Of a DNA stretch of 64,000 nt, positions 1 through 64,000 are shown piece by piece. Below the pieces are notes generated by a model. The model saw only the letters and a list, made by a program, of their open reading frames with translations. It did not search any database and was not told where the DNA came from. The first letter of the stretch is position 1. Every line of letters starts with the position of its first letter. The stretch lies in assembly GCF_038069655.2 (NCBI RefSeq), contig NZ_CP150951.2:3126001-3190000 (forward strand), read 5' to 3'. Position numbers and translations under genes: made by a program. Origin of the DNA: Yoonia sp. BS5-3. Its GTDB lineage: Bacteria; Pseudomonadota; Alphaproteobacteria; Rhodobacterales; Rhodobacteraceae.

Positions 1-2
1 GT

Positions 3-422
3 AAAAAGGCGGATGAACCCGCAGCTGAGGCTGAAGCGGAAGCGGCGCCGGACGCTGAAACGCCTGAAGAGGCGACTGAGGAAAAGCCAGCACCGAAAAA
101 GCGCACCCGCCGGAAAAAGGCAGAGCCTGCAGCGGAGGCGGCTGAAGCTGAAAAACCTGACGCTGTAGAGGCTGAGAAGCCAAGCGAAGAGGAAAAGCCA
201 AAGCGCCGTAGCCGTGCCAAGCCCAAAAAGGTGGAAGAGGTTGCCGAAGAGCCACCTGCAACGCCGGAACCTGCAACACCGGCAGCTGAGGCACCGACAC
301 CGATAGCTGAAGAACCCGCGCCCGCCCCGGAACCGGCGCCAGAGCCTGTTGCGGCCACGCCGGAACCCGAGGCCGAACCGGCCAAGCCAAAGCGCAAAGG
401 CTGGTGGTCCCTTGGCCGCTAG
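3..422 (+). CDS. rne: Ribonuclease E, C-terminal tail (partial)
   Basis: The open frame runs in from the left edge and stops at 422. The visible 139 residues are low-complexity: alternating acidic/alanine/proline stretches with basic patches (KKRTRRKK, KPKRRSRAKPKK), ending in KRKGWWSLGR. This is the usual disordered tail and end of RNase E/G in Rhodobacterales, where the basic patches are thought to bind RNA and the tail scaffolds the degradosome. The catalytic S1/DEAD-like part lies outside the window, so the call rests on composition and the terminal motif. A strong hairpin terminator follows. Confidence 0.75.
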   Translation, partial: KKADEPAAEAEAEAAPDAETPEEATEEKPAPKKRTRRKKAEPAAEAAEAEKPDAVEAEKPSEEEKPKRRSRAKPKKVEEVAEEPPATPEPATPAAEAPTPIAEEPAPAPEPAPEPVAATPEPEAEPAKPKRKGWWSLGR

Positions 423-441
423 CGCAGGCTGATCCAAGAAT

Positions 442-472
442 AAAAGCCGCCCCAGTCAGTGGGGCGGCTTTT
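442..472. terminator. Bidirectional intrinsic terminator
   Basis: A perfect 12-bp inverted repeat (AAAAGCCGCCCC / GGGGCGGCTTTT) with a 7-base loop lies between the convergent rne tail and the RidA-like gene. It has A-run and T-run flanks on both sides, so it can end transcription in either direction. Confidence 0.9.
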
Positions 473-500
473 CATTTTGGTGTCTGGCGTTTCAGCACAC

Positions 501-956
501 CTATTTGACGCCGATGCAATCGACCTCAACCGCGGCCCCCAGGGCCAGGCCATCTGCACCAAAGGCGGCGCGGGCCGGGAAGCGGCCCGGTGCGAAATAT
601 TCCGCATAGACCGTGTTGAAATCCCCCCACTCAGAGATGTTGTCCAGCATAACGGTGCATTTGACGAGGTTTTCAAGGCTATACCCATGCGCTTCAAGCG
701 ATGTCTTGATGTTCTCCATCACCTGGCGGGATTCGCCTGTCACGCCGCCCTCGGCCAATTCCAATGTGCCGGGCACATTGCCGATCTGACCAGACAGATA
801 TACCGTATCGCCTGCAACGACGACTTCGGAAAACGGCAAATTGGTCGGCAACACTGCGCCGGAATTCAGATAATCGGCTTCAGCGGTGGCCATACCGGCC
901 ATTGCGCTGATCACGCCGGAAAGAACAAGTGATTTGGGAAGGTTTTGAGACAGCAT
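501..956 (-). CDS. Exported RidA/YjgF/UK114-family protein
   Basis: RidA proteins hydrolyse reactive enamine/imine intermediates from PLP enzymes. The domain covers roughly residues 30-151, with the SGQIG strand and a PAR motif whose Arg matches the catalytic Arg of RidA. Unlike cytosolic RidA, this one starts with a hydrophobic signal-like segment ending near GMATAEA, so it is probably periplasmic. A longer frame begins at 974, but its first codons contain the ribosome binding site itself (AAAGGAG); the ATG at 956, 8 bases after GGAG, is the better start. Substrate unknown; the exported forms may have other roles. Confidence 0.85.
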   Translation of the reverse strand: MLSQNLPKSLVLSGVISAMAGMATAEADYLNSGAVLPTNLPFSEVVVAGDTVYLSGQIGNVPGTLELAEGGVTGESRQVMENIKTSLEAHGYSLENLVKCTVMLDNISEWGDFNTVYAEYFAPGRFPARAAFGADGLALGAAVEVDCIGVK

Positions 957-1129
957 CACGCGGGCTCCTTTCATTTGGATTGATAGGCAGCAGGCTCACC
1001 GGATGCTGGGCAATGGTCCAGAGCGGGGCCGGGCGCGCGGCGGAAGCTGGCGGAAAATGGCAGAGCTGGGCGTTATTTTTGGGCAAACTGCCCGTGAAAT
1101 AGCAGCTTGGTCGGCGCTGGCATCTGTGG

Positions 1130-1639
1130 TCAGTCGAAATTCAACCGATAGACGTTGTTCAGATAGGCCTGGTCATCGATGCGAAACTGTGTCTCGCCAA
1201 CCTGGCTGAACCCTTGGGCCAAATAAAATGCAATCGCCAAGTCATTCTCGGCATTTGTCGCGAGCCAGATGGAGCGCGCGCCCCGCTGCCTTGCACATGT
1301 CGTCGCTGCATTCAGCAGACGTTTGCCGATCCCTTTGCCATGATGGCGGGGTTGCACATAAAGCGTGGAAATCTCATAGCTATCGCAGTCAGGGACCGGG
1401 GCTTTGCTGCCCACTGATACACGAACGAAACCGTCGATCCCTTGCTCATTTTCTGATACGGTGAAGTGCTCCGTCGGCGATGTCATCAGATTTTGCATCT
1501 TTTGATCCGTGAAGGTTTGTAAGGCGTAATCTGCAAAAAATGCGTTTACACCCTTCTTGATATATGTGCCCAGCCACACCTCAATTGAGATTGCCGCAAT
1601 GCTAGATGCATCCGAGAGTCGAGCTTTGCGCAGTTTCAT
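1130..1639 (-). CDS. GNAT-family N-acetyltransferase
   Basis: A 169-residue single-domain GNAT protein. The acetyl-CoA-binding motif A is visible around residues 90-110 (VQPRHHGKGIGKRLL, i.e. the Q/RxxGxG/A signature), followed by the typical ATNAENDLAIAFYLAQGF segment. The start at 1639 gives the usual N-terminus (KLRKARLSDASSIAAI). No neighbour indicates the substrate. It is transcribed alone on the minus strand, with tusA upstream on the same strand and a 57-bp gap between them. Confidence 0.85.
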   Translation of the reverse strand: MKLRKARLSDASSIAAISIEVWLGTYIKKGVNAFFADYALQTFTDQKMQNLMTSPTEHFTVSENEQGIDGFVRVSVGSKAPVPDCDSYEISTLYVQPRHHGKGIGKRLLNAATTCARQRGARSIWLATNAENDLAIAFYLAQGFSQVGETQFRIDDQAYLNNVYRLNFD

Positions 1640-1696
1640 ATCTTCAAAATCAACGTTTTTGAGGGTGATCGTCGCTGTTCCTGATCCGGGAGAAAA

Positions 1697-1924
1697 TCAG
1701 CCCTTGCGGATCATGTAAACCTGCACTGCGCCGCGATCCTCGGTACTAACTAGATCATGCCCGGCTTCGCTACAAAAATGCGGTATGTCGATGATCGCGG
1801 CGGGATCGTCTGCTTCGACTTCTAGAACATCGCCGGGCGCCAAAGACCGTAGCCGTTTGCGGGCCTTTAGGACGGGCAGGGGGCATAGCAGCCCCTTGGC
1901 ATCAAGGTGATGTGTTTTGGTCAT
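1697..1924 (-). CDS. tusA: TusA/SirA-family sulfurtransferase
   Basis: A 75-residue protein with the CPxP signature at residues 14-17 (CPLP). Cys14 is the expected persulfide carrier. TusA-type proteins relay sulfur from cysteine desulfurase to tRNA thiolation or other acceptors; the family also includes carriers for molybdoenzymes and sulfur oxidation, and the sequence alone does not say which. It is divergent from the ccdA-like gene at 2030, with about 105 bp between the starts. Both neighbours concern sulfur or thiol chemistry. Confidence 0.88.
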   Translation of the reverse strand: MTKTHHLDAKGLLCPLPVLKARKRLRSLAPGDVLEVEADDPAAIIDIPHFCSEAGHDLVSTEDRGAVQVYMIRKG

Positions 1925-2029
1925 GACCGCTCAGTTAGGATGCATGTTTCAACTTGTCCACTGACTTGTGACTAGAACGTCAGTGACGTCTTTAGATTCG
2001 TGCCGTAGGTAAGGGTCAAGGAGAGCCGA

Positions 2030-2785
2030 ATGCTTGATACGGGAATCATTTTTGACGCAGCGCTATTGCCCGCCATGTTGGTGGCAATCTTGGCTGGTAT
2101 CTTTTCGTTTCTCAGTCCCTGTGTTTTGCCGGTTGTACCGCCCTATCTGGCCTATATGGGCGGCGTTTCGGTCAGCGAAATGGAACAAGCCGCTGCCGCG
2201 CGCCGCCGCGTGCTGATCTCAGCGCTTTTCTTTGTCCTTGGCCTATCGACCGTGTTTTTGCTGCTTGGTATCGCGTTTTCGGCCATGGGGCGGATGTTGC
2301 TGCAAGTGCAGGAATGGTTTGTCATCGGTGCCGGCGCCGTGATCATGATCCTTGGGGCGCATTTCGTTGGCGTATTCCGCATCGGTTTTCTGGACCGCGA
2401 AATGCGTGCTGATGCGGGGGACCGGGGCGGATCGGCCTTTGGCGCGTATCTTTTGGGGCTCGCCTTCGCCTTTGGCTGGACACCTTGCCTGGGACCAATT
2501 CTTGCGGCCATCCTTAGCCTTGCGGCCTCTGAGGCAAGCGTCACGCGTGGGACTGTTCTGCTGGCATTCTATGCTTTGGGGCTTGGTATTCCTTTCTTGC
2601 TTGTGGCCGCGTTTTTCCCGCGTCTTCGCGGGGTGATGGCCTGGATGAAACGGCATATGGAACGGATTGAGCGGATATCCGGCCTGCTGCTATGGACCGT
2701 CGGCCTGATGATGCTGACCGGCCAGTTTGCTGCCTTTAGCTATTGGCTGCTTGAGCAGTTCCCATCCCTTGCAACATTTGGCTAA
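2030..2785 (+). CDS. ccdA: Cytochrome c biogenesis protein CcdA
   Basis: A 251-residue membrane protein with about six transmembrane segments and the two redox cysteines of the CcdA/DsbD core: Cys31 in SPCVLPVVPPYL and a second in GWTPCLGPIL near residue 153. CcdA moves reducing equivalents from cytosolic thioredoxin across the membrane to periplasmic thiol proteins for haem attachment. An AGGAG ribosome binding site lies close before the ATG. Monocistronic or read with the downstream hydrolase gene, 64 bp away. Confidence 0.93.
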   Translation: MLDTGIIFDAALLPAMLVAILAGIFSFLSPCVLPVVPPYLAYMGGVSVSEMEQAAAARRRVLISALFFVLGLSTVFLLLGIAFSAMGRMLLQVQEWFVIGAGAVIMILGAHFVGVFRIGFLDREMRADAGDRGGSAFGAYLLGLAFAFGWTPCLGPILAAILSLAASEASVTRGTVLLAFYALGLGIPFLLVAAFFPRLRGVMAWMKRHMERIERISGLLLWTVGLMMLTGQFAAFSYWLLEQFPSLATFG

Positions 2786-2849
2786 CGCTTAATCGCTTCA
2801 TTTCATTGCAAGAACCTGTAAAGATGCGCCCATCAGCTGAGGGGCGCCG

Positions 2850-4127
2850 ATGCAGAGCGATATCAAACAGGTCAGAAAACGCCGGGTGTTTCACATCCCC
2901 GGTTATGATCCGATCCATCCGCGCCGCTACCGCGAGCTTTATCGCAGCGAGGCAGCAGCACAGGCCAAAATCAGCGGTTACGAGATCGCTGTGCAAGCCC
3001 AGCCCAGTGACGATACTTTTCACTGGGCAGTGAATGCCCAGATTGAGGGCGCCCGCGTTACCGCCCGTGTCGATGTTTTGGTCTGGTCGGATATTGTGCG
3101 CGACAGCATGGCCCAATCCATTCCGGCGACCTATTGGCAGCTTGCCAAGACAACCTGGATTTACGCAAAGACGGGGACGCTGCGCCGATTGATGATGATG
3201 CGCAAAGGGCCGGTGATTGCGGCCCTTTACCCTGTGGGGATGCTGCTGCTGCAATTGATTGTAGCACTTTGGCTTGGCTGGTTTTTGGGCAGTCTGCTTG
3301 AAGATGCGCTTTTGTGGCTTTTGTCTTTGACCGGGCTGACTGAAGGCATGTTCGCCTCAGCTCTTGGCAGCATCGCCATGCTATTAAAATACGCGATCTT
3401 TGGCGGAGTGATCTTTACGCTGCTGCGTTGGTTCAAATCCAAGGATAACAAGCTGTTCGCGTACTACCTGATGCATGATTATGCGTTTTCAGCGCAGAAA
3501 TGGGGGGCAAACCCCGACGCGCTTGAGGCGCGGATGACAGTATTCGGCGATCAGATTGCCGCCGCGTTGCAAAGCGATGTCGATGAGGTGTTGATCGTTG
3601 GCCATTCGTCGGGGGCGCATCTGGCGATTTCGATCATTGCCGATCTGATCCGCGCGGGCCGTGTCCGCAGCGATGGGCCTAAGCTATCATTTTTGTCGCT
3701 CGGGCAGGTGGTGCCAATGGTGTCCTTCCTGCCCAAGGCGCGTCGTCTACGCGGTGATCTGGCGTTTTTGGCAACCAGTGACGCGCTGACCTGGGTGGAT
3801 GTGACCGCACCGGGGGATGGCTGCTGTTTTGCGCTGTGCGATCCGGTCGCTGTCACGGGCGTGACGCCGCCGGGCAAACAGTGGCCGCTGGTGATTTCAG
3901 CCGCTTTCACCCAAAGCCTGACACCAAACCGCTGGAAAGAACTGCGCTGGCGTTTTTTTCGGCTGCATTTCCAATATCTTTGCGCCTTTGATCAGCCCAA
4001 GGACTATGATTATTTTCAGATCACCGCTGGCCCGCTATCACTGGCGGATCGCTATCGGGGCCGTTCGCCGTCGAAATCGCGTATCGATATTGCGGTGTCA
4101 AAATACACCTCTATTCTGCCCAGATGA
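2850..4127 (+). CDS. Membrane-anchored alpha/beta-hydrolase-like protein
   Basis: A 425-residue protein of unassigned function. Near the N-terminus it has an HIPGYDP oxyanion-loop-like segment. Around residues 127-195 there are two hydrophobic stretches that are probably membrane-spanning. The nucleophile elbow GHSSGAH is near residue 250. It therefore looks like a serine hydrolase/lipase fold with an inserted transmembrane hairpin. Its stop overlaps the start of the P450 gene by 4 bases, so the two are translationally coupled and may act on a common lipid-like substrate; that is inference. Confidence 0.7.
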   Translation: MQSDIKQVRKRRVFHIPGYDPIHPRRYRELYRSEAAAQAKISGYEIAVQAQPSDDTFHWAVNAQIEGARVTARVDVLVWSDIVRDSMAQSIPATYWQLAKTTWIYAKTGTLRRLMMMRKGPVIAALYPVGMLLLQLIVALWLGWFLGSLLEDALLWLLSLTGLTEGMFASALGSIAMLLKYAIFGGVIFTLLRWFKSKDNKLFAYYLMHDYAFSAQKWGANPDALEARMTVFGDQIAAALQSDVDEVLIVGHSSGAHLAISIIADLIRAGRVRSDGPKLSFLSLGQVVPMVSFLPKARRLRGDLAFLATSDALTWVDVTAPGDGCCFALCDPVAVTGVTPPGKQWPLVISAAFTQSLTPNRWKELRWRFFRLHFQYLCAFDQPKDYDYFQITAGPLSLADRYRGRSPSKSRIDIAVSKYTSILPR

Positions 4128-5488
4128 GTGATCTACCGCCCAAGCCACCGGTGCGGCCGGAGAAAGTATCCTTGTGGCGGTATATGCGGCTATTTCGGCG
4201 CGATATCCTGTCGGCCCAACCGGCCAAGCTCTACCGCGCTTGGATGGCCGAGTTTCGCACGCCCTTCTTTCGCAGCTATCTGATCAATGATCCGCAATTG
4301 ACCAAAACGGTGCTGAAGGACCGCCCAGATGATTTTCCCAAATCCGAACGGATCGGGGCAGGGCTGCGCCCCTTGCTGGGTGATAGCGTCTTTTTGACCA
4401 ATGGCGCCCAATGGAAACGACAACGCCGGATCATTGACCCGGCTTTTGAGGGCGGGCGCCTGCGCGATACGTTTCCAGGCATTGTTGCTGCAGGCCGCGC
4501 CGCCGCTGCCCGTTTGCAGAGCAAGGCCGACGGCACCGCGCAAGAGATAGAGGCGATCACCAGCCATGCGGCGGCTGATGTTATCTTTCGCACGTTGTTT
4601 TCCATCCCGATTGAAGATGACACCGCGCAAAAGGTATTTACCGCCTTTCGGGACTATCAACGCAGTCAACCGATCTTGAACCTTGCGGCCTTTGTACCTG
4701 GTCCGCGTTGGATGCCGCGTTTTTTTGGGCGGGATACAACGCGAACCGCGCGCGCGATCCGGGCGTTGATCACAGATATGACCCAGCAGCGTCTTGCGTT
4801 GATCGCAGCGGGCACAGCCCCTGATGATCTGGCCACCAAGATCATGACAACGCAAGATCCTGAAACCGGACAGCGCTTTGACAGTGATGAAATGGTCGAT
4901 CAGGTCGCGATCTTTTTCCTGGCGGGGCATGAAACAAGCGCATCGGCTTTAGCTTGGGCCCTATACCTGTTAGCGCGTTATCCCGCGTGGCAGGATCGGT
5001 TGGCCGCAGAGGCCCAGCAATTCACGGGCGATTTTTCCCAACTTTCGGCGCTGGTGCAAACCCGCGATGTATTTCGCGAGGCGCTGCGGCTCTACCCGCC
5101 GGTCCCGATGATGGTGCGCGAAACAACTAAGCCCGAGCATTTTCGCAAACGTGCGATCAAACGGGGCGCGCAGGTTGTTCTGTCACCTTGGCACATACAT
5201 CGCCATGAGCGGATGTGGGACAACCCCGATGCTTTTGATCCCGCACGCTGGCAAACCGAAGCAGGCCAAGCCGCCGCCCGCGATGCCTATATGCCCTTTT
5301 CCAGCGGCCCGCGTGTTTGCACGGGGGCGGGTTTTGCGATGATTGAAGGAGTGGTTTTGCTGGCCTCGCTGCTGCGGGATTACCGATTTTCAATCGAAAA
5401 TTGTGCAGCGCCAATTCCGGTCGCCCACCTTACAGTGCGTGCACGCGACGGTATCTGGGTACGAATCGCCCCACGGGCGAATTCTTGA
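4124..5488 (+). CDS. Cytochrome P450
   Basis: A 454-residue P450 with all core signatures: I-helix AGHETS (about residue 267), K-helix ExxR in EALRLYPP (about 319), and the haem-binding loop FSSGPRVCTGAG with the cysteine ligand near residue 400. Bacterial P450s oxidise lipids, terpenes or xenobiotics using ferredoxin and reductase partners; none is encoded nearby. The gene overlaps the membrane hydrolase gene by ATGA. The family (CYP number) cannot be assigned from sequence reading alone. Confidence 0.95.
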   Translation: MSDLPPKPPVRPEKVSLWRYMRLFRRDILSAQPAKLYRAWMAEFRTPFFRSYLINDPQLTKTVLKDRPDDFPKSERIGAGLRPLLGDSVFLTNGAQWKRQRRIIDPAFEGGRLRDTFPGIVAAGRAAAARLQSKADGTAQEIEAITSHAAADVIFRTLFSIPIEDDTAQKVFTAFRDYQRSQPILNLAAFVPGPRWMPRFFGRDTTRTARAIRALITDMTQQRLALIAAGTAPDDLATKIMTTQDPETGQRFDSDEMVDQVAIFFLAGHETSASALAWALYLLARYPAWQDRLAAEAQQFTGDFSQLSALVQTRDVFREALRLYPPVPMMVRETTKPEHFRKRAIKRGAQVVLSPWHIHRHERMWDNPDAFDPARWQTEAGQAAARDAYMPFSSGPRVCTGAGFAMIEGVVLLASLLRDYRFSIENCAAPIPVAHLTVRARDGIWVRIAPRANS

Positions 5489-5723
5489 GGTGTCTAATTG
5501 GGTAGAAAATCTGCCTTTGGCGCAATTTTAGAAACCTAAACTGTTTCAAATATGGCGGGAAAATGGGCGGCGTTGGCGGATTTCAACCCGTTAACCCCAA
5601 AAATAGGGGATTCCCGCCGATATTCGGGCAGCGACAGTAAGGTCGGGTTTGCGACAGCGCCACCTTTGTGCCACAAACAATCCATAGTTAGTTTATCTGT
5701 GAAACGACGCATGTGGGGGCGAC

Positions 5724-5972
5724 ATGACAATTTCTCTACCAGGATCAAAGAAGAGCGGGCTTGCCGGGCTTTTGGGACGTAAGAGCCAGGATGAAGGCAC
5801 GAAGGTTGCACCGAAAAAGCAACTGGCCGGACATGAAGTCGCCAAGCTGTTCAATAAATCCGCGCGCACGGCAGCCGCCAAGCCGGTTAAGCCTGCCAAA
5901 CTGAATGATTATGAAAAGCAAGATCGTGAGCGTATTTCCAGCTTGCGTGGTGCGCTTTATTCAAAAGACTGA
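5724..5972 (+). CDS. Small basic hypothetical protein
   Basis: An 82-residue lysine-rich protein with no recognised domain. It begins TISLPGSKKSGLAGLLG and has a charged, probably helical second half (YEKQDRERISSLRGAL). A G-rich ribosome binding site (GGGGGCG) precedes the ATG. Its 3' end overlaps the convergent ribbon-helix-helix gene by 16 bases. Codon use is like its neighbours, so it is probably real, but function is unknown. Confidence 0.55.
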   Translation: MTISLPGSKKSGLAGLLGRKSQDEGTKVAPKKQLAGHEVAKLFNKSARTAAAKPVKPAKLNDYEKQDRERISSLRGALYSKD

Positions 5973-6199
5973 GCGCGACTCAGCACCCTTTCAAATACGT
6001 AGACCCTGATGGCCGATGCGAGACCGATATCTCCGCGGCCTTCGTCTATTTCTGCAGCAAGCCCGTTGATCGTTTTGCCATCCGTTTCGGCAATCTGCCG
6101 AAATGTGTCCCAGAAGATGTCTTCAAGTGATACGCTGGTACGATGACCGCGTAAGGTGAGGGATCTTTTGACGGGGCGGCGATGCGCGCGCTTACTCAT
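5957..6199 (-). CDS. Ribbon-helix-helix domain protein
   Basis: An 80-residue protein with the RHH_4-type pattern: a short basic beta strand (KRSLTLRGHRTSVSLE) followed by two helices (DIFWDTFRQIAETDGKTINGLAAEID). Proteins of this family are presumed DNA-binding dimers. It is the last gene of a fumC - DUF4169 - RHH operon: its ATG overlaps the stop of the DUF4169 gene (ATGAGTAA). This gene order recurs in Rhodobacterales. Target unknown. Confidence 0.8.
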   Translation of the reverse strand: MSKRAHRRPVKRSLTLRGHRTSVSLEDIFWDTFRQIAETDGKTINGLAAEIDEGRGDIGLASAIRVYVFERVLSRAQSFE

Positions 6200-6368
6200 C
6201 TTCGAATTTCATTGCGGACAGACGGTCATTGGCCTGTTTGACCTTGGCGGCATCCAAAACACGTTCCGCCTTCGTGCGCCCAAAGCGGATCGCATTCTGA
6301 TCCGCTTTGGCTTTGGCATCGGCGCGGTTTTTGGCCTTGCGCACCTTATTCAGATTGACCGGCTTCAC
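6192..6368 (-). CDS. DUF4169-family small protein
   Basis: A 58-residue, highly charged, probably helical protein (starts [17 protein letters not shown], ends SAMKFEDE). It uses a GTG start that overlaps the fumC stop as GTGA, and its TAA stop lies inside the ATG region of the RHH gene, so all three are translationally coupled. The composition and the fumC/RHH setting match DUF4169, a family of unknown function. It is short and easily missed by gene finders. Confidence 0.8.
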
Positions 6369-7756
6369 TTGGGCCCGATCATATCTTCGGGACGTACGAC
6401 CTGATCAAATGTGGCTTCATCCACGAAACCCAGATTGATCGCCTCTTCTTTTAGTGTCGTGCCATTCTTATGGGCCGTTTTGGCGACGGTCGTCGCGTTA
6501 TCATAGCCGATGGTCGGGGCAAGTGCGGTAACCAGCATCAACGATTCCCGCATCAGCTTTTCGATCCGGTCTTCATTGGCCTTGATCCCGACAACGCAGT
6601 TATCGGTAAAGGCACCCGCCGCATCGCCGATCAATTGCATCGATTGCAGCACATTATAGGCCATCATTGGCTTCATCACGTTCAGTTCAAAATGACCCTG
6701 GCTGCCGGCAAAACCAACGGCGGCGTCATTGCCCATCACATGGGCGCAGACCTGGGTGATCGCTTCAACCTGGGTCGGGTTCACCTTGCCGGGCATGATG
6801 GAAGAGCCCGGCTCATTCTCGGGTAGCATCAGCTCGCCCAACCCGCAGCGCGGGCCAGAGCCGAGCATGCGAATATCCGCTGCGATCTTATAAAGCGAAG
6901 CGGCGACCGTTTTCAGCGCGCCTGACATTTCAACCAATGCGTCATGCCCGGCCAAAGCTTCAAATTTGTTTGGTGCGGTCACGAAAGGCAGACCAGTGAT
7001 TTCGGCCATGTTTTTGGCAACCGTTTCACCCCAGCCTTTGGGTGTGTTCAGACCGGTGCCAACGGCTGTGCCCCCTTGGGCCAGTTCATAAATGGCGGGC
7101 AGGGCGGCCTTGATCCGGCGAATACCCATCGCAACCTGATGCACATAGCCCGAGAATTCCTGACCCAAAGTCAGCGGCGTCGCGTCCATCGTATGGGTGC
7201 GGCCGATCTTGATGATCTTGGCGAATTCCTGTTGCTTGACCTCAAGCGCGGCATGCAGCCTGGCCAGCCCGGGCAGCAAAACGTCATGGGCCGTTGTGGC
7301 CACAGCGATATGCATCGCAGTTGGGAAAGTGTCGTTTGACGATTGCCCCATATTGCAATGATCATTGGGGTGAACCGGATCTTTCGATCCGATTGTACCG
7401 CCCAGCAATTCAATTGCCCGGTTTGAGATCACTTCATTTGCGTTCATGTTCGATTGCGTGCCCGAACCGGTCTGCCAGACAACCAGCGGAAAATGATCAT
7501 CCAGCTTACCTGCCACAACCTCTGCGGCGGCTTCGATCATGGCGTCAGCCAGTTTGCCATCCAGCTTGCCGCGTTCTTTATTGGCCATCGCGCAGGCCTG
7601 CTTGATCACGCCAAGCCCGCGGACGATTGCGACGGGCTGCTTTTCCCAACCGATTGGGAAGTTCATGATGGACCGCTGTGTTTGGGCGCCCCAGTAACGA
7701 TCTGCAGGGACCTCAAGTGGGCCAAAACTATCGGTTTCTGTGCGTGTCGCGGTCAT
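6365..7756 (-). CDS. fumC: Class II fumarate hydratase
   Basis: Interconverts fumarate and L-malate in the TCA cycle without an iron-sulfur cluster. 463 residues from the ATG at 7756, matching the usual length and N-terminus ([16 protein letters not shown]). A frame extending to 7798 would add 14 unlikely residues. The superfamily signature [13 protein letters not shown] is present, as is the [14 protein letters not shown] segment that contributes to the active site. First gene of the three-gene operon with DUF4169 and the RHH protein. Confidence 0.96.
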
Positions 7757-7832
7757 ATCTGAGAGCCCTTTTGAAAATGTCAGGGCACAGATATCCAATC
7801 ACCAACTTCTTGGCAATTGGTCAGATGCCGGG

Positions 7833-8315
7833 CTATTTGCGGAACTGATCCAGGCTGACGACTTCGGCCTCTTGCGGCGCATCGTCGCCCTCATCCTCAG
7901 GTTCGACCATTTCGTCCATCGGTGCCTCATCAGCATCTTGGTCATCGTCGTCATCATCCTGCGTCTCAAAGCGCAGACCAAATTCGACGGATGGATCAAC
8001 GAAAGTTTTGATCGCGTCGTAAGGGATATACAATGTCTCAGGGCTGTCACCAAAGTTCAACGTGATGGTGAAGCCTTCTTCGGTTACATCCAGATCAGCA
8101 AACCAATGCTGGATCACAACGGTCATTTCGCCCGGATACCGGTCAGACAGCCAATCGGCGATCTCAACATCCGGGTGCATTGTATCGAAGGTGATGAAGA
8201 AATGATGCTCGCCGGGCAGCCCATCCTCGCGGACGCGTGTCAACACTTTCTGGATCAAGCCGCGCATGGCCTGATGCATTAGGTTGCCGTAGTCAATCGT
8301 GCCGGTCACAGTCAA
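7833..8315 (-). CDS. sspB: SspB-family ClpXP adaptor (alphaproteobacterial type)
   Basis: SspB tethers ssrA-tagged and other substrates to the ClpXP protease. The folded domain occupies about residues 1-110 (start TVTGTIDYGNLMHQAMRG). An acidic linker follows (DDDDDDQDADEAP), and the protein ends VVSLDQFRK, the short C-terminal module that docks on ClpX. 160 residues is normal for the alphaproteobacterial form. Its target, the ssrA tag, is encoded by the tmRNA about 2 kb away in the same window. Confidence 0.9.
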   Translation of the reverse strand: MTVTGTIDYGNLMHQAMRGLIQKVLTRVREDGLPGEHHFFITFDTMHPDVEIADWLSDRYPGEMTVVIQHWFADLDVTEEGFTITLNFGDSPETLYIPYDAIKTFVDPSVEFGLRFETQDDDDDDQDADEAPMDEMVEPEDEGDDAPQEAEVVSLDQFRK

Positions 8316-8383
8316 AAACCCCCATCATTGCAGGATCTAGCATAGGGGATTCGGGGCCGGTGAAAAGGGGCCAGTTTGCCCCA

Positions 8384-9622
8384 TCATTGACGAAAGGTCA
8401 GGATCAGGCTGAGCAGCGCTGTCATCAGCAGCACAAGCGGCAATGGCCAGCGGCGCCAGAGCAGCATGACCCCCGCAATAAGCGCCAGCCCGATCGCTGC
8501 AGGTTGGATCGATGTCAGCGCCGGCCAATGCAGATAAAACGGCCCAAATGCGAAGGTCGGGACCTCTGCAAAGAACAAATGCATCGCGAACCACAGCGAC
8601 AGGTTCGCGATGACCCCGACAACGGCGGCGGTGATGGCGCTGAGTGCATCTGTTAATCTGGGCTGTCCGTCTAGCCTTTCGATCAGCGGGGCCCCGGCGA
8701 AAATCCATATAAAACAAGGGATAAAGGTGACCCAAAGTGTCAAAACTCCGGCTGCCAGCGCCATCGCGACCCCGCCCTGCGCCATTCCGGCGATCATTGC
8801 CACAAATTGGGTGATCAAGATCAACGGTCCCGGTGTTGTTTCGGCCAACCCAAGCGCATCCATCATCTGCGGTGTGCTGAGCCATCCATGCGCGATCACA
8901 ACCTCTTGGGTCATATAGGCGAGCACTGCGTAGGCCCCACCAAATGTCACGACGGCCAGCGTGGAGAAAAACTGCGCGATATCAAGCAGAAAGGGGCTGC
9001 TGACGATCAGGGCGATTGGGGCTACCCAAAGCGCCAGCCCAATAAGCAGTGTCAGACATGTCGCGCGCAGCGGCCATGGCGTGTGCGATTGATTGGCCTT
9101 GCCTGCAGTGCTGGTTGCCGCGCCAATCAACGCGGCGACTGCGATCACCAAAGGAAAGGGCAGGGCGAAGGCAAAAAGCGCGACGAAAGCCACAAGTGCG
9201 ATGAACCTGTGGCCCTGGGTTTTCAAAGCGCGTTTGCTGATCTTGATCATGGCTTCAATCACGATCACAACCACAGTGGCTTTGACGCCTAAAAACAGGG
9301 CCTGCGCAATGGGCAGATTGCCAAATTGCCCGTAGGCCAAGGCAAGCAGCGTCATCACAATCGCGCCAGGCAGCACGAATAGCCCGCCCCCGATCACACC
9401 GCCCAGTATCCCCGCCCGTTGCCATCCAGCATAGGTGGCCAATTGCATAGCCTCGGGGCCTGGCAGCAGCATGCAAAAGGATAGGGCGCGCAGGAACTGT
9501 GCCTCGGTCAGCCAATTGCGGGTCTCAACCAGTTCCTTATGCATCAATGCGATCTGCGCCGCAGGTCCACCGAAGGACAGCAGGCCGATACGGCCGAAGA
9601 CTTGGATAAGTTCAGATGTCAT
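8384..9622 (-). CDS. chrA: Chromate transporter, two-domain ChrA
   Basis: A 412-residue membrane protein of the CHR family with two homologous halves. The N-half carries GLLSFGGPAAQIALMHKE and LLPGPEAMQLATYAGW; the C-half repeats the pattern (VVTFGGAYAVLAYM, AETTPGPLILITQF). ChrA exports chromate by a proton- or sulfate-linked mechanism, though many family members have not been tested. It stands alone, 28 bp after the stop of the DUF1194 gene, with no chrB regulator visible. Confidence 0.92.
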   Translation of the reverse strand: MTSELIQVFGRIGLLSFGGPAAQIALMHKELVETRNWLTEAQFLRALSFCMLLPGPEAMQLATYAGWQRAGILGGVIGGGLFVLPGAIVMTLLALAYGQFGNLPIAQALFLGVKATVVVIVIEAMIKISKRALKTQGHRFIALVAFVALFAFALPFPLVIAVAALIGAATSTAGKANQSHTPWPLRATCLTLLIGLALWVAPIALIVSSPFLLDIAQFFSTLAVVTFGGAYAVLAYMTQEVVIAHGWLSTPQMMDALGLAETTPGPLILITQFVAMIAGMAQGGVAMALAAGVLTLWVTFIPCFIWIFAGAPLIERLDGQPRLTDALSAITAAVVGVIANLSLWFAMHLFFAEVPTFAFGPFYLHWPALTSIQPAAIGLALIAGVMLLWRRWPLPLVLLMTALLSLILTFRQ

Positions 9623-9650
9623 GAATGCGGCCTTTGGTTTTGCCGCAGGC

Positions 9651-10307
9651 CTAACCGAAAATGCGGCTCAGCTCACGCAGAATTTTCGCGCGGATCGTCT
9701 CGGGATATTCGCGGTGGGTACGGGCGGTCATGACAAAGCCATCGCGGGTGATCACAGCGCCGCGGTAGAAATTTGTGATGGCCAACCCCATGGATTCAAT
9801 GGCGATTCCATTGATCGTCACACCCGCACGCTGGGCAGCGTTCCGGGCAGCCCGCGTATCGGCGCCTGCATTTGGAGTGCCATCGCCCGAGATATCAATG
9901 ACATGCCGGTTACAATGCGCAACCGCGTCAAATAGGCTGAGCGAGAAATAGATCGCCTCGGCCGGGGCGGTATCCGATAGCACAAAGGCGCGCTGCATCT
10001 GGCGGGCCTGCCTTGACAGCCGTGCCGCATCAAGTGTCGTACGGATTTGGGTCCATGGGATTGAAAGGCTTTGCTTATCAACGCCCGACCACTGAACAAC
10101 GGCCAGTGTTGCTTCACCCTGGACCATAACCTCAACGATTTCAGGGTCTTGCAAGGCGTCCGCCAGCCCGTCTGTTTGCAGCCGATATTCGGCAGTGTCG
10201 ATTGAGTTCGAGACATCGATGGTCAGAACCAATGCCGTCCCACAGGCCTGTGCAGCCAAGGGGGCCGAGGCCAGGAAACTGGCGACAAGAAACGAGCAAA
10301 CGCGCAT
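9651..10307 (-). CDS. DUF1194 / von Willebrand A-like exported protein
   Basis: A secreted protein with a signal peptide (start MRVCSFLVASFLASAPLAAQA) and a vWA-like domain. DVSNSID gives the DxSxS metal-ion-dependent adhesion site, and ISGDGTPNAG supplies the second acidic loop. DUF1194 proteins are common in Rhodobacterales and of unknown function; the fold suggests metal-dependent protein binding in the periplasm. The ATG at 10307 was chosen over an upstream GTG because it places the signal peptide at the N-terminus. Confidence 0.82.
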   Translation of the reverse strand: MRVCSFLVASFLASAPLAAQACGTALVLTIDVSNSIDTAEYRLQTDGLADALQDPEIVEVMVQGEATLAVVQWSGVDKQSLSIPWTQIRTTLDAARLSRQARQMQRAFVLSDTAPAEAIYFSLSLFDAVAHCNRHVIDISGDGTPNAGADTRAARNAAQRAGVTINGIAIESMGLAITNFYRGAVITRDGFVMTARTHREYPETIRAKILRELSRIFG

Positions 10308-10399
10308 GGCGTGGATGGTGCACGGGAAGGCACGCACATTTCAAGTCACAAGAATGACAGCGCGACCACATCGCATATATGCAATTCTATTCAGTGGTT

Positions 10400-10735
10400 T
10401 GCGGGGGGATGTTAATGCAGGTTTCTGTTGCCAGGTACCTGCGAACCCCGCCTAAGGTCGCTAAACCCTAGGAGTTAGATTTCAGTATTCCGCACTGCTT
10501 AAGCAGCGAGGGCAACTGGAGCTCTGTTGTCATTTGCAACTAGCTTAATTGAACCGATAACGGTGGTATCTCACCGAAACAAAGCAAACCCCTTTAGACG
10601 TTCGTCGATCCTATTTCGGCCCCATGATCCCCAAATGAAGGATGTTTGGTGGAGCCGCCGGGTACCGCCCCCGGGTCCGATCCGCTTATTACGAGCGCGT
10701 TTATGTTCATAGTCCCGAGGGACAGACCAGACATA
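10400..10735 (-). ncRNA. ssrA: tmRNA, circularly permuted two-piece form
   Basis: Trans-translation RNA that rescues stalled ribosomes. On the minus strand the acceptor piece comes first and ends in CGGCTCC-ACCA (CCA at 10649-10647). After a 23-base spacer (10646-10624) the coding piece begins GGGGCCGAAATAGG at about 10623. GGGGCCG pairs with CGGCTCC to make the 7-bp acceptor stem. The tag frame at 10537-10499 reads ANDNRAPVALAA-stop. A GCAGGT/ACCTGC hairpin near 10442-10417 is probably one of the pseudoknot stems. Outer ends are approximate. A possible promoter (TTGCAG, 17 bases, TATGTC) lies just upstream of 10735. The T-arm stem CCGGG/CCCGG encloses an atypical loop, GGCGGTA. Confidence 0.93.
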
Positions 10736-10810
10736 AGCAAGCGGTGGGGCTGCTGCAAGGGGGCTGGGGCATCTGCGGCAAGAAAAGGCCCCTAGGGCGA
10801 TGAAATAATA

Positions 10811-10836
10811 CGTACAGAACGCGTACATATGCCGTA
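10811..10836. repeat. 26-bp dispersed repeat, copy 1
   Basis: CGTACAGAACGCGTACATAT followed by GCCGTA matches 49979-50004 in 24 of 26 positions. It contains GTAC units one helical turn (11 bp) apart and lies about 75 bp upstream of the presumed tmRNA transcription start. It may be an operator. The stretch from 10740 to 11182 otherwise shows no gene that I can support. Confidence 0.5.
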
Positions 10837-11182
10837 TGTATCAGCGCAATTTGGGGGGGCTGTGTGACAACATGGATATCTCTGGCGCGGCGGCCTGCCG
10901 CTGTTCAGCCGGTTGAATTGTATTATCAATCCAGTCATAGTTTTGAGTGAGTGGGTCGCGGAACGAGGAAGGTGCGTTACTATTGGTAGAGCGAGTTGCG
11001 CATTGTTCGTGCACGTTTACCAAGCGTCATGCCCAACTTTTGTCGCAACTTTGTGCGGTTTTTGCCATTTAAGTTAGTAATTGTTCTCATACAGGCATCA
11101 ATACCAGTCTTTGTCGCCAGGCGTTGATACTCCGCATGAAAATAACGCGTCTGCTCAGGGAAAAGGTAAGGTGGTGTTGGAG

Positions 11183-11743
11183 ATGATATTTAGGTTTTGC
11201 CCAATGGTGCAGGTTCTGCGGTTTTTGCTACTGGTCGGTTTGATGGCTTTGCCCGTCGCCAGTGCCGCGCAGTCAAATGATCGGTCCGTGATGCGCATGG
11301 TGTGCTTTGATTCGGATCAAACCGCGTCTGGCCAAAGTACCGGCGGTTGGACAGCGATCATCACGCAGATGAACAATGAACAATATCCGGCAACGACCTT
11401 TATTCCCGATGAACAAGGGCAATATGCCGAGAAATTTCCGATGTTTGAGAACATCATATTCTTCATGTTTGTTTTTGAGGAAACGACCGGCCTAAGCGCG
11501 GCCACTGATGCGCGCAGCCTGGCCGAAGAACTTTTGGCCAGCGGCAGTGCCCCTGTGCCTGTGCTGGCTGAGGGCAACCGCGTTGGGAGCCTTTTTGACA
11601 TGAGCTGGGGAGGGTCCAGCACGTTCCAATACGATTCAGCTGATCAGTCAAAGAATATCTATTCCGACGTTGATCAATCCGAGCAGCGCGTGCCGGTTTG
11701 CCAGCCACCGTTTGTCTATGTCGCCCCCAGCGGGAATGGTTAA
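11183..11743 (+). CDS. Exported protein of unknown function
   Basis: About 186 residues with an N-terminal signal peptide (hydrophobic LRFLLLVGLMALPVASAAQ). No domain recognised. The mature part contains two cysteines (VCFDSD near the start, VCQPPF at the end) that could form a disulfide. The frame is open from 11081, but the upstream residues are hydrophilic and the signal peptide points to a start at 11183 or at a GTG just before it. It lies 188 bp before the phosphate-binding/OmpA fusion gene, on the same strand. Confidence 0.55.
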   Translation: MIFRFCPMVQVLRFLLLVGLMALPVASAAQSNDRSVMRMVCFDSDQTASGQSTGGWTAIITQMNNEQYPATTFIPDEQGQYAEKFPMFENIIFFMFVFEETTGLSAATDARSLAEELLASGSAPVPVLAEGNRVGSLFDMSWGGSSTFQYDSADQSKNIYSDVDQSEQRVPVCQPPFVYVAPSGNG

Positions 11744-11930
11744 GATAGCCAATGCCCCCGCTAGTGATCTGTCTTTGGGAGGAAAAATTGTTTTTGACCC
11801 GTATCTTATCATGGCTTTTCGCCCCGGCACGGACCCGGTTAAGGCCGGTACTGGTTCCAGTCGCACAGCCCCAAAATGCGGCGCCCCGCAATGCACAAAT
11901 GCTTCGAAATAATATCAAGGAATGGTGAAA

Positions 11931-13493
11931 ATGGACATGAAACACCTGAATATAAAGGCCGCCCTGCTTGGCACGGCGATGTGCTGCGCAAGCGTTGCTG
12001 CCGCACAAGAGGTCAATCTTAAATCGCCCGATGGATCAATCGATCTGACCGGCGAGCTGATCGAGTATCAGGATAACATTTACGTGATCAGCTCACCGCT
12101 TGGGTCTGTGCGCGTCTCGGGCGACCGAGTTGAATGCGTCGGCGGCGGTTGCCCGGATACTGAGGTTCTTGACCAAGAGATTACATTCTCGGGCTCTGAC
12201 GCCATTGCCGATGGTCTGTTGCCCGTCTTGTTGGCCAGCTACGCGACGTCGCTGGAGGCTGAGCCGGTCCTGACAGAGACAGTTGGTTCCTTTGAGACAA
12301 GCACGCAGTTCATCGACAATTTCGGTTTCGGAGATCTGATTGAGTCCTATCGGATCCGCGCATCGGTTTCGTCCGACGCCTTTATGAACCTGCTGGGCAA
12401 ATCGGCCGAGATTGGTGTGTCATCACGCCGGATTACCGTGGATGAAGCCCGTTTGCTGCGCGAATATGGCGCGGGCAGCATGGTCAGCACCGAAAACGAA
12501 CATATTCTTGCGACCGATAGTATCATCGTGATCTCAAACCCTTCCAACCCGATACAGGCCATCACGCTTGAGCAGCTGGCAGGTATCTATTCGGGTGCGA
12601 TTTCGAACTGGTCCGAGTTGGGCGGCAACGACGCCCCGATCAACGCGGTGCATTTGGCCCGTGGATCCGGTACCCGCGGCGTTTTTGAAGAGCGCATCCT
12701 GCAAGACACGCCCGGTCAGCCGATCAATGTGGTTGAGGCCGAAGGCAGTGTTGATATGGCCGCCCGTGTGAATGCTGATGAAAATGCGATCGGATACGTA
12801 TCGATCGCCTTCCGCCGCGGTGCGCAGGCGATGAGCCTTACAAACGAATGCGGGATCGCCACCGAACCTGATGAGTTTGCCGCGAAAACCGGCGAATATG
12901 TCCTGCAGCGCCCGCTTTATTTCTACACCCGCGGCGATACAACCACCGACGAGGTACGCGATTTCCTGACATGGGCTAAATCGGGTGAGGCAACAGCCGC
13001 TGTTGCGAAATCGGGCTTTATCGATCTTGGCGTTAGTGCTGCTGCTCAAGAGGTGGATTCGCTGCGTGCCCAAAACCTGCAGAACGCCAATCTGGATGAT
13101 TACGAGGCCTCATTCGCGGATACATTTGTGGATCAGATGGTGAACTATGACCGTCTGTCATCGACATTCCGTTTCTTCACCGGTTCCAACCGTCTGACAC
13201 CACAATCCCGCGTGGTTCTGGACCGTTTGATCGACTATCTTGAAGATCAGCCCGCTGGCGAGGTCATGCTGGTTGGTTTCACCGACGATCAGGGCCCGTT
13301 TGATGCCAATCTGCGCATCGCCGAAGATCGCGCGGCCTTTATGGTTGAGGAAATCGCATCGGTTGCCGGTGGTCGTCTGGACCATATCACCTTTACCACA
13401 GCAGGATATGGTGAGCTGGCCCCGGTTGCGTGTAACGCCACAAGCAATGGCCGTGCCATTAACCGCCGTATCGAAGTCTGGGCTGCGAAGTAA
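11931..13493 (+). CDS. Phosphate-binding-like (PstS-type) / OmpA fusion protein
   Basis: About 520 residues with a signal peptide (AALLGTAMCCASVAAAQ). Residues ~80-370 resemble the PstS-like periplasmic binding fold, including TDSIIVISNPSNPI and the HLARGSGTRGVFEE ligand loop. Residues ~395-520 form an OmpA-like peptidoglycan-binding domain (FFTGSNRLTPQSRVVLDRL, then NLRIAEDRAAFMVEE and NRRIEVW). This joins a ligand-binding domain to a wall anchor, so it is probably not a transport component. No pst permease genes are near. AGGA 9 bases before the ATG at 11931 supports this start over 11922. Confidence 0.85.
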   Translation: MDMKHLNIKAALLGTAMCCASVAAAQEVNLKSPDGSIDLTGELIEYQDNIYVISSPLGSVRVSGDRVECVGGGCPDTEVLDQEITFSGSDAIADGLLPVLLASYATSLEAEPVLTETVGSFETSTQFIDNFGFGDLIESYRIRASVSSDAFMNLLGKSAEIGVSSRRITVDEARLLREYGAGSMVSTENEHILATDSIIVISNPSNPIQAITLEQLAGIYSGAISNWSELGGNDAPINAVHLARGSGTRGVFEERILQDTPGQPINVVEAEGSVDMAARVNADENAIGYVSIAFRRGAQAMSLTNECGIATEPDEFAAKTGEYVLQRPLYFYTRGDTTTDEVRDFLTWAKSGEATAAVAKSGFIDLGVSAAAQEVDSLRAQNLQNANLDDYEASFADTFVDQMVNYDRLSSTFRFFTGSNRLTPQSRVVLDRLIDYLEDQPAGEVMLVGFTDDQGPFDANLRIAEDRAAFMVEEIASVAGGRLDHITFTTAGYGELAPVACNATSNGRAINRRIEVWAAK

Positions 13494-13567
13494 CTCAGCG
13501 CATCGCAAATGACATTTGTTGTCGGCGGCGCTGCCGCCTGACAGCAACAGACACGAAAGTGAGAGAC

Positions 13568-14875
13568 ATGAAAAATTTTGTATCCATCGCGGCTCTGACG
13601 GCGACAGTGGCAACTGTTCCAGCCGTCACCAACGCCGCTGAGCTGACCATCGCAACCGTGAATAACGGCCATATGATCACCATGCAGCAATTGGCGCCCG
13701 AGTTCCTTGAGCGCTATCCGAATATCACGCTCAATTGGGTGACCTTCAACGAAGGCGAATTGCGCGAACAGGTCACCGCCGACATCACCGAAGGCGGCGG
13801 CCAGTTTGATGTGATGACCATCGGCATGTATGAGGCCCCGATCTGGGGCGAGCGTGGCTGGCTGGCCCCGCTGAACTTTAGTGCCGAATATGAGCAGAAT
13901 GACCTGCTGCCTGCTATTCGCGACGGCCTCAGCCATGAGGGTACGCTTTATGCGGCCCCGTTCTATGGTGAAAGCTCGATGATCATGTATCGTTCGGACT
14001 TGATGCGCGATGCGGGTATTACCCTGGGCAGTAACCCCAACTGGGATGAGGTCATCGCCGCTGCCGAAGCCATGACCGATCGCGACAATGGTGTTTACGG
14101 CATCTGCCTGCGCGGTAAGCCGGGCTGGGGCGACAACATGGCCTTCCTGACCACTATGGCAAACAGCTTTGGTGCGCAGCTTTTTGATGAAAACTGGCGT
14201 CCGACGCTGGAATCAGATGAATGGCGCGATGCGGTATCGCTTTATATTGATACGCTGACCAAATACGGCCCTCCGGGATCTGAAGGCAATTCGTTCAACG
14301 AAATCCTGTCTTTGTTCAACGAAGGCCGTTGCGGGATGTGGATTGATGCCACGATCGCCGCATCCTTCATCACCGACCCCGATCAATCATCCGTTGCGGA
14401 CGATGTCGCCTTTGCGCAGGCCCCAAGCGGCGTGACAAACAAGGGCGCCAACTGGCTTTGGGCCTGGGCGCTGGCTGTTCCGGCAGGTTCAAACGCGACC
14501 GTTGAAGCCACGACCTTTATCGAATGGGCCACATCACAGGCCTATATCGAGCTGGTCGGCGAAAAACGCGGCTGGGGTCAGGTCCCGACCGGTACCCGCC
14601 AGTCGACTTATCGCAATGCTAACTTCCAGGATGCGGCCTTGTTTGCCGATGCCGAGTTGAACGCGATCTTGTCCGCTGATCCGACAGATTCCACGCTGAA
14701 CCCATCGCCTTATGTGGGCGTTCAGTTCGCATCGATCCCGGAATTTGCGGATATTGGCGGCTATATGGGCCAGCAGATGACAGCCGCCCTGCGCGGTGAT
14801 CTGAGCATTGATGAGGCGCTGGCCAATGCCCAGGCCTATGCCGATGCTGCCATGCAAGAAGCTGGCTATTATTAA
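13568..14875 (+). CDS. ABC transporter sugar/polyol-binding protein (orphan)
   Basis: A 435-residue extracellular solute-binding protein of the family that includes SmoE/MalE-like sugar and polyol binders. It has a signal peptide (KNFVSIAALTATVATVPAVTNA), then the typical FDVMTIGMYEAPIWGERGWL and APFYGESSMIMYRSDL segments. The ATG at 13568 follows GTGAGAG; a GTG three codons upstream is less likely. Normally permease and ATPase genes follow directly, but here a hairpin and then a DUF302 gene follow, so the protein is an orphan within this window. Confidence 0.88.
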   Translation: MKNFVSIAALTATVATVPAVTNAAELTIATVNNGHMITMQQLAPEFLERYPNITLNWVTFNEGELREQVTADITEGGGQFDVMTIGMYEAPIWGERGWLAPLNFSAEYEQNDLLPAIRDGLSHEGTLYAAPFYGESSMIMYRSDLMRDAGITLGSNPNWDEVIAAAEAMTDRDNGVYGICLRGKPGWGDNMAFLTTMANSFGAQLFDENWRPTLESDEWRDAVSLYIDTLTKYGPPGSEGNSFNEILSLFNEGRCGMWIDATIAASFITDPDQSSVADDVAFAQAPSGVTNKGANWLWAWALAVPAGSNATVEATTFIEWATSQAYIELVGEKRGWGQVPTGTRQSTYRNANFQDAALFADAELNAILSADPTDSTLNPSPYVGVQFASIPEFADIGGYMGQQMTAALRGDLSIDEALANAQAYADAAMQEAGYY

Positions 14876-14883
14876 GCTAAATT

Positions 14884-14909
14884 CACCGGCCAGCTTTGGC
14901 TGGCCGGTG
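14884..14909 (+). terminator. GC-rich hairpin after the binding-protein gene
   Basis: Perfect 11-bp stem (CACCGGCCAGC / GCTGGCCGGTG) with a TTTG loop, 9 bases after the stop codon. There is no T-run after it (CCCCCCGG), so it may act as an mRNA 3'-end stabiliser rather than an intrinsic terminator. Confidence 0.65.
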
Positions 14910-14990
14910 CCCCCCGGGATTGTGATTAGCGCGCCGCGCCCGGCCTTGTTAGGCAGGCTTAATTCCGGCCGCTGATTTTTGAGGGTTCCC

Positions 14991-15452
14991 ATGCGCCATC
15001 TTATCCTTTGTCTGTGCCTTTTCGCCATGCCTGCCAATGCCGAAATGGCCCCCCGCGATGGCTGGGATGTCATACCGACCCAGAAAACATATGATAATCT
15101 GATTGATGCTGTGCGTGCTGCTGCGGGCGAAAATGGGATGGGTGTTGTCACCCAGGCAGGGCCCACAGGTGCGGCCCGTAATCGCGGTATCACCATCCCC
15201 GGCAACCGTGTGATTGGTCTATTCAACAATTTCTACGCGGTCCGCATCCTTGATTTGTCGACCGCCGCGATGATCGAGGCGCCGATCCGTGTCTATGTGA
15301 CCGAAAACGCCGATGGCACGGCGACCTTATCCTATAAGCGTCCCAGCACTGTCTTCGCCCCCTATATAGATGAGGCGGGCCCGGGTTTGGCTAAGGCGGC
15401 TGCGGAATTGGATGAGATTTTCGCGGCAATCGCAGCAGATGCCACCCAGTAG
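14991..15452 (+). CDS. Exported DUF302-domain protein
   Basis: 153 residues with a signal peptide (RHLILCLCLFAMPANA). The body fits DUF302: FYAVRILDLSTAAMIEAPIRV and the later YKRPSTVFAPY segment. DUF302 is an alpha/beta fold of unknown role, sometimes found with thiol or redox proteins. The ATG at 14991 has TGAGGG five bases upstream; the longer frame from a TTG at 14979 is not needed. Confidence 0.8.
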   Translation: MRHLILCLCLFAMPANAEMAPRDGWDVIPTQKTYDNLIDAVRAAAGENGMGVVTQAGPTGAARNRGITIPGNRVIGLFNNFYAVRILDLSTAAMIEAPIRVYVTENADGTATLSYKRPSTVFAPYIDEAGPGLAKAAAELDEIFAAIAADATQ

Positions 15453-15529
15453 CCAGCTGCGCTTGACCTGACTGCAGATGCGCTAGATCACCCTCCAACA
15501 CCTAGGCGCGATGCGCCTACTGCGGAGGC

Positions 15530-16948
15530 ATGATGAGTAACACCCCAATATTGCTTTGGTTTCGGCGCGATCTGCGGTTGGCCGATCACGAATCGCTGCG
15601 CGCCGCCTGCGACAGTGGTCGTCCCGTCATTCCTGTCTTTGTCCATGATGATCAGGTTGCCGATTTAGGCGCCGCGCCAAGGATGCGGCTTGGGCTGAGC
15701 GTGGCGCATTTCGCGCAACAGCTTGAAGCCATGGGCAGCCGCCTGATCTTGCGCAAAGGGCCTGCATTGCAGGTCTTGCGTGATCTGGTCCAGGAAACCG
15801 GGGCAGGGGCCGTCTATTGGTCGCGCCTTTATGATCCGGCCGCCAAGGCGCGCGACACGCAGATTAAATCTGCCCTTAAGGAGGATGGTTTGGCGCCGCG
15901 CAGTTTCGCGGGCCATCTGCTGTTTGAGCCTTGGACCGTTGAGACCAAAACCGGTGGATTTTACAAAGTCTACACTCCGATGTGGAAAGCCGTGCGGGAC
16001 CGCGATGTGCCGCAAGCGCTGACGGCACCGGGCCGCATGCTGGCCCCGGAAAGCTGGCCGCAGTCGGATTGCTTGGATGATTGGCAAATGGGGCGCGACA
16101 TGCGCCGCGGCGCATCGGGTCTTGCCGCCCGTTGCTGTGTTGGCGAAGCTGCCGCGCGTGACCGCCTGACCCGGTTTATGGATGGGCCGGTAACAGCTTA
16201 CGTCAAAAACCGGGATTTGCCGGGCGTCGATGGCACCTCGCGCTTGTCCGAAAACCTGACCTATGGCGAGATTAGCCCGCGCGTATGTTGGCATGCCGGT
16301 TGGGCGGCTTTGCAAGCCGGGCAGGGTGATGCCGAGGTGTTCTTGAAAGAACTGGTCTGGCGCGAGTTTGCCTATCATCTGGCCCATCACACGCCCCATA
16401 TCACCACAGGCAATTGGAAGCCCGATTGGGACGCTTTCCCGTGGAATACCGATGAGACCGACAATGTGCAGGCCTGGAAACAAGGACGCACGGGCGTTCG
16501 CTTTGTCGATGCGGCTATGCGCGAGATGTATGTTACCGGGACGATGCATAACCGGGGCCGGATGATCGTGGCCTCTTATTTGACCAAGCATTTGCTGACC
16601 CATTGGCAGATCGGGCTGGACTGGTTCGCCGATTGCCTGATCGATTGGGACCCGTGCAGCAATGCAATGGGCTGGCAATGGTCCGCCGGATCAGGCCCGG
16701 ATGCGACGCCGTATTTTCGTGTTTTCAACCCGGTCACTCAGCTTGATAAATTCGACAAGGATCGCGCCTATGTCAAAACCTGGATCGCCGAAGGATACCG
16801 CACGCCCAGCCAGACCGCATTGGACTATTTCGACATGATCCCGCGTAGCTGGGCGATGTCCGCCGCGGACAAATACCCCGATCCCGTCGTACCTGCGGAT
16901 GAGGGCCGCAAACGCGCATTGGCCGCCTATGAGACGCGGGGCTTTTGA
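15530..16948 (+). CDS. phrB: Deoxyribodipyrimidine photo-lyase
   Basis: Light-driven repair of UV-induced pyrimidine dimers using FAD and an antenna pigment. 472 residues, the class I length. N-terminal antenna-binding Rossmann domain (ILLWFRRDLRLADHESL) and C-terminal FAD domain (NRGRMIVASYLTKHLL, then NAMGWQWSAGSGPDATPYFR, with the electron-transfer and DNA-binding tryptophans). Two ATGs in a row occur at 15530 and 15533; GGAGG lies 1 or 4 bases before them, so the second may be used. Confidence 0.95.
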   Translation: MMSNTPILLWFRRDLRLADHESLRAACDSGRPVIPVFVHDDQVADLGAAPRMRLGLSVAHFAQQLEAMGSRLILRKGPALQVLRDLVQETGAGAVYWSRLYDPAAKARDTQIKSALKEDGLAPRSFAGHLLFEPWTVETKTGGFYKVYTPMWKAVRDRDVPQALTAPGRMLAPESWPQSDCLDDWQMGRDMRRGASGLAARCCVGEAAARDRLTRFMDGPVTAYVKNRDLPGVDGTSRLSENLTYGEISPRVCWHAGWAALQAGQGDAEVFLKELVWREFAYHLAHHTPHITTGNWKPDWDAFPWNTDETDNVQAWKQGRTGVRFVDAAMREMYVTGTMHNRGRMIVASYLTKHLLTHWQIGLDWFADCLIDWDPCSNAMGWQWSAGSGPDATPYFRVFNPVTQLDKFDKDRAYVKTWIAEGYRTPSQTALDYFDMIPRSWAMSAADKYPDPVVPADEGRKRALAAYETRGF

Positions 16949-17073
16949 GCCCCATTTTCCTTCATAGTGATTTTTTTTGATCGTCTTCGGTGACTTCCGC
17001 GTAATAATAAATAACTTCAACGCCCAAGATGCCGGGAAAAACCGTGCACGGGACCAAGACGACAGGAAGATAC

Positions 17074-18282
17074 ATGATTTTGACCAGTACTGACGGCCAA
17101 GCCGGGCTGCCGCGATACTTCGCCCAGGTTTTTGACCAGATCAAAGATCTTAAGAAAGGTCAGATCGATATCTTTTTGCCAGATGGCCGCCACTTTCGCG
17201 CGAAAGGCCCTGCGCCCGGTCATATCGCTGAGGTCCATGTTCACAATGATGATCTATTTGCCCGGACTATCCGCGACGGCGATGTCGGCTTTGCCGAGGC
17301 CTATATGGATGGCTGGTGGAGCACGCCTGATCTGATGGGCGTGATGTATCTGATCCATGATGATGCCGACCATATCTATGACGGCTTCCCGGCCCAGCGT
17401 CTGGTCCGCCTGTATGAACGGTTCCGTTTCTGGATGCAGCGTAATTCAAAGACCCAAGCTCGCAAGAACATCAGCTATCATTATGATCTGGGCAACAAGT
17501 TCTATGGGCTGTGGTTGGATGATACGATGACCTATTCCTCGGCCATCTTTGAAACTGGTCAGGAAAGCACCGAGGCGGCGCAAGCTGCCAAATATGCCAG
17601 CATGATCGATCAGATGGGCGCCAAGCGCGGGGACCATGTTCTTGAAATTGGCTGCGGCTGGGGCGGCTTTGCCGAATATGCCGCCAAAGAGCGCGGCATC
17701 AAAGTGACCGGTTTGACCATCAGCCAGCAGCAACATGATTATGCTATTGCCCGGATGGCCAAGGCTGGCCTTTCCGACATGGTCGATATCAAGATGCAGG
17801 ATTACCGCGATGAGACTGGCACATATGACGGTATAGCCAGCATCGAGATGTTCGAAGCCGTAGGTGAGAAATATTGGCCAACCTATTTTGAAACGGTGCG
17901 CAATTGTCTGAAACCGGGCAAGAACGCAACACTTCAGATCATCACCGTAAAGGAAGATCGCTGGCATACATACCGGCGCGGTGTGGATTTTATCCAGAAA
18001 TATATCTTCCCGGGCGGCATGCTACCCAGCCCGAATGTCCTGCGCCAAGAAGTTGAAAAGGCTGGATTAAATGTATCTCGATCAATCGAGTTTGCCGAAA
18101 GCTATGCGCTGACACTGCGCCGCTGGTACGAGACCTTTAACGAAAAGTGGGATCAGGTGGCCCCGCTGGGCTTTGACGAACGCTTTAAGCGGATGTGGGA
18201 TTTTTATCTGACCTCTTGTGCGGCGACCTTTGATAGCCGAAACTGCGACGTGACGCAGATTACGGTAACGCGGACCGCCTAG
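17074..18282 (+). CDS. cfa: Cyclopropane-fatty-acyl-phospholipid synthase
   Basis: Transfers a methylene group from S-adenosylmethionine to the double bond of unsaturated acyl chains in membrane phospholipids. 402 residues. SAM-binding motif VLEIGCGWGGFAEYAA; the preceding YHYDLGNKFYGLWLDD and MTYSSA segments are hallmarks of the family, and the bicarbonate-site region (SIEMFEAVG) is present. The ATG at 17074 follows AGGAAG by 4 bases; a frame from 17029 would add 15 residues without a ribosome binding site. Confidence 0.95.
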   Translation: MILTSTDGQAGLPRYFAQVFDQIKDLKKGQIDIFLPDGRHFRAKGPAPGHIAEVHVHNDDLFARTIRDGDVGFAEAYMDGWWSTPDLMGVMYLIHDDADHIYDGFPAQRLVRLYERFRFWMQRNSKTQARKNISYHYDLGNKFYGLWLDDTMTYSSAIFETGQESTEAAQAAKYASMIDQMGAKRGDHVLEIGCGWGGFAEYAAKERGIKVTGLTISQQQHDYAIARMAKAGLSDMVDIKMQDYRDETGTYDGIASIEMFEAVGEKYWPTYFETVRNCLKPGKNATLQIITVKEDRWHTYRRGVDFIQKYIFPGGMLPSPNVLRQEVEKAGLNVSRSIEFAESYALTLRRWYETFNEKWDQVAPLGFDERFKRMWDFYLTSCAATFDSRNCDVTQITVTRTA

Positions 18283-18315
18283 GCCCGCGTTCATCAAGGA
18301 AGAGGACACAAGACA

Positions 18316-18756
18316 ATGCCAACAGCTGGACGGCTTGCCGGGGCGGTCATTTTTGCCCTGTTCGGATGGTATATTGCGGGCATTTCCACCCCCTTCTTTC
18401 CAGAGGAACGCCCGCCGCAATATATCATTCCGATGTGTTTTTTCGTAGGCATTTTCGTTGGTTGGAAAGTATGCGGGCCGCGCACCGGGCAGGGATATTA
18501 CAACGCGATCAGTAACGGCCTAACAACAACCGCCGCTTTTTCGTTTTGCGTGCTCGGAATTATCGCGTTTAACGCCATGATCGTGAGCGCGCTGCGTAAC
18601 CGTTATGATGGCCCGATGGAGGCGATTGTCGGGATGTTTGAGCTTATGCTTGAGCAAGGCTTTGCATTTTTTGATATCCCGTTCCTGACCACATTGATTG
18701 GTGGCGGGATCCTTTGCGCCATGATCGCAGAGTTCTTCGGTAAGAATTACTCTTAA
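18316..18756 (+). CDS. trgA: TrgA, tellurite-resistance-associated membrane protein
   Basis: A 146-residue protein with four hydrophobic segments (about residues 7-23, 38-53, 72-90, 118-135), matching TrgA of Rhodobacter sphaeroides, where trgA, trgB and cysK were found together to raise tellurite resistance. The same three genes occur here in the same order and strand. A purine-rich ribosome binding site (AAGGAAGAGGA) precedes the ATG. The molecular role of TrgA is unknown. Confidence 0.85.
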   Translation: MPTAGRLAGAVIFALFGWYIAGISTPFFPEERPPQYIIPMCFFVGIFVGWKVCGPRTGQGYYNAISNGLTTTAAFSFCVLGIIAFNAMIVSALRNRYDGPMEAIVGMFELMLEQGFAFFDIPFLTTLIGGGILCAMIAEFFGKNYS

Positions 18757-18759
18757 AGA

Positions 18760-19878
18760 ATGCTGGACCTTTTCGTTTACGGCACGCTGCAATCCCCCGC
18801 GTTGATGCAAGCCGTCGCGGGCGGCGCGATCCCAAAGCCGATCGCCGCGACGTTACCGGAATACAGCCTTCGCACACTTCGGGACTATGTGGTGCCTTGT
18901 TTGGTGTCCGATCCGTCCGGCTGCGTTGAAGGCGTCGTTTTTCGCGGCCTGACACCAGATCAGATTGCACGCCTTGATCTTTATGAGGGGGCTTGGGGAT
19001 ACACCTTGGCCCCGACGCGGGTGGATGCAGCCACGCCTTTGCGGGATGTATACGTGTATCTGCCGCCCGCCCAGGGGGTGGCGCCCGACGGCCCATGGTC
19101 TTTTGCTGATTGGCAAAGCGAACATGAAAAGCCAGCAGTCGACACAGCGATTGAGCTGTTTTCCCACGATCCGCTGCCTGATCCAGAGCTGCTTCGTCAA
19201 ACCTGGCATATGATGGAATCGCGCGCCTGGGCCAAGCATCGCGCCGTTGCGGCCCCGCAAACCCGCCGTTACGCGCCCGATCCGGGTGATGTTGCGATCC
19301 ACAAGCTGCGCCCGCCTGTGGGCAATTTCTTTCGTATGCAAAGCATGAATGTCAGCCACAGCACCTTTCAGGGCACAAGGACGGACCCCTTGCGCCGCGA
19401 GGTCTTTGTCGGTGTCGATGCCGTGATTTTGCTGCCTTATGATCCTGTGCGCGACAAGGTGCTACTGGTTGAGCAGGTCCGCATGGGTCCTGTTATACGC
19501 CGCGATCCAAACCCATGGATGCTTGAGGCGGTCGCCGGCATGGTTGATGCCCGCGAAACGCCCGAGGCGGCTGGCTGCCGCGAAGCGACAGAAGAGGCGG
19601 GCGTAACCCTGCAGCATTTGGAACCTGCCGGATCCTATTACCCTTCACCCGGCGGTACCACGGATTACTTTTACACCTATGTCGGTCTGTGCGATTTGCC
19701 GATGACCGAGACCTATTTAGGCGGGCTGTCTGACGAAGATGAGGACCTGCGCCTACATCCGATGGGGTTTGATGAGGCCATGGCCCTCACAACGAGCGGC
19801 GAGATTGCGACTGGCCCGTTGTTTCATTTGCTTTATTGGTTGGCGTGGCATCGTGATCGGCTGGGTCAATTCCTTTGA
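18760..19878 (+). CDS. trgB: TrgB: AIG2-like and Nudix two-domain protein
   Basis: 372 residues. The N-terminal part (1-~130) is a gamma-glutamylcyclotransferase/AIG2-like domain (FVYGTLQSPALM). The C-terminal part (~200-372) is a Nudix hydrolase with a complete Nudix box: GMVDARE, then REATEEAGV. It is probably an ADP-ribose or related nucleotide-sugar pyrophosphatase. The start lies 3 bases after the trgA stop, so the two are co-transcribed. How it contributes to tellurite resistance is not established. Confidence 0.88.
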   Translation: MLDLFVYGTLQSPALMQAVAGGAIPKPIAATLPEYSLRTLRDYVVPCLVSDPSGCVEGVVFRGLTPDQIARLDLYEGAWGYTLAPTRVDAATPLRDVYVYLPPAQGVAPDGPWSFADWQSEHEKPAVDTAIELFSHDPLPDPELLRQTWHMMESRAWAKHRAVAAPQTRRYAPDPGDVAIHKLRPPVGNFFRMQSMNVSHSTFQGTRTDPLRREVFVGVDAVILLPYDPVRDKVLLVEQVRMGPVIRRDPNPWMLEAVAGMVDARETPEAAGCREATEEAGVTLQHLEPAGSYYPSPGGTTDYFYTYVGLCDLPMTETYLGGLSDEDEDLRLHPMGFDEAMALTTSGEIATGPLFHLLYWLAWHRDRLGQFL

Positions 19879-19946
19879 TACGACGATGGCTTGATGTCCT
19901 GCGGGTGCGGTTCTACACAGATCCCACGTAATGAAAGGCCCTTGCT

Positions 19947-20975
19947 ATGACGATCCGATCTGATCTTGCCGATGCTGTTGGAAATACACCGCTGATCAAG
20001 CTGCGTGCAGCGTCAGAGGCGACGGGCTGCACCATCCTGGGCAAGGCAGAGTTTTTGAACCCCGGCCAATCCGTCAAGGATCGCGCGGCGCTGTTCATGA
20101 TCCGCGATGCGATTGCGCGCGGCGATCTGAAACCAGGCGGCACGATTGTTGAAGGCACGGCAGGCAATACAGGCATCGGTCTTGCGCTCGTAGGCGCCTC
20201 AATGGGCTTCAAAACCGTTATCGTCATTCCTGAAACCCAAAGTCAGGAAAAAAAGGATATGCTGCGTGTGGCCGGTGCTGTTCTGGTGGAGGTCCCTGCG
20301 GTCCCTTATGCCAACCCGAATAACTATGTGAAATATTCCGCCCGTTTGGCCGAAAAGCTGAATGAGACCGAACCGAACGGTGCTGTTTGGGCCAATCAGT
20401 TTGACAATACGGCCAACCGCCAAGCCCATGTTGAAACCACCGCCCCAGAGCTTTGGGCGCAGACAGATGGCAAACTGGACGGCTTTACCTGCGCTTGCGG
20501 ATCGGGCGGCACGCTTGCTGGTGTGGCCGAGGTATTGCAGCCAAAGGGCGTTAAGGTGGGCCTAAGCGATCCGGATGGATCGGGGCTTTTCAAGCTGTTC
20601 ACAGACCAGACCCCAGAGCCTGGCAATTCGATCACCGAAGGCATCGGGCAGGGGCGTATTACGGCCAACCTTGAAGGCTTTACCCCTGATTTTGCGTATA
20701 AAATCTCCGATGCCGAGGCCTTGCCAATTGTCTTTGATCTTTTGGCGGAAGAAGGGCTTTGCATGGGCGGGTCAACCGGAATTAACATTGCCGGTGCAAT
20801 TCGCCTTGCCCGCGACATGGGCCCTGGCCACACGATTGCAACCATCCTGTGCGATTACGGTACGCGTTATCAGTCCAAGCTTTATAACCCGGCCTTCCTG
20901 CGCGACAAAGGCTTGCCGGTACCGCCTTGGCTTGAGACGACAGTCGATGTGCCAACTGTTTTTGAGGACGCATGA
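19947..20975 (+). CDS. cysK: Cysteine synthase A (tellurite locus)
   Basis: PLP enzyme making L-cysteine from O-acetylserine and sulfide. 342 residues. The PLP lysine lies in NPGQSVKDRAA, the substrate loop is EGTAGNTGIGLAL, and the phosphate-binding glycine loop appears as CACGSGGTLAGV. It is longer than E. coli CysK and of the group that includes R. sphaeroides TrgC-linked CysK. Cysteine and thiols protect against tellurite. Its stop overlaps the next gene by ATGA. Confidence 0.93.
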   Translation: MTIRSDLADAVGNTPLIKLRAASEATGCTILGKAEFLNPGQSVKDRAALFMIRDAIARGDLKPGGTIVEGTAGNTGIGLALVGASMGFKTVIVIPETQSQEKKDMLRVAGAVLVEVPAVPYANPNNYVKYSARLAEKLNETEPNGAVWANQFDNTANRQAHVETTAPELWAQTDGKLDGFTCACGSGGTLAGVAEVLQPKGVKVGLSDPDGSGLFKLFTDQTPEPGNSITEGIGQGRITANLEGFTPDFAYKISDAEALPIVFDLLAEEGLCMGGSTGINIAGAIRLARDMGPGHTIATILCDYGTRYQSKLYNPAFLRDKGLPVPPWLETTVDVPTVFEDA

Positions 20976-23308
20976 TCATCCGGCGCATTGCCGCAGGGCT
21001 ATTGGCCCTCTTGCTCTGCGTTCTGCCGATTTGGGCCATCGCCCAAGAGGTATCTGACGACGCGGCCAGCAATGCGGCAGCGACCAGTGATGAAGACACT
21101 GATGCTGATTGGGAACGGCTTGCCACCCGTGCTGAGCTGATGGTGATCCGCGATGATGTCTCGGAATTTGCGCTGACGCGTATCCGGGCCGAGCTTGTCG
21201 AATGGCGTGACGAATTTCTGCTGCGTTCGGATACGAATGCCGGCCGTATCGCAACCGTTGATGCGCAGCTTGAGGCCTTGGGTGCGGCCCCCGAAGATGG
21301 GGAGGAGGCGGACGCGATCACTGCGCGCCGCACTGCACTTACGACCCAGCGGCAGGCCCTGGCGGCCCCTGGGTTGCTCGCGCAAGAGGCCTATGCCCGC
21401 GCGGATGGATTGATCAGCGAATTTGATGCGCTTGTGCTGCAACGCCAAGCTGCTGCCCTGACCGAACGCGGCCCATCCCCGTTGAACCTGACCCATTTGG
21501 GTGATGCCGGCACGGCGGTCTGGTCGACCTTCAGCGAAATTGGTTCAGAGACCGCTGGATTGCTTGATCAACATATCGGGTCAGGCCAATTCATGTCGGT
21601 CCTGCCGCGTACGATCCTGTTTTTCCTGATTGCCACACTTTGCCTTGGGCTGGGACGCCGATGGATTACGTCCTGGCGGATGCAAATCCTTGAGCGAGAG
21701 CTGCGCTTTGCCCCGTTTTGGCAATTGCTGGTGTCGCTCGCGCAGCTGTTGATTCCGACAATCGGATTGGTCGCCTTGTCCGAAGGGCTGACAACGCTGG
21801 ATGTCTTTGGCCTGCGCGGAACGAATGTGATTGAAACTGTGCCAGAGGCTGGTTTCGTCGTGATCTTTGCCTGGTGGCTAAGCCGGTTGATTTTCCCGGT
21901 AGGCAGCCGTGCAGGCTATCTGGGCTATAGTGCTGATATTCGCACGTCAGGCCGCCGTTATGCTTTGGCGCTGGGGTGGGCCTTGGCGGCGCATCTTTTG
22001 TTCACGGCGCTTTTTCAGACGGCAGATATCACGACGGGCGCCCGCGCCGCTTTGGAATGGCCGATTATGGTCATCATGGGTGTCTTGCTATGGCGTTTTG
22101 GCCGTGTCGTTGGCACAAAGCCCGAACCGCTTGAGACCGGCACCGTGTCCGAGGGCCGAATGCGCCGGATGGTGGGCCGGTTTTGTACTGCTGTTTCAAT
22201 TGTTGGCCCCGTCGTCGCGGCCTTGGGGTATGGCGCTGCTGGCTTGGCCTTATTGATACCGGCGATCTACTCGCTGGGACTGGCTGGGGTTGTCTGGCTC
22301 GCCCAACGGATTGCGACCGACATAAGCACACCAGCAATTGGCGATGACGATGCAAAAGGCCTGCGCGCGTTGCTACCGGTGCTGCTGAGCCTGATCATAT
22401 ATGTCGCCAGCCTGCCTGTTTTTGCATTGATTTGGGGCGCCCGCGTTGATGACCTACTTGAGCTATGGTCCCGTTTCCGCGAAGGGTTTTCATGGGGCGA
22501 GACTCAGATTTCGCCAACAGATTTTCTGACCTTCGCGCTTGTGTTTGCATTTGGATATCTACTGACACGATTTATCCAAGCTACTTTGCGCAAATCGATT
22601 TTGCCGCGCACACGCCTTGATCTTGGTGGCCAAAATGCGGTTGTCGCCGGTTGCGGATATATCGGGATTATCCTGGCGGCGATTGTCGCGATTACCAGCG
22701 CGGGCATTGATCTTTCGAACCTCGCGATTGTCGCGGGTGCCCTGTCTGTGGGCATTGGTTTTGGGCTGCAAAATATCGTCTCAAACTTTGTCTCGGGGAT
22801 CATCTTGTTGATTGAGCGTCCGGTCAGCGAAGGTGACTGGATCGAAGTGGGCGGGCAGATGGGTTATGTCCGGTCGATCTCGGTGCGTTCAACCCGGATT
22901 GAGACGTTTGACCGGACCGATGTTATTGTTCCCAATGCCGATCTGGTAAGCGGGCAGGTCACCAACTGGACCCGCGGTAATCTGGTCGGCCGCGTCATTG
23001 TCCCTGTTGGTGTCGCCTATGGATCGGACGTTGATGAGGTCAAAAAGATCCTGACCCGCATCGCTGAGGCCCATCCTTTGGTCGTGATGACCCCGCCACC
23101 TGCGGTGCTGTTCATGGCTTTTGGTGCGGATTCGCTTGATTTTGAAATTCGCGCCATCCTGCGCGATGTGAACTATGTGCTGACCACGAAATCGGAACTG
23201 AATTACGAGATCTGCAAAGCCTTTGACGAGGCTGGTATCGAAATTCCGTTTGCCCAGCGTGATATCTGGTTGCGGAATCCTGAAGCTCTGCAAAGATCGG
23301 ACACATGA
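20972..23308 (+). CDS. Large mechanosensitive channel (DUF3772 / MscS type)
   Basis: 778 residues. Signal peptide (LLALLLCVLPIWAIAQ), a periplasmic helical DUF3772 domain to about residue 190, about ten transmembrane segments, and the MscS pore and cytoplasmic domain at ~570-760 (ALSVGIGFGLQNIVSNFVSG is the pore-lining TM3; RPVSEGDWIEVGG begins the beta domain). It should release solutes during hypo-osmotic shock. Coupled to cysK upstream and alaX downstream by 4-base overlaps. Confidence 0.92.
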   Translation: MIIRRIAAGLLALLLCVLPIWAIAQEVSDDAASNAAATSDEDTDADWERLATRAELMVIRDDVSEFALTRIRAELVEWRDEFLLRSDTNAGRIATVDAQLEALGAAPEDGEEADAITARRTALTTQRQALAAPGLLAQEAYARADGLISEFDALVLQRQAAALTERGPSPLNLTHLGDAGTAVWSTFSEIGSETAGLLDQHIGSGQFMSVLPRTILFFLIATLCLGLGRRWITSWRMQILERELRFAPFWQLLVSLAQLLIPTIGLVALSEGLTTLDVFGLRGTNVIETVPEAGFVVIFAWWLSRLIFPVGSRAGYLGYSADIRTSGRRYALALGWALAAHLLFTALFQTADITTGARAALEWPIMVIMGVLLWRFGRVVGTKPEPLETGTVSEGRMRRMVGRFCTAVSIVGPVVAALGYGAAGLALLIPAIYSLGLAGVVWLAQRIATDISTPAIGDDDAKGLRALLPVLLSLIIYVASLPVFALIWGARVDDLLELWSRFREGFSWGETQISPTDFLTFALVFAFGYLLTRFIQATLRKSILPRTRLDLGGQNAVVAGCGYIGIILAAIVAITSAGIDLSNLAIVAGALSVGIGFGLQNIVSNFVSGIILLIERPVSEGDWIEVGGQMGYVRSISVRSTRIETFDRTDVIVPNADLVSGQVTNWTRGNLVGRVIVPVGVAYGSDVDEVKKILTRIAEAHPLVVMTPPPAVLFMAFGADSLDFEIRAILRDVNYVLTTKSELNYEICKAFDEAGIEIPFAQRDIWLRNPEALQRSDT

Positions 23309-24021
23309 CAGAGCTTTTATTTCGTGACGATCCCTACTTACGCCAGTCCGTAGCAACCGTAACCGAGGTGACCGCAGAAGGGGGGATCGTGCTGGATCGC
23401 AGCCTGTTTTACCCGACATCCGGCGGTCAGCCTGGCGATGCAGGTCACCTGTCTTGGGACGGCGGCCAGATCGATATCGCCACCACGGTCAAAACGGATG
23501 GCATCGCAAATCTGCTTTTGCCTGCTGAACCTGTTGCGTTGCCCAGCGTCGGCCAAGAGGTTACCCAAAAGCTGAACTGGGATCGCCGCTATCGTCATAT
23601 GCGGATGCACACCGCTTTGCATCTTTTGTCTGTTGTTATCCCGCTTCCGGTCTCCGGCGGCGCGATTGCGCCTGACAAAAGCCGTTTGGATTTTGATATG
23701 CCCGAAGCACCAGAGGACAAACAGGCGCTTGAGGATGATCTGAACCGTCTGATCGCCTGCGATATGGATGTGACAGCCGAATGGATCACGGATGCGGCGT
23801 TAGATGCCCAACCTGATCTGGTGAAAACCATGTCGGTCCAGCCCCCGCGCGGGACAGGGCAGATCCGCCTGATCCGGATTGGCGTTGGCGCCGAGACCGC
23901 TGATCTGCAACCTTGTGGCGGCACCCATGTCGCCAATACGTCTGAGATTGGTACCGTTCGTTTGGGTAAGATCCAAAAGAAGGGCCGCCAGAACAGGCGT
24001 GTCTATCTGCATTTGGAGTAA
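23305..24021 (+). CDS. alaX: AlaX-type alanyl-tRNA editing protein
   Basis: A free-standing editing domain that hydrolyses Ser-tRNA(Ala) or Gly-tRNA(Ala). 238 residues. It carries the two zinc-binding motifs of the AlaRS editing domain: HTALH (HxxxH, about residue 105) and CGGTH (CxxxH, about 206). The N-terminal FYPTSGGQPGD segment is characteristic. No aminoacylation domain is present. Start overlaps the channel gene by ATGA. Confidence 0.93.
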   Translation: MTELLFRDDPYLRQSVATVTEVTAEGGIVLDRSLFYPTSGGQPGDAGHLSWDGGQIDIATTVKTDGIANLLLPAEPVALPSVGQEVTQKLNWDRRYRHMRMHTALHLLSVVIPLPVSGGAIAPDKSRLDFDMPEAPEDKQALEDDLNRLIACDMDVTAEWITDAALDAQPDLVKTMSVQPPRGTGQIRLIRIGVGAETADLQPCGGTHVANTSEIGTVRLGKIQKKGRQNRRVYLHLE

Positions 24022-24025
24022 CGAT

Positions 24026-24664
24026 ATGCGCTTGGCCTTGGTTCTTTGTGGAATGTTTACGGGCAGTGCGGCCTCAGCGCAGCAGGCATTTGAGTGCAAC
24101 AAGGCCGATCAGCTGGTTGCTGTTGAGGCGCTTGAACAAGCCAAAGTGCTGACATTGAGTGCCGCAGCAGCTGTCGGCGATACCCCCGAATATGCGCGCT
24201 GGTTTGGCACCTATTCTGAGCGGAACGCAGAACAGGTGCGCGCGACGCTTAAGGCTGTGGTCACTGCCATGCGCAGCGGTGCAGTCACGCTGCATTGCAA
24301 CACAAACCGCGAGGATGGTTGCAACGAGGGTGAATATGCCTGGGTCTATCCGCATCGCCCCCTAGAGGTGCAGCTTTGCCCGCCATTTTTCGAACTGCCC
24401 CCTTTGACCGCCTTGCAGCCTAGTGAACGCCGCAGCAATTACGGCACCCGCGAGGGCACCATGGTTCATGAGATTTCGCATTTTCTGCGTGTGGCTGATA
24501 CGTGGGATCATTGCTATTCCCGCCGTGAATGCCGCGAGATGGCCACGGACAGCCCCAATCTTGCAGTCGAAAATGCCGATAGTTTTCAGTACTATACGGA
24601 AGACGTGACATATTATGCCCGTCAACCGCTGACCGATAAACCGTCAGCGGCGCGGCAGGATTAA
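24026..24664 (+). CDS. Exported M35-like (aspzincin) metallopeptidase
   Basis: 212 residues with a signal peptide (LALVLCGMFTGSAASA). The zinc-site HExxH is HEISH, preceded by REGTMV and followed by TWDHCYS, whose Asp could be the third ligand of the aspzincin family. The AVENADSFQYY segment is also typical of the lysine-specific/deuterolysin group. GGAG 8 bases before the ATG at 24026 decides this start over a longer frame from 23879. Six cysteines suggest disulfides. Target unknown. Confidence 0.8.
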   Translation: MRLALVLCGMFTGSAASAQQAFECNKADQLVAVEALEQAKVLTLSAAAAVGDTPEYARWFGTYSERNAEQVRATLKAVVTAMRSGAVTLHCNTNREDGCNEGEYAWVYPHRPLEVQLCPPFFELPPLTALQPSERRSNYGTREGTMVHEISHFLRVADTWDHCYSRRECREMATDSPNLAVENADSFQYYTEDVTYYARQPLTDKPSAARQD

Positions 24665-24674
24665 CCGCCGCGCC
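24649..24674. terminator. Hairpin between convergent genes
   Basis: 8-bp stem (GGCGCGGC / GCCGCGCC) spanning the stop codon of the peptidase gene, followed on the plus strand by CTTTGGG-type sequence. The T-run is short, so it is a weak intrinsic terminator candidate between the plus-strand peptidase and the minus-strand PepSY gene. Confidence 0.5.
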
Positions 24675-24685
24675 TTTGGGCCCAT

Positions 24686-26071
24686 TCAGGTCAAACGCCG
24701 CCGCAGGCCGGGCAGGTTCGACAGGATCAACAGATCGAAACTCAGCACGGTCAGAACGGCCAGCCCCGCCATCGGAAAGGCCATGGATACGGCCAACCCG
24801 ACAAATACGGCGCCTTGCCAAAGCGGCAGTTCTTTCGGCATCGGCGGCGCGGCCAGACGCCCCGCTTTTGCAGGCCGCCGTCTCCACCATAATACGACCG
24901 CACTAAGGCAGAGAAACAGAACAGACAGGCAAAAGACCGTATTGGCCAGAACACTCCATAGCCCGAGTGTGCCCATATGCAGCGCGATCCCAACGGCCAT
25001 GGCCTTGCCCGCGAGCGAATAATCGGCAAAGCGCACATCAGCCAGGATGTTGCCGGTGTACTGGTCGACATGTACGGTGCGGTCTGTGGTGGGCGAGGTG
25101 CTGTCTGTGCTCATCGAATCCCGGCTGAGCGTCCAGACGCCCATCTCACCATTGGGTAGGTTCAGCTGATAGCGCCCGTCGAACCCGATCGCGCGGGCCA
25201 GCTGATCTACGCGGTCCAATGTAACTGCGCCTGCGGTCCCAGTGATCCCCGCATCACTGCCTGAGGCGGGCAGGGGCGTTTGTTCAAGCGCCCAGGGCAC
25301 TTCGCGCCGGTCATGGTTCATGCTGGCATGGGTGCTGTCCGAGAGCGGCACATCAGACCATTTTTCAGCGGGAAATTGGCTCCAGGCTTGGACCATTTTG
25401 CCGCCCCAGATACCGGCCCAAGCCAGGCCCGAGATCAAAAAGAAGATCAAGATGACAGAAACCCACATCCCGATCACACCGTGCAGCGATTTCCACAAAG
25501 CCCGCCCTTTGCCAAAGCTGGGGATGAACGCCTTGCGCCAGCCGCCACCACGTGGCCACCACAGGTAAAGCCCGGTTGCGACCAGCAGCAAGCCCAGCGA
25601 AGCCGCCGTTTCAAGTAACCGGTCCCCTACGACGCCCAGCATCAAGCTGCCATGGATCTGATCAAAGAAATCATACCAGCCGCTTTGGCGCGGATAGGTT
25701 TCGATAACTTGCGCCGTGTAAGGATCGACCGCGACCATGATCGCGTCACCCCCTGCATCCACCCGGAACAGGGCCGCCAGATCATCACTGCGCGGTGCTA
25801 CATATTGTTTCAAAACGCCGTCCGGGATGGCCGCCACCGCTGCCTGCGACTGCGCTGAGACGGACATGGCGCTGCCCTGCACCGTCACGGGTGTTTTTTC
25901 GCCATCGCGCCCGTCAATCCAGGCAAGCCAGAGCATCATCATCCCTGTCAGTGCAAGAACGGTCAGGAAGGGGATCACAAAAAGCCCCGCGTAGAAATGC
26001 CAGCGCCAGGCGGCAAAATAGATTTTATTCACGCCGCCTGTTGGCTGCGCATCGGTATTCGTCATTGTCAT
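24686..26071 (-). CDS. PepSY-associated transmembrane protein
   Basis: 461 residues of the PepSY_TM family (PiuB-like). TM1 is WHFYAGLFVIPFLTVLALTG; a periplasmic PepSY region follows (AAIPDGVLKQYVAP, VDPYTAQVIETY); later come FDQIHGSLMLG, SLHGVIGMWVSVILIFFLISG and further C-terminal membrane segments. Conserved membrane-edge histidines (WHF, IHG, LHG, LHMG) are consistent with haem binding. Relatives sit with siderophore or haem/copper uptake receptors and are thought to reduce metal at the inner membrane; no receptor gene is adjacent. Confidence 0.85.
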   Translation of the reverse strand: MTMTNTDAQPTGGVNKIYFAAWRWHFYAGLFVIPFLTVLALTGMMMLWLAWIDGRDGEKTPVTVQGSAMSVSAQSQAAVAAIPDGVLKQYVAPRSDDLAALFRVDAGGDAIMVAVDPYTAQVIETYPRQSGWYDFFDQIHGSLMLGVVGDRLLETAASLGLLLVATGLYLWWPRGGGWRKAFIPSFGKGRALWKSLHGVIGMWVSVILIFFLISGLAWAGIWGGKMVQAWSQFPAEKWSDVPLSDSTHASMNHDRREVPWALEQTPLPASGSDAGITGTAGAVTLDRVDQLARAIGFDGRYQLNLPNGEMGVWTLSRDSMSTDSTSPTTDRTVHVDQYTGNILADVRFADYSLAGKAMAVGIALHMGTLGLWSVLANTVFCLSVLFLCLSAVVLWWRRRPAKAGRLAAPPMPKELPLWQGAVFVGLAVSMAFPMAGLAVLTVLSFDLLILSNLPGLRRRLT

Positions 26072-26149
26072 TGAATGGCTCCAAGCCTGATGCTCCGCGT
26101 ACCCCTTTGGGTCACGGATGCATTACGTATCTGAGGTGAAAAACAGAAC

Positions 26150-26515
26150 TCAGGCTTGCGGCGGTGCGCGCACCATGCGCGCGTTGTCGAGCCGGCCGCT
26201 TTCGGCCAGCCGTTTGGCGATAAAATCAAACGCGTAGATTTTTGCGATGCGTTGCGATGTTCCAGCACAGCCAGCCTGCGACAGCACAAAGCTGTCCGCG
26301 ATGCGGCAGGCTTCACAATGGGGGACAGGGGTTTCGCCGGAGCCGCTGGTGGTGCCGCAAAGATCGCTAAGCGATCCACCCCCTGCCACATAAGCGGCCA
26401 GTTCAGGCGTCATCTCGGTGGCAATCACTCGGTGCGCAAAGCCAACGGCCGCCAGGGCAACGATGAGCGCCCCAACCAGTACCCATTTGCAATGAATTGC
26501 GAAATTCCGAACCAT
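26150..26515 (-). CDS. Small exported CxxC protein (DUF2946-like)
   Basis: 121 residues with an N-terminal hydrophobic segment (WVLVGALIVALAAVGFA). The mature part has HCEACRIADSFVL, a CxxC with an adjacent His, plus two further cysteines. Small exported CxxC proteins such as DUF2946 often neighbour copper or haem genes. It is upstream of the PepSY membrane protein on the same strand, 78 bp away, which fits a metal-related pair. Family assignment is tentative. Confidence 0.5.
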   Translation of the reverse strand: MVRNFAIHCKWVLVGALIVALAAVGFAHRVIATEMTPELAAYVAGGGSLSDLCGTTSGSGETPVPHCEACRIADSFVLSQAGCAGTSQRIAKIYAFDFIAKRLAESGRLDNARMVRAPPQA

Positions 26516-26605
26516 ATGAGCCGGTTAGCAGGTCTGATACGGCGCGGGAAGATCACAAGTGTCGCAGCGTCCTGAAATTGTGCGGCGGGGCAATAACGGG
26601 CGTCT

Positions 26606-27253
26606 TTACGGTGCCTTGCTGCGTGCCCGTTCTTCAACCAGTTTGCTGATCGCCTCGGCCTCCGGATCGCCCGCTGCGCTTAGCCCGTCACGCACGCCGG
26701 TCCAGTCTTGCAGCGCCTTGTTCTGGCTGACCTTCCACGTGCCTTGCAGGTCAGTCACGCTGATTTCAAAGCCGACAAGATGCCGCAGCTGCCGCGCGAT
26801 GAAATCATCAGGGGCGTCCGTCACGGCCCATGGCGCCGCGCGGTGGCTTTCATGCTGCGCGGTCAAATCACTGAGGTGCTGCATCAGCCAGGCTGTGTCT
26901 TGCGTGAAATTCAGCGTACCACGCGCATGGACAACCACATAGTTCCAGGTCGGTACCACTTTGCCATGCTCTTGTTTGGAGGCGTACCATGATGGCGTCA
27001 CATAGGTTTGCGGCCCTTGGAAAACGCTGAGCACCTCAATGGGGCCGTCCGTTTGCCGGAAAAGCGCATTATTGGCCGCCAGATGCCCCCGCAGCACCCC
27101 GCATTCGCCTTCGCCCACATGAAGAACAAGCGGCACATGGTCCGCAGACAGACCGCCCGTTGCGGCAGAGACCAGCGTGGCAAAGGGATGCGCGACCATA
27201 AGCGCGTGCATCACATCGATGCGGGTTTCGGAAAAGAGGGGCTGTTTCAGCAT
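26606..27253 (-). CDS. FMN-binding negative transcriptional regulator, PaiB-like
   Basis: 215 residues of the PaiB family, a split-barrel FMN-binding fold. Recognisable segments are ADHVPLVLH near residue 37, LRGHLAANNALFR (~53-65), YVTPSWYASKQEHGKVVPTWNY (in two pieces, ~85-105) and the C-terminal GFEISVTDLQGTWKVSQNK. Bacillus PaiB represses sporulation and protease genes, but most family members are uncharacterised and may be flavin enzymes. Co-directional with the hydrolase gene 6 bp upstream. Confidence 0.88.
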   Translation of the reverse strand: MLKQPLFSETRIDVMHALMVAHPFATLVSAATGGLSADHVPLVLHVGEGECGVLRGHLAANNALFRQTDGPIEVLSVFQGPQTYVTPSWYASKQEHGKVVPTWNYVVVHARGTLNFTQDTAWLMQHLSDLTAQHESHRAAPWAVTDAPDDFIARQLRHLVGFEISVTDLQGTWKVSQNKALQDWTGVRDGLSAAGDPEAEAISKLVEERARSKAP

Positions 27254-27259
27254 GGCCCG

Positions 27260-28270
27260 TCAACTGTCGTTTGGTTGCGCGGCTGCCCGTTCCGCAGCCC
27301 GGTCAATGGCTGCCACGGTAGCTTCAGGGTTAGCGTGATGCGGCATATGTCCGACCCCTTCAAGTGGGGTCAGCACGGCCGTTGGCGCGATCTTGATCAC
27401 CTCTTCGGCATGCACCGCGATTGGCACGGTCATGTCCGCTGTCCCATGCAGGATTTCGATGGGCAGGGTCAGTTCAGGGTAGCGCGCGGACATCGTCACC
27501 ACATGCGGACGCAGTGTATTCACCTGCCGAATATTGGCACGCATCGCAACGGGCCGCAGCGCAAGCCGTCCGCCGATATAGTCGCTATAGCCCGTCGGCA
27601 CCGGGTCAGGGGCGAAGGTGCCTGTGATGCTTTCCTGCACTTTGCTGTTTGGCACCAACGCGCCGATCAAAGGAATGACAACAGCCCCGCCAATCGGATG
27701 GCCATTAACCCGGTAATACCAGCCCAGATCACCAGGCCAGGGCATTGTCACACCCGCCAAAGACACCAGCCCCGCTGCATTGACGGGGTTTTCCGCATCA
27801 TCTAGCCCGGCGACGGCCCAAGCATAACCAACCGCGCCCCCATAGCTGTGGCCGACGACAATGGGGTCGTTGATTTCAAGCGTTGCTGCGGCTTCGCGCA
27901 GCATGGCGGCTTGGGCTTGCGGGCTTTCGCCAGCGCTGCCGATCAGCCCATCCGCCATGCCTGCGATCCGGTCCGTATAGCCCAGCCCGGGTCGGTCAAA
28001 TGCGGTGACTGTGTAATTTTCGCGGAGCCGTTCCATCAGATCAAAGGTGAATTCGCGCAGATTACCACCCGCACCATGCAGCAAGATCACATGTGGACCG
28101 CTGCCTTCTTGGACATAATGGACTTGCCCGACAGAGGTTTCAACAAAGCTGCCGATAGGCGGATAGGTCTTTTCGGCCTGCATGCCGCGATATTTCGCAC
28201 CAAACACCGCAAGCGCCCCACCGATAAGACCAACAACGGCCAGATTTGCGATATTGTTATACAGTCCCAA
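27260..28270 (-). CDS. Alpha/beta-fold hydrolase, membrane-anchored
   Basis: 336 residues. An N-terminal transmembrane anchor ([15 protein letters not shown]) precedes an alpha/beta-hydrolase domain. It shows the [10 protein letters not shown] oxyanion segment, the nucleophile elbow GHSYGG (Ser near residue 143), an acid in [10 protein letters not shown], and the catalytic His in GVGHMPHH. Substrate unknown. Its first 14 bases overlap the end of metA, so the gene is coupled to metA, although no metabolic link is obvious. Confidence 0.87.
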
Positions 28271-29177
28271 TTTTCTCTAACTCATATGGCGTGGTTTGAT
28301 AAATCTCGTTCAGCCAGTTGCCATAAAGAAGATGCGCGTGGCTGCGCCATCTATTCTGGGGTTCTGCGGTTGGATCGTCATCAGGGTAGTAGTTCACAGG
28401 TACGTTTATCGGCGTTCCTTCGCCGATATCCCGGTCATATTCCTGTTTCAGCGTGCCGCTATCATATTCAAAATGATTGAAAATATAGAGCGCGCGATGC
28501 TGCTGGTCTTCAACCAGTGCCGGGCCGGATTGATCGCTTGTGATCAGCGTTTTCAGACCCGTTGCCGCGTCGATTTCATCCTGGCGCATTTCCGTCCAGC
28601 GGCTGACCGGGATCACGCAATCATCCGAGAACCCGCGCAAATAGGGCGAGGCCGGGGCCGTGTTCTGGTGCCGGAAGCAGCCAAAGGCCTTGTGATCAAG
28701 GATATGTTTTTGCACCCCGTGGAAATAGTTGATCATCGCCATGCCGCCCCAGCACACACCAAAGGTCGAATGGACATTCGTCTGGGTCCAGTCAAAGACC
28801 TGGGTCAGTTCATCCCAATAAGTGACCTCATCAAAGGGCAGATGTTCGATCGGGGCGCCGGTAATGATCAGCCCGTCAAATTTCTGGTCCGTGACCGCGC
28901 TAAAAGGTTGATAAAACTCTTCCATATGCGCGGCGGCTGTATTCTTGGTCTGATGCTCGGACATGCGGATCAATGACAGTTCAATCTGCAATGGCGTGGC
29001 CCCGATCAGCCGCGCGAACTGGTTCTCGGTCTGGATCTTTTTGGGCATCAGGTTCAGCAGCGCTATCCGCAGCGGGCGGATATCCTGTCTTGCGGCGGTG
29101 TCTTCATCTAGCACCATAACACCTTCATCAGAAAGGACGTCATAAGCGGGCAGGGCGGAGGGCAATTTGATTGGCAT
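28257..29177 (-). CDS. metAA: Homoserine O-acetyltransferase (MetA family)
   Basis: First step of methionine synthesis from homoserine. 306 residues. The catalytic Cys is residue 142 (FGVCWGG), and His235 and Glu237 lie in NHFEY. Residue 111 is Glu (GAPIEHLP). In this family Glu111 marks acetyl-CoA use, whereas Gly111 (as in E. coli) marks succinyl-CoA use, so an acetyltransferase is predicted despite the common label homoserine succinyltransferase. AGGA precedes the ATG. I looked for a SAM-II riboswitch here and upstream of the next gene and saw none. Confidence 0.93.
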
Positions 29178-29215
29178 CGGAATATTCCTGGATAAGGAGG
29201 TAAGAGATAGGGCGG

Positions 29216-30079
29216 TCAGCCGCGCATCTCAAGGGCGTCAGCGATCATGCCAACAAAGCCCTCCGTATCTTTGACCTTTGCCACAGCGTCTTGCGGCACA
29301 GTAATCCCCCATTTATCAGCCATTGCCTTATAGCGCGGCTGCCGATGCGCCAGCGCCTTGGCAAAGGCCCAGCGGATGAAATCATCTGGGTCCACCTGAT
29401 CGGGCGCCACGTCAAATGCGGTCAGATAGGCCTGCCATGTCCCGAGCAGGAATGCCGGATCATAGGACATTGGTTTTGGCTCTTTATCAAAGCGCCGGAT
29501 CAGCTCGGCAGTATGCGCATCGGTCCCTTCGATCCAAACCATCAGGGTTTTGGCAGACAGATCCCGCAAGATCGGATCATTTGGGTCATCCGCATTGACC
29601 CATTCGCAGATTGATCCGCCGGTGTCGCAGATGAAGTTGGGATATTGGTACAGATCCACAGCCCGATCGATGAAAGACCCCGTATCATAAAGCGCCGCGA
29701 CTTCGGCCGCCTGAAATTGATCCTGCCGCATGGTATATTCATCCCAGGCCAGCCCGCCCTTGGCCGGATCGCCTGGTTTGCCCAGATAGGACGACATCGG
29801 CTTAAGATCGTCAAATGAGATATTCGACCCGATATAGATAGAATTTGACCGCAGCAATTCGCGCAGGAACGGGACTTTCATCGCCTCGCGTTTGGCGTTA
29901 TCGGCGATCTTTTCACCCATATACCGCGTGCCGATCCGGTAATCGATTGAGTAATGAAACCAATCGCCCGTATCGCGCAGCATTTTTGACAGATAGGTCT
30001 TACCCAGACCAGACATGGCAAAAAGCAAGACACGTTTCTGCGGCGCATTGCGCCAATCGGAGGCGGATTCATAGATCAT
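29216..30079 (-). CDS. P-loop ATPase/kinase-like protein upstream of metA
   Basis: 287 residues with a Walker A motif near the N-terminus ([12 protein letters not shown], about residues 21-32) and a putative kinase-like second region ([12 protein letters not shown]). It looks like a small P-loop kinase or ATPase acting on a nucleotide or small molecule; no close function is recognised. It precedes metA by 38 bp on the same strand, suggesting co-transcription and perhaps a role tied to sulfur amino acid metabolism, but that is inference. Confidence 0.7.
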
Positions 30080-30186
30080 GCGCCCGTGGTTACCCGTGTC
30101 TGATGCATTCTTCCAGCGATTTATGGCTGTGCGGACGCTCTAGGCTGCAGAGGCCTGCGGTCGTCGTTTTGCAATCGTCTTGGGCA

Positions 30187-30212
30187 GGCGCTTGCCGGGG
30201 ATGGCAAGCGCC
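30187..30212 (-). terminator. Hairpin downstream of lectin-like gene
   Basis: Perfect 10-bp stem (GGCGCTTGCC / GGCAAGCGCC) with a 6-base loop, 11 bases after the stop of the minus-strand gene. There is no clear T-run, so termination is likely but unproven. Confidence 0.55.
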
Positions 30213-30223
30213 AAATTGCAGGC

Positions 30224-30757
30224 CTAGTTGGCGGTCCGCACCGACCAGTTTTGATAGGCGGCCTGGGCATCGCTGCAGCTTTCCAAGGACAGAACCTTGA
30301 TCTGGTTGGCGTCGCTACGCCCCGTCCGGGTATCTTCGGCCAAAGTCATGCACATATCCGTGGCTGAGGCGGGGGTGATTGTCCCTTCGCCCGAAAAGAC
30401 AAAGGATTGTGCGCTACTTCCGTCACATGTGGCCAGATCAATTGACGTGCCTGCGGCTGTTGATGAAACCTCTGCGCAGACGTCAAATTCGGTCATGTAA
30501 AGCACACCATCCGCAAATTGTGCCGTGTCAAAGGCCTGATCCACGCCCAGCGACCCTGATGGGCTGTAGCATGTGTGCCCTTGCAGCCCATCATCCGGAT
30601 TGGCGGCGGTTCCTTGCGCGCGGGCGATATCAAGGCAATAGCCGTTTTGGACATTGTCGAGCATGTCGGTCAGGTAGATCTCAACGGCTTCGGCATGCAC
30701 CGCGCCGGCTGACAACATGGTTCCGATGAGGGCGGTAGCCATTTTCTGTTTCAGCAT
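30224..30757 (-). CDS. Exported ricin-B-lectin-like protein
   Basis: 177 residues with a signal peptide (KMATALIGTMLSAGAVHA). The body contains repeats resembling a ricin-type beta-trefoil: GYCLDIARAQGTAANPDDG, ATCDGSSAQSFVF and a C-terminal AYQNWSV, with paired cysteines. It may bind carbohydrate outside the cytoplasm. The ATG at 30757 has AGGA 9 bases upstream; the open frame extends to 30919, but those residues are not signal-like. Confidence 0.65.
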   Translation of the reverse strand: MLKQKMATALIGTMLSAGAVHAEAVEIYLTDMLDNVQNGYCLDIARAQGTAANPDDGLQGHTCYSPSGSLGVDQAFDTAQFADGVLYMTEFDVCAEVSSTAAGTSIDLATCDGSSAQSFVFSGEGTITPASATDMCMTLAEDTRTGRSDANQIKVLSLESCSDAQAAYQNWSVRTAN

Positions 30758-30822
30758 TGAATATGTCCTTTCAGTCTTGTCTGGCCCCGCCATATTGGGG
30801 TTAGGACCTGTTGTATACGGCC

Positions 30823-31392
30823 CTAGGGCCGCGTGATCAGAACCGGCTGCACCTTGCCGCCAATTCGACGATATCCAAACTCTGCCACACCGCTGACCAT
30901 GCCTGTCGGGTCTTTCCAATACACCGTCGCACGGTGATTTCGGACCTCATGCATGACCGCATCATAGCTTAGTCGCATCGGAAATAGCGGCATATCGGCA
31001 GCAGATGTTCCAGTAAGCTGGATTGTCAGTTCGTTATACGTGCCTACCTCGGCGTTTCCGGCGGTTTTTATCGTCGCCTCAATCAGTTCCAGCGCGATGA
31101 CCCCATCTTCGGTCTGCAGCTTGAGATGCGCGGCGAAATAAGCGCCGATTTGCGTTTGTTGCGCGGGGGTTATGTCTTGCCCGCCATCGAGGTCTTCCAG
31201 CGCCTTTAGGGCAGGGGCTGCGATAACAAGGTCCTCGATCGGCAACAGAATGGTCACGTTCATCTGCCCCTGATCATGTGACAGAAACAGCACGCTGCCG
31301 GGCAGCGCATGGGCCAGGGCCGATTGCATCCCGCCAATAAAAAGCAGAAGGGCGAGTGCTAAGACCCGCCCTGATCCACCTAAAATCATCAA
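30823..31392 (-). CDS. Exported protein resembling the HupE N-terminal domain
   Basis: 189 residues with a signal peptide (RVLALALLLFIGGMQSALA) followed by HALPGSVLFL. This resembles the short periplasmic region found at the front of some HupE/UreJ-type proteins, but the transmembrane part is missing. It ends with GYRRIGGKVQPVLITRP. Its start overlaps the stop of the DUF3500 gene by 4 bases, so the two are a translational pair. Function unknown; a metal-linked role is only suggested by the HupE likeness. Confidence 0.55.
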   Translation of the reverse strand: MMILGGSGRVLALALLLFIGGMQSALAHALPGSVLFLSHDQGQMNVTILLPIEDLVIAAPALKALEDLDGGQDITPAQQTQIGAYFAAHLKLQTEDGVIALELIEATIKTAGNAEVGTYNELTIQLTGTSAADMPLFPMRLSYDAVMHEVRNHRATVYWKDPTGMVSGVAEFGYRRIGGKVQPVLITRP

Positions 31393-32513
31393 AGATTACC
31401 ACCGTAATCGTCAGTCTGGTCGCGCCAGACCGAGTGGGGATGGTTGCCGTCTTCACCGGTGGATTTGTTTGATTGCAGCGAAAATTCGATCCAGAGCGAG
31501 GGCCCATGGATGCGCACATAATCATCTTCGCTGTTCATATCGGGCGTGCCCGAAAACCCGAGCACTGTATCAGGCAGTTCGGCGATGTATTTGGCCATAT
31601 AGGTGGCCGCATCCTCTGCATTGATATCGCCCACATAGGTTGCAACAGCCGCAAGCAGCAAGGCCTGTTGCGCAGCATCGAGTTCAGAGACCGCAAGCCC
31701 TTCTTGCGCATCAGGGATCGCGTCATCGCTTTGCGGACCTGCAATGATGTCCCGATAGGTCCCTTCCAGAGTCGCTGCGGCTTGTTGATCAGCGCTGAGC
31801 GCGTTCAAAAGCGCTGCAAATGCGTCGCGCTCTTGGGTCAAAGGTACGTTTTCGCGGTCGTTCATCTCAAAGCTGGGGAAAGGTTCGATCCCGCGGAAAG
31901 ATGGCGTCGCCCCGGCGATGACCCCATCTGTATACGTATTGGCAAAGGCGAAATGGTGCCCACCATAGTAAAGCTGCCAGGTACCGCTATTGCCGGGCGT
32001 TCCAAGAAACGCGAATTTGGAGTTATATGAGGAATAGCCCGCCTTGGTATCATCGCTGACCGTGCCGATGTAATCATCCGCATTGAGGGTCTGCACCATT
32101 TCGTCGAAGCCTTCATTGTCAGCCTCGCCTGCGGCCGCAATCAAGATCGCTTTGACGAGGCCAAGCTGATCGCTGCTGAATTCACCAAGATAGACCCCGG
32201 GCCGGGCCGGAAAGGCGCCAGCGGGCAGGTTGCTCCAATTTTGGGCCTCGCTTACAGAATAATCCAACTGCAGATTGGCCATGATCTCATCGGATACATC
32301 GGCTTTGAGCAGATCGATAAGGCAGAGCATCCGGGCATAGCCTTCATCCCCATCACAGCTATCGGCTGAAGCTGGGATTTCGACCGACCCCATCAGAATG
32401 CTTGTGTTGCCAAGCCGTTCATCAACCGGCGGTCCGCCGCCCATGAGCTGACTATATCCAAAATAGGCGCCAGCCCCGACGACAATGACACCAGCCAAGA
32501 GTTTCAGTTTCAC
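31389..32513 (-). CDS. Exported DUF3500-family protein
   Basis: 374 residues with an N-terminal signal or anchor segment (LLAGVIVVGAGAYFGYSQLMG). It has the features of DUF3500: NWSNLPAG, GVYLGEFSSDQL, GGHHFAFANTY, and a C-terminal HGPSLWIEFSLQ followed by HPHSVWRD. The conserved His clusters (GGHHFAF, HPHSVWRD) could bind metal. The family is exported and uncharacterised. Upstream partner of the HupE-N-like gene in a two-gene operon. Confidence 0.8.
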   Translation of the reverse strand: MKLKLLAGVIVVGAGAYFGYSQLMGGGPPVDERLGNTSILMGSVEIPASADSCDGDEGYARMLCLIDLLKADVSDEIMANLQLDYSVSEAQNWSNLPAGAFPARPGVYLGEFSSDQLGLVKAILIAAAGEADNEGFDEMVQTLNADDYIGTVSDDTKAGYSSYNSKFAFLGTPGNSGTWQLYYGGHHFAFANTYTDGVIAGATPSFRGIEPFPSFEMNDRENVPLTQERDAFAALLNALSADQQAAATLEGTYRDIIAGPQSDDAIPDAQEGLAVSELDAAQQALLLAAVATYVGDINAEDAATYMAKYIAELPDTVLGFSGTPDMNSEDDYVRIHGPSLWIEFSLQSNKSTGEDGNHPHSVWRDQTDDYGGNL

Positions 32514-32616
32514 GATGTTTCCCCCAAGTTTTAGTCGCCATCAATGGCAGTCTGGCCGCATTATCTCATGCCCTTGGGGAAATTTCTACGTCATTGCTTC
32601 AAAGCCTGTGCCAAAG

Positions 32617-33069
32617 TCATGCATCCAACACCGCTGGCCAGTTTGCATCGCCAGCTGCAATATTGCCCGGAATATCCTGTTCCCAGCGCCGTCTGATCCG
32701 GCGTGAGTAATTGAGGTAGAGTTTATCATCCACAATCGACCAGGCACGGGGATCGGTTGGTGCGGTGTAACCGCGGCTGATGGCAAATGCGCAATAGCCG
32801 CCGTATTGGGGTGCGTATGCAACAGGGTTGGCGGCAAACAGATCGCGGTTGGCGCTGTTTGCAAAATGCCAGGTAGCGCCCAGATACTCATACGTAATCG
32901 ACGGATCACCCGCGACGGGACCCTGCTGATCAAAATAGGCCACGACGTCGCTGCCATCCACAACAATGCCATTTTCGGCATAGATTTGCGGCGTCGCAGC
33001 AAAGGCGGCCGGTGCCAAAAGCCCGGCGGCTGGTGCGGCAATGATCAGGGTGCGGCGTCTAATCGACAT
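32617..33069 (-). CDS. Exported YHS-domain protein
   Basis: 150 residues with a Tat-like signal (SIRRRTLIIAAPAAGLLAPAAFA; the RRRT arginines precede the hydrophobic core). The YHS domain spans about residues 35-110: VVAYFDQQGPVAG, ATWHFANSANRDLFAANP and YAPQYGGYCAFAISRG. YHS domains may bind metal, but exported single-domain forms are not characterised. It stands alone between the DUF3500 and Hint genes. Confidence 0.85.
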   Translation of the reverse strand: MSIRRRTLIIAAPAAGLLAPAAFAATPQIYAENGIVVDGSDVVAYFDQQGPVAGDPSITYEYLGATWHFANSANRDLFAANPVAYAPQYGGYCAFAISRGYTAPTDPRAWSIVDDKLYLNYSRRIRRRWEQDIPGNIAAGDANWPAVLDA

Positions 33070-33123
33070 CAGAAGCTCCGAACGTTGGTTGTCCGGTTTA
33101 TGTGATATCTGCCGCCTTTGCGG

Positions 33124-34308
33124 CTAGGTCTCACACAGAGTTGTGACTGATTCTTTCATGCCCTGCGCCACATGCGGTATCTTGTTCTTCTGATGGCGCA
33201 TCAGAAGTTTGGCGATCCGCTTGTCCCGTTGAATGGGGCGCGCGGGCAGCGGGGGTGTGTCCCAAAGGTCCGGGAAAATCGCCATAAGCTCTTCTTTTGC
33301 GGCATCATCAAGCGCCTCTTTCGCGTGGGGGCCGTTCAACATCGTCTCGCTGGGGGCACCGGCGGCATAGATCACGTCGTGCTGATCGGTCATCAGATGT
33401 AGATAGGTGACCTGTTCTTGGCTGTCATCGATAAAGATACCGGGCAGGGCGGTCAGTTTGATGGCAGGCACAAGAATTTCCTTGGCGCCGAACATCCGTT
33501 CGCATACCTTTGAGCGTAGCAACATGCGATGTTGCCGCGAGACAAGCAAATCCTCAGACGGGCAACCGGGCCCCAATGCACCGGCCATAATCCGAATGGG
33601 GGCCAGTTTGCCGTGTGCCTTGACCCGGCTGCATCCTATCCAGCGGATCGGCTGATACCCGTGATCTTGGGTCGCAACCAGATCACCGATTTGCAGCGTC
33701 TCAATCTGTCGCGATCCCCGATCTGTTTCGATCATCGTTCCTGAGACATAGCAGGTTAGAAAATCCCAATTTTCCCGGTCACCTGCCAGCCCTGAAAAAG
33801 TATCACCGCTAACGCTGTCCAAAGTAAGCGATTGGATCGGCTTCGCCTCTAGCGCGGCCTGGTCCGCATTGGGTGCGAACTCAGGTGCCCAATATGTATT
33901 GCCGTCGACATCCTGAAAGATGACTGCCGTGATCGTGGCCGTTGTTCCGTCAGTATAGGTTATAGTTGCGTTATAGATGGCGGCCGCATCAAAGCGTTGG
34001 TTGGGGCCGCCATTGATCCGAAAATTCTCGCCTGGGTTGTTATCCTGATCATAGACGTTGTTCGTTCCACCCGTAAAACCGCCAGACCCAGTTGAAAATG
34101 TAACGGCGCTTTCGAAAAGGGGATTGCCCGGCCCACCAAAGCTAAGACCTGTCAGATCATCCGCATTTTCGGCATCATTGTCACCGGAACCTGTTGCTGG
34201 ATCAGAATCGATATCGGCCTGCACGCCGAGCGAAAAGACGGTAAATGTGGTGGGCACTCGTAAACCTATAAACGCATTAAAATTTCCACTACCCTGGAAA
34301 GCAATCAC
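33124..34308 (-). CDS. Hint-domain protein with N-terminal RTX-like region
   Basis: 394 residues. The N-terminal ~190 residues are acidic and glycine/asparagine-rich (DIDSDPATGSGDND), as in secreted matrix proteins. A Hedgehog/intein Hint domain starts at CYVSGTMIETDRG (about residue 198), with LQIGDLVATQDHG and SRQHRMLL, which carries the usual H block. Such proteins may self-process by N-S acyl shift. The start is a GTG with an in-frame TAA nine codons upstream and no clear ribosome binding site, so the exact start is uncertain. Confidence 0.82.
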   Translation of the reverse strand: MIAFQGSGNFNAFIGLRVPTTFTVFSLGVQADIDSDPATGSGDNDAENADDLTGLSFGGPGNPLFESAVTFSTGSGGFTGGTNNVYDQDNNPGENFRINGGPNQRFDAAAIYNATITYTDGTTATITAVIFQDVDGNTYWAPEFAPNADQAALEAKPIQSLTLDSVSGDTFSGLAGDRENWDFLTCYVSGTMIETDRGSRQIETLQIGDLVATQDHGYQPIRWIGCSRVKAHGKLAPIRIMAGALGPGCPSEDLLVSRQHRMLLRSKVCERMFGAKEILVPAIKLTALPGIFIDDSQEQVTYLHLMTDQHDVIYAAGAPSETMLNGPHAKEALDDAAKEELMAIFPDLWDTPPLPARPIQRDKRIAKLLMRHQKNKIPHVAQGMKESVTTLCET

Positions 34309-34365
34309 TTTGATCGCGCCGGGGTTGTGTGGTTAATGGTTAGTTCACGTTAGGTAAATAAAGGC

Positions 34366-35505
34366 TTAATGCCCGCGCCAGATCCAGCCGCCACCAAGGA
34401 TCCGCGTGCTATCGGGGTCATAAAAGACGCAAGCCTGCCCCGGCGAGACCCCCTGTTCGGCCATCAGTAGCTCCACCTCGGCCTCCGTATCGGAAATTGG
34501 CCGCAGCACTGCATCGGTTGGTGGGCGGGTTGATCGGACCCTGACCGCGATTTGTCGTTCGTCCAGATCGGTCAGCTTGCCGCCTCCGATCCAGTTGATC
34601 TCGCGGATCGGGACCCTGCGGGTGGCCAGCATTTCTTTCGGACCGACAATCACCTGTTTCGCATCCACATCCAGCCTGACCACATAAAGCGGGTCAGCCA
34701 AACCACCAATCCCGAGCCCCCGTCTTTGCCCGATCGTGTAGTGAATGACACCTCTGTGGGTCCCCAGCACGTTGCCGTTTTGATCGACAATATCGCCGGG
34801 CTCTGCTGCGCCGGGGCGCAGCTTTTCGATAACTGCAGCATAGTCGCCATTGGGGACAAAGCAGATATCCTGGCTGTCTGGTTTGTCAGCCACGCTGAGC
34901 CCGTATTTCGCGGCCAGCGCGCGGGTTTCTTCCTTGGATTTATGGTGCCCAAGCGGAAAGCGCAGGTAATCAAGCTGCTCTTGCGTGGTAGAGAACAGAA
35001 AATAGCTTTGATCTTTGCCAGGGTCCGCTGCGGCATGCAATTCAGCCCCTTCGGCCCCCATTTTCCGCTGAATGTAATGTCCTGTTGCCATGCAATCGGC
35101 ATCGAGATCTTTTGCAGTCTCGAGCAGATCCTTAAATTTCACGCGCTCATTGCATCGAATACAGGGCACAGGTGTAGCCCCGCCCAGATAGCTGTCGGCG
35201 AACTCATCCATAACAGCTTCACGAAAGGTGTTTTCGTAATCCAGTACATAATGGGGAAAACCCATTTCTTCGGCGACCCGGCGCGCATCATGAATGTCAC
35301 GCCCGGCGCAGCACGCCCCCTTTTTGGCCAAAGCCGCCCCGTGATCGTAAAGTTGCAAGGTGACGCCAACGACATCGTAACCTTCTTCGGCCAGCATTGC
35401 CGCCACCACAGAGCTATCGACGCCGCCAGACATAGCAACGACAACGCGCGTTTGCGCGGGCGGCTTGGCAAAGCCGAGCGAATTGAGCGGCGAATCAAGG
35501 GGCAT
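34366..35505 (-). CDS. mnmA: tRNA-specific 2-thiouridylase
   Basis: Thiolates U34 of Glu, Gln and Lys tRNAs using persulfide sulfur. 379 residues. PP-loop motif AMSGGVDSS near the N-terminus; catalytic cysteines in [10 protein letters not shown] (about residue 117) and [10 protein letters not shown] (about 213). A CAGGA ribosome binding site precedes the ATG. It is divergent from sciP/ctrA. A TusA homologue at 1.7 kb could take part in sulfur delivery, but no direct link is visible. Confidence 0.96.
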
Positions 35506-35636
35506 CGATTTTCCTGATTAACGAGTTTCCAAAGAAATATAGGAAAATGCGAATTACTCTCAACCCCGGTTTATACGACTCATTAAGCCCTGACATGGAT
35601 AACGGCCCTTGGGTGAAAAATGGAAGAGGGTGCGAG

Positions 35637-35915
35637 ATGTATCTACGTAAGGTTGAAGGGCCGCGGTCTGTCACACTGGCTGACGGTTCAATTATGACAC
35701 GGGCTGATTTGCCCAGTGAAAAGACGCGCCGCTGGGTGGCTTCACGCAAGGCAGCCGTTGTACGGGCAGTTGGTGCAGGGCTCATTCAGCGCAAAGAAGC
35801 GTTGGAACGCTATGGCTTATCGGATGAAGAGTTTAAGGAATGGGAAAACGCCGTGACCAAGTTCGGTGAAGCTGCCTTAAAGGCAACCAGTTTACAACGC
35901 TATCGACAACCGTAA
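35637..35915 (+). CDS. sciP: SciP-like cell-cycle regulator (DUF1153)
   Basis: 92 residues, close to the length of Caulobacter SciP, the small protein that binds CtrA and blocks its recruitment of RNA polymerase. Key features are the N-terminal YLRKVEGPRSVTLADG, then the helix-turn-helix region RRWVASRKAAVVRAVGAG and RYGLSDEEFKEWENAV. The ATG at 35637 has GAGGG six bases upstream; frames from 35547 or 35595 add residues not expected for the family. It sits directly upstream of ctrA. Confidence 0.88.
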   Translation: MYLRKVEGPRSVTLADGSIMTRADLPSEKTRRWVASRKAAVVRAVGAGLIQRKEALERYGLSDEEFKEWENAVTKFGEAALKATSLQRYRQP

Positions 35916-35953
35916 GTGGAAATGTAAAGGTTATTGGATATGGTAACGGGTGA

Positions 35954-35978
35954 TTAACCTTTAACGGTTTAGGTTAAC
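35954..35978. promoter_or_regulatory. Cluster of CtrA half-sites in the ctrA promoter
   Basis: Three TTAA(C) half-sites (35954, 35961 and 35974) lie 29-50 bp before the ctrA start codon. The arrangement resembles CtrA-bound promoters (TTAA-N7-TTAA), but the spacings here are 3 and 9 bases rather than 7. Autoregulation of ctrA is known in Caulobacter. No GANTC methylation site is visible in the 91-bp gap. Confidence 0.6.
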
Positions 35979-36006
35979 GACACAGAAGAAAGAGCGGAGA
36001 ACTCGG

Positions 36007-36720
36007 ATGCGTGTCTTGCTGGTTGAAGATGACCCAACAACGTCGAAAAGCATTGAATTAATGCTGACCCATGCAAACCTGAACGTCTATGCGACGGATT
36101 TGGGGGAGGAGGGGATCGATCTTGCGAAATTGTACGACTACGATCTGATCCTATTGGACTTGAATCTGCCGGATATGAATGGCCATGAGGTACTGCGTCA
36201 GCTGCGCCTTAGCCGTATCGATACGCCTATATTGATCCTCTCAGGGGATGATGGGACCGAAAGTAAGCTAAAAGGCTTTGGTTTTGGGGCGGATGATTAT
36301 CTGACCAAACCCTTCCACCGCGAAGAACTCGTGGCGCGTATTCATGCGATTATCCGGCGCTCAAAAGGGCACGCTCAGTCGATTATCAAAACCGGCCAAA
36401 TCTCTGTTAATCTTGACGCGAAAACGGTCGATGTTGGTGGCAGCACCGTACATCTGACCGGCAAGGAATATCAAATGCTTGAGCTGTTGAGCCTGCGAAA
36501 GGGCACAACACTGACCAAGGAAATGTTCCTGAACCATCTTTACGGCGGTATGGATGAACCTGAGCTGAAGATCATTGACGTGTTCATTTGCAAATTACGC
36601 AAAAAGCTGAGCGAAGCCACTTCGGGCGATAATTACATCGAAACGGTTTGGGGACGTGGCTACGTGCTGCGCGATCCCGAGCCTGTTGCCGAGGAAGAAA
36701 AACTGGCTGTCAGCGCCTAG
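36007..36720 (+). CDS. ctrA: Cell-cycle response regulator CtrA
   Basis: OmpR-type response regulator controlling cell cycle, motility and gene transfer in alphaproteobacteria. 237 residues. Receiver domain with Asp51 ([13 protein letters not shown]) as phosphoacceptor; C-terminal winged helix beginning near residue 130 ([14 protein letters not shown]) and ending [12 protein letters not shown]. In Rhodobacterales CtrA is usually not essential and governs flagella and gene transfer agents. SciP, its likely inhibitor, is encoded directly upstream. Confidence 0.96.
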
Positions 36721-36810
36721 GGGGCTGCTAGCAATCACCACTCACGGAACCAATCGCCGATTTTGTTTTTCGCGCGCCATACTCTGGACGCTTGGATGAC
36801 GACTGTCTAA

Positions 36811-41162
<4,352 letters not shown>

Positions 41163-41169
41163 CCGAATA

Positions 41170-41194
41170 GTTCCCGAAATGTTCACAAATGTTC
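41170..41194. promoter_or_regulatory. LexA (SOS) box, distal
   Basis: GTTC-CCGAAAT-GTTC at 41170-41184 is an exact GTTC-N7-GTTC match to the alphaproteobacterial LexA operator. A third GTTC follows at 41191 with a 6-base gap. It lies about 80 bp before the start of the 40-residue membrane protein gene and 8 bp after the recG stop. Confidence 0.82.
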
Positions 41195-41243
41195 CAAAAA
41201 TGTCTTTACACAGGGTTAATGATATGAGAACAAAGTGGCAACA

Positions 41244-41258
41244 GAACATTAAAGGAAC
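41244..41258. promoter_or_regulatory. LexA (SOS) box, proximal
   Basis: GAAC-ATTAAAG-GAAC is the exact reverse complement form of GTTC-N7-GTTC. It overlaps the ribosome binding site of the small gene at 41264. Two perfect boxes before one short gene make LexA control very likely. Confidence 0.82.
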
Positions 41259-41263
41259 ATCAC

Positions 41264-41386
41264 ATGGCCGAAGAGATCAAATCTGTCATTTCCCGTTCGC
41301 GCGATACGCTGCTTGCTGACGCGCTGGGTGTTGCTGCTTTAGTGGTCATGCTTTTCGTTGGATTGGCCTTGCCCGGACTAATCTGA
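41264..41386 (+). CDS. Small SOS-controlled membrane protein (candidate division inhibitor)
   Basis: A 40-residue protein: a soluble N-terminal helix (MAEEIKSVISRSRDTLLAD) and one transmembrane segment (LGVAALVVMLFVGLALPGL). The ribosome binding site AAAGGAA stands before the ATG, and two perfect LexA boxes lie in the upstream gap. Its size and topology recall SidA of Caulobacter, an SOS-induced inner-membrane protein of 29 residues that halts division, but no sequence similarity is claimed. A strong terminator lies downstream at 41526. It is below the usual gene-finder length. Confidence 0.8.
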   Translation: MAEEIKSVISRSRDTLLADALGVAALVVMLFVGLALPGLI

Positions 41387-41525
41387 CTTGCCTGGCGATT
41401 GCGGCCGGTCCATCACACATTGCCCTGTCCCAAGAATGCAATGATTTGATGACCTGCCTGTCTTGTCCAACGCGGGGTTTTGCCTCCCCCAATGGAACAC
41501 CGGACCGGCCTGATCGTTCTTCCTG

Positions 41526-41563
41526 CCGCCGCCATCCTGTCCCGGATGTGCGGCGGTTTTTTT
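41526..41563 (+). terminator. Intrinsic terminator
   Basis: Stem CCGCCGC / GCGGCGG with an inner ATCC/GGAT pairing, followed by seven Ts. It ends plus-strand transcription from the ligA-recG-small-protein run and overlaps the last codon of the convergent IscU-like gene. Confidence 0.85.
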
Positions 41564-42008
41564 ATGCGCTGGCTTTGTATGTTTGGATCGCCTCAAGCGT
41601 GGCATCAAAGGCCAACATGATTGAAGCATGTCTGTTCTTATAATCCTTGGCAGGCTCCAGAACGGCGAGCCCTTCAAATGGTGCCGATGGCACAGGGCCA
41701 CCATGTTTCAGCATATTAGACAGCTCTTCCCGCCCTTTTTCAATCACGCCGATCGGTTGGCCCACGATCGCTCCGCCCACAACCGCCGCCGCTGCCTGAC
41801 CCAGCGCACAGGCTTTCACATCCTGCCCGTAATCGGTCACCACCCCATCTGTCAGGGTCAGATCAACTGTCACGGTTGATCCGCAAAGCGGCGCGCGCTT
41901 TTTGGCCGTGGCAGTGGGCATATACAGCCGGGCGGTGCGCGGCATATCTGCAGCCAATGCAAGGATCCGCCCTGAATAAAGTTTGATCATGTCGTTTTCG
42001 GCTGACAT
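41562..42008 (-). CDS. IscU/NifU-like scaffold protein lacking one cluster cysteine
   Basis: 148 residues of the IscU/NifU N-terminal family. It has Cys42 (PLCGSTV) and Cys67 (VKACALGQA), equivalent to Cys37 and Cys63 of IscU. The third position is altered: the IscU motif His-Cys (H105, C106) reads His127-Ala128 (NRHASIMLA), and the IscU Asp39 is Ser44. It is therefore unlikely to assemble a cluster in the usual way and may be a sulfur- or metal-binding derivative. No isc/suf genes are adjacent. Confidence 0.82.
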   Translation of the reverse strand: MSAENDMIKLYSGRILALAADMPRTARLYMPTATAKKRAPLCGSTVTVDLTLTDGVVTDYGQDVKACALGQAAAAVVGGAIVGQPIGVIEKGREELSNMLKHGGPVPSAPFEGLAVLEPAKDYKNRHASIMLAFDATLEAIQTYKASA

Positions 42009-42075
42009 CTTGTTTGCCCTTCATGCTGACCCCCATTAGATAGACCGCGATGAAACCATTGCAAAGGTTTTCGAC

Positions 42076-42450
42076 ATGACCTTCGATCCAGCGTCTCTGA
42101 CTTATAATGAGGCCGGGCTGATCCCCGCTATCGCGCAAGACACCACATCAGGTGAGGTGTTGATGATGGCATGGATGAACGCCGAATCCGTCGCGCGCAC
42201 ATTGCAGACCGGGCAGGTGACCTATTGGTCCCGCTCGCGCCAGGAATTTTGGGTCAAAGGGGCAACCAGCGGCCATACCCAAACCCTTGTCGATTTCCGC
42301 ATCGATTGTGACCGCGACTGTTTGTTGGTTGAGGTCGAACAGGTTGGTGCCGCCTGCCACACGGGCCGCCGCACCTGTTTTTATACGGCCGTGCAGGACG
42401 GGGCCGAAATTGAGGTCGTCAAACTGCCGGAAGACCCACCATCCGTCTGA
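42076..42450 (+). CDS. hisI: Phosphoribosyl-AMP cyclohydrolase
   Basis: Third step of histidine synthesis; opens the purine ring of phosphoribosyl-AMP. 124 residues without the HisE domain. Metal-site motifs present: [11 protein letters not shown] and [12 protein letters not shown], plus [19 protein letters not shown]. Its 3' end overlaps the convergent gluQ gene by 32 bases. The start is an ATG 67 bp from the divergent IscU-like gene. Confidence 0.95.
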
Positions 42451-43255
42451 TATCATTGGGGGTTGCGCCCTCATCACGATATTTGCTTATGGCGCGCGCA
42501 TCGTCGCGTTTGGCCAGCCGTTTGCCTGCGTCATCGCGGATCAGCTTGTGGTGATGATAGATCGGGGTTGGCAGGTTCAGCAGCTTTTGCAGCAGCACAT
42601 GGATTGGCGTGCTATCGGCCAGATCTGCCCCACGGATCACATGGCTGATCTTTTGTGCCGCGTCATCAAGCACGACTGAAAGATGGTACGACGTTCCCAT
42701 ATTGCGCCGCGCCAAGACAACATCGCCGATGGTCTGAACAAAGGCCTCTGGCCCGAAAACCTGTTTTTTGTCCGGGGTGCTATCTTCGGTCCAAGCAACG
42801 GTGGCCGCTGCCCGCCGCATATCCAGCCGTAGGGCCATATCGCCCATCACATCTGGTCGCGGTTTGTCGCGGCATGTCCCCGGATAAATCACCCCATCAG
42901 GCCCGTATTGCAGCGCCCCTTCCTGCGGGGCGGCGGCTGCTTGTTGAATATCGCGCCTTGTGCAATTGCACGGATAAAGCAGGCCTTGGTCCCAAAGTGT
43001 ATGCAAGGCGGTTTGATAGACTGGCAGCCGCTCTGATTGGCGCATGACGGGGGTGGCCCAGGATAGGCCCAACCAATGCAGATCATCGTAAATCTGCGCC
43101 TCCCATTCCGGCCTTGCGCGGCTTTGATCGATATCCTCGATCCGCAGCAGAAAAACGCCGCCGGCCGCCTTTGCCATGTCATGCGCAAGTATCGCCGAAT
43201 AGGCGTGCCCCAAATGCAAAGGCCCCGTGGGCGAGGGGGCAAAGCGGGTGATCAA
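42419..43255 (-). CDS. gluQ: Glutamyl-Q tRNA(Asp) synthetase
   Basis: Attaches glutamate to queuosine-34 of tRNA(Asp). 278 residues: a GluRS catalytic domain without the anticodon-binding part. HIGH-like motif [22 protein letters not shown], and the KMSKS-like stretch appears as [17 protein letters not shown]. Start is a TTG that overlaps the trmFO stop (TTGA), so the pair is coupled. This gluQ-hisI convergent overlap leaves no spacer. Confidence 0.93.
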
Positions 43256-44616
43256 GCGGCGTTTTGGGCGGTTTGACCCAGCCAGGCCTGCCAGTCGGCC
43301 TTGGCGCGGTCTGTATAGGCTTTGTACCGATCCTTGCGGTTACGCCGCCCACCTTTGATCCCGTCGACAGGCGGGAAAAGCCCAAAGTTGACGTTCATTG
43401 GTTGGAATGTCTTCGCCTCGGCGCCGCCGGTGATATGGGTCACAAGCGCGCCCATTGCGGTGGTGCCAGGGACGGGCGGCAAGGTTTGCCCCGATAGCTC
43501 GGCCACCGCGAGCCGCCCGGCAAGCAAACCCATCGCCGCGCTTTCGACATAGCCTTCGACCCCTGTGATCTGACCAGCAAAGCGCAGATGCGGTTTTGCG
43601 CGAAGCCGCATTTGATCATCCAGTAGTGTTGGCGAATTGATGAAAGTGTTACGATGAATGCCGCCAAGACGGGCGAATTCAGCGGCCTCCAACCCGGGAA
43701 TCATTTTGAAAACAGACTTTTGCGCGCCGTATTTCATCTTGGTCTGGAAGCCGACAATATTAAACAATGTCCCCAGCGCATTGTCCCGGCGCAGCTGCAC
43801 CACCGCATAGGGCTTGTTGTCCGGATCATGGGCATTGGTCAGCCCAACCGGTTTCATTGGCCCAAAACGCAGGGTTTCGCGGCCACGTTCGGCCATCACC
43901 TCAATCGGCAAACAGCCATCAAAATAGCCAGCGGTTTCGCCTTCCTTGAACGTCGTTTTTTCGGCGGCGAGCAGCGCGTCGATAAAGGCCTCGTATTCCG
44001 CCTTGGTCATAGGGCAGTTCAAATAGGCTGTCCGTTCAGCCTCAGTCTCGCCTTTGTCGTAGCGCGATTGCATCCAGGCTTTGCCCATGTCGATGCTTTC
44101 GGCATAGACAATGGGCGCGATCGCGTCGAAAAAGGCTAGCGCCTCGGCGCCGGTCTCAGCCTGTATCGCCTCGGCCAAACTGCCAGAGGTCAGCGGCCCG
44201 GTGGCAATGATCCAGTGTCCGTCATCGGGCAGGGTGGTGATTTCATCATAGGAAATGCGGATATTGGGATGATCTTGCAATGCCTTGGTGACGCTTTGGG
44301 CAAAGGGATCACGATCAACGGCCAGCGCGCCGCCCGCAGGCAAGCGGTGCTTATGTGCGGTTTGCATGATCAGCCCACCGGCCTGCATCATTTCCCAATG
44401 CAACAGGCCCACTGCGTTTTGTTCATGATCGTCAGAGCGAAATGAGTTTGAACACACCATCTCGCCCAGATTGCCCGTGCGGTGGGCGAAGGTTTCGACC
44501 TTTGGGCGCATCTCGTGGATCGTGACCTGAAGGCCTGCATTTGCAGCCTGCCATGCGGCCTCTGACCCGGCCATGCCGCCACCGATAATATTAAGCATCT
44601 GTGTCATGACAGACAT
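43252..44616 (-). CDS. trmFO: Methylenetetrahydrofolate-tRNA-(uracil-5-)-methyltransferase
   Basis: Folate- and FAD-dependent enzyme that makes m5U54 in the tRNA T-loop. About 454 residues. Dinucleotide-binding motif [14 protein letters not shown], then [23 protein letters not shown] and C-terminal NVNFGLFPP. The frame is open to 44673, but those codons lie inside the terminator at 44639-44669, so the true start is one of three ATGs at 44616, 44607 or 44598. Confidence 0.95.
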
Positions 44617-44638
44617 GTAGAACGACACCCAAAAAATG

Positions 44639-44669
44639 AAAAGGCCCCGCCGGGATGGCGGGGCCTTTT
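44639..44669 (-). terminator. Intrinsic terminator of the barrel-protein gene
   Basis: Perfect 13-bp stem (AAAAGGCCCCGCC / GGCGGGGCCTTTT) with a 5-base loop, followed by a T-rich end on either strand. It lies 24 bases after the stop of the minus-strand gene and before the trmFO start. Confidence 0.9.
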
Positions 44670-44692
44670 GCATATAGATCGGTCAAAAGACG

Positions 44693-45592
44693 TTATACGC
44701 CCAAATCGAAGATGAAGAGAGGCGAGACGCCCGACCAGAAATCGTCGCTGGAATCCTGTGCGATCGTTGCGTCCAAACGCGCGCGATCACCTGTTTCATA
44801 GGTCAGCAAGACACGGACGAAGTCGACAGTCGCGCCTTCATCCAAGTCTATTTGGCCAACACTGCCATCAATCCAAAGATCGTCAAGGAAGCTATAGCCA
44901 CCACTGATCTGGATGGTACGGTCATTGAATTCGGCGCCAACAAAGGTTTCAAAAGCACCGCCAGCGCGGAATTCTTCACCAAAGGTATAGTTGCCACGCA
45001 GCCCGAACACGTTTCCGTCGATCTCGGTATTACCGGTGACAAATGCGCGCGCGTCTACTGCACCAGCATCAAAATTGGCGTGCAACTGATAGACCGATCC
45101 TTCACTGGCGGAATTCGAAACGAAAAGCCCGCCCACTTCAAATCCATCAGAGAGGCCATAGCGCCCAAAAAGTGCCGTTTGCGACTCGTCATCTTCCAAC
45201 AATGTGTAGTTGATGGCTGCACCATAAGCCGAGGTCACATATTGCCCGAAAAGCTCATAGCTGGTGCTTTCATCGGTATCACCTGAGCGATTAATCAGGC
45301 CGGCCCCCGCTAAAATTTCTGGTGTGACAACATAGCCACCCCAAATTCCAAGATCGCTGAAACTGCCATCGCCAACGTCGCTGGATACGGACGTGTTATC
45401 GAATATGGCCCCGAAGACATATTGATCGCGTTCGTAATCAATTGCCCCTTGGAAAAACCCCAATGTGGGATCACCGAATTCACCTGTATGCGCCTGGTAG
45501 TCATAGCTTAGTCGGGTGTAGCTAATTCCTTCCGAAGACGCCGCACTGGCAAGCACTGCAAATGCTGCGGCCGTCAAAACTATACGTTGCAT
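44693..45592 (-). CDS. Exported outer-membrane beta-barrel protein A
   Basis: 299 residues with a signal peptide (RIVLTAAAFAVLASAASSEG). Alternating short amphipathic strands joined by Asp/Gly/Ser-rich turns (GGYVVTPEILAGAGLINRSG, FEVGGLFVSNSASEGS) indicate an outer-membrane barrel of porin-like build. The protein ends in FIFDLGV rather than the usual terminal Phe. Substrate unknown. It neighbours a second barrel gene in the same direction, of similar style but different length. Confidence 0.72.
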   Translation of the reverse strand: MQRIVLTAAAFAVLASAASSEGISYTRLSYDYQAHTGEFGDPTLGFFQGAIDYERDQYVFGAIFDNTSVSSDVGDGSFSDLGIWGGYVVTPEILAGAGLINRSGDTDESTSYELFGQYVTSAYGAAINYTLLEDDESQTALFGRYGLSDGFEVGGLFVSNSASEGSVYQLHANFDAGAVDARAFVTGNTEIDGNVFGLRGNYTFGEEFRAGGAFETFVGAEFNDRTIQISGGYSFLDDLWIDGSVGQIDLDEGATVDFVRVLLTYETGDRARLDATIAQDSSDDFWSGVSPLFIFDLGV

Positions 45593-45759
45593 TTTTAACC
45601 TCTATGGTGAAGCCCCCACAGGATGAATGCGCTATATGTTGTTGATTGGCAAAGACTTTTTTACTTTTTCAGAAAATGATGCAGCATAGCTGCATGTTTA
45701 TCACAAGTCATGAGGTCGACCACTAGTCATGACCGACCCCTCCGCGTAATTACACGATC

Positions 45760-46488
45760 TTAGAACTCCACATCATCCAATGACGCGAAATCGACGATTT
45801 CGTAATATCCCCTGCGATCAAAGGTTGTTCCAGGCTTCGCGCCTAGGTCAATCACCGCAGCAAGAACAAAATACGGCTCCTCAATTTCGATCGTTGCTTC
45901 TTCGGCTGTAAACACACCGTAAATCGCCGAAAAACGAGGGCCGGATTGCAAGGTATATTCTGCACCAATTTCAAAAACAGTGGCACTTACATCTTCGACA
46001 GTGAACTTATCAAATGACACGATGCCACTGAACCCGCTTCCTACATTATAGCTGGCGGAAGCGCCCAAGAAAGTTCCATCATCTTCGCTATCGCTTTGAG
46101 AACCGAAATAGGCCTGGATGTCGCCGATCCCAAAATCATAAGCAGCTTCAATACCAAATAGTTCGGTTGTTACGTCGTCAATTCGGTCCTGTCCAAAAAA
46201 CAAACCAACGCTAGTAGCTGAATCGACCGCGTAGATTGCATGCCCTGTCAGGTTTGATACGTCTGATTCAGTGAATTCGAAATCGTAAAATGAAAGGTCC
46301 AGCGCGGCAGAGAACTGCGAAATTAAGCCGAATTCGGCAGAAGCGAAATAATTCACCCCGCCAAATTCATCGATATCTGGAAAGCTGCTGTATTCCAGTC
46401 CAATCGTCGCCCCAGTAAAGCCCTGCGCCATGGCTGTTGTTGCACCTGCGGCGACAAGCACCGTTGAAAGAAGAAGTTTACTGATCAT
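45760..46488 (-). CDS. Exported outer-membrane beta-barrel protein B
   Basis: 242 residues with a signal peptide (KLLLSTVLVAAGATTAMAQG). The rest is strand-and-turn alternation rich in Asp, Glu, Phe, Tyr and Gly, ending in F as expected for BAM-assembled barrels. It shares style with the following barrel gene (Asp-rich turns, YELF-like segments), suggesting ancient duplication, but a direct alignment is not obvious. Function unknown. Confidence 0.7.
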   Translation of the reverse strand: MISKLLLSTVLVAAGATTAMAQGFTGATIGLEYSSFPDIDEFGGVNYFASAEFGLISQFSAALDLSFYDFEFTESDVSNLTGHAIYAVDSATSVGLFFGQDRIDDVTTELFGIEAAYDFGIGDIQAYFGSQSDSEDDGTFLGASASYNVGSGFSGIVSFDKFTVEDVSATVFEIGAEYTLQSGPRFSAIYGVFTAEEATIEIEEPYFVLAAVIDLGAKPGTTFDRRGYYEIVDFASLDDVEF

Positions 46489-46707
46489 CTGAATCGCCCT
46501 TCGTTTTGCATTTGCCTATCTATTACCCATCCCGGCTGATGGGTCTATCGTGCTGCGACGACCTTAGGTTAGGTTGGGCAACATACTGTGACCTCGACGC
46601 CACCGAACTGGCCGCTAACGCCTTGTCATTGAGCCGCTTTCCGCCCAATGAGCATATATCCGCCGGTCAGCGCGTCCTGTTGCAAAAATTTGGCGCCAAA
46701 AGCGAAA

Positions 46708-46733
46708 CGGGCGCGGAATTGCCCACGCCCGTC
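46708..46733 (-). terminator. Probable gyrA terminator
   Basis: Stem ACGGGCG / CGCCCGT with a 12-base loop; on the minus strand it is followed by TTTCGCTTTT. It lies 27 bases after the gyrA stop. The surrounding 46489-46759 gap shows no credible gene. Confidence 0.6.
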
Positions 46734-46759
46734 CGTCATTCAGTCACAATCGTCAGATG

Positions 46760-49504
46760 CTAAACGTCATCAGCCGTGTCATCAGCCTCGTCGCCCTGAT
46801 CGGCGATCCAAGCCACGCTGACGACGGTTTCATCTTTACCGGTGTCAAACACCTTGACCCCGCCAGCGCCGCGTGAGCGGAAGCTGATCCCGTCGATCGG
46901 CACGCGGATGGATTGCCCCGTGGAGGTGACCAGCATGATCTGATCGGACAGTTCGACCGGGAAAGAAGTCACAAGGGCCCCGCCGCGCATTGCCTTGTCC
47001 ATGGCCGCAACGCCCATGCCGCCCCGTCCTCGGACCGGGTAGTCATGACTGGACGATAGCTTGCCTGAACCTTTGGCCGTGATGGTCAGGATCAGGTTTT
47101 CAGCGGCCGACATTTCAGCATAGCGTTCCTGGCTGATCTGACCGGGGGCGGCTTCTTCGTCTTCGTTCTCGGCGTCATCTGCCAGCCCGGCCATGGCCCG
47201 ACGCATTTTCAGGTAGGCGGCGCGTTCATCGGCTTCTGCCTTGAAGTGGCGAATGATCGACATGGAGACGACCGCATCATCGCCCTTGAGGTTGATGCCG
47301 CGCACCCCGACAGATGAGCGCGAGTTGAAGACCCGCACATCGGTGGCAGGGAAGCGGATCGCCCGGCCTGAATCGGTGACCAGCATCACGTCATCATCGT
47401 TCGACGCGATGCGCGCATTGATCAGCGTCGTGCCTTCATGTTCGCCTTCAAACTTCATGGCGATCTTGCCGTTGCGCATCACATTTGTGAAGTCTGACAG
47501 CTTGTTACGCCGCACAGTTCCGGCAGAGGTCGCGAAGACGACTTGCAAATCGTCCCATTCTTCCTCGGGCCGGTCGACGGGCATGATGGCTGCAATCGAC
47601 ACACCCTGCGGGATCGGCAGGATGTTGACGATGGCCTTGCCCTTGGCCGTCCGGTTGCCCAGCGGCAGGCGCCATGTCTTCAGCTTATAGACCATCCCGT
47701 CGGTGGTGAAGAACAACAGCTGCGTATGCGTGTTGGCCACAAAGAGGGTGGTGACAACATCCTCTTCTTTTGTGGCCATCGACGACAGGCCCTTGCCGCC
47801 GCGCCGCTGCGCGCGGAAATCGGCCAGCGCGGTGCGCTTGATATAACCCCCGGATGTGACGGTGACGACCATGTCTTCTTTTTCGATCAGGTCTTCGTCT
47901 TCCATATCGCCGGACCAGTCGACGATTTCGGTGCGACGGGGGACGGCGAAGAGCTTTTTCACTTCGTTCATCTCATCGCGGATGATCTGCATGATCCGTT
48001 CGCGCGATCCGAGAATTTCCAGGTATTCCCGTATCTTGGCGGCCAATTCTTGCAACTCGTCGGTGACTTCCTGAACCCCGATTTGGGTCAGGCGTTGCAA
48101 GCGCAGCTCAAGGATCGCGCGCGCCTGGGTCTCGGACAGGTTGTAGGTGCCGTCATCGTTGGCGGTATGGGTCGGATCATCAATCAGCTTGATGTATTCT
48201 AAGATGCTTTCGGCGGGCCAGCGGCGCGTCATTAGCTTTTCGCGCGCGGTGGCCGCATCCGCGGAGGAGCGGATGGTGTTCACCACCTCGTCGATGTTTG
48301 TGACAGCCACGGCCAGACCACAAAGCACATGCGCCCGTTCGCGCGCTTTGCGCAGCTCAAATGCAGTGCGGCGGGCGACGACCTCTTCGCGGAAATCGAC
48401 GAAAGAGGTCAGGAAGGCGCGCAGGTTCAGTGTTTCAGGCTTGCCGCCATTCAGCGCCAGCATGTTGCAACCAAAGCTGGTTTGCATCGGCGTAAAGCGG
48501 AAGAGTTGGTTCAGCACGACCTCGGCCGTCGCATCACGCTTCAGTTCGATGACGACTCGCACGCCGTTCCGGTCGGATTCGTCCTGAACATGGGCAATGC
48601 CTTCGATCCGCTTGTCACGTGCAGCCTCGGCGATGCGGTCGATCATCGTGGCCTTGTTCACCTGATAGGGGATTTCTTCGATGATGATGGCGTAGCGATC
48701 CTTGCGGATTTCTTCGACCCTGGTTTTGGCCCGGATCACGACGGAGCCGCGCCCTTCGAGATAGGCTTTGCGCGCGCCAGAGCGGCCCAGAATGATCCCG
48801 CCGGTGGGGAAGTCTGGAGCAGGGATGTATTCGATCAGCGCCTCCGAAGACATATCCGGATCGTCGATCAGCGCTAGTGTCGCCTCGATCACTTCGCCTA
48901 GATTATGGGGCGGGATGTTGGTGGCCATGCCGACAGCGATACCGCCAGCGCCGTTGACCAGCATGTTCGGAAAGCGTGAGGGCAGGACGGTGGGTTCCCG
49001 TTCCTTACCATCGTAATTATCCATAAAATCAACGGTTTCCTTAGGCAGGTCTTCCGTCATGTATTGCGCGACTTTGGCAAGCCGGCTTTCGGTGTAGCGC
49101 ATCGCGGCCGCGCCATCGCCGTCCATAGAGCCAAAGTTGCCCTGACCATCGATCAGCATCAGCGACATCGAGAAATCCTGCGCCATGCGCACGAGCGCGT
49201 CATAGATCGCCCCATCCCCATGCGGGTGGTAAGAGCCCATGACATCGCCCACGGATTTCGCTGACTTTCGATAGGGTTTGTCGGCAGTGATGCCTTTCTC
49301 ATACATCGAATAAATGATGCGCCGGTGCACAGGTTTTAAGCCGTCGCGCAAATCGGGGATCGCGCGGGAGACGATGACGCTCATCGCGTAATCGAGGTAG
49401 CTGGTCTTCAGCTCGTGTTCGATTGTGACCGCAGGCCCGTCATAAGCGGATTTCGCAGGCGGATTTTCGTCTTCGTTTTCAGGTGTTTCCGGGGTGTCGT
49501 TCAC
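46760..49504 (-). CDS. gyrA: DNA gyrase subunit A
   Basis: Type II topoisomerase subunit that cuts and religates DNA. 914 residues, GTG start. Catalytic Tyr137 in [10 protein letters not shown], GyrA box QRRGGKG, and six C-terminal beta-pinwheel blades. In the quinolone-resistance region the sequence reads [10 protein letters not shown]: Gly98 stands where E. coli has Ser83, while Asp102 (E. coli Asp87) is kept. A stretch of acidic residues ([13 protein letters not shown]) is inserted in the C-terminal part. Confidence 0.97.
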
Positions 49505-49700
49505 GTAGGCCGCCTGTCGTTACTAGCACTTCTATATTTTGTTTCGGACAATCTATCAGACACTTGATATAGGGCGCAATGGTGTAAAGGAGGCTTTATT
49601 AGCAGCCGTGGCACACTGGTGCTAGTGATCTGTTTTCATTGACATAATTAACCCGTTCGTAATGCTGATCCCACAAGATCAAGAAACGAAAGGTAAGATC

Positions 49701-49967
49701 ATGCAGTCAGAGACAGAATTGATGATGAAGGGCTATGGGCTGACCACGGCGGAAATGTTCTATCATATGCCAGACCATCCGCATGTGTTGAACACATTTG
49801 TCTGGCAGGATTACGATCTGGCGCCAGATCACGATAAGCTGTTGAAATTTATTAGCTTCTGGCAAGCTGAATTGGATGGCCCGCTACATTCTGTGCGCTT
49901 TGTCCATCGCAAAATGATCAGCGCGGGCGCGTGGCGGCATGTCACTGGTGAGTTTCATTATCACTAG
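49701..49967 (+). CDS. usg: Usg family protein
   Basis: 88 residues. Matches the alphaproteobacterial Usg family (first described near the trp genes): LMMKGYGLTTAEMFYHMPD, LNTFVWQDYDLAPDH and LHSVRFVH are characteristic. Function unknown. The ATG at 49701 follows AAGG by 7 bases; the frame from 49662 is not needed. A TTGACA at 49639-49644 is a possible -35 element, without a clear -10. Confidence 0.88.
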   Translation: MQSETELMMKGYGLTTAEMFYHMPDHPHVLNTFVWQDYDLAPDHDKLLKFISFWQAELDGPLHSVRFVHRKMISAGAWRHVTGEFHYH

Positions 49968-49978
49968 TCGGAAGATCG

Positions 49979-50004
49979 CGTACAGAATGCGTACATATGC
50001 TGTA
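49979..50004. repeat. 26-bp dispersed repeat, copy 2
   Basis: 24 of 26 bases match 10811-10836. Here GTAC units occur three times (49980, 49991 and 50002), about one helical turn apart. It lies between the convergent usg and small-lipoprotein genes, so it is not obviously a promoter site here. The rest of the 49968-50105 gap shows no gene. Confidence 0.5.
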
Positions 50005-50105
50005 CATACACGCGCCCCGGTTCTGGCCGATCAAGCGCGCATGTAACGCGGGTTCACCAGACGCGGACCCGTTGGCGCATGCCGCCGAAAAACTGGCCCA
50101 GAAAA

Positions 50106-50225
50106 TCAGTACTGTCCGGCCTGCGGCACCGGGATCACGGGGATATCCGCGCCGCCTGTGTTGCTGCATGCGCCTGCCAGAACAAGTGTCGCCAGGCAGA
50201 TGGTGTGAAGCAGCGTTTTGGTCAT
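50106..50225 (-). CDS. Small lipoprotein
   Basis: 39 residues: MTKTLLHTICLATLVLAGAC is a complete lipoprotein signal with lipobox LAGAC, the Cys being residue 20. The mature peptide is only 20 residues, Pro/Gly-rich and ending AGQY. AGGA stands 8 bases before the ATG. Entericidin-like in size, but without sequence evidence for an antidote role. Too short for most gene finders. Confidence 0.75.
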   Translation of the reverse strand: MTKTLLHTICLATLVLAGACSNTGGADIPVIPVPQAGQY

Positions 50226-50350
50226 AAGGGCCGTCCTTTTGTCTAATTATCCCACGCCATGCTTAGCCGCCTTGCGCGCAAAGGGAAGGGCGACTTTGGG
50301 GCAGGGCTGGGATATTTGATCGACCTTTTGATGGAACGCGGGCTACGGAT

Positions 50351-51397
50351 CTATCCGGCCCGTTTCAGCATACCGAATAAATCACGTGGATCGCTTGGAT
50401 CGGCAATCATGTCGAGATCGACATAGAAGGGGGTATCTTTGATGCGCCCGTGGACGTAGCGCAGGGCGCTGAAGTCTTCGATGGCGAACCCGACGCCATC
50501 AAATAACGTGATCTCGGATGCGGATTGCCGGCCCGTGGCTTGGCCTGTGATCACTTGCCAGAGTTCGATTACCGGATGGTCTGGCGGCATTTGCTGAATC
50601 TCGCCTTCGATCCGCGTTTGCGGTGGATATTCAACAAAAACAGACGAGCGGGTGACGATATCGCGGTGCAGCTCGGTCTTGCCGGGGCAATCGCCGCCGA
50701 TCGCGTTGATATGCACACCGTTCCCAACCATGTTGTCGGTCAGAATAGTCTGCATGTTCTTGTCGGCTGTTGCCGTTGTGATGATGCCCGCGCCCTCAAT
50801 CGCGTCTTCGGGGCTTTGGCAGGGGATCAGCGTCAGGCCTGCCGCGGCAAGGTTGCCCATGCATTTATCGGTCGCGGCCGGGTCGATATCGTAAAGGCGA
50901 ATCGTGTCGATGCCGTTGACCGCTTTTTGCGCAATGCATTGAAATTCGGACTGCGCCCCATTGCCGATCATCGCCATGGTTTTCGCATCCGTATTGGCCA
51001 GATGTTTGGTCGCCACGGCGGACATCGCCGCCGTGCGCAGCGCCGTTAGCATCGTCATTTCAGACAGCAAGATTGGATAGCCGGTTGAAACCTCGGACAG
51101 CACACCGAAAGCGGTGACCGTTTGCAGCCCTTCTTTCATGTTTTTGGGATGCCCGTTCACATATTTGAACCCGTAGAGCGCGCCATCTGATGTGGGCATC
51201 AGTTCAATCACGCCGACATCGGAATGGCTGCCGATACGCGGCGTTTTGTCAAAGGCGGGCCAGCGCGCGAAATCGGCCTCAATCGCGTCAGCCAGATCGG
51301 CCATGAACTGTTCCAGACCGATATGATGCACGAGCCGCATCATGTTATCGACGCTGACAAAAGGCACCATGGCCAGTTCTGAGGCTTTGAGGGTCAT
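50351..51397 (-). CDS. ocd: Ornithine cyclodeaminase
   Basis: Converts L-ornithine to L-proline and ammonia with NAD+. 348 residues of the OCD/mu-crystallin family. Dinucleotide-binding motif [13 protein letters not shown] (about residue 141), substrate region KYVNGHPKN, and [19 protein letters not shown]. It is the second gene of an arginase-ocd pair (4-base overlap), together taking arginine to proline. The divergent Lrp-type gene is the likely regulator. Confidence 0.94.
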
Positions 51398-52323
51398 TGC
51401 AGGCTCCTGGTGGGGCGGTCGAAAATGCGGCGCCCCAGCAGGGATGCCGTCAGATCAACCATCAGATTTGCGGTGCGCCCCCGTTCATCCAAAAACGGGT
51501 TGAGCTCAACCAGATCAAGCGAGGTCACAAGCCCGCTGTCCGAGAGGATTTCCATCACCAGATGCCCTTCGCGGGTGGTTGCCCCGCCGGGCACGGTTGT
51601 CCCGACCGCCGGGGCGATGGTTGGATCAAGGAAATCCACATCAAGTGACACATGCAGCATGCCGTTTGCCGCCTTGACCTGCTGCAAGAATGATTGAAGC
51701 GGAGCGCTGATCCCTTCTTCATCAATCCGCCGCATATCGACCAGCTGCGCCGCCCCATCGGCCAGCACAGCCCGTTCGGCCCCGTCAACCGAGCGCAACC
51801 CGATCATACAGACCTGCGCCGGGTCAACGCGGGCGGGCAGGGGCGGGTAGCCGTCAAACCCGCTGCGCCCCGTGACATAGCCCATCGGCGTGCCGTGCAA
51901 ATTGCCGCTATCGCTGGTCAGAGGCGTATGGATATCGCTATGCGCATCCAGCCAGAGCACGAAAAACGGCCGGTTTTGCTGTTGCGCATAAGCGGCCATG
52001 CCCGCAACCGAGCCTGCCGCCAGCGCGTGATCCCCGCCCATAAAAATGGGCATGCCTTTTGCCGCGGCCTCTGGCCCGGCTTGCATCAGCCGTTTGGTCC
52101 AGCCGATATTTTCGGCCAGCGCATAGACATTTGGGTTGGGATGCGGTGCGGTATCGGTGCCATCGGGCACCAGATTGCCGATATCTTCGACGGTGTGCCC
52201 TAAGGCGCAGATCGCCTCTGCCAGACCTGCTGTGCGCAGCGCATCGGGCCCCATCACGCAGCCCTTTCGCCGTTTTCCACAATCAACCGGCGCCCCGATC
52301 AGGATACAGTGTTTTTGTTTCAT
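51394..52323 (-). CDS. rocF: Arginase
   Basis: Hydrolyses L-arginine to ornithine and urea. 309 residues. All manganese-site motifs are present: [20 protein letters not shown] and SLDVDFLDP. The ATG at 52323 gives the usual start ([15 protein letters not shown]); a TTG at 52341 is the upstream alternative. Urea produced here and by the predicted guanidinase at 60.7 kb would need a urease encoded elsewhere. Confidence 0.95.
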
Positions 52324-52409
52324 GAAATCAGTTTTGCCCAAAAGAGGGGGTGCGTTAAGCAGTCAGATTGTGCAAAATGGCCGCCAATTGCCCGAATTGG
52401 AGAAACAAA

Positions 52410-52829
52410 TTGGACGATTTGGATGGCCGTTTGATTGCGGCGCTGAAATCAGATGGCCGCGCCTCATTATCGGCATTAGCCGCCGATTTGGGTGTCACCC
52501 GCAGTACCGTGCGCACCCGGATGGAGCGTTTGATCGCGACCGGCGATATTGCGGGCTTTACCGTTCTGACACGCTCGGACGTGCGTCCTGATCCGGTCCG
52601 CGGTTTGATGATGTTGGAAATTGCGGGCAGGGGGGCTGAAAAGACCATGCAGCGCCTGCGCCATATCCCGCAGGTCAAGGCCGTTCATTCCACGAATGGC
52701 ACCTGGGATCTGATTGCAGAAATTGGATCGCCTGACCTGGAGGCCTTTGATCAGGTCCTGTTTGCTATCCGCCGTTTGGACGGTGTGAGCCGGTCAGAGA
52801 CAAGCCTACTTTTGTCGACCCGCCGCTAG
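52410..52829 (+). CDS. Lrp/AsnC-family transcriptional regulator
   Basis: 139 residues. N-terminal helix-turn-helix (DDLDGRLIAALKSDG, LSALAADLGVTRSTVRTRM) and C-terminal RAM domain (AVHSTNGTWDLIAEIG). A TTG start at 52410 with GGAG 7 bases upstream fits the family better than the ATG at 52377 or the TTG at 52368, which lack a ribosome binding site. Divergent from rocF-ocd, so it probably controls arginine catabolism. Its 3' end overlaps the convergent dsbB gene by 24 bases. Confidence 0.87.
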   Translation: MDDLDGRLIAALKSDGRASLSALAADLGVTRSTVRTRMERLIATGDIAGFTVLTRSDVRPDPVRGLMMLEIAGRGAEKTMQRLRHIPQVKAVHSTNGTWDLIAEIGSPDLEAFDQVLFAIRRLDGVSRSETSLLLSTRR

Positions 52830-53273
52830 CGCCGCCATGATCCAGATTGCCACCAGTCCAAAAGAGAAGATCCCGTTCCAGGTTGGCATCGACAATGACA
52901 GGAATTCCCACGACACCTGGTCGCACATGATCACTTTGGGTCCTTCGACGGCCAAAAGGCTGGCCCCGTCCAGCCCTTGCAGCTGTCCCCCGCCGGTGCA
53001 GCTGCTGGGCCCTTCCCACCAGTCACGCTCAACCCCCATATGGTAGAACCCGATGCTGCCTGTGCTTGCTGCTGCTACCGCCCCCAGTATCGGCATGGCC
53101 CGTCCGGGGATTTTCAACCCCAAGAGCCCAATAATGATCGCCGCCGCGTGCGGCCATCGTTGCCAAAGGCACATCGCGCAGGGCAGGTAGCCCAGCCATT
53201 GAAAGATGAACGCCCCGCCAAGCAGCGCCGCTGATCCGCCAGCTGCCAGAAAAATCAGTTGGTTACGTGTCAT
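52806..53273 (-). CDS. dsbB: Disulfide bond formation protein B
   Basis: Inner-membrane quinone reductase that reoxidises DsbA. 155 residues with four transmembrane segments. First redox pair in LPCAMCLWQRWPH (CxxC); second cysteines in PSSCTGG and VIMCDQVSW. The start at 53273 overlaps the YqaA-family gene as ATGA; the frame from 53381 is not needed. Confidence 0.94.
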   Translation of the reverse strand: MTRNQLIFLAAGGSAALLGGAFIFQWLGYLPCAMCLWQRWPHAAAIIIGLLGLKIPGRAMPILGAVAAASTGSIGFYHMGVERDWWEGPSSCTGGGQLQGLDGASLLAVEGPKVIMCDQVSWEFLSLSMPTWNGIFSFGLVAIWIMAALAAGRQK

Positions 53274-53848
53274 AACAGCCCCACCAGTGCAAAGCCCCCG
53301 ATCAGAAAAACGCAGAACAGGATGAACATCAGCCCAAGCCGCTTTTCGATGAAGTCCCGGATTGGTTCTCCGAATTTCCAAAGCAGTGCTGCCACCAGGA
53401 AGAACCGCAGCGCCCGCGCAAAGATGGATGAGACGATAAAGACTGGTAGCGACAGCCCTGTGACCCCGGAGGCGATGGTGATCACTTTGAACGGCAGGAA
53501 GGTCACCCCGGCCACGACCACGGCCCAGGCCCCATAATCGTTAAACACAGCCGCCATTTCCGCAAAGCTGTCATCCTTGCCGTAAAACGCCAGGATCGGT
53601 TGCCCAATGCTGTCCATCAACACCGCCCCGATGTAATAGCCCAGCAGCGCCCCCGCGACTGATGAGACCGTCGCGATACCCGCGATCAGGAACGCCCGCG
53701 ACGGCCGCGCGACGATCATCGGGATCATCAGCACATCTGGCGGGATCGGGAAGAAGGATGATTCCACAAAAGAAATGATCGCCAAAGCCCAAAGCGCATG
53801 CGGCGATTGCGCAAGCGAGATGGTCCAATTGTAAAGGCTGCGTAGCAT
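53270..53848 (-). CDS. YqaA/DedA-family membrane protein
   Basis: 192 residues with about five hydrophobic segments of the SNARE-associated/DedA type (ISFVESSFFPIPPDVLMIPM, GYYIGAVLMDSIG, GVTFLPFKVITIASGVTGL). DedA proteins move undecaprenyl phosphate or phospholipids across the membrane; the YqaA subgroup is untested. The start at 53848 (LRSLYNWTISLAQSP) was chosen because the 46 residues before it are hydrophilic and not family-like. Coupled to dsbB. Confidence 0.87.
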   Translation of the reverse strand: MLRSLYNWTISLAQSPHALWALAIISFVESSFFPIPPDVLMIPMIVARPSRAFLIAGIATVSSVAGALLGYYIGAVLMDSIGQPILAFYGKDDSFAEMAAVFNDYGAWAVVVAGVTFLPFKVITIASGVTGLSLPVFIVSSIFARALRFFLVAALLWKFGEPIRDFIEKRLGLMFILFCVFLIGGFALVGLL

Positions 53849-53990
53849 CCAGGGCCCCGTTTTCGGTCTGCCCGGGTTAGGCCATGGCTGGCCGGTGGGG
53901 TCAAGTCTGCCGCTATGCCCGCCCAAGTCCATCGCCACTGCGAAAACCCGATTGACGACCGGGACGCACCCATTTAGGAGAAGCAAACGG

Positions 53991-54076
53991 GCCGATGTGG
54001 CGGAATGGTAGACGCAGGGGATTCAAAATCCCCCGATGGTAACATCGTGAGAGTTCGAGTCTCTCCATCGGCACCA
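53991..54076 (+). tRNA. tRNA-Leu (CAA anticodon)
   Basis: Acceptor stem GCCGATG/CATCGGC, long variable arm (CGATGGTAACATCG), T-arm with GTTCGAGTC, and an encoded CCA. The anticodon stem GGGGA/TCCCC holds the loop TTCAAAA, so the anticodon is CAA at 54024-54026, reading UUG leucine codons. 86 bases with CCA. The 163-bp gap after it shows nothing further. Confidence 0.97.
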
Positions 54077-54239
54077 AAAATACGCGGTGGTGGCCTGAAG
54101 GCGCAAAAACAGGACAAGTCTGGCCGCGTAGGTTCCGTTAAAACCTGATCGTTTCTTCAAATTTGCGTCCGGCCATGTCGTGATTATGCAAAGCGCGCAC
54201 GAATGCTATCGCCGCGCAGCGCAAACGACTGATATTTCG

Positions 54240-55865
54240 TCAAACGCGAGCGGCATCTTCCAAGATCAGATCCGCCGCCCGCATCGCCAACATCATTGTC
54301 GGTGCATTTGTGTTCCCGGACGTGATGTTCGGAAATGCAGAGGCATCAACCACCCGCAGCCCCGGGACGCCATGGACACGCAGCCTGGTATCGAGGACCG
54401 AGTCGGCGTCGGTTGCGCCCATGCGGCAGGTGCATGTCGGATGATACACGGTCGAGGCACGATTGCGGAAATCCTCAAGCAGGGTGCTGTCATCCATGGC
54501 CAGAAGATCGGGCGCCTTGGCCTTTTTCGTGACCTTTCGCAGGCTTTGTGTTTTTGCATATTTCTGCAACATCTTCGCGGCCGCGACGGCCAGCATTTGG
54601 TCCTGCGTGGTCGACAAGGAATTTGGGATAATATGTGGCGCATCTTTCGGGGAGGCCGAGGCAATTTCTATCCTGCCGGTGCTGGTCGGCCGGCAAGGCT
54701 GCGCCGAGATCTGATAACCGGATGGTCGATCCACAATCGTTTTGCCTGTCGGCGAGGCCGAATATGAGATTGGGTTGAAGTAAAGCTGGATGTCAGGTGC
54801 ATCTGCCGCACCGTCCGAGCGCACGAAGCCGCCGACTTGATTGACCGGGACGGCCAGTGCCCCTTTGCGCGTCAGGACATAGGTCAGCCCAGCCCGCATC
54901 TTACCCACAAAGCGCCCCAAGAAATGGTTCAGCGTCCGCGCCTCGGCCAGAAATTGATAGGACACCGCAAGATGATCTTGCAGCCCCTGTCCGACCTGGG
55001 GCAGGTGCCGGTGCACCTTAATCCCGTTGTTCCGGAGTAATTCCTGGGGCCCGAAGCCCGAAAGTTGCAGCAGCTTTGGTGAGTTGACGGCCCCGGCGCT
55101 AAGGATCACCTCTTGGCGCGCCTTTGCGACATAGGCCTTTCCATCGCGGCTGAAATTTACGCCTGACACTTTCGGGCCATCGCATGCCAATTGGGAAACC
55201 TCGGCCTTGCACATCAACGTCAGATTGGCACGTTTCAACGCAGGTCTGAGAAAAGCATCAGCCGCAGACCACCGCACACCGCCACGCACGGTGCTGCGGT
55301 AATAGCCTATGCCCTCAGCCCCTGGGGTGTTCAAATCGGCAATTGTGCCATGGCCGACCTCATCTGCCGCCCGGAGGAAATTCTTTGAAAACGGTGACAT
55401 CTGGTTGGACAGCTCAGACACCCAAACAGGCCCATCGCCCCGCATCTGGACGCCATCATCCGTCAGTTCTTGGCATGTTTCCAGGCGTTCATAGACCTTG
55501 CGCACATTGTCCCAGCCCCAACCGGTTGCCCCGGCGGCGGCCCAATCATCAAAATCATGCGCCAATCCACGCACATACGCCATTGCATTGATCGAGCTTG
55601 ACCCCCCAATCAATCGCCCGCGCGGCCAATTTACCCGGCGCGCATTCAAGCCCGGGTCGGGCAGCGTGCGATACCCCCAGTTTACGGCGGGTTTGTTGAC
55701 ATTGATGGCGTAACCTATAGGGACCTTGACCCAAAAACGTGCGTCACTGCCCCCGCTTTCCAAAAGCAAGACCGAGAACTTACCGCAACGCGTGAGCCGG
55801 TCCGCAAGCACACAGCCTGCCGATCCAGCACCAACGATGATATAGTCAAATTCCAAAGACTGCAT
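54240..55865 (-). CDS. GMC-family FAD oxidoreductase (choline dehydrogenase-like)
   Basis: 541 residues. N-terminal FAD-binding motif YIIVGAGSAGCVLADRL, GMC signature GGSSSINAMAYVRG, second signature GAVNSPKLLQLSG, and a C-terminal active site with the conserved His (YHPTCTCRMG) and second His/Asn pair region (ASAFPNITSGNTNAPTMM). It oxidises an alcohol to an aldehyde; substrate not assignable, and no betaine genes are next to it. The ATG at 55865 is preferred over 55922. Confidence 0.92.
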   Translation of the reverse strand: MQSLEFDYIIVGAGSAGCVLADRLTRCGKFSVLLLESGGSDARFWVKVPIGYAINVNKPAVNWGYRTLPDPGLNARRVNWPRGRLIGGSSSINAMAYVRGLAHDFDDWAAAGATGWGWDNVRKVYERLETCQELTDDGVQMRGDGPVWVSELSNQMSPFSKNFLRAADEVGHGTIADLNTPGAEGIGYYRSTVRGGVRWSAADAFLRPALKRANLTLMCKAEVSQLACDGPKVSGVNFSRDGKAYVAKARQEVILSAGAVNSPKLLQLSGFGPQELLRNNGIKVHRHLPQVGQGLQDHLAVSYQFLAEARTLNHFLGRFVGKMRAGLTYVLTRKGALAVPVNQVGGFVRSDGAADAPDIQLYFNPISYSASPTGKTIVDRPSGYQISAQPCRPTSTGRIEIASASPKDAPHIIPNSLSTTQDQMLAVAAAKMLQKYAKTQSLRKVTKKAKAPDLLAMDDSTLLEDFRNRASTVYHPTCTCRMGATDADSVLDTRLRVHGVPGLRVVDASAFPNITSGNTNAPTMMLAMRAADLILEDAARV

Positions 55866-56018
55866 TGCGAAGATCCATCCAAAATCCGTCGCAAAATGCG
55901 GCGACGCGTGCGGTCGGATCAAACAATCAAATTTGCCTGTATGGGCTAAAAATATTTAATGCAAAGCCCCGCTGCGTTAAGTATTGATGACCTCATTCTG
56001 TGCCAGAAAGCCCCCGAT

Positions 56019-56906
56019 ATGAAATCTCTTCCGCATGCAAACTGGCTTCGTACATTTGAAGCGGCCGCGCGCCACAGTTCCTTTGCGGCGGCTGCGGATG
56101 AGTTGGGTTTGACACCGGCGGCTGTCAGCCAGCAGATCAAATTGCTGGAACAGACGCTGGAAATGAAACTGTTCACAAGGCTTCCCAAAGGGATCGCGCT
56201 TACCGATATTGGTCAGGCCTATGCCCAGCCAGTCCGGTCGTCATTCCAGCAGCTGCGCGCCGCGACGGATGATCTATTTCAACCAAAACAAAAGACGACA
56301 TTGCGCATACGCGCCTCAATTTCGTTTGGTGTGCTGGTCCTGGCCCCGCGCTTGGCCGCATTCCGTGCGCTGCACCCTGAGATTGAGATTGTGTTGTCGA
56401 CGACCGTTTGGTCGGATCGCATGTCGGACGCGACGATTGATGTCGATATCCGCTATGGAAACGGCGATTGGGAAGAGCCAGATATTTGGCCATTGGGCGA
56501 AGGGCAGGCGGCCCTTGTCTGCCATCCGAACGATGCTTTTGCCCTGAGCCGTGATCCGTCCCTGCTACATACAGCCGATACTGTGCCCATCATCGGGTCT
56601 GAAGGGGACTGGCCAAATGTCTTTGCTGTGCTGGGCTTAGAGCAGAAAATGCCAACACCCTGGCTTCGTGTGGATTCGTCTTTGCTCGCGCTTGAAAGCG
56701 TCGCCGGAGGGCGCGGTGTGGCGATCGTGAACAGGGTTTTTTCGAAAAGCTATGTGCAGCGCGGCGCCCTAACGGAGCCGTTTGAACAGAACATCAAGAC
56801 GCCTGGTAACTTTTACGTAGTCGCAAAACCTGGATCGCCCAAACACAGCAAAATTGAATTATTTTACAATTGGTTGTATTCCGATATTAATTCTGTTCGC
56901 TCGTGA
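56019..56906 (+). CDS. LysR-family regulator (GcvA-like)
   Basis: 295 residues. N-terminal winged helix (NWLRTFEAAARHSSFAAAA, LTPAAVSQQIKLLE) and a type-2 periplasmic-binding effector domain. The wording of the helix-turn-helix fits the GcvA/AmpR branch. It is divergent from the GMC oxidoreductase gene, with about 150 bp between them, and so is its likely regulator. A frame from 55959 adds 20 residues and is less likely. Confidence 0.88.
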   Translation: MKSLPHANWLRTFEAAARHSSFAAAADELGLTPAAVSQQIKLLEQTLEMKLFTRLPKGIALTDIGQAYAQPVRSSFQQLRAATDDLFQPKQKTTLRIRASISFGVLVLAPRLAAFRALHPEIEIVLSTTVWSDRMSDATIDVDIRYGNGDWEEPDIWPLGEGQAALVCHPNDAFALSRDPSLLHTADTVPIIGSEGDWPNVFAVLGLEQKMPTPWLRVDSSLLALESVAGGRGVAIVNRVFSKSYVQRGALTEPFEQNIKTPGNFYVVAKPGSPKHSKIELFYNWLYSDINSVRS

Positions 56907-57049
56907 TTGACGCTTTTGCGCGATCCGTGTGACGGCGCCGGAATGTATTTGGTGCACAGCTTGGAAAGATGCCCAGCAGCGGCTTCAATCTTGCTTAACA
57001 CGCATACTCCAAACTAATGTTGCATCTTGACCCTGCGACGGGATCCAAT

Positions 57050-57571
57050 ATGGCGTATTTCATGATGCAAAAGTTGTTAACACTGACATTGCTGGTTGCT
57101 TTCAGTCTTAGCGCTTGTGCGCGCCAGCCGCAGGTGGGCAGGGGGCTTGTCTCTGCCGCGAACATCGACTGTATGGCCCGCGCCATGTATTTTGAATCGA
57201 ACCGGTCCAGCCGCGATGGGATGATCGCCGTGGGCAGCGTGGTGATGAACCGTGCGCAATCTGCCGATTTTCCTAACGCTGTTTGTGCGGTGGTCAGTCA
57301 ACCGAACCAGTTCGCGCCGGGTGTGATGACCAAGGCAATGGATGGTGCGGGTCGCGCACTGGCCAAGGCGTCGGCCGCCGCCGTGCTTGCCGGTGAAAGA
57401 CATCCGAATATCGAAGGGGCCCGGTTTTTTCATGCGGCGTGGTATGACGCTGATTTCAACAACATACACTATGTCCTGACTGCCGGCGGAAATGCGTTCT
57501 ATGAAAAGCGGCGCCCCGAGAATGTGACATCCCCGGATCCGCTTCCGCAAACGGAAGGGATCACGGGATAA
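57050..57571 (+). CDS. SleB-family cell wall hydrolase, lipoprotein
   Basis: 173 residues with a lipoprotein signal (LLVAFSLSAC, lipobox LSAC). The catalytic domain matches the SleB/Hydrolase_2 family: CMARAMYFESNRSSRDGMIAVG carries the key Glu (E of YFE; quoted region is residues ~41-62), then VMNRAQSADFPNAVC and FHAAW. It cleaves or remodels peptidoglycan in the outer-membrane-facing periplasm. Start could also be 57062 or 57065. Confidence 0.83.
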   Translation: MAYFMMQKLLTLTLLVAFSLSACARQPQVGRGLVSAANIDCMARAMYFESNRSSRDGMIAVGSVVMNRAQSADFPNAVCAVVSQPNQFAPGVMTKAMDGAGRALAKASAAAVLAGERHPNIEGARFFHAAWYDADFNNIHYVLTAGGNAFYEKRRPENVTSPDPLPQTEGITG

Positions 57572-57636
57572 GGGCAGCGCCGCTGTTCGGTTGCTCTGGC
57601 CTTGCTGTGTGATTTTCCTACTACTGTGACTGAAAG

Positions 57637-57718
57637 TTCTGATGCCCAGCGGATCACACGCGGCAGTGCAGATCGAGGATCACGGCCAGATAGGACCAAC
57701 CTTTGCGTGACAAGGCAC
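57637..57718 (-). pseudogene. IS3-family transposase remnant
   Basis: Minus-strand translation gives LSRKGWSYLAVILDLHCR and then, after a one-base frameshift, VIRWASE. This is the conserved DDE-domain core of IS3-family transposases (GWLYLAVVLDLFSRRVVGW type), broken by a deletion. Only about 80 bases are recognisable. It lies 130 bp upstream of the guanidine riboswitch. The remaining gap between 57572 and 57850 shows nothing else I can name. Confidence 0.65.
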
Positions 57719-57850
57719 GGCGTCGATACGGCGGATTCAATTCAATCAAATCAGGGGAGGGGCGATTAAAAATTGAGCAATCCCGAACTGTAGCGATCTC
57801 GTTCCTGCCAGGCGCTTGATCGCTGATCCCTTCTTAGCGTGAATGAAAAG

Positions 57851-57959
57851 GCAGGATGTCTAGGGTTCCGCTTGCGACGCAAGGTCAGGTCCGAGAGATA
57901 TCGCCGATTGGTCAATCCTAATCGGTACACGGCGGGGCAAAATCCCGGGAGGCTACTGC
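57851..57959 (+). promoter_or_regulatory. Guanidine-I (ykkC) riboswitch
   Basis: Conserved elements in order: CTAGGGTTCCG (57860-57870), a CTTGC/GCAAG hairpin, AGGTCCGAGAG (57887-57897), a CCGATT/AATCGG hairpin, ACACGG (57927-57932) and GGGGCAAAATCCCGGGAG (57934-57951). These are the signatures of the ykkC subtype-1 riboswitch, which senses free guanidine and turns genes on. GCAG/CTGC at 57851 and 57956 may close P1. A CCGCG/CGCGG pairing at 57971-57997 could be part of the expression platform. It controls the operon starting at 58032. Confidence 0.94.
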
Positions 57960-58031
57960 GCAGGTTTGACCCGCGCTCCGCTATGCCCTCCACGCGGTCA
58001 TTCCATTTGTGAAACAACGATGGGACCGAAG

Positions 58032-59078
58032 ATGAAAAATCTTTTGACAATGACAGCGATGGCCCTCTGCCTCGCATCCGCCGCAACCGCACAGGAAAAA
58101 ACCGAATTCCGGGTCGCTTGGTCGATCTATGTGGGCTGGATGCCGTGGGGCTATCTGGAAGAGAGCGGCATCATGGACAAATGGGCCGATCAATATGGCA
58201 TTGATGTCGAGATCGTGCAGATCAACGACTATGTCGAATCCATCAACCAATATACGGCGGGCGCTTTTGATGGTGTGACGGCTACCAATATGGATACCCT
58301 CTCGATCCCCTCTGGTGGCGGCGTTGATACGACGGCCCTGATCGTTGGCGATTATTCCAACGGCAATGATGCGGTGATCATCAAAGGTGATGGTGATCTG
58401 GCCAGTCTTGCGGGCAAACCTGTAAACCTGGTCGAACTCTCGGTGTCGCATTACCTGCTGGCTCGCGCCTTGGATAGCGTTGGTTTGGCCGAACGCGATC
58501 TGGCCGGTGTCATCAATACCTCTGACGCCGATATGATTGCCGCCTTCGCCGCGGATGATGTTGAGGCGGTGGTAACTTGGAACCCGCTGGTGTCCTCCAT
58601 TCTGGAAGACCCCGCTGCGACCAAACTGTTCGATAGTGCCGATATCCCCGGTGAGATTGTCGACCTTATGGTGGTCAACACCGAAACCCTGGAAGCGAAC
58701 CCCGATTTCGGGAAAGCCTTGGCCGGCGCATGGTATGAGGTCATGGGTCTGATGGCTGCCGGTGACGAAGAGGTGCTGACAGCGATGGCCGAAGCCTCGG
58801 GCACTGATCTGGCTGGCTATCAGGCGCAGCTGGCGTCGACCGAGATGTTCTTTGATCCTGCGGATGCTGTGGCCTTTACATCGGGGGCGGAATTGCCTGC
58901 GACGATGGTCAACGTCGCAGAGTTCTTGTTCGACAAGGGCATCTTGGGCGAGGGCGCCCCATCGGCGGATTTCGTGGGTGTGGAATATCCCGACGGGTCA
59001 ATCACGGGTGACGAAAGCAACGTCACATTCCGCTTCGATACGACCTACATGCAAATGGCCGCCGACGGCGCGCTGTAA
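58032..59078 (+). CDS. Guanidine ABC transporter, substrate-binding protein
   Basis: 348 residues, signal peptide KNLLTMTAMALCLASAATAQ, NitT/TauT-type binding fold (FRVAWSIYVGWMPWGYLEE; TNMDTLSIPSGGGVDTTALI; TWNPLVSSIL). Such proteins are usually annotated as taurine or putative urea binders. Placement directly behind a guanidine riboswitch makes guanidine or a guanidino compound the more likely ligand. The ATG at 58032 gives the signal peptide; 58020 is the alternative. A hairpin separates it from the permease gene. Confidence 0.9.
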   Translation: MKNLLTMTAMALCLASAATAQEKTEFRVAWSIYVGWMPWGYLEESGIMDKWADQYGIDVEIVQINDYVESINQYTAGAFDGVTATNMDTLSIPSGGGVDTTALIVGDYSNGNDAVIIKGDGDLASLAGKPVNLVELSVSHYLLARALDSVGLAERDLAGVINTSDADMIAAFAADDVEAVVTWNPLVSSILEDPAATKLFDSADIPGEIVDLMVVNTETLEANPDFGKALAGAWYEVMGLMAAGDEEVLTAMAEASGTDLAGYQAQLASTEMFFDPADAVAFTSGAELPATMVNVAEFLFDKGILGEGAPSADFVGVEYPDGSITGDESNVTFRFDTTYMQMAADGAL

Positions 59079-59086
59079 GTGAAAGG

Positions 59087-59109
59087 CCTGCCGCCGTTGG
59101 CGCGGCAGG
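59087..59109 (+). terminator. Intra-operon hairpin after the binding-protein gene
   Basis: 8-bp stem (CCTGCCGC / GCGGCAGG) with a 7-base loop and no T-run. Such hairpins after binding-protein genes usually protect the upstream mRNA or reduce read-through, giving excess binding protein over the membrane components. Confidence 0.65.
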
Positions 59110-59118
59110 TGATCCCCC

Positions 59119-59931
59119 ATGCGATTGATCAATATCAAACCGAACCGGCCCCTTGCGGTGTTCCTGACGTTGCTGCCCTTTGCGCTGGTGTTCATTGCCT
59201 ATGCGATCGGCTCGGACATCCGCCTGACCGCGAACCCGGCTGACAAGCTGTTGCCCGCCCCAAGCACGGTGTGGGACACAGCGGCCCGCCTGACCACAGA
59301 AGGGGACCGGCGTAGCGGGCGTATTTTGTTCTGGTATGATACCTGGGCCAGTCTGAAACGCCTTGGTCTGGGCATTGGCATATCGGCCAGCGTCGGGTTG
59401 ATCATCGGCTTGATGATTGGGCTTTTGCCGCTGGTCCGCAGTTTTTTGGCGCAGTTTGTCGCGGTTCTGTCCATGATCCCGCCGCTGGCTTTGCTGCCCA
59501 TCCTGTTCATCGTCTTTGGTCTGGGCGAGTTGTCAAAGGTTGTCCTGATCGTCATCGGGACCTTGCCCTTCATTATCCGCGATCTGTCGCAACGTACACT
59601 TGAGGTGCCGCAGGAACTACTGGTCAAGGCGCAGACCTTGGGGGCCTCCAGCTGGGTGATCACCTTGCGGGTCGCTTTGCCCTTGGTGATGCCGCGCTTA
59701 ATCCAAGCTGTGCGGCTCTCCCTTGGCCCCGCATGGCTGTTCCTGATCGCGGCTGAGGCGATCGCCGCTGATCTTGGCCTGGGCTACCGCATCTTTTTGG
59801 TCCGGCGTTATCTGGCGATGGATGTGATCCTGACTTACGTCATCTGGATCACTCTCTTGGCATTCGTGATGGATTGGGCCCTGCGCCGTCTGTCGCGCTG
59901 GATGTTCCCCTGGGCGGAGGAGGGGCTATGA
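59119..59931 (+). CDS. Guanidine ABC transporter, permease
   Basis: 270 residues of the BPD_transp_1/SsuC-TauC type, six transmembrane segments. The cytoplasmic EAA loop is visible as VKAQTLGASSWVITLRVALPLVMPR (about residues 173-197, quoted in parts: KAQTLGASSW, LVMPR). Overlaps the ATPase start by ATGA. Part of the riboswitch-controlled operon; substrate assigned from that context, not from its own sequence. Confidence 0.9.
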   Translation: MRLINIKPNRPLAVFLTLLPFALVFIAYAIGSDIRLTANPADKLLPAPSTVWDTAARLTTEGDRRSGRILFWYDTWASLKRLGLGIGISASVGLIIGLMIGLLPLVRSFLAQFVAVLSMIPPLALLPILFIVFGLGELSKVVLIVIGTLPFIIRDLSQRTLEVPQELLVKAQTLGASSWVITLRVALPLVMPRLIQAVRLSLGPAWLFLIAAEAIAADLGLGYRIFLVRRYLAMDVILTYVIWITLLAFVMDWALRRLSRWMFPWAEEGL

Positions 59932-60698
59932 GTTTTGTGACCGTCAGAGACGTCTTCCAATCCTACGGCGCCCGGCCCATCATTGAGCGGGTCAATGTCA
60001 GCGTTGATGAAGGCGAGTTCATTTCGATTGTGGGGGCCTCGGGCTGTGGGAAGTCCACGTTCCTGCGTCTGCTTTTGGCGCAAGAACGGCCCACACGGGG
60101 CGAAGTCCGGGTGGCGGATGCCCCGCCTGCAACCGAACCCGGCTTGGACCGCGGTGTTGTTTTTCAACGCTATTCCGTCTTTCCGCATATGACCGTGCGT
60201 GAGAACGTTGTGGCAGGTGAAAGCCTGCGGCGCGGCTGGGGGCGGTTTTTCGGCGCTGATCTCAAGGCCGCGCGGGGCAGGGCGGATGAAACGTTGGCCC
60301 GCTGCGGGTTGGACCATGTGGCCGATCAATACCCCGCAACCTTGTCGGGCGGGATGCAGCAACGGCTGGCCATTGGACAGGCGTTGGCCGCGAAACCGCG
60401 CATCTTGCTGCTGGACGAACCCTTTGGCGCGCTTGACCCCGGCACCCGGCTGGCGATGCATGATTTCCTGCTTGATCTGCGGGCCGAGACGGGCATGACC
60501 GTCTTTATGGTCACACATGATCTGGAAGAGGCGTTTAAGCTGGGCGACCGCGTTTTGGTGTTCGACAAACCGCGTTGGGATCCTGTCGACCCCAGTCTGA
60601 ATGGTGCGACGATTACCTATGATTTCGATGCTCGCGATGGCGGCATCCCTTTCCAAACACTTAAGGAGGAAACCCATGTTTTGCAGGACAACGGATAG
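59928..60698 (+). CDS. Guanidine ABC transporter, ATP-binding protein
   Basis: 256 residues. Walker A GASGCGKST, Q-loop FQRYSVFPHMTV, signature LSGGMQQRL, Walker B LLLDEPFGALD and switch His in VTHDLEEA. The start at 59928 overlaps the permease by ATGA. The last 23 bases overlap the next gene, whose ribosome binding site (AAGGAGG) lies inside this gene. It powers guanidine import with the two preceding genes. Confidence 0.93.
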   Translation: MSFVTVRDVFQSYGARPIIERVNVSVDEGEFISIVGASGCGKSTFLRLLLAQERPTRGEVRVADAPPATEPGLDRGVVFQRYSVFPHMTVRENVVAGESLRRGWGRFFGADLKAARGRADETLARCGLDHVADQYPATLSGGMQQRLAIGQALAAKPRILLLDEPFGALDPGTRLAMHDFLLDLRAETGMTVFMVTHDLEEAFKLGDRVLVFDKPRWDPVDPSLNGATITYDFDARDGGIPFQTLKEETHVLQDNG

Positions 60699-61920
60699 AT
60701 CGCGATCCCATAATCCGGTCGATCACCGGCATGATGAGCGGCGCTATCACCACCCCGACCTGACCAAATTGCGCGGCTGGAAGGCGATGCAGGACGAAGC
60801 GGATCTGCCGGGCAGCGGTTGGGCCGAGGAACGCAAATGGGCGCTGCGCATGGGGTTGACCGGCGCTGATAGCATCGAAGATAAGTCCATCCCCACCTTC
60901 GCGCGAGGCGAGTTGCCGCATTACGCAGGGATCAATACGTTTCTGAAGGCCCCTTACGCCGAAGACGTGACCGAGGTGGGCGATTACGACGCGACCGTCC
61001 TTGGTATACCTTTTGATGGCGGCACAACCTATCGCGCAGGCACCCGTTTTGGCCCGCAGGGGGTACGTAAGATCAGCGCACTCTATACCCCCTATAACTA
61101 CGAAATGGCCGTCGATCTGCGCGAACAGATGACGCTGTGTGATGCGGGCGATGTGTTCACGATCCCTGCGAATATCGAAAAGACGTTCGATCAAATCAGC
61201 CGGGCGGTGAGCCATGTGGCCTCATCCGGGTCACTGCCGATCATGATTGGCGGCGACCACTCGATTGGCTTTCCCTGTGTGCGCGGGATTGCGGAATGCA
61301 CATCCAAGAAAATCGGGATCATCCATTTCGACCGCCATGCGGATATTCAGGAAAAGGACCTGGATGAGCGGATGCACACAACCCCTTGGTTCCATGCGAC
61401 AAATATGGAAAACGTCCCGGCAAAGAACCTTGTGCAGGTGGGTATCGGTGGCTGGCAAGTGCCCCGCGACGCGGTGCAGGTGGCGCGGGACCGCGAGACC
61501 AACATCATCACCATGGGTGACATGGAAAAGATGGGCATCGATAAAACCGCCGAAATGGCGCTTGAGATGGCCTGGGATGGTGTGGACATGGTCTATCTGT
61601 CCTTTGATATCGACAGCATCGACTGTGGCTTTGTGCCGGGCACAGGCTGGCCCGAACCCGGTGGGTTCCTGCCACGTGAAGCGCTTGGGTTGGTGTCGAA
61701 AGTTGCCGCCGAAGGCATCTGCGGGATGGAACTGGTTGAGGTGGCCCCACCCTATGACCAATCCGAAATCACGGCCCTGATGGGCACGCGGGTGATTGTC
61801 GATGTGCTAGGCTCACTGGTCGCATCCGGCAAGATGGGCGCGCATAAGCGGCATATGGATAGGCCCGTGAAAATCCCCCATGGTGAGTTCGAAGGAAAGC
61901 GCTGGTCCAATGCCACATGA
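60676..61920 (+). CDS. gdmH: Predicted nickel-dependent guanidine hydrolase (ureohydrolase family)
   Basis: 414 residues. Ureohydrolase metal motifs: GGDHS (His195), HFDRHAD (Asp219, His221, Asp223) and SFDIDSID (Asp311, Asp313); Glu355 in ELVEVAPPYD. The segments ERMHTTPWFHATNM and PGTGWPEPGG recall the cyanobacterial guanidinase GdmH rather than agmatinase, which usually has DAHxD in place of DRHAD. It is also longer than agmatinases (~310). N-terminal HNPVDHRHDERRYHH is His-rich. A strong ribosome binding site (AAGGAGG) fixes the start. With the riboswitch and importer, the reaction is most likely guanidine to urea plus ammonia. Confidence 0.85.
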   Translation: MFCRTTDRSRSHNPVDHRHDERRYHHPDLTKLRGWKAMQDEADLPGSGWAEERKWALRMGLTGADSIEDKSIPTFARGELPHYAGINTFLKAPYAEDVTEVGDYDATVLGIPFDGGTTYRAGTRFGPQGVRKISALYTPYNYEMAVDLREQMTLCDAGDVFTIPANIEKTFDQISRAVSHVASSGSLPIMIGGDHSIGFPCVRGIAECTSKKIGIIHFDRHADIQEKDLDERMHTTPWFHATNMENVPAKNLVQVGIGGWQVPRDAVQVARDRETNIITMGDMEKMGIDKTAEMALEMAWDGVDMVYLSFDIDSIDCGFVPGTGWPEPGGFLPREALGLVSKVAAEGICGMELVEVAPPYDQSEITALMGTRVIVDVLGSLVASGKMGAHKRHMDRPVKIPHGEFEGKRWSNAT

Positions 61921-62350
61921 TATCGTGAACGGTCACATCGGCCATATCGGACATAACCACGACCACCCCGACCATCTGCACAGCCATATGCCCGATGCGG
62001 ATAAGGCCGAAGAGCTTTTGGTGCTGACGACGCAATTCATCGACGGGTTTGTCGGGGCCAAAGACAAGATGGCCTATCTGCGGATTGCTGGTGTGCCTTT
62101 GGAAATCGATTGCCCCAACGGCGGGGCACCGATGAAACTGGTGGATGTGACACTGACCACCGAATGGCAGGTCGGCACGGCCAGCCCATCTTTCGGCTCA
62201 CGCGAGCTCAGCTATTTGCCTTATCCGGGCGATATGGTGACTGAGCGGACGAATATGGGGTTTGTCTATGTGTCGCTGGACGCCAAACATGTGACAGACC
62301 TGCGCAGTTTCTTGCAAAACCATCCGGCTGCGGCGAAAGATCACGCATGA
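61910..62350 (+). CDS. His-rich protein of the guanidine operon (candidate nickel chaperone)
   Basis: 146 residues. The first 26 residues contain nine histidines (HDIVNGHIGHIGHNHDH and beyond), as in metal-storage or delivery tails. The rest is a compact, unfamiliar domain (VLTTQFIDGFVGAKDKMAY, VPLEIDCPNGGAPMKLVDV, LSYLPYPGDM, MGFVYVSLD). One Cys. No HypA, HypB or UreE signature. Overlaps the guanidinase gene by 11 bases, so expression is coupled. By analogy to guanidinases that need nickel insertion, a metal-loading role is proposed, but is inferred. Confidence 0.82.
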   Translation: MPHDIVNGHIGHIGHNHDHPDHLHSHMPDADKAEELLVLTTQFIDGFVGAKDKMAYLRIAGVPLEIDCPNGGAPMKLVDVTLTTEWQVGTASPSFGSRELSYLPYPGDMVTERTNMGFVYVSLDAKHVTDLRSFLQNHPAAAKDHA

Positions 62351-62514
62351 GACGGATCATCATCGCAGCCGCCGTTATCGGTGGCACGCCAGCCTTCGCG
62401 CATCACGAAGTCGTTGTCGCCGTCTCTCTCGCGCCTGTGGCCTGGGGGTTGGCGACGATCACAGCGGCGGGTCTGGCAGCCTGGCACAGGCGGATAAAAA
62501 TGCGGCGCAAATGA
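62347..62514 (+). CDS. Small membrane protein ending the guanidine operon
   Basis: 55 residues: a signal-like N-terminus (RRIIIAAAVIGGTPAFA), HHEVVVAVS, one transmembrane segment (LAPVAWGLATITAAGLAAW) and a basic end (HRRIKMRRK). Overlaps the His-rich gene by ATGA. Two adjacent His after the likely cleavage site could touch metal. Function unknown; too short for most gene finders. Confidence 0.75.
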   Translation: MRRIIIAAAVIGGTPAFAHHEVVVAVSLAPVAWGLATITAAGLAAWHRRIKMRRK

Positions 62515-62613
62515 TCCTGGGCGATGCGCAATGTAGAAGAGCGTGGTTCATGGGTGCGCCTTTTGATTAGCATATCTTATCCGTTGGAATGTTCAGGCGA
62601 TTGTCTGCGGACA

Positions 62614-62826
62614 TCAAAGATGTGCATTGCTCTTGAAGTTAATTAGGAGCGACCCAGGCAGAAGCGCGGTCAGCCACGCCTCATAATGGGGGCCAAGGGC
62701 CGCGAGATGCGATAGTCGTTCAGGTGCATCCGCCATCCAATAGACCGCGTCGCAACTGCCGCATCCCCCAATCTTGGGAAAGAGGTAAGCGCATCCCAAA
62801 TAGGCCCCGGAGTGATTTCTGATCAC
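62614..62826 (-). CDS. Doubtful small open frame
   Basis: 70 residues with a CxxC (GGCGSCDAVYW) and otherwise no recognised domain. Located alone in a gene-poor stretch, without a clear ribosome binding site. It may be a small real protein, a gene fragment or chance. The rest of 62515-62992 shows nothing that I can name. Confidence 0.25.
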   Translation of the reverse strand: MIRNHSGAYLGCAYLFPKIGGCGSCDAVYWMADAPERLSHLAALGPHYEAWLTALLPGSLLINFKSNAHL

Positions 62827-62992
62827 CTAAGCGTAGGACCGTTTGGCTGTGAACTCACGGTGATACCACTGTAGCTCAATCAGGTTTCAGCCCCTCAACG
62901 CGGGCCATGTTTTTCTAAACCTTCGTACCGTCATAATCTATTTACAAACTGTCATGTCATTCCGAATAGAAATGGAGGACAAAGTTAAACCG

Positions 62993-63066
62993 ATGGAAGA
63001 TAAGGCGATCTGATCGTCGGGGCCACCAACAGGAACATCGCCATGCTGGTTGAGCGGTACTCGCGT
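62993..63066 (+). pseudogene. IS30-family transposase remnant
   Basis: After an inserted ATAA that breaks the frame, the plus strand encodes GDLIVGATNRNIAMLVERYSR followed by a stop. This matches the WEGDLIVG...TLVERxSR core of IS30-family transposases. Only about 70 bases remain. It is 480 bp past the guanidine operon, opposite the IS3-like remnant on the other side. Confidence 0.65.
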
Positions 63067-63160
63067 TAACCGGGCTGGAAGTTTGGCAAGAATGCAAATT
63101 CCCTATGGGGTTGATGCTAAAGGGGAAGGAGTCTCATTGATTCAGCCCCATCATTAACGA

Positions 63161-63183
63161 GTTCCGACAACAACTTTCGGAAC
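63161..63183. repeat. Inverted repeat GTTCCGA/TCGGAAC
   Basis: A perfect 7-bp inverted repeat with a 9-base spacer in the gene-poor 63067-63281 stretch. It could be an operator or a worn insertion-sequence end. No neighbouring gene explains it. Confidence 0.4.
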
Positions 63184-63281
63184 ACTTAGATGCTGAGACC
63201 GTAGATGCAACGAAATCAACGGCTTAGCATTTTCAATTAATGAGACGCCGAACTTTGCGAGCTTTCCGTACAGTTCTCGTT

Positions 63282-63365
63282 AAGCCGACCTTTAAATCGG
63301 GGGCAGTTGATGTCCGCTAAGTAGGACAAAACTGCCATTAGGCCTTTGATCCCCGAGGTCGGCTT
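63282..63365. other. Long imperfect hairpin element (unexplained)
   Basis: Outer stem AAGCCGACC/GGTCGGCTT (9 bp), inner stems TCGGGG/CCCCGA, GGCAGTT/AACTGCC and GTCC/GGAC nested in order. This gives an 84-base multi-stem structure. It could be a structured RNA, a miniature transposon-like element or a terminator relic. No coding frame covers it. Confidence 0.55.
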
Positions 63366-63397
63366 TGAAATTTCTTCTAGCCCTCAGATCCTCTTGA

Positions 63398-63427
63398 ATC
63401 GACTCTCGAGTGATGACGAGAGTCGAT
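63398..63427. repeat. Perfect 11-bp inverted repeat
   Basis: ATCGACTCTCG / CGAGAGTCGAT with an 8-base loop, lying about 70 bp upstream of the membrane-protein gene at 63496. The T-run after it is short (TTTGTT), so an operator is as likely as a terminator. Confidence 0.55.
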
Positions 63428-63495
63428 GCATTTGTTAAAAGTGTCGCGGTTGCTGCGGGTAGGCACGACCATTGTATCTAGAAACGAGCACCACT

Positions 63496-63939
63496 ATGCG
63501 GTTTTTGGCGAACCTCCAGCGGAATGGTATCTGTGTTTGCAGTCTTGAGGAATTCTACATAAAGGCGTTTTTTTGGTTCTTATTGTTGATCATAGCCGCT
63601 TGCGGATTCATTGCATCTGCGGTTTCCCCATCACGGATCGAAAGTGGCCATGCTGACCCGGCAATGGGTCCACTTGTAACGGGCTTTGGCTGGATATTGC
63701 TGCTCACGGCAGTAGGGATTGGTGCTTTCGTAGTGGTTTTTGTCGTAATCGCATTGATATCGGACAAGTCAAAGCCAAACCCGGATAGCTCAACGGCGAC
63801 GCCAAGCCAAACGGCCACCATCATAACGCCAAACAAGTATGGAAAGTGGACTGTTGCAGCTGGGTTCTTCTTTATTACATTGACCGCCATCTTTTGGCTT
63901 TTTCAGTCTGGCAACGGTGCTGAGGCATCCCTGATTTAG
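63496..63939 (+). CDS. Membrane protein of unknown function
   Basis: About 147 residues with three hydrophobic segments: FWFLLLIIAACGFIASAV, FGWILLLTAVGIGAFVVVFV and a C-terminal WTVAAGFFFITLTAIFWLF. A Ser/Thr/Asn-rich loop lies between the second and third. No family recognised. The ATG at 63496 is preferred to a TTG at 63472; neither has a strong ribosome binding site. The remaining 61 bases of the window hold nothing that I can support. Confidence 0.55.
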   Translation: MRFLANLQRNGICVCSLEEFYIKAFFWFLLLIIAACGFIASAVSPSRIESGHADPAMGPLVTGFGWILLLTAVGIGAFVVVFVVIALISDKSKPNPDSSTATPSQTATIITPNKYGKWTVAAGFFFITLTAIFWLFQSGNGAEASLI

Positions 63940-64000
63940 AACCTTCCACGCAATACCATACTAGGTGTCTTGTTGATGATCGCAGGCTGTGTGATTGGAC

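Follow-up and report, generated by a model that had tools for sequence, protein, structure and literature searches.

In Caulobacter, the SOS-induced inner-membrane protein SidA inhibits division with only 29 residues by acting on FtsW/FtsN (PMC4211646), and GTTC-N7-GTTC is the established LexA motif of this organism (PMC12700426). YneA, SosA and ChiZ are Gram-positive SOS division inhibitors (PMC13396833, PMC6851548), and YneA uses its transmembrane helix to bind FtsW (PMC13396833). On the RNA side, DinR of Klebsiella is an sRNA from the 3' end of the LexA-controlled dinI mRNA and represses ftsZ (PMC10907235). LexA-controlled sRNAs are very rare, and the study of DinR remarks on the lack of others under direct LexA regulation (PMC10907235). 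VcdRP of Vibrio cholerae is a dual-function RNA that combines a 29-residue protein with a pairing sequence (PMC8672173), and StsR/UpsM of Rhodobacter sphaeroides provide an example of sRNA control of division genes in the Rhodobacteraceae (PMC8307010). No SOS division checkpoint of Rhodobacteraceae (Rhodobacter, Paracoccus, roseobacters) is described in the literature that we searched.

The locus reported here, from Yoonia sp. BS5-3, is a concrete and nearly universal candidate for such a checkpoint. It was analysed within a 64-kb window, meaning the whole stretch of 64,000 nucleotides. Our best explanation is a LexA-controlled dual-output transcript giving a membrane protein and a 3'UTR-derived sRNA, an explanation that, taken as a whole, we give an even chance of being right. 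The upstream gene, the promoter region and the open reading frame (ORF) are arranged as follows, in window positions:

39072-41162, + strand: recG, the constant upstream neighbour, outside the SOS unit
41170-41184, + strand: LexA box GTTCCCGAAATGTTC, the first of the two boxes in the preliminary description
41181-41194, + strand: GTTC-N6-GTTC, whose first half-site is the counterpart of the extra upstream half-site seen at 79 of 89 loci
41191-41205, + strand: ancestral LexA box position, GTTCTYAWAAAGTTC in relatives and GTTCCAAAAATGTCT here, one base having been lost (comparison of genus loci)
41205-41210, + strand: -35 element TTTACA, placed by column conservation and TTGACA-like in about 20% of relatives
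41228-41233, + strand: -10 position GAACAA, behind a 17-nt spacer and directly preceded by TGA (extended -10)
41228-41242, - strand (reads GTTG-N7-GTTC): second operator-like site GAACAAAGTGGCAAC, GAAC-N7-CAAC, conserved and covering -10/+1
41244-41258, - strand: LexA box GTTCCTTTAATGTTC, the second box of the preliminary description, overlapping the ribosome binding site; a genus-level feature
41251-41256, + strand: Shine-Dalgarno sequence AAAGGA, inside the second LexA box
41264-41386, + strand: ORF of the 40-residue bitopic membrane protein, product MAEEIKSVISRSRDTLLADALGVAALVVMLFVGLALPGLI

The preliminary description had reported a GTTC-N7-GTTC at 41170 and an inverted copy at 41244 overlapping the ribosome binding site. 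Both were found at these positions, with the Shine-Dalgarno sequence lying entirely within the second box, and they are the only exact matches in the window. Given that shuffled sequences yield 1.49 matches per window by chance, either box alone is weak evidence; two random matches no more than 89 bp apart would be rare, at an estimated 0.3% or so. Genome-wide, the motif is not enriched (105 matches versus 134 for the reversed control). The case for LexA boxes rests on their conservation. Perfect copies of the box also precede lexA and recA in the same genome.

Comparison with congeners changed the picture of the two boxes in part: both are perfect, but the first is not the ancestral one and the second occurs in only about half of the genus. 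Where Yoonia sp. BS5-3 has GTTCCAAAAATGTCT, congeners carry, for example, GTTCTTAAAAAGTTC. A GTTC further upstream creates the perfect box at 41170, displaced 21 bp, or about two helical turns, upstream of the ancestral box. Judged from this comparison, the box at 41170 is a substitute for the decayed ancestral one. The transcription start is predicted near 41240.

The promoter architecture proved to be shared across the family. The preliminary description had named conservation of boxes and frame in relatives as one test of its reading, and the finding survived it: a perfect + strand box was present within 200 nt upstream of the ORF at 89 of 92 unique homologous loci, while the window rate leads us to estimate about 0.2 loci of 92 by chance. 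In nearly all of the 89 loci the box consensus GTTCTYAWAAAGTTC directly abuts TTTACA/TTGACA, and in 79 GAACAA follows the box at a step of exactly 23 nt, which puts it in the -10 position, with a 17-nt spacer and a TG dinucleotide ahead of it. An extra GTTC six bases upstream of the box (79/89) extends the array to GTTC-N6-GTTC-N7-GTTC. GAACAA itself is invariant (89/89), and 74 of these loci carry an exact GAAC-N7-CAAC, a site that the preliminary description had missed while being right about boxes and frame. Since 25 of 28 readable recA leaders of the family carry GAAC-N7-GAAC, frequently in a TGA-GAAC context like the one here, we read GAAC-N7-CAAC as a probable LexA operator one base off the consensus, whose conservation may in part be due to the requirements of the -10 element. 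In four congeners (loci L259, L262, L264 and L265), GAACAAAGnnGCAACA is followed by the near-copy GAACAAAGGAGCAAC, which doubles as ribosome binding site. This suggests that the near-copy of the -10 operator arose by tandem duplication, an operator apparently having been copied into a Shine-Dalgarno sequence. LexA control, as claimed from the start, thus gains strong support from box conservation and from the box shared with lexA and recA of the same genome, and we consider it very probable that the locus is under LexA control, as its sequence predicts.

Some further sites came to light during these comparisons. One locus (L085) has no upstream box and its frame extends to 75 residues; it is possibly a decaying copy. 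In the same genome as the locus under study, GTTCCGTTTTTGTTC lies upstream of a UvrD-like helicase ORF (L319, G000:C1:3738269), which is a further likely SOS gene, and a second S24-peptidase (LexA/UmuD-like) gene is found on the second contig (L275, G000:C2:18682-19014). Promoter-pattern matches before a sulfotransferase-like ORF (L293, L296, L297) initially suggested another SOS gene but probably represent the recA operator, since by its coordinates the match in L297 is about 130 nt away from recA, on the other strand.

We then considered the protein. The product had been described as one helix plus one transmembrane segment, and this was borne out by hydropathy and by AlphaFold2, which places helices at residues 2-11 and 13-39 (pLDDT 90.7). 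The best 19-residue hydropathy exceeds 1.6 in all 207 of 207 members, and the product is almost certainly a translated membrane protein, as predicted. Lysine and arginine are absent beyond residue 20 in every member, whereas a median of three is found among the first 18 residues, a charge distribution that points to an N-in topology. The most conserved positions (R11, T15, D19, G22, L26, L30, L34 and P37) share one helix face, and conservation over residues 12-38 has a significant moment at a 100-degree period (p=0.003 by permutation). Such one-face conservation favours packing of the helix on a partner or on itself and disfavours a non-specific pore; a specific membrane partner would thus be likelier than a pore. 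At the Paracoccus-type loci L162, L217 and L224, the protein seems to be only about 31 residues long and to end in LPAILQA or similar; these short forms keep only the D-x-x-G and the transmembrane core.

The gene was present in 40 of 40 sampled genomes of the genus. Among 248 sampled genera of Rhodobacteraceae, a single-sequence search recovered it from 212 at E<=1, and a broader profile search from 227 at E<=0.1 (217 at E<=1e-3). Two loci (L295 and L298) carry the same promoter before divergent tiny membrane ORFs of 42 and 37 residues, where profile matches are weak; as the profile barely finds them, the prevalence of the family is underestimated. Codon analysis within the genus gave a dN/dS of about 0.13; the changes cluster at third codon positions, and ATG is the start codon of 131 of 134 ORFs. 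These patterns indicate that the protein is under purifying selection. The C terminus of recG lies directly upstream at 93 of 94 examined homologous loci, and an iscU-like gene and hisI lie downstream in most of the first locus set. Further along the window, the - strand ORFs at 44693-45592 and 45760-46488 have signal-peptide-like starts and possibly encode beta-barrel-like secreted proteins. The protein had no match in Pfam, NCBIfam, PHROGs, plasmids or phages. A class-wide sample of Alphaproteobacteria gave weak matches only, nearly all of them pieces of large open frames, and no convincing member; a profile search of 60 genomes, taken to be Caulobacteraceae from the HfsE match of their family, likewise gave no convincing member. 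The protein family is apparently uncatalogued, being short enough to evade annotation.

The sequence 3' of the stop codon is also conserved, and it contains a structured RNA that had escaped the preliminary description:

41387-41563, + strand: structured 3' RNA element, from folding z, covariation and covariance model matches in other genera
41403-41411, + strand: 5' strand of the closing helix, pairing with 41502-41510, with double-sided changes in 6 of 7 modelled pairs
41418-41443, + strand: hairpin CATTGC/GCAATG with loop CCTGTCCC, in which TGTCCCA is nearly invariant in the genus
41451-41462, + strand: mini-hairpin GACCTGCCTGTC exposing CUGCCU, nearly invariant in 26 genus sequences
41471-41490, + strand: hairpin CGCGGGG-TTTTGCCT-CCCCC, from genus alignment and folding
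41502-41510, + strand: 3' strand of the closing helix, from covariation
41526-41563, + strand: intrinsic terminator with loop TGTCCC and T7 tail, from the folding program

Positions 41387-41565 fold at -73.6 kcal/mol (MFE z -5.3), the fold is kept when the whole transcript is folded, and 87 UTRs of other genera have a median folding z of -4.7. Without the terminator, z falls to -2.4; the terminator supplies much of the folding score, but not the covariation of the closing helix. A simple scan found no terminator, probably owing to a bulge in the stem, whereas the folding program finds one. To assess covariation, 26 genus sequences were aligned with MAFFT, an alignment not fitted to any structure, and analysed with RNAalifold. 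Of the 34 pairs obtained, 9 had changed on both sides, including 6 of the 7 pairs of the closing helix; double-changed cells numbered 47 versus 15.6 in shuffles, and slid controls paired far less. A covariance model located the element downstream of the ORF at almost every one of 86 loci, almost all of which belong to other genera, and the model-fitted alignment gave strong structure counts, though it is biased towards the model it was fitted to.

The loop sequences are conserved as well. TGTCCC occurs in 79 of 104 UTRs of other genera, compared with 8.7 in shuffles, and UGUCCC and CUGCCUG occur at 2.5 copies per UTR in other genera, far above shuffles. Compared with other C-rich hexamers, these motifs are also less often paired (0.70-0.71 vs 0.52). 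Rfam holds no such RNA family, with sX13 as the best match (17.4 bits, cut-off 50); the RNA family is apparently uncatalogued there and short enough to evade annotation. We are fairly confident that the 3' RNA is a functional RNA element. With its conserved exposed motifs and its terminator end, it looks like a 3'UTR-derived sRNA, and our proposal that it works in trans as such could prove right or wrong with similar probability. One candidate target was recA, whose ribosome binding site here, AAGGACAGGACATATG, is complementary to CCUGUCC; it was rejected, as GGACAGG is not conserved in the recA leaders of about 30 genomes. GGACAGG was counted before ATG at 104 sites versus 24 for the reversed control, a count that we discarded as target evidence because most sampled sites are not gene starts and AGG itself resembles a ribosome binding sequence.

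The boxes, promoter architecture, purifying selection, one-face conservation and covarying RNA are properties of the sequences compared; from them we infer a course of events that covers LexA occupancy, induction, topology, partner, division arrest, sRNA processing and targets. The locus would form an SOS transcription unit of its own, about 324 nt long and predicted to span 41240-41563. In undamaged cells, LexA would occupy direct-repeat operators lying on and beside the promoter, which would stay off; upon DNA damage, RecA-driven cleavage of LexA would free it. A short leader of about 23 nt would be followed by translation into the 40-residue protein, predicted to have a short N-terminal helix in the cytoplasm and a single transmembrane helix in N-in orientation. 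The conserved face, from R11 to P37, would pack onto a partner in the membrane, most probably one of the septal synthase components (FtsW/FtsI/FtsN), and division would be delayed. The septal synthase is presumed the likeliest partner because known SOS-induced bitopic proteins (SidA, YneA) act on FtsW or its partners. By analogy with these, the protein may delay division, in line with the SOS division inhibitor proposed in the preliminary description; the idea is plausible and leads our list for the protein, but on whether it holds we are evenly divided. The 3' part would fold independently, end in the terminator and expose the C-rich UGUCCC and CUGCCUG motifs, and would most likely base-pair, as a 3'UTR-derived sRNA, with G-rich translation-initiation regions.

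Several other explanations were weighed against this dual-output transcript. Chance boxes before a spurious ORF would agree with the lack of genome-wide enrichment (105 vs 134), but about 90 genera have kept box, spacing, frame and neighbour, and dN/dS is 0.13. This conservation refutes the idea, which retains a negligible probability. The protein could also be a division inhibitor whose 3' RNA merely stabilises or terminates its own mRNA in cis, without targets in trans. Indeed, the element is directly joined to the message and has a terminator at its end, whose removal brings the inflated folding z from -5.3 to -2.4. However, conservation is strongest in the unpaired C-rich motifs whereas the closing helix varies by compensation, and loop sequences kept across genera would be unneeded for a mere stabiliser; we regard a purely cis-acting role as unlikely.

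Many tiny bitopic proteins tune one single membrane protein, and it would be consistent with this if the present one were an SOS-induced modulator of another membrane protein, such as a protease, a sensor kinase (e.g., CckA), a transporter or a respiratory complex. Damage would then be tied to CtrA or gene-transfer-agent control and not to the divisome. The LexA and CtrA/CckA networks are connected in Rhodobacteraceae (PMC6473078), but the locus has no genomic link to those genes, its constant neighbour being recG, maybe by conserved synteny alone, and both the modulator role and this link to CtrA seem to us rather unlikely. A membrane toxin resembling TisB/DinQ, which would depolarise the membrane and slow growth without targeting the divisome, has precedents in LexA-controlled single-transmembrane peptides such as DinQ (PMC3567139). 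Here, however, the predicted leader of about 23 nt is too short for a TisB-like 5' control region, the membrane part without lysine or arginine and the residues conserved on one face suggest a specific partner, and no antisense antitoxin was seen in an Rfam search, which covers known antitoxins, or by inspection by eye. Toxicity of this type appears improbable.

If the dual-output reading is true, one damage-induced transcript would pause division and retune other messages, a checkpoint at both the protein and the RNA level, and a family-wide fusion of sRNA and micropeptide would offer a way to test whether RNA carries part of the SOS response in this clade. In its fullest form, the proposal would be a family-wide, ancient LexA-controlled dual-function RNA, one transcript supplying both a micropeptide aimed at the divisome and a C-rich sRNA that acts in trans; we advance this form tentatively, with doubt outweighing conviction.

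Compared with described systems, the locus resembles SidA in its GTTC-N7-GTTC LexA motif, its tiny size, its single transmembrane segment and its alphaproteobacterial host. Unlike SidA, the protein has 40 residues and a conserved cytoplasmic helix. Its message carries a structured 3' RNA; the 60 presumed Caulobacteraceae genomes hold no detectable homologue of the present family, a comparison made with the family profile and not with the SidA sequence. It shares with YneA, SosA and ChiZ the form of a small bitopic membrane protein, SOS induction being a prediction here, but YneA and ChiZ carry a LysM domain on the periplasmic side, whereas the present protein has few residues beyond its membrane helix. 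TisB and DinQ of E. coli, type I toxins (PMC3567139), are likewise SOS-induced single-transmembrane peptides, but they come with an antisense antitoxin and a long leader, neither of which is seen at the present locus. The nearest precedent for the proposed 3' sRNA is, by analogy, DinR, which also comes from a small LexA-controlled mRNA of similar length (348 nt for DinR vs about 324 nt) with a terminator-ended 3' RNA. However, protein and RNA are unrelated in the two cases, and the pairing region of DinR is Klebsiella-specific whereas the present motifs are family-wide. VcdRP likewise joins a tiny protein and a base-pairing RNA, the latter being a proposal here, in one transcript, but belongs to carbon metabolism and not to the SOS response; StsR is RpoH-controlled and 72 nt long, unlike the proposed LexA-controlled 3' RNA. 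In kind, the locus belongs with the SOS-induced small membrane proteins and the 3'UTR-derived sRNAs, although it matches no named sequence family. What is new is the combination of both outputs in one LexA-controlled transcript, kept across nearly the whole family.
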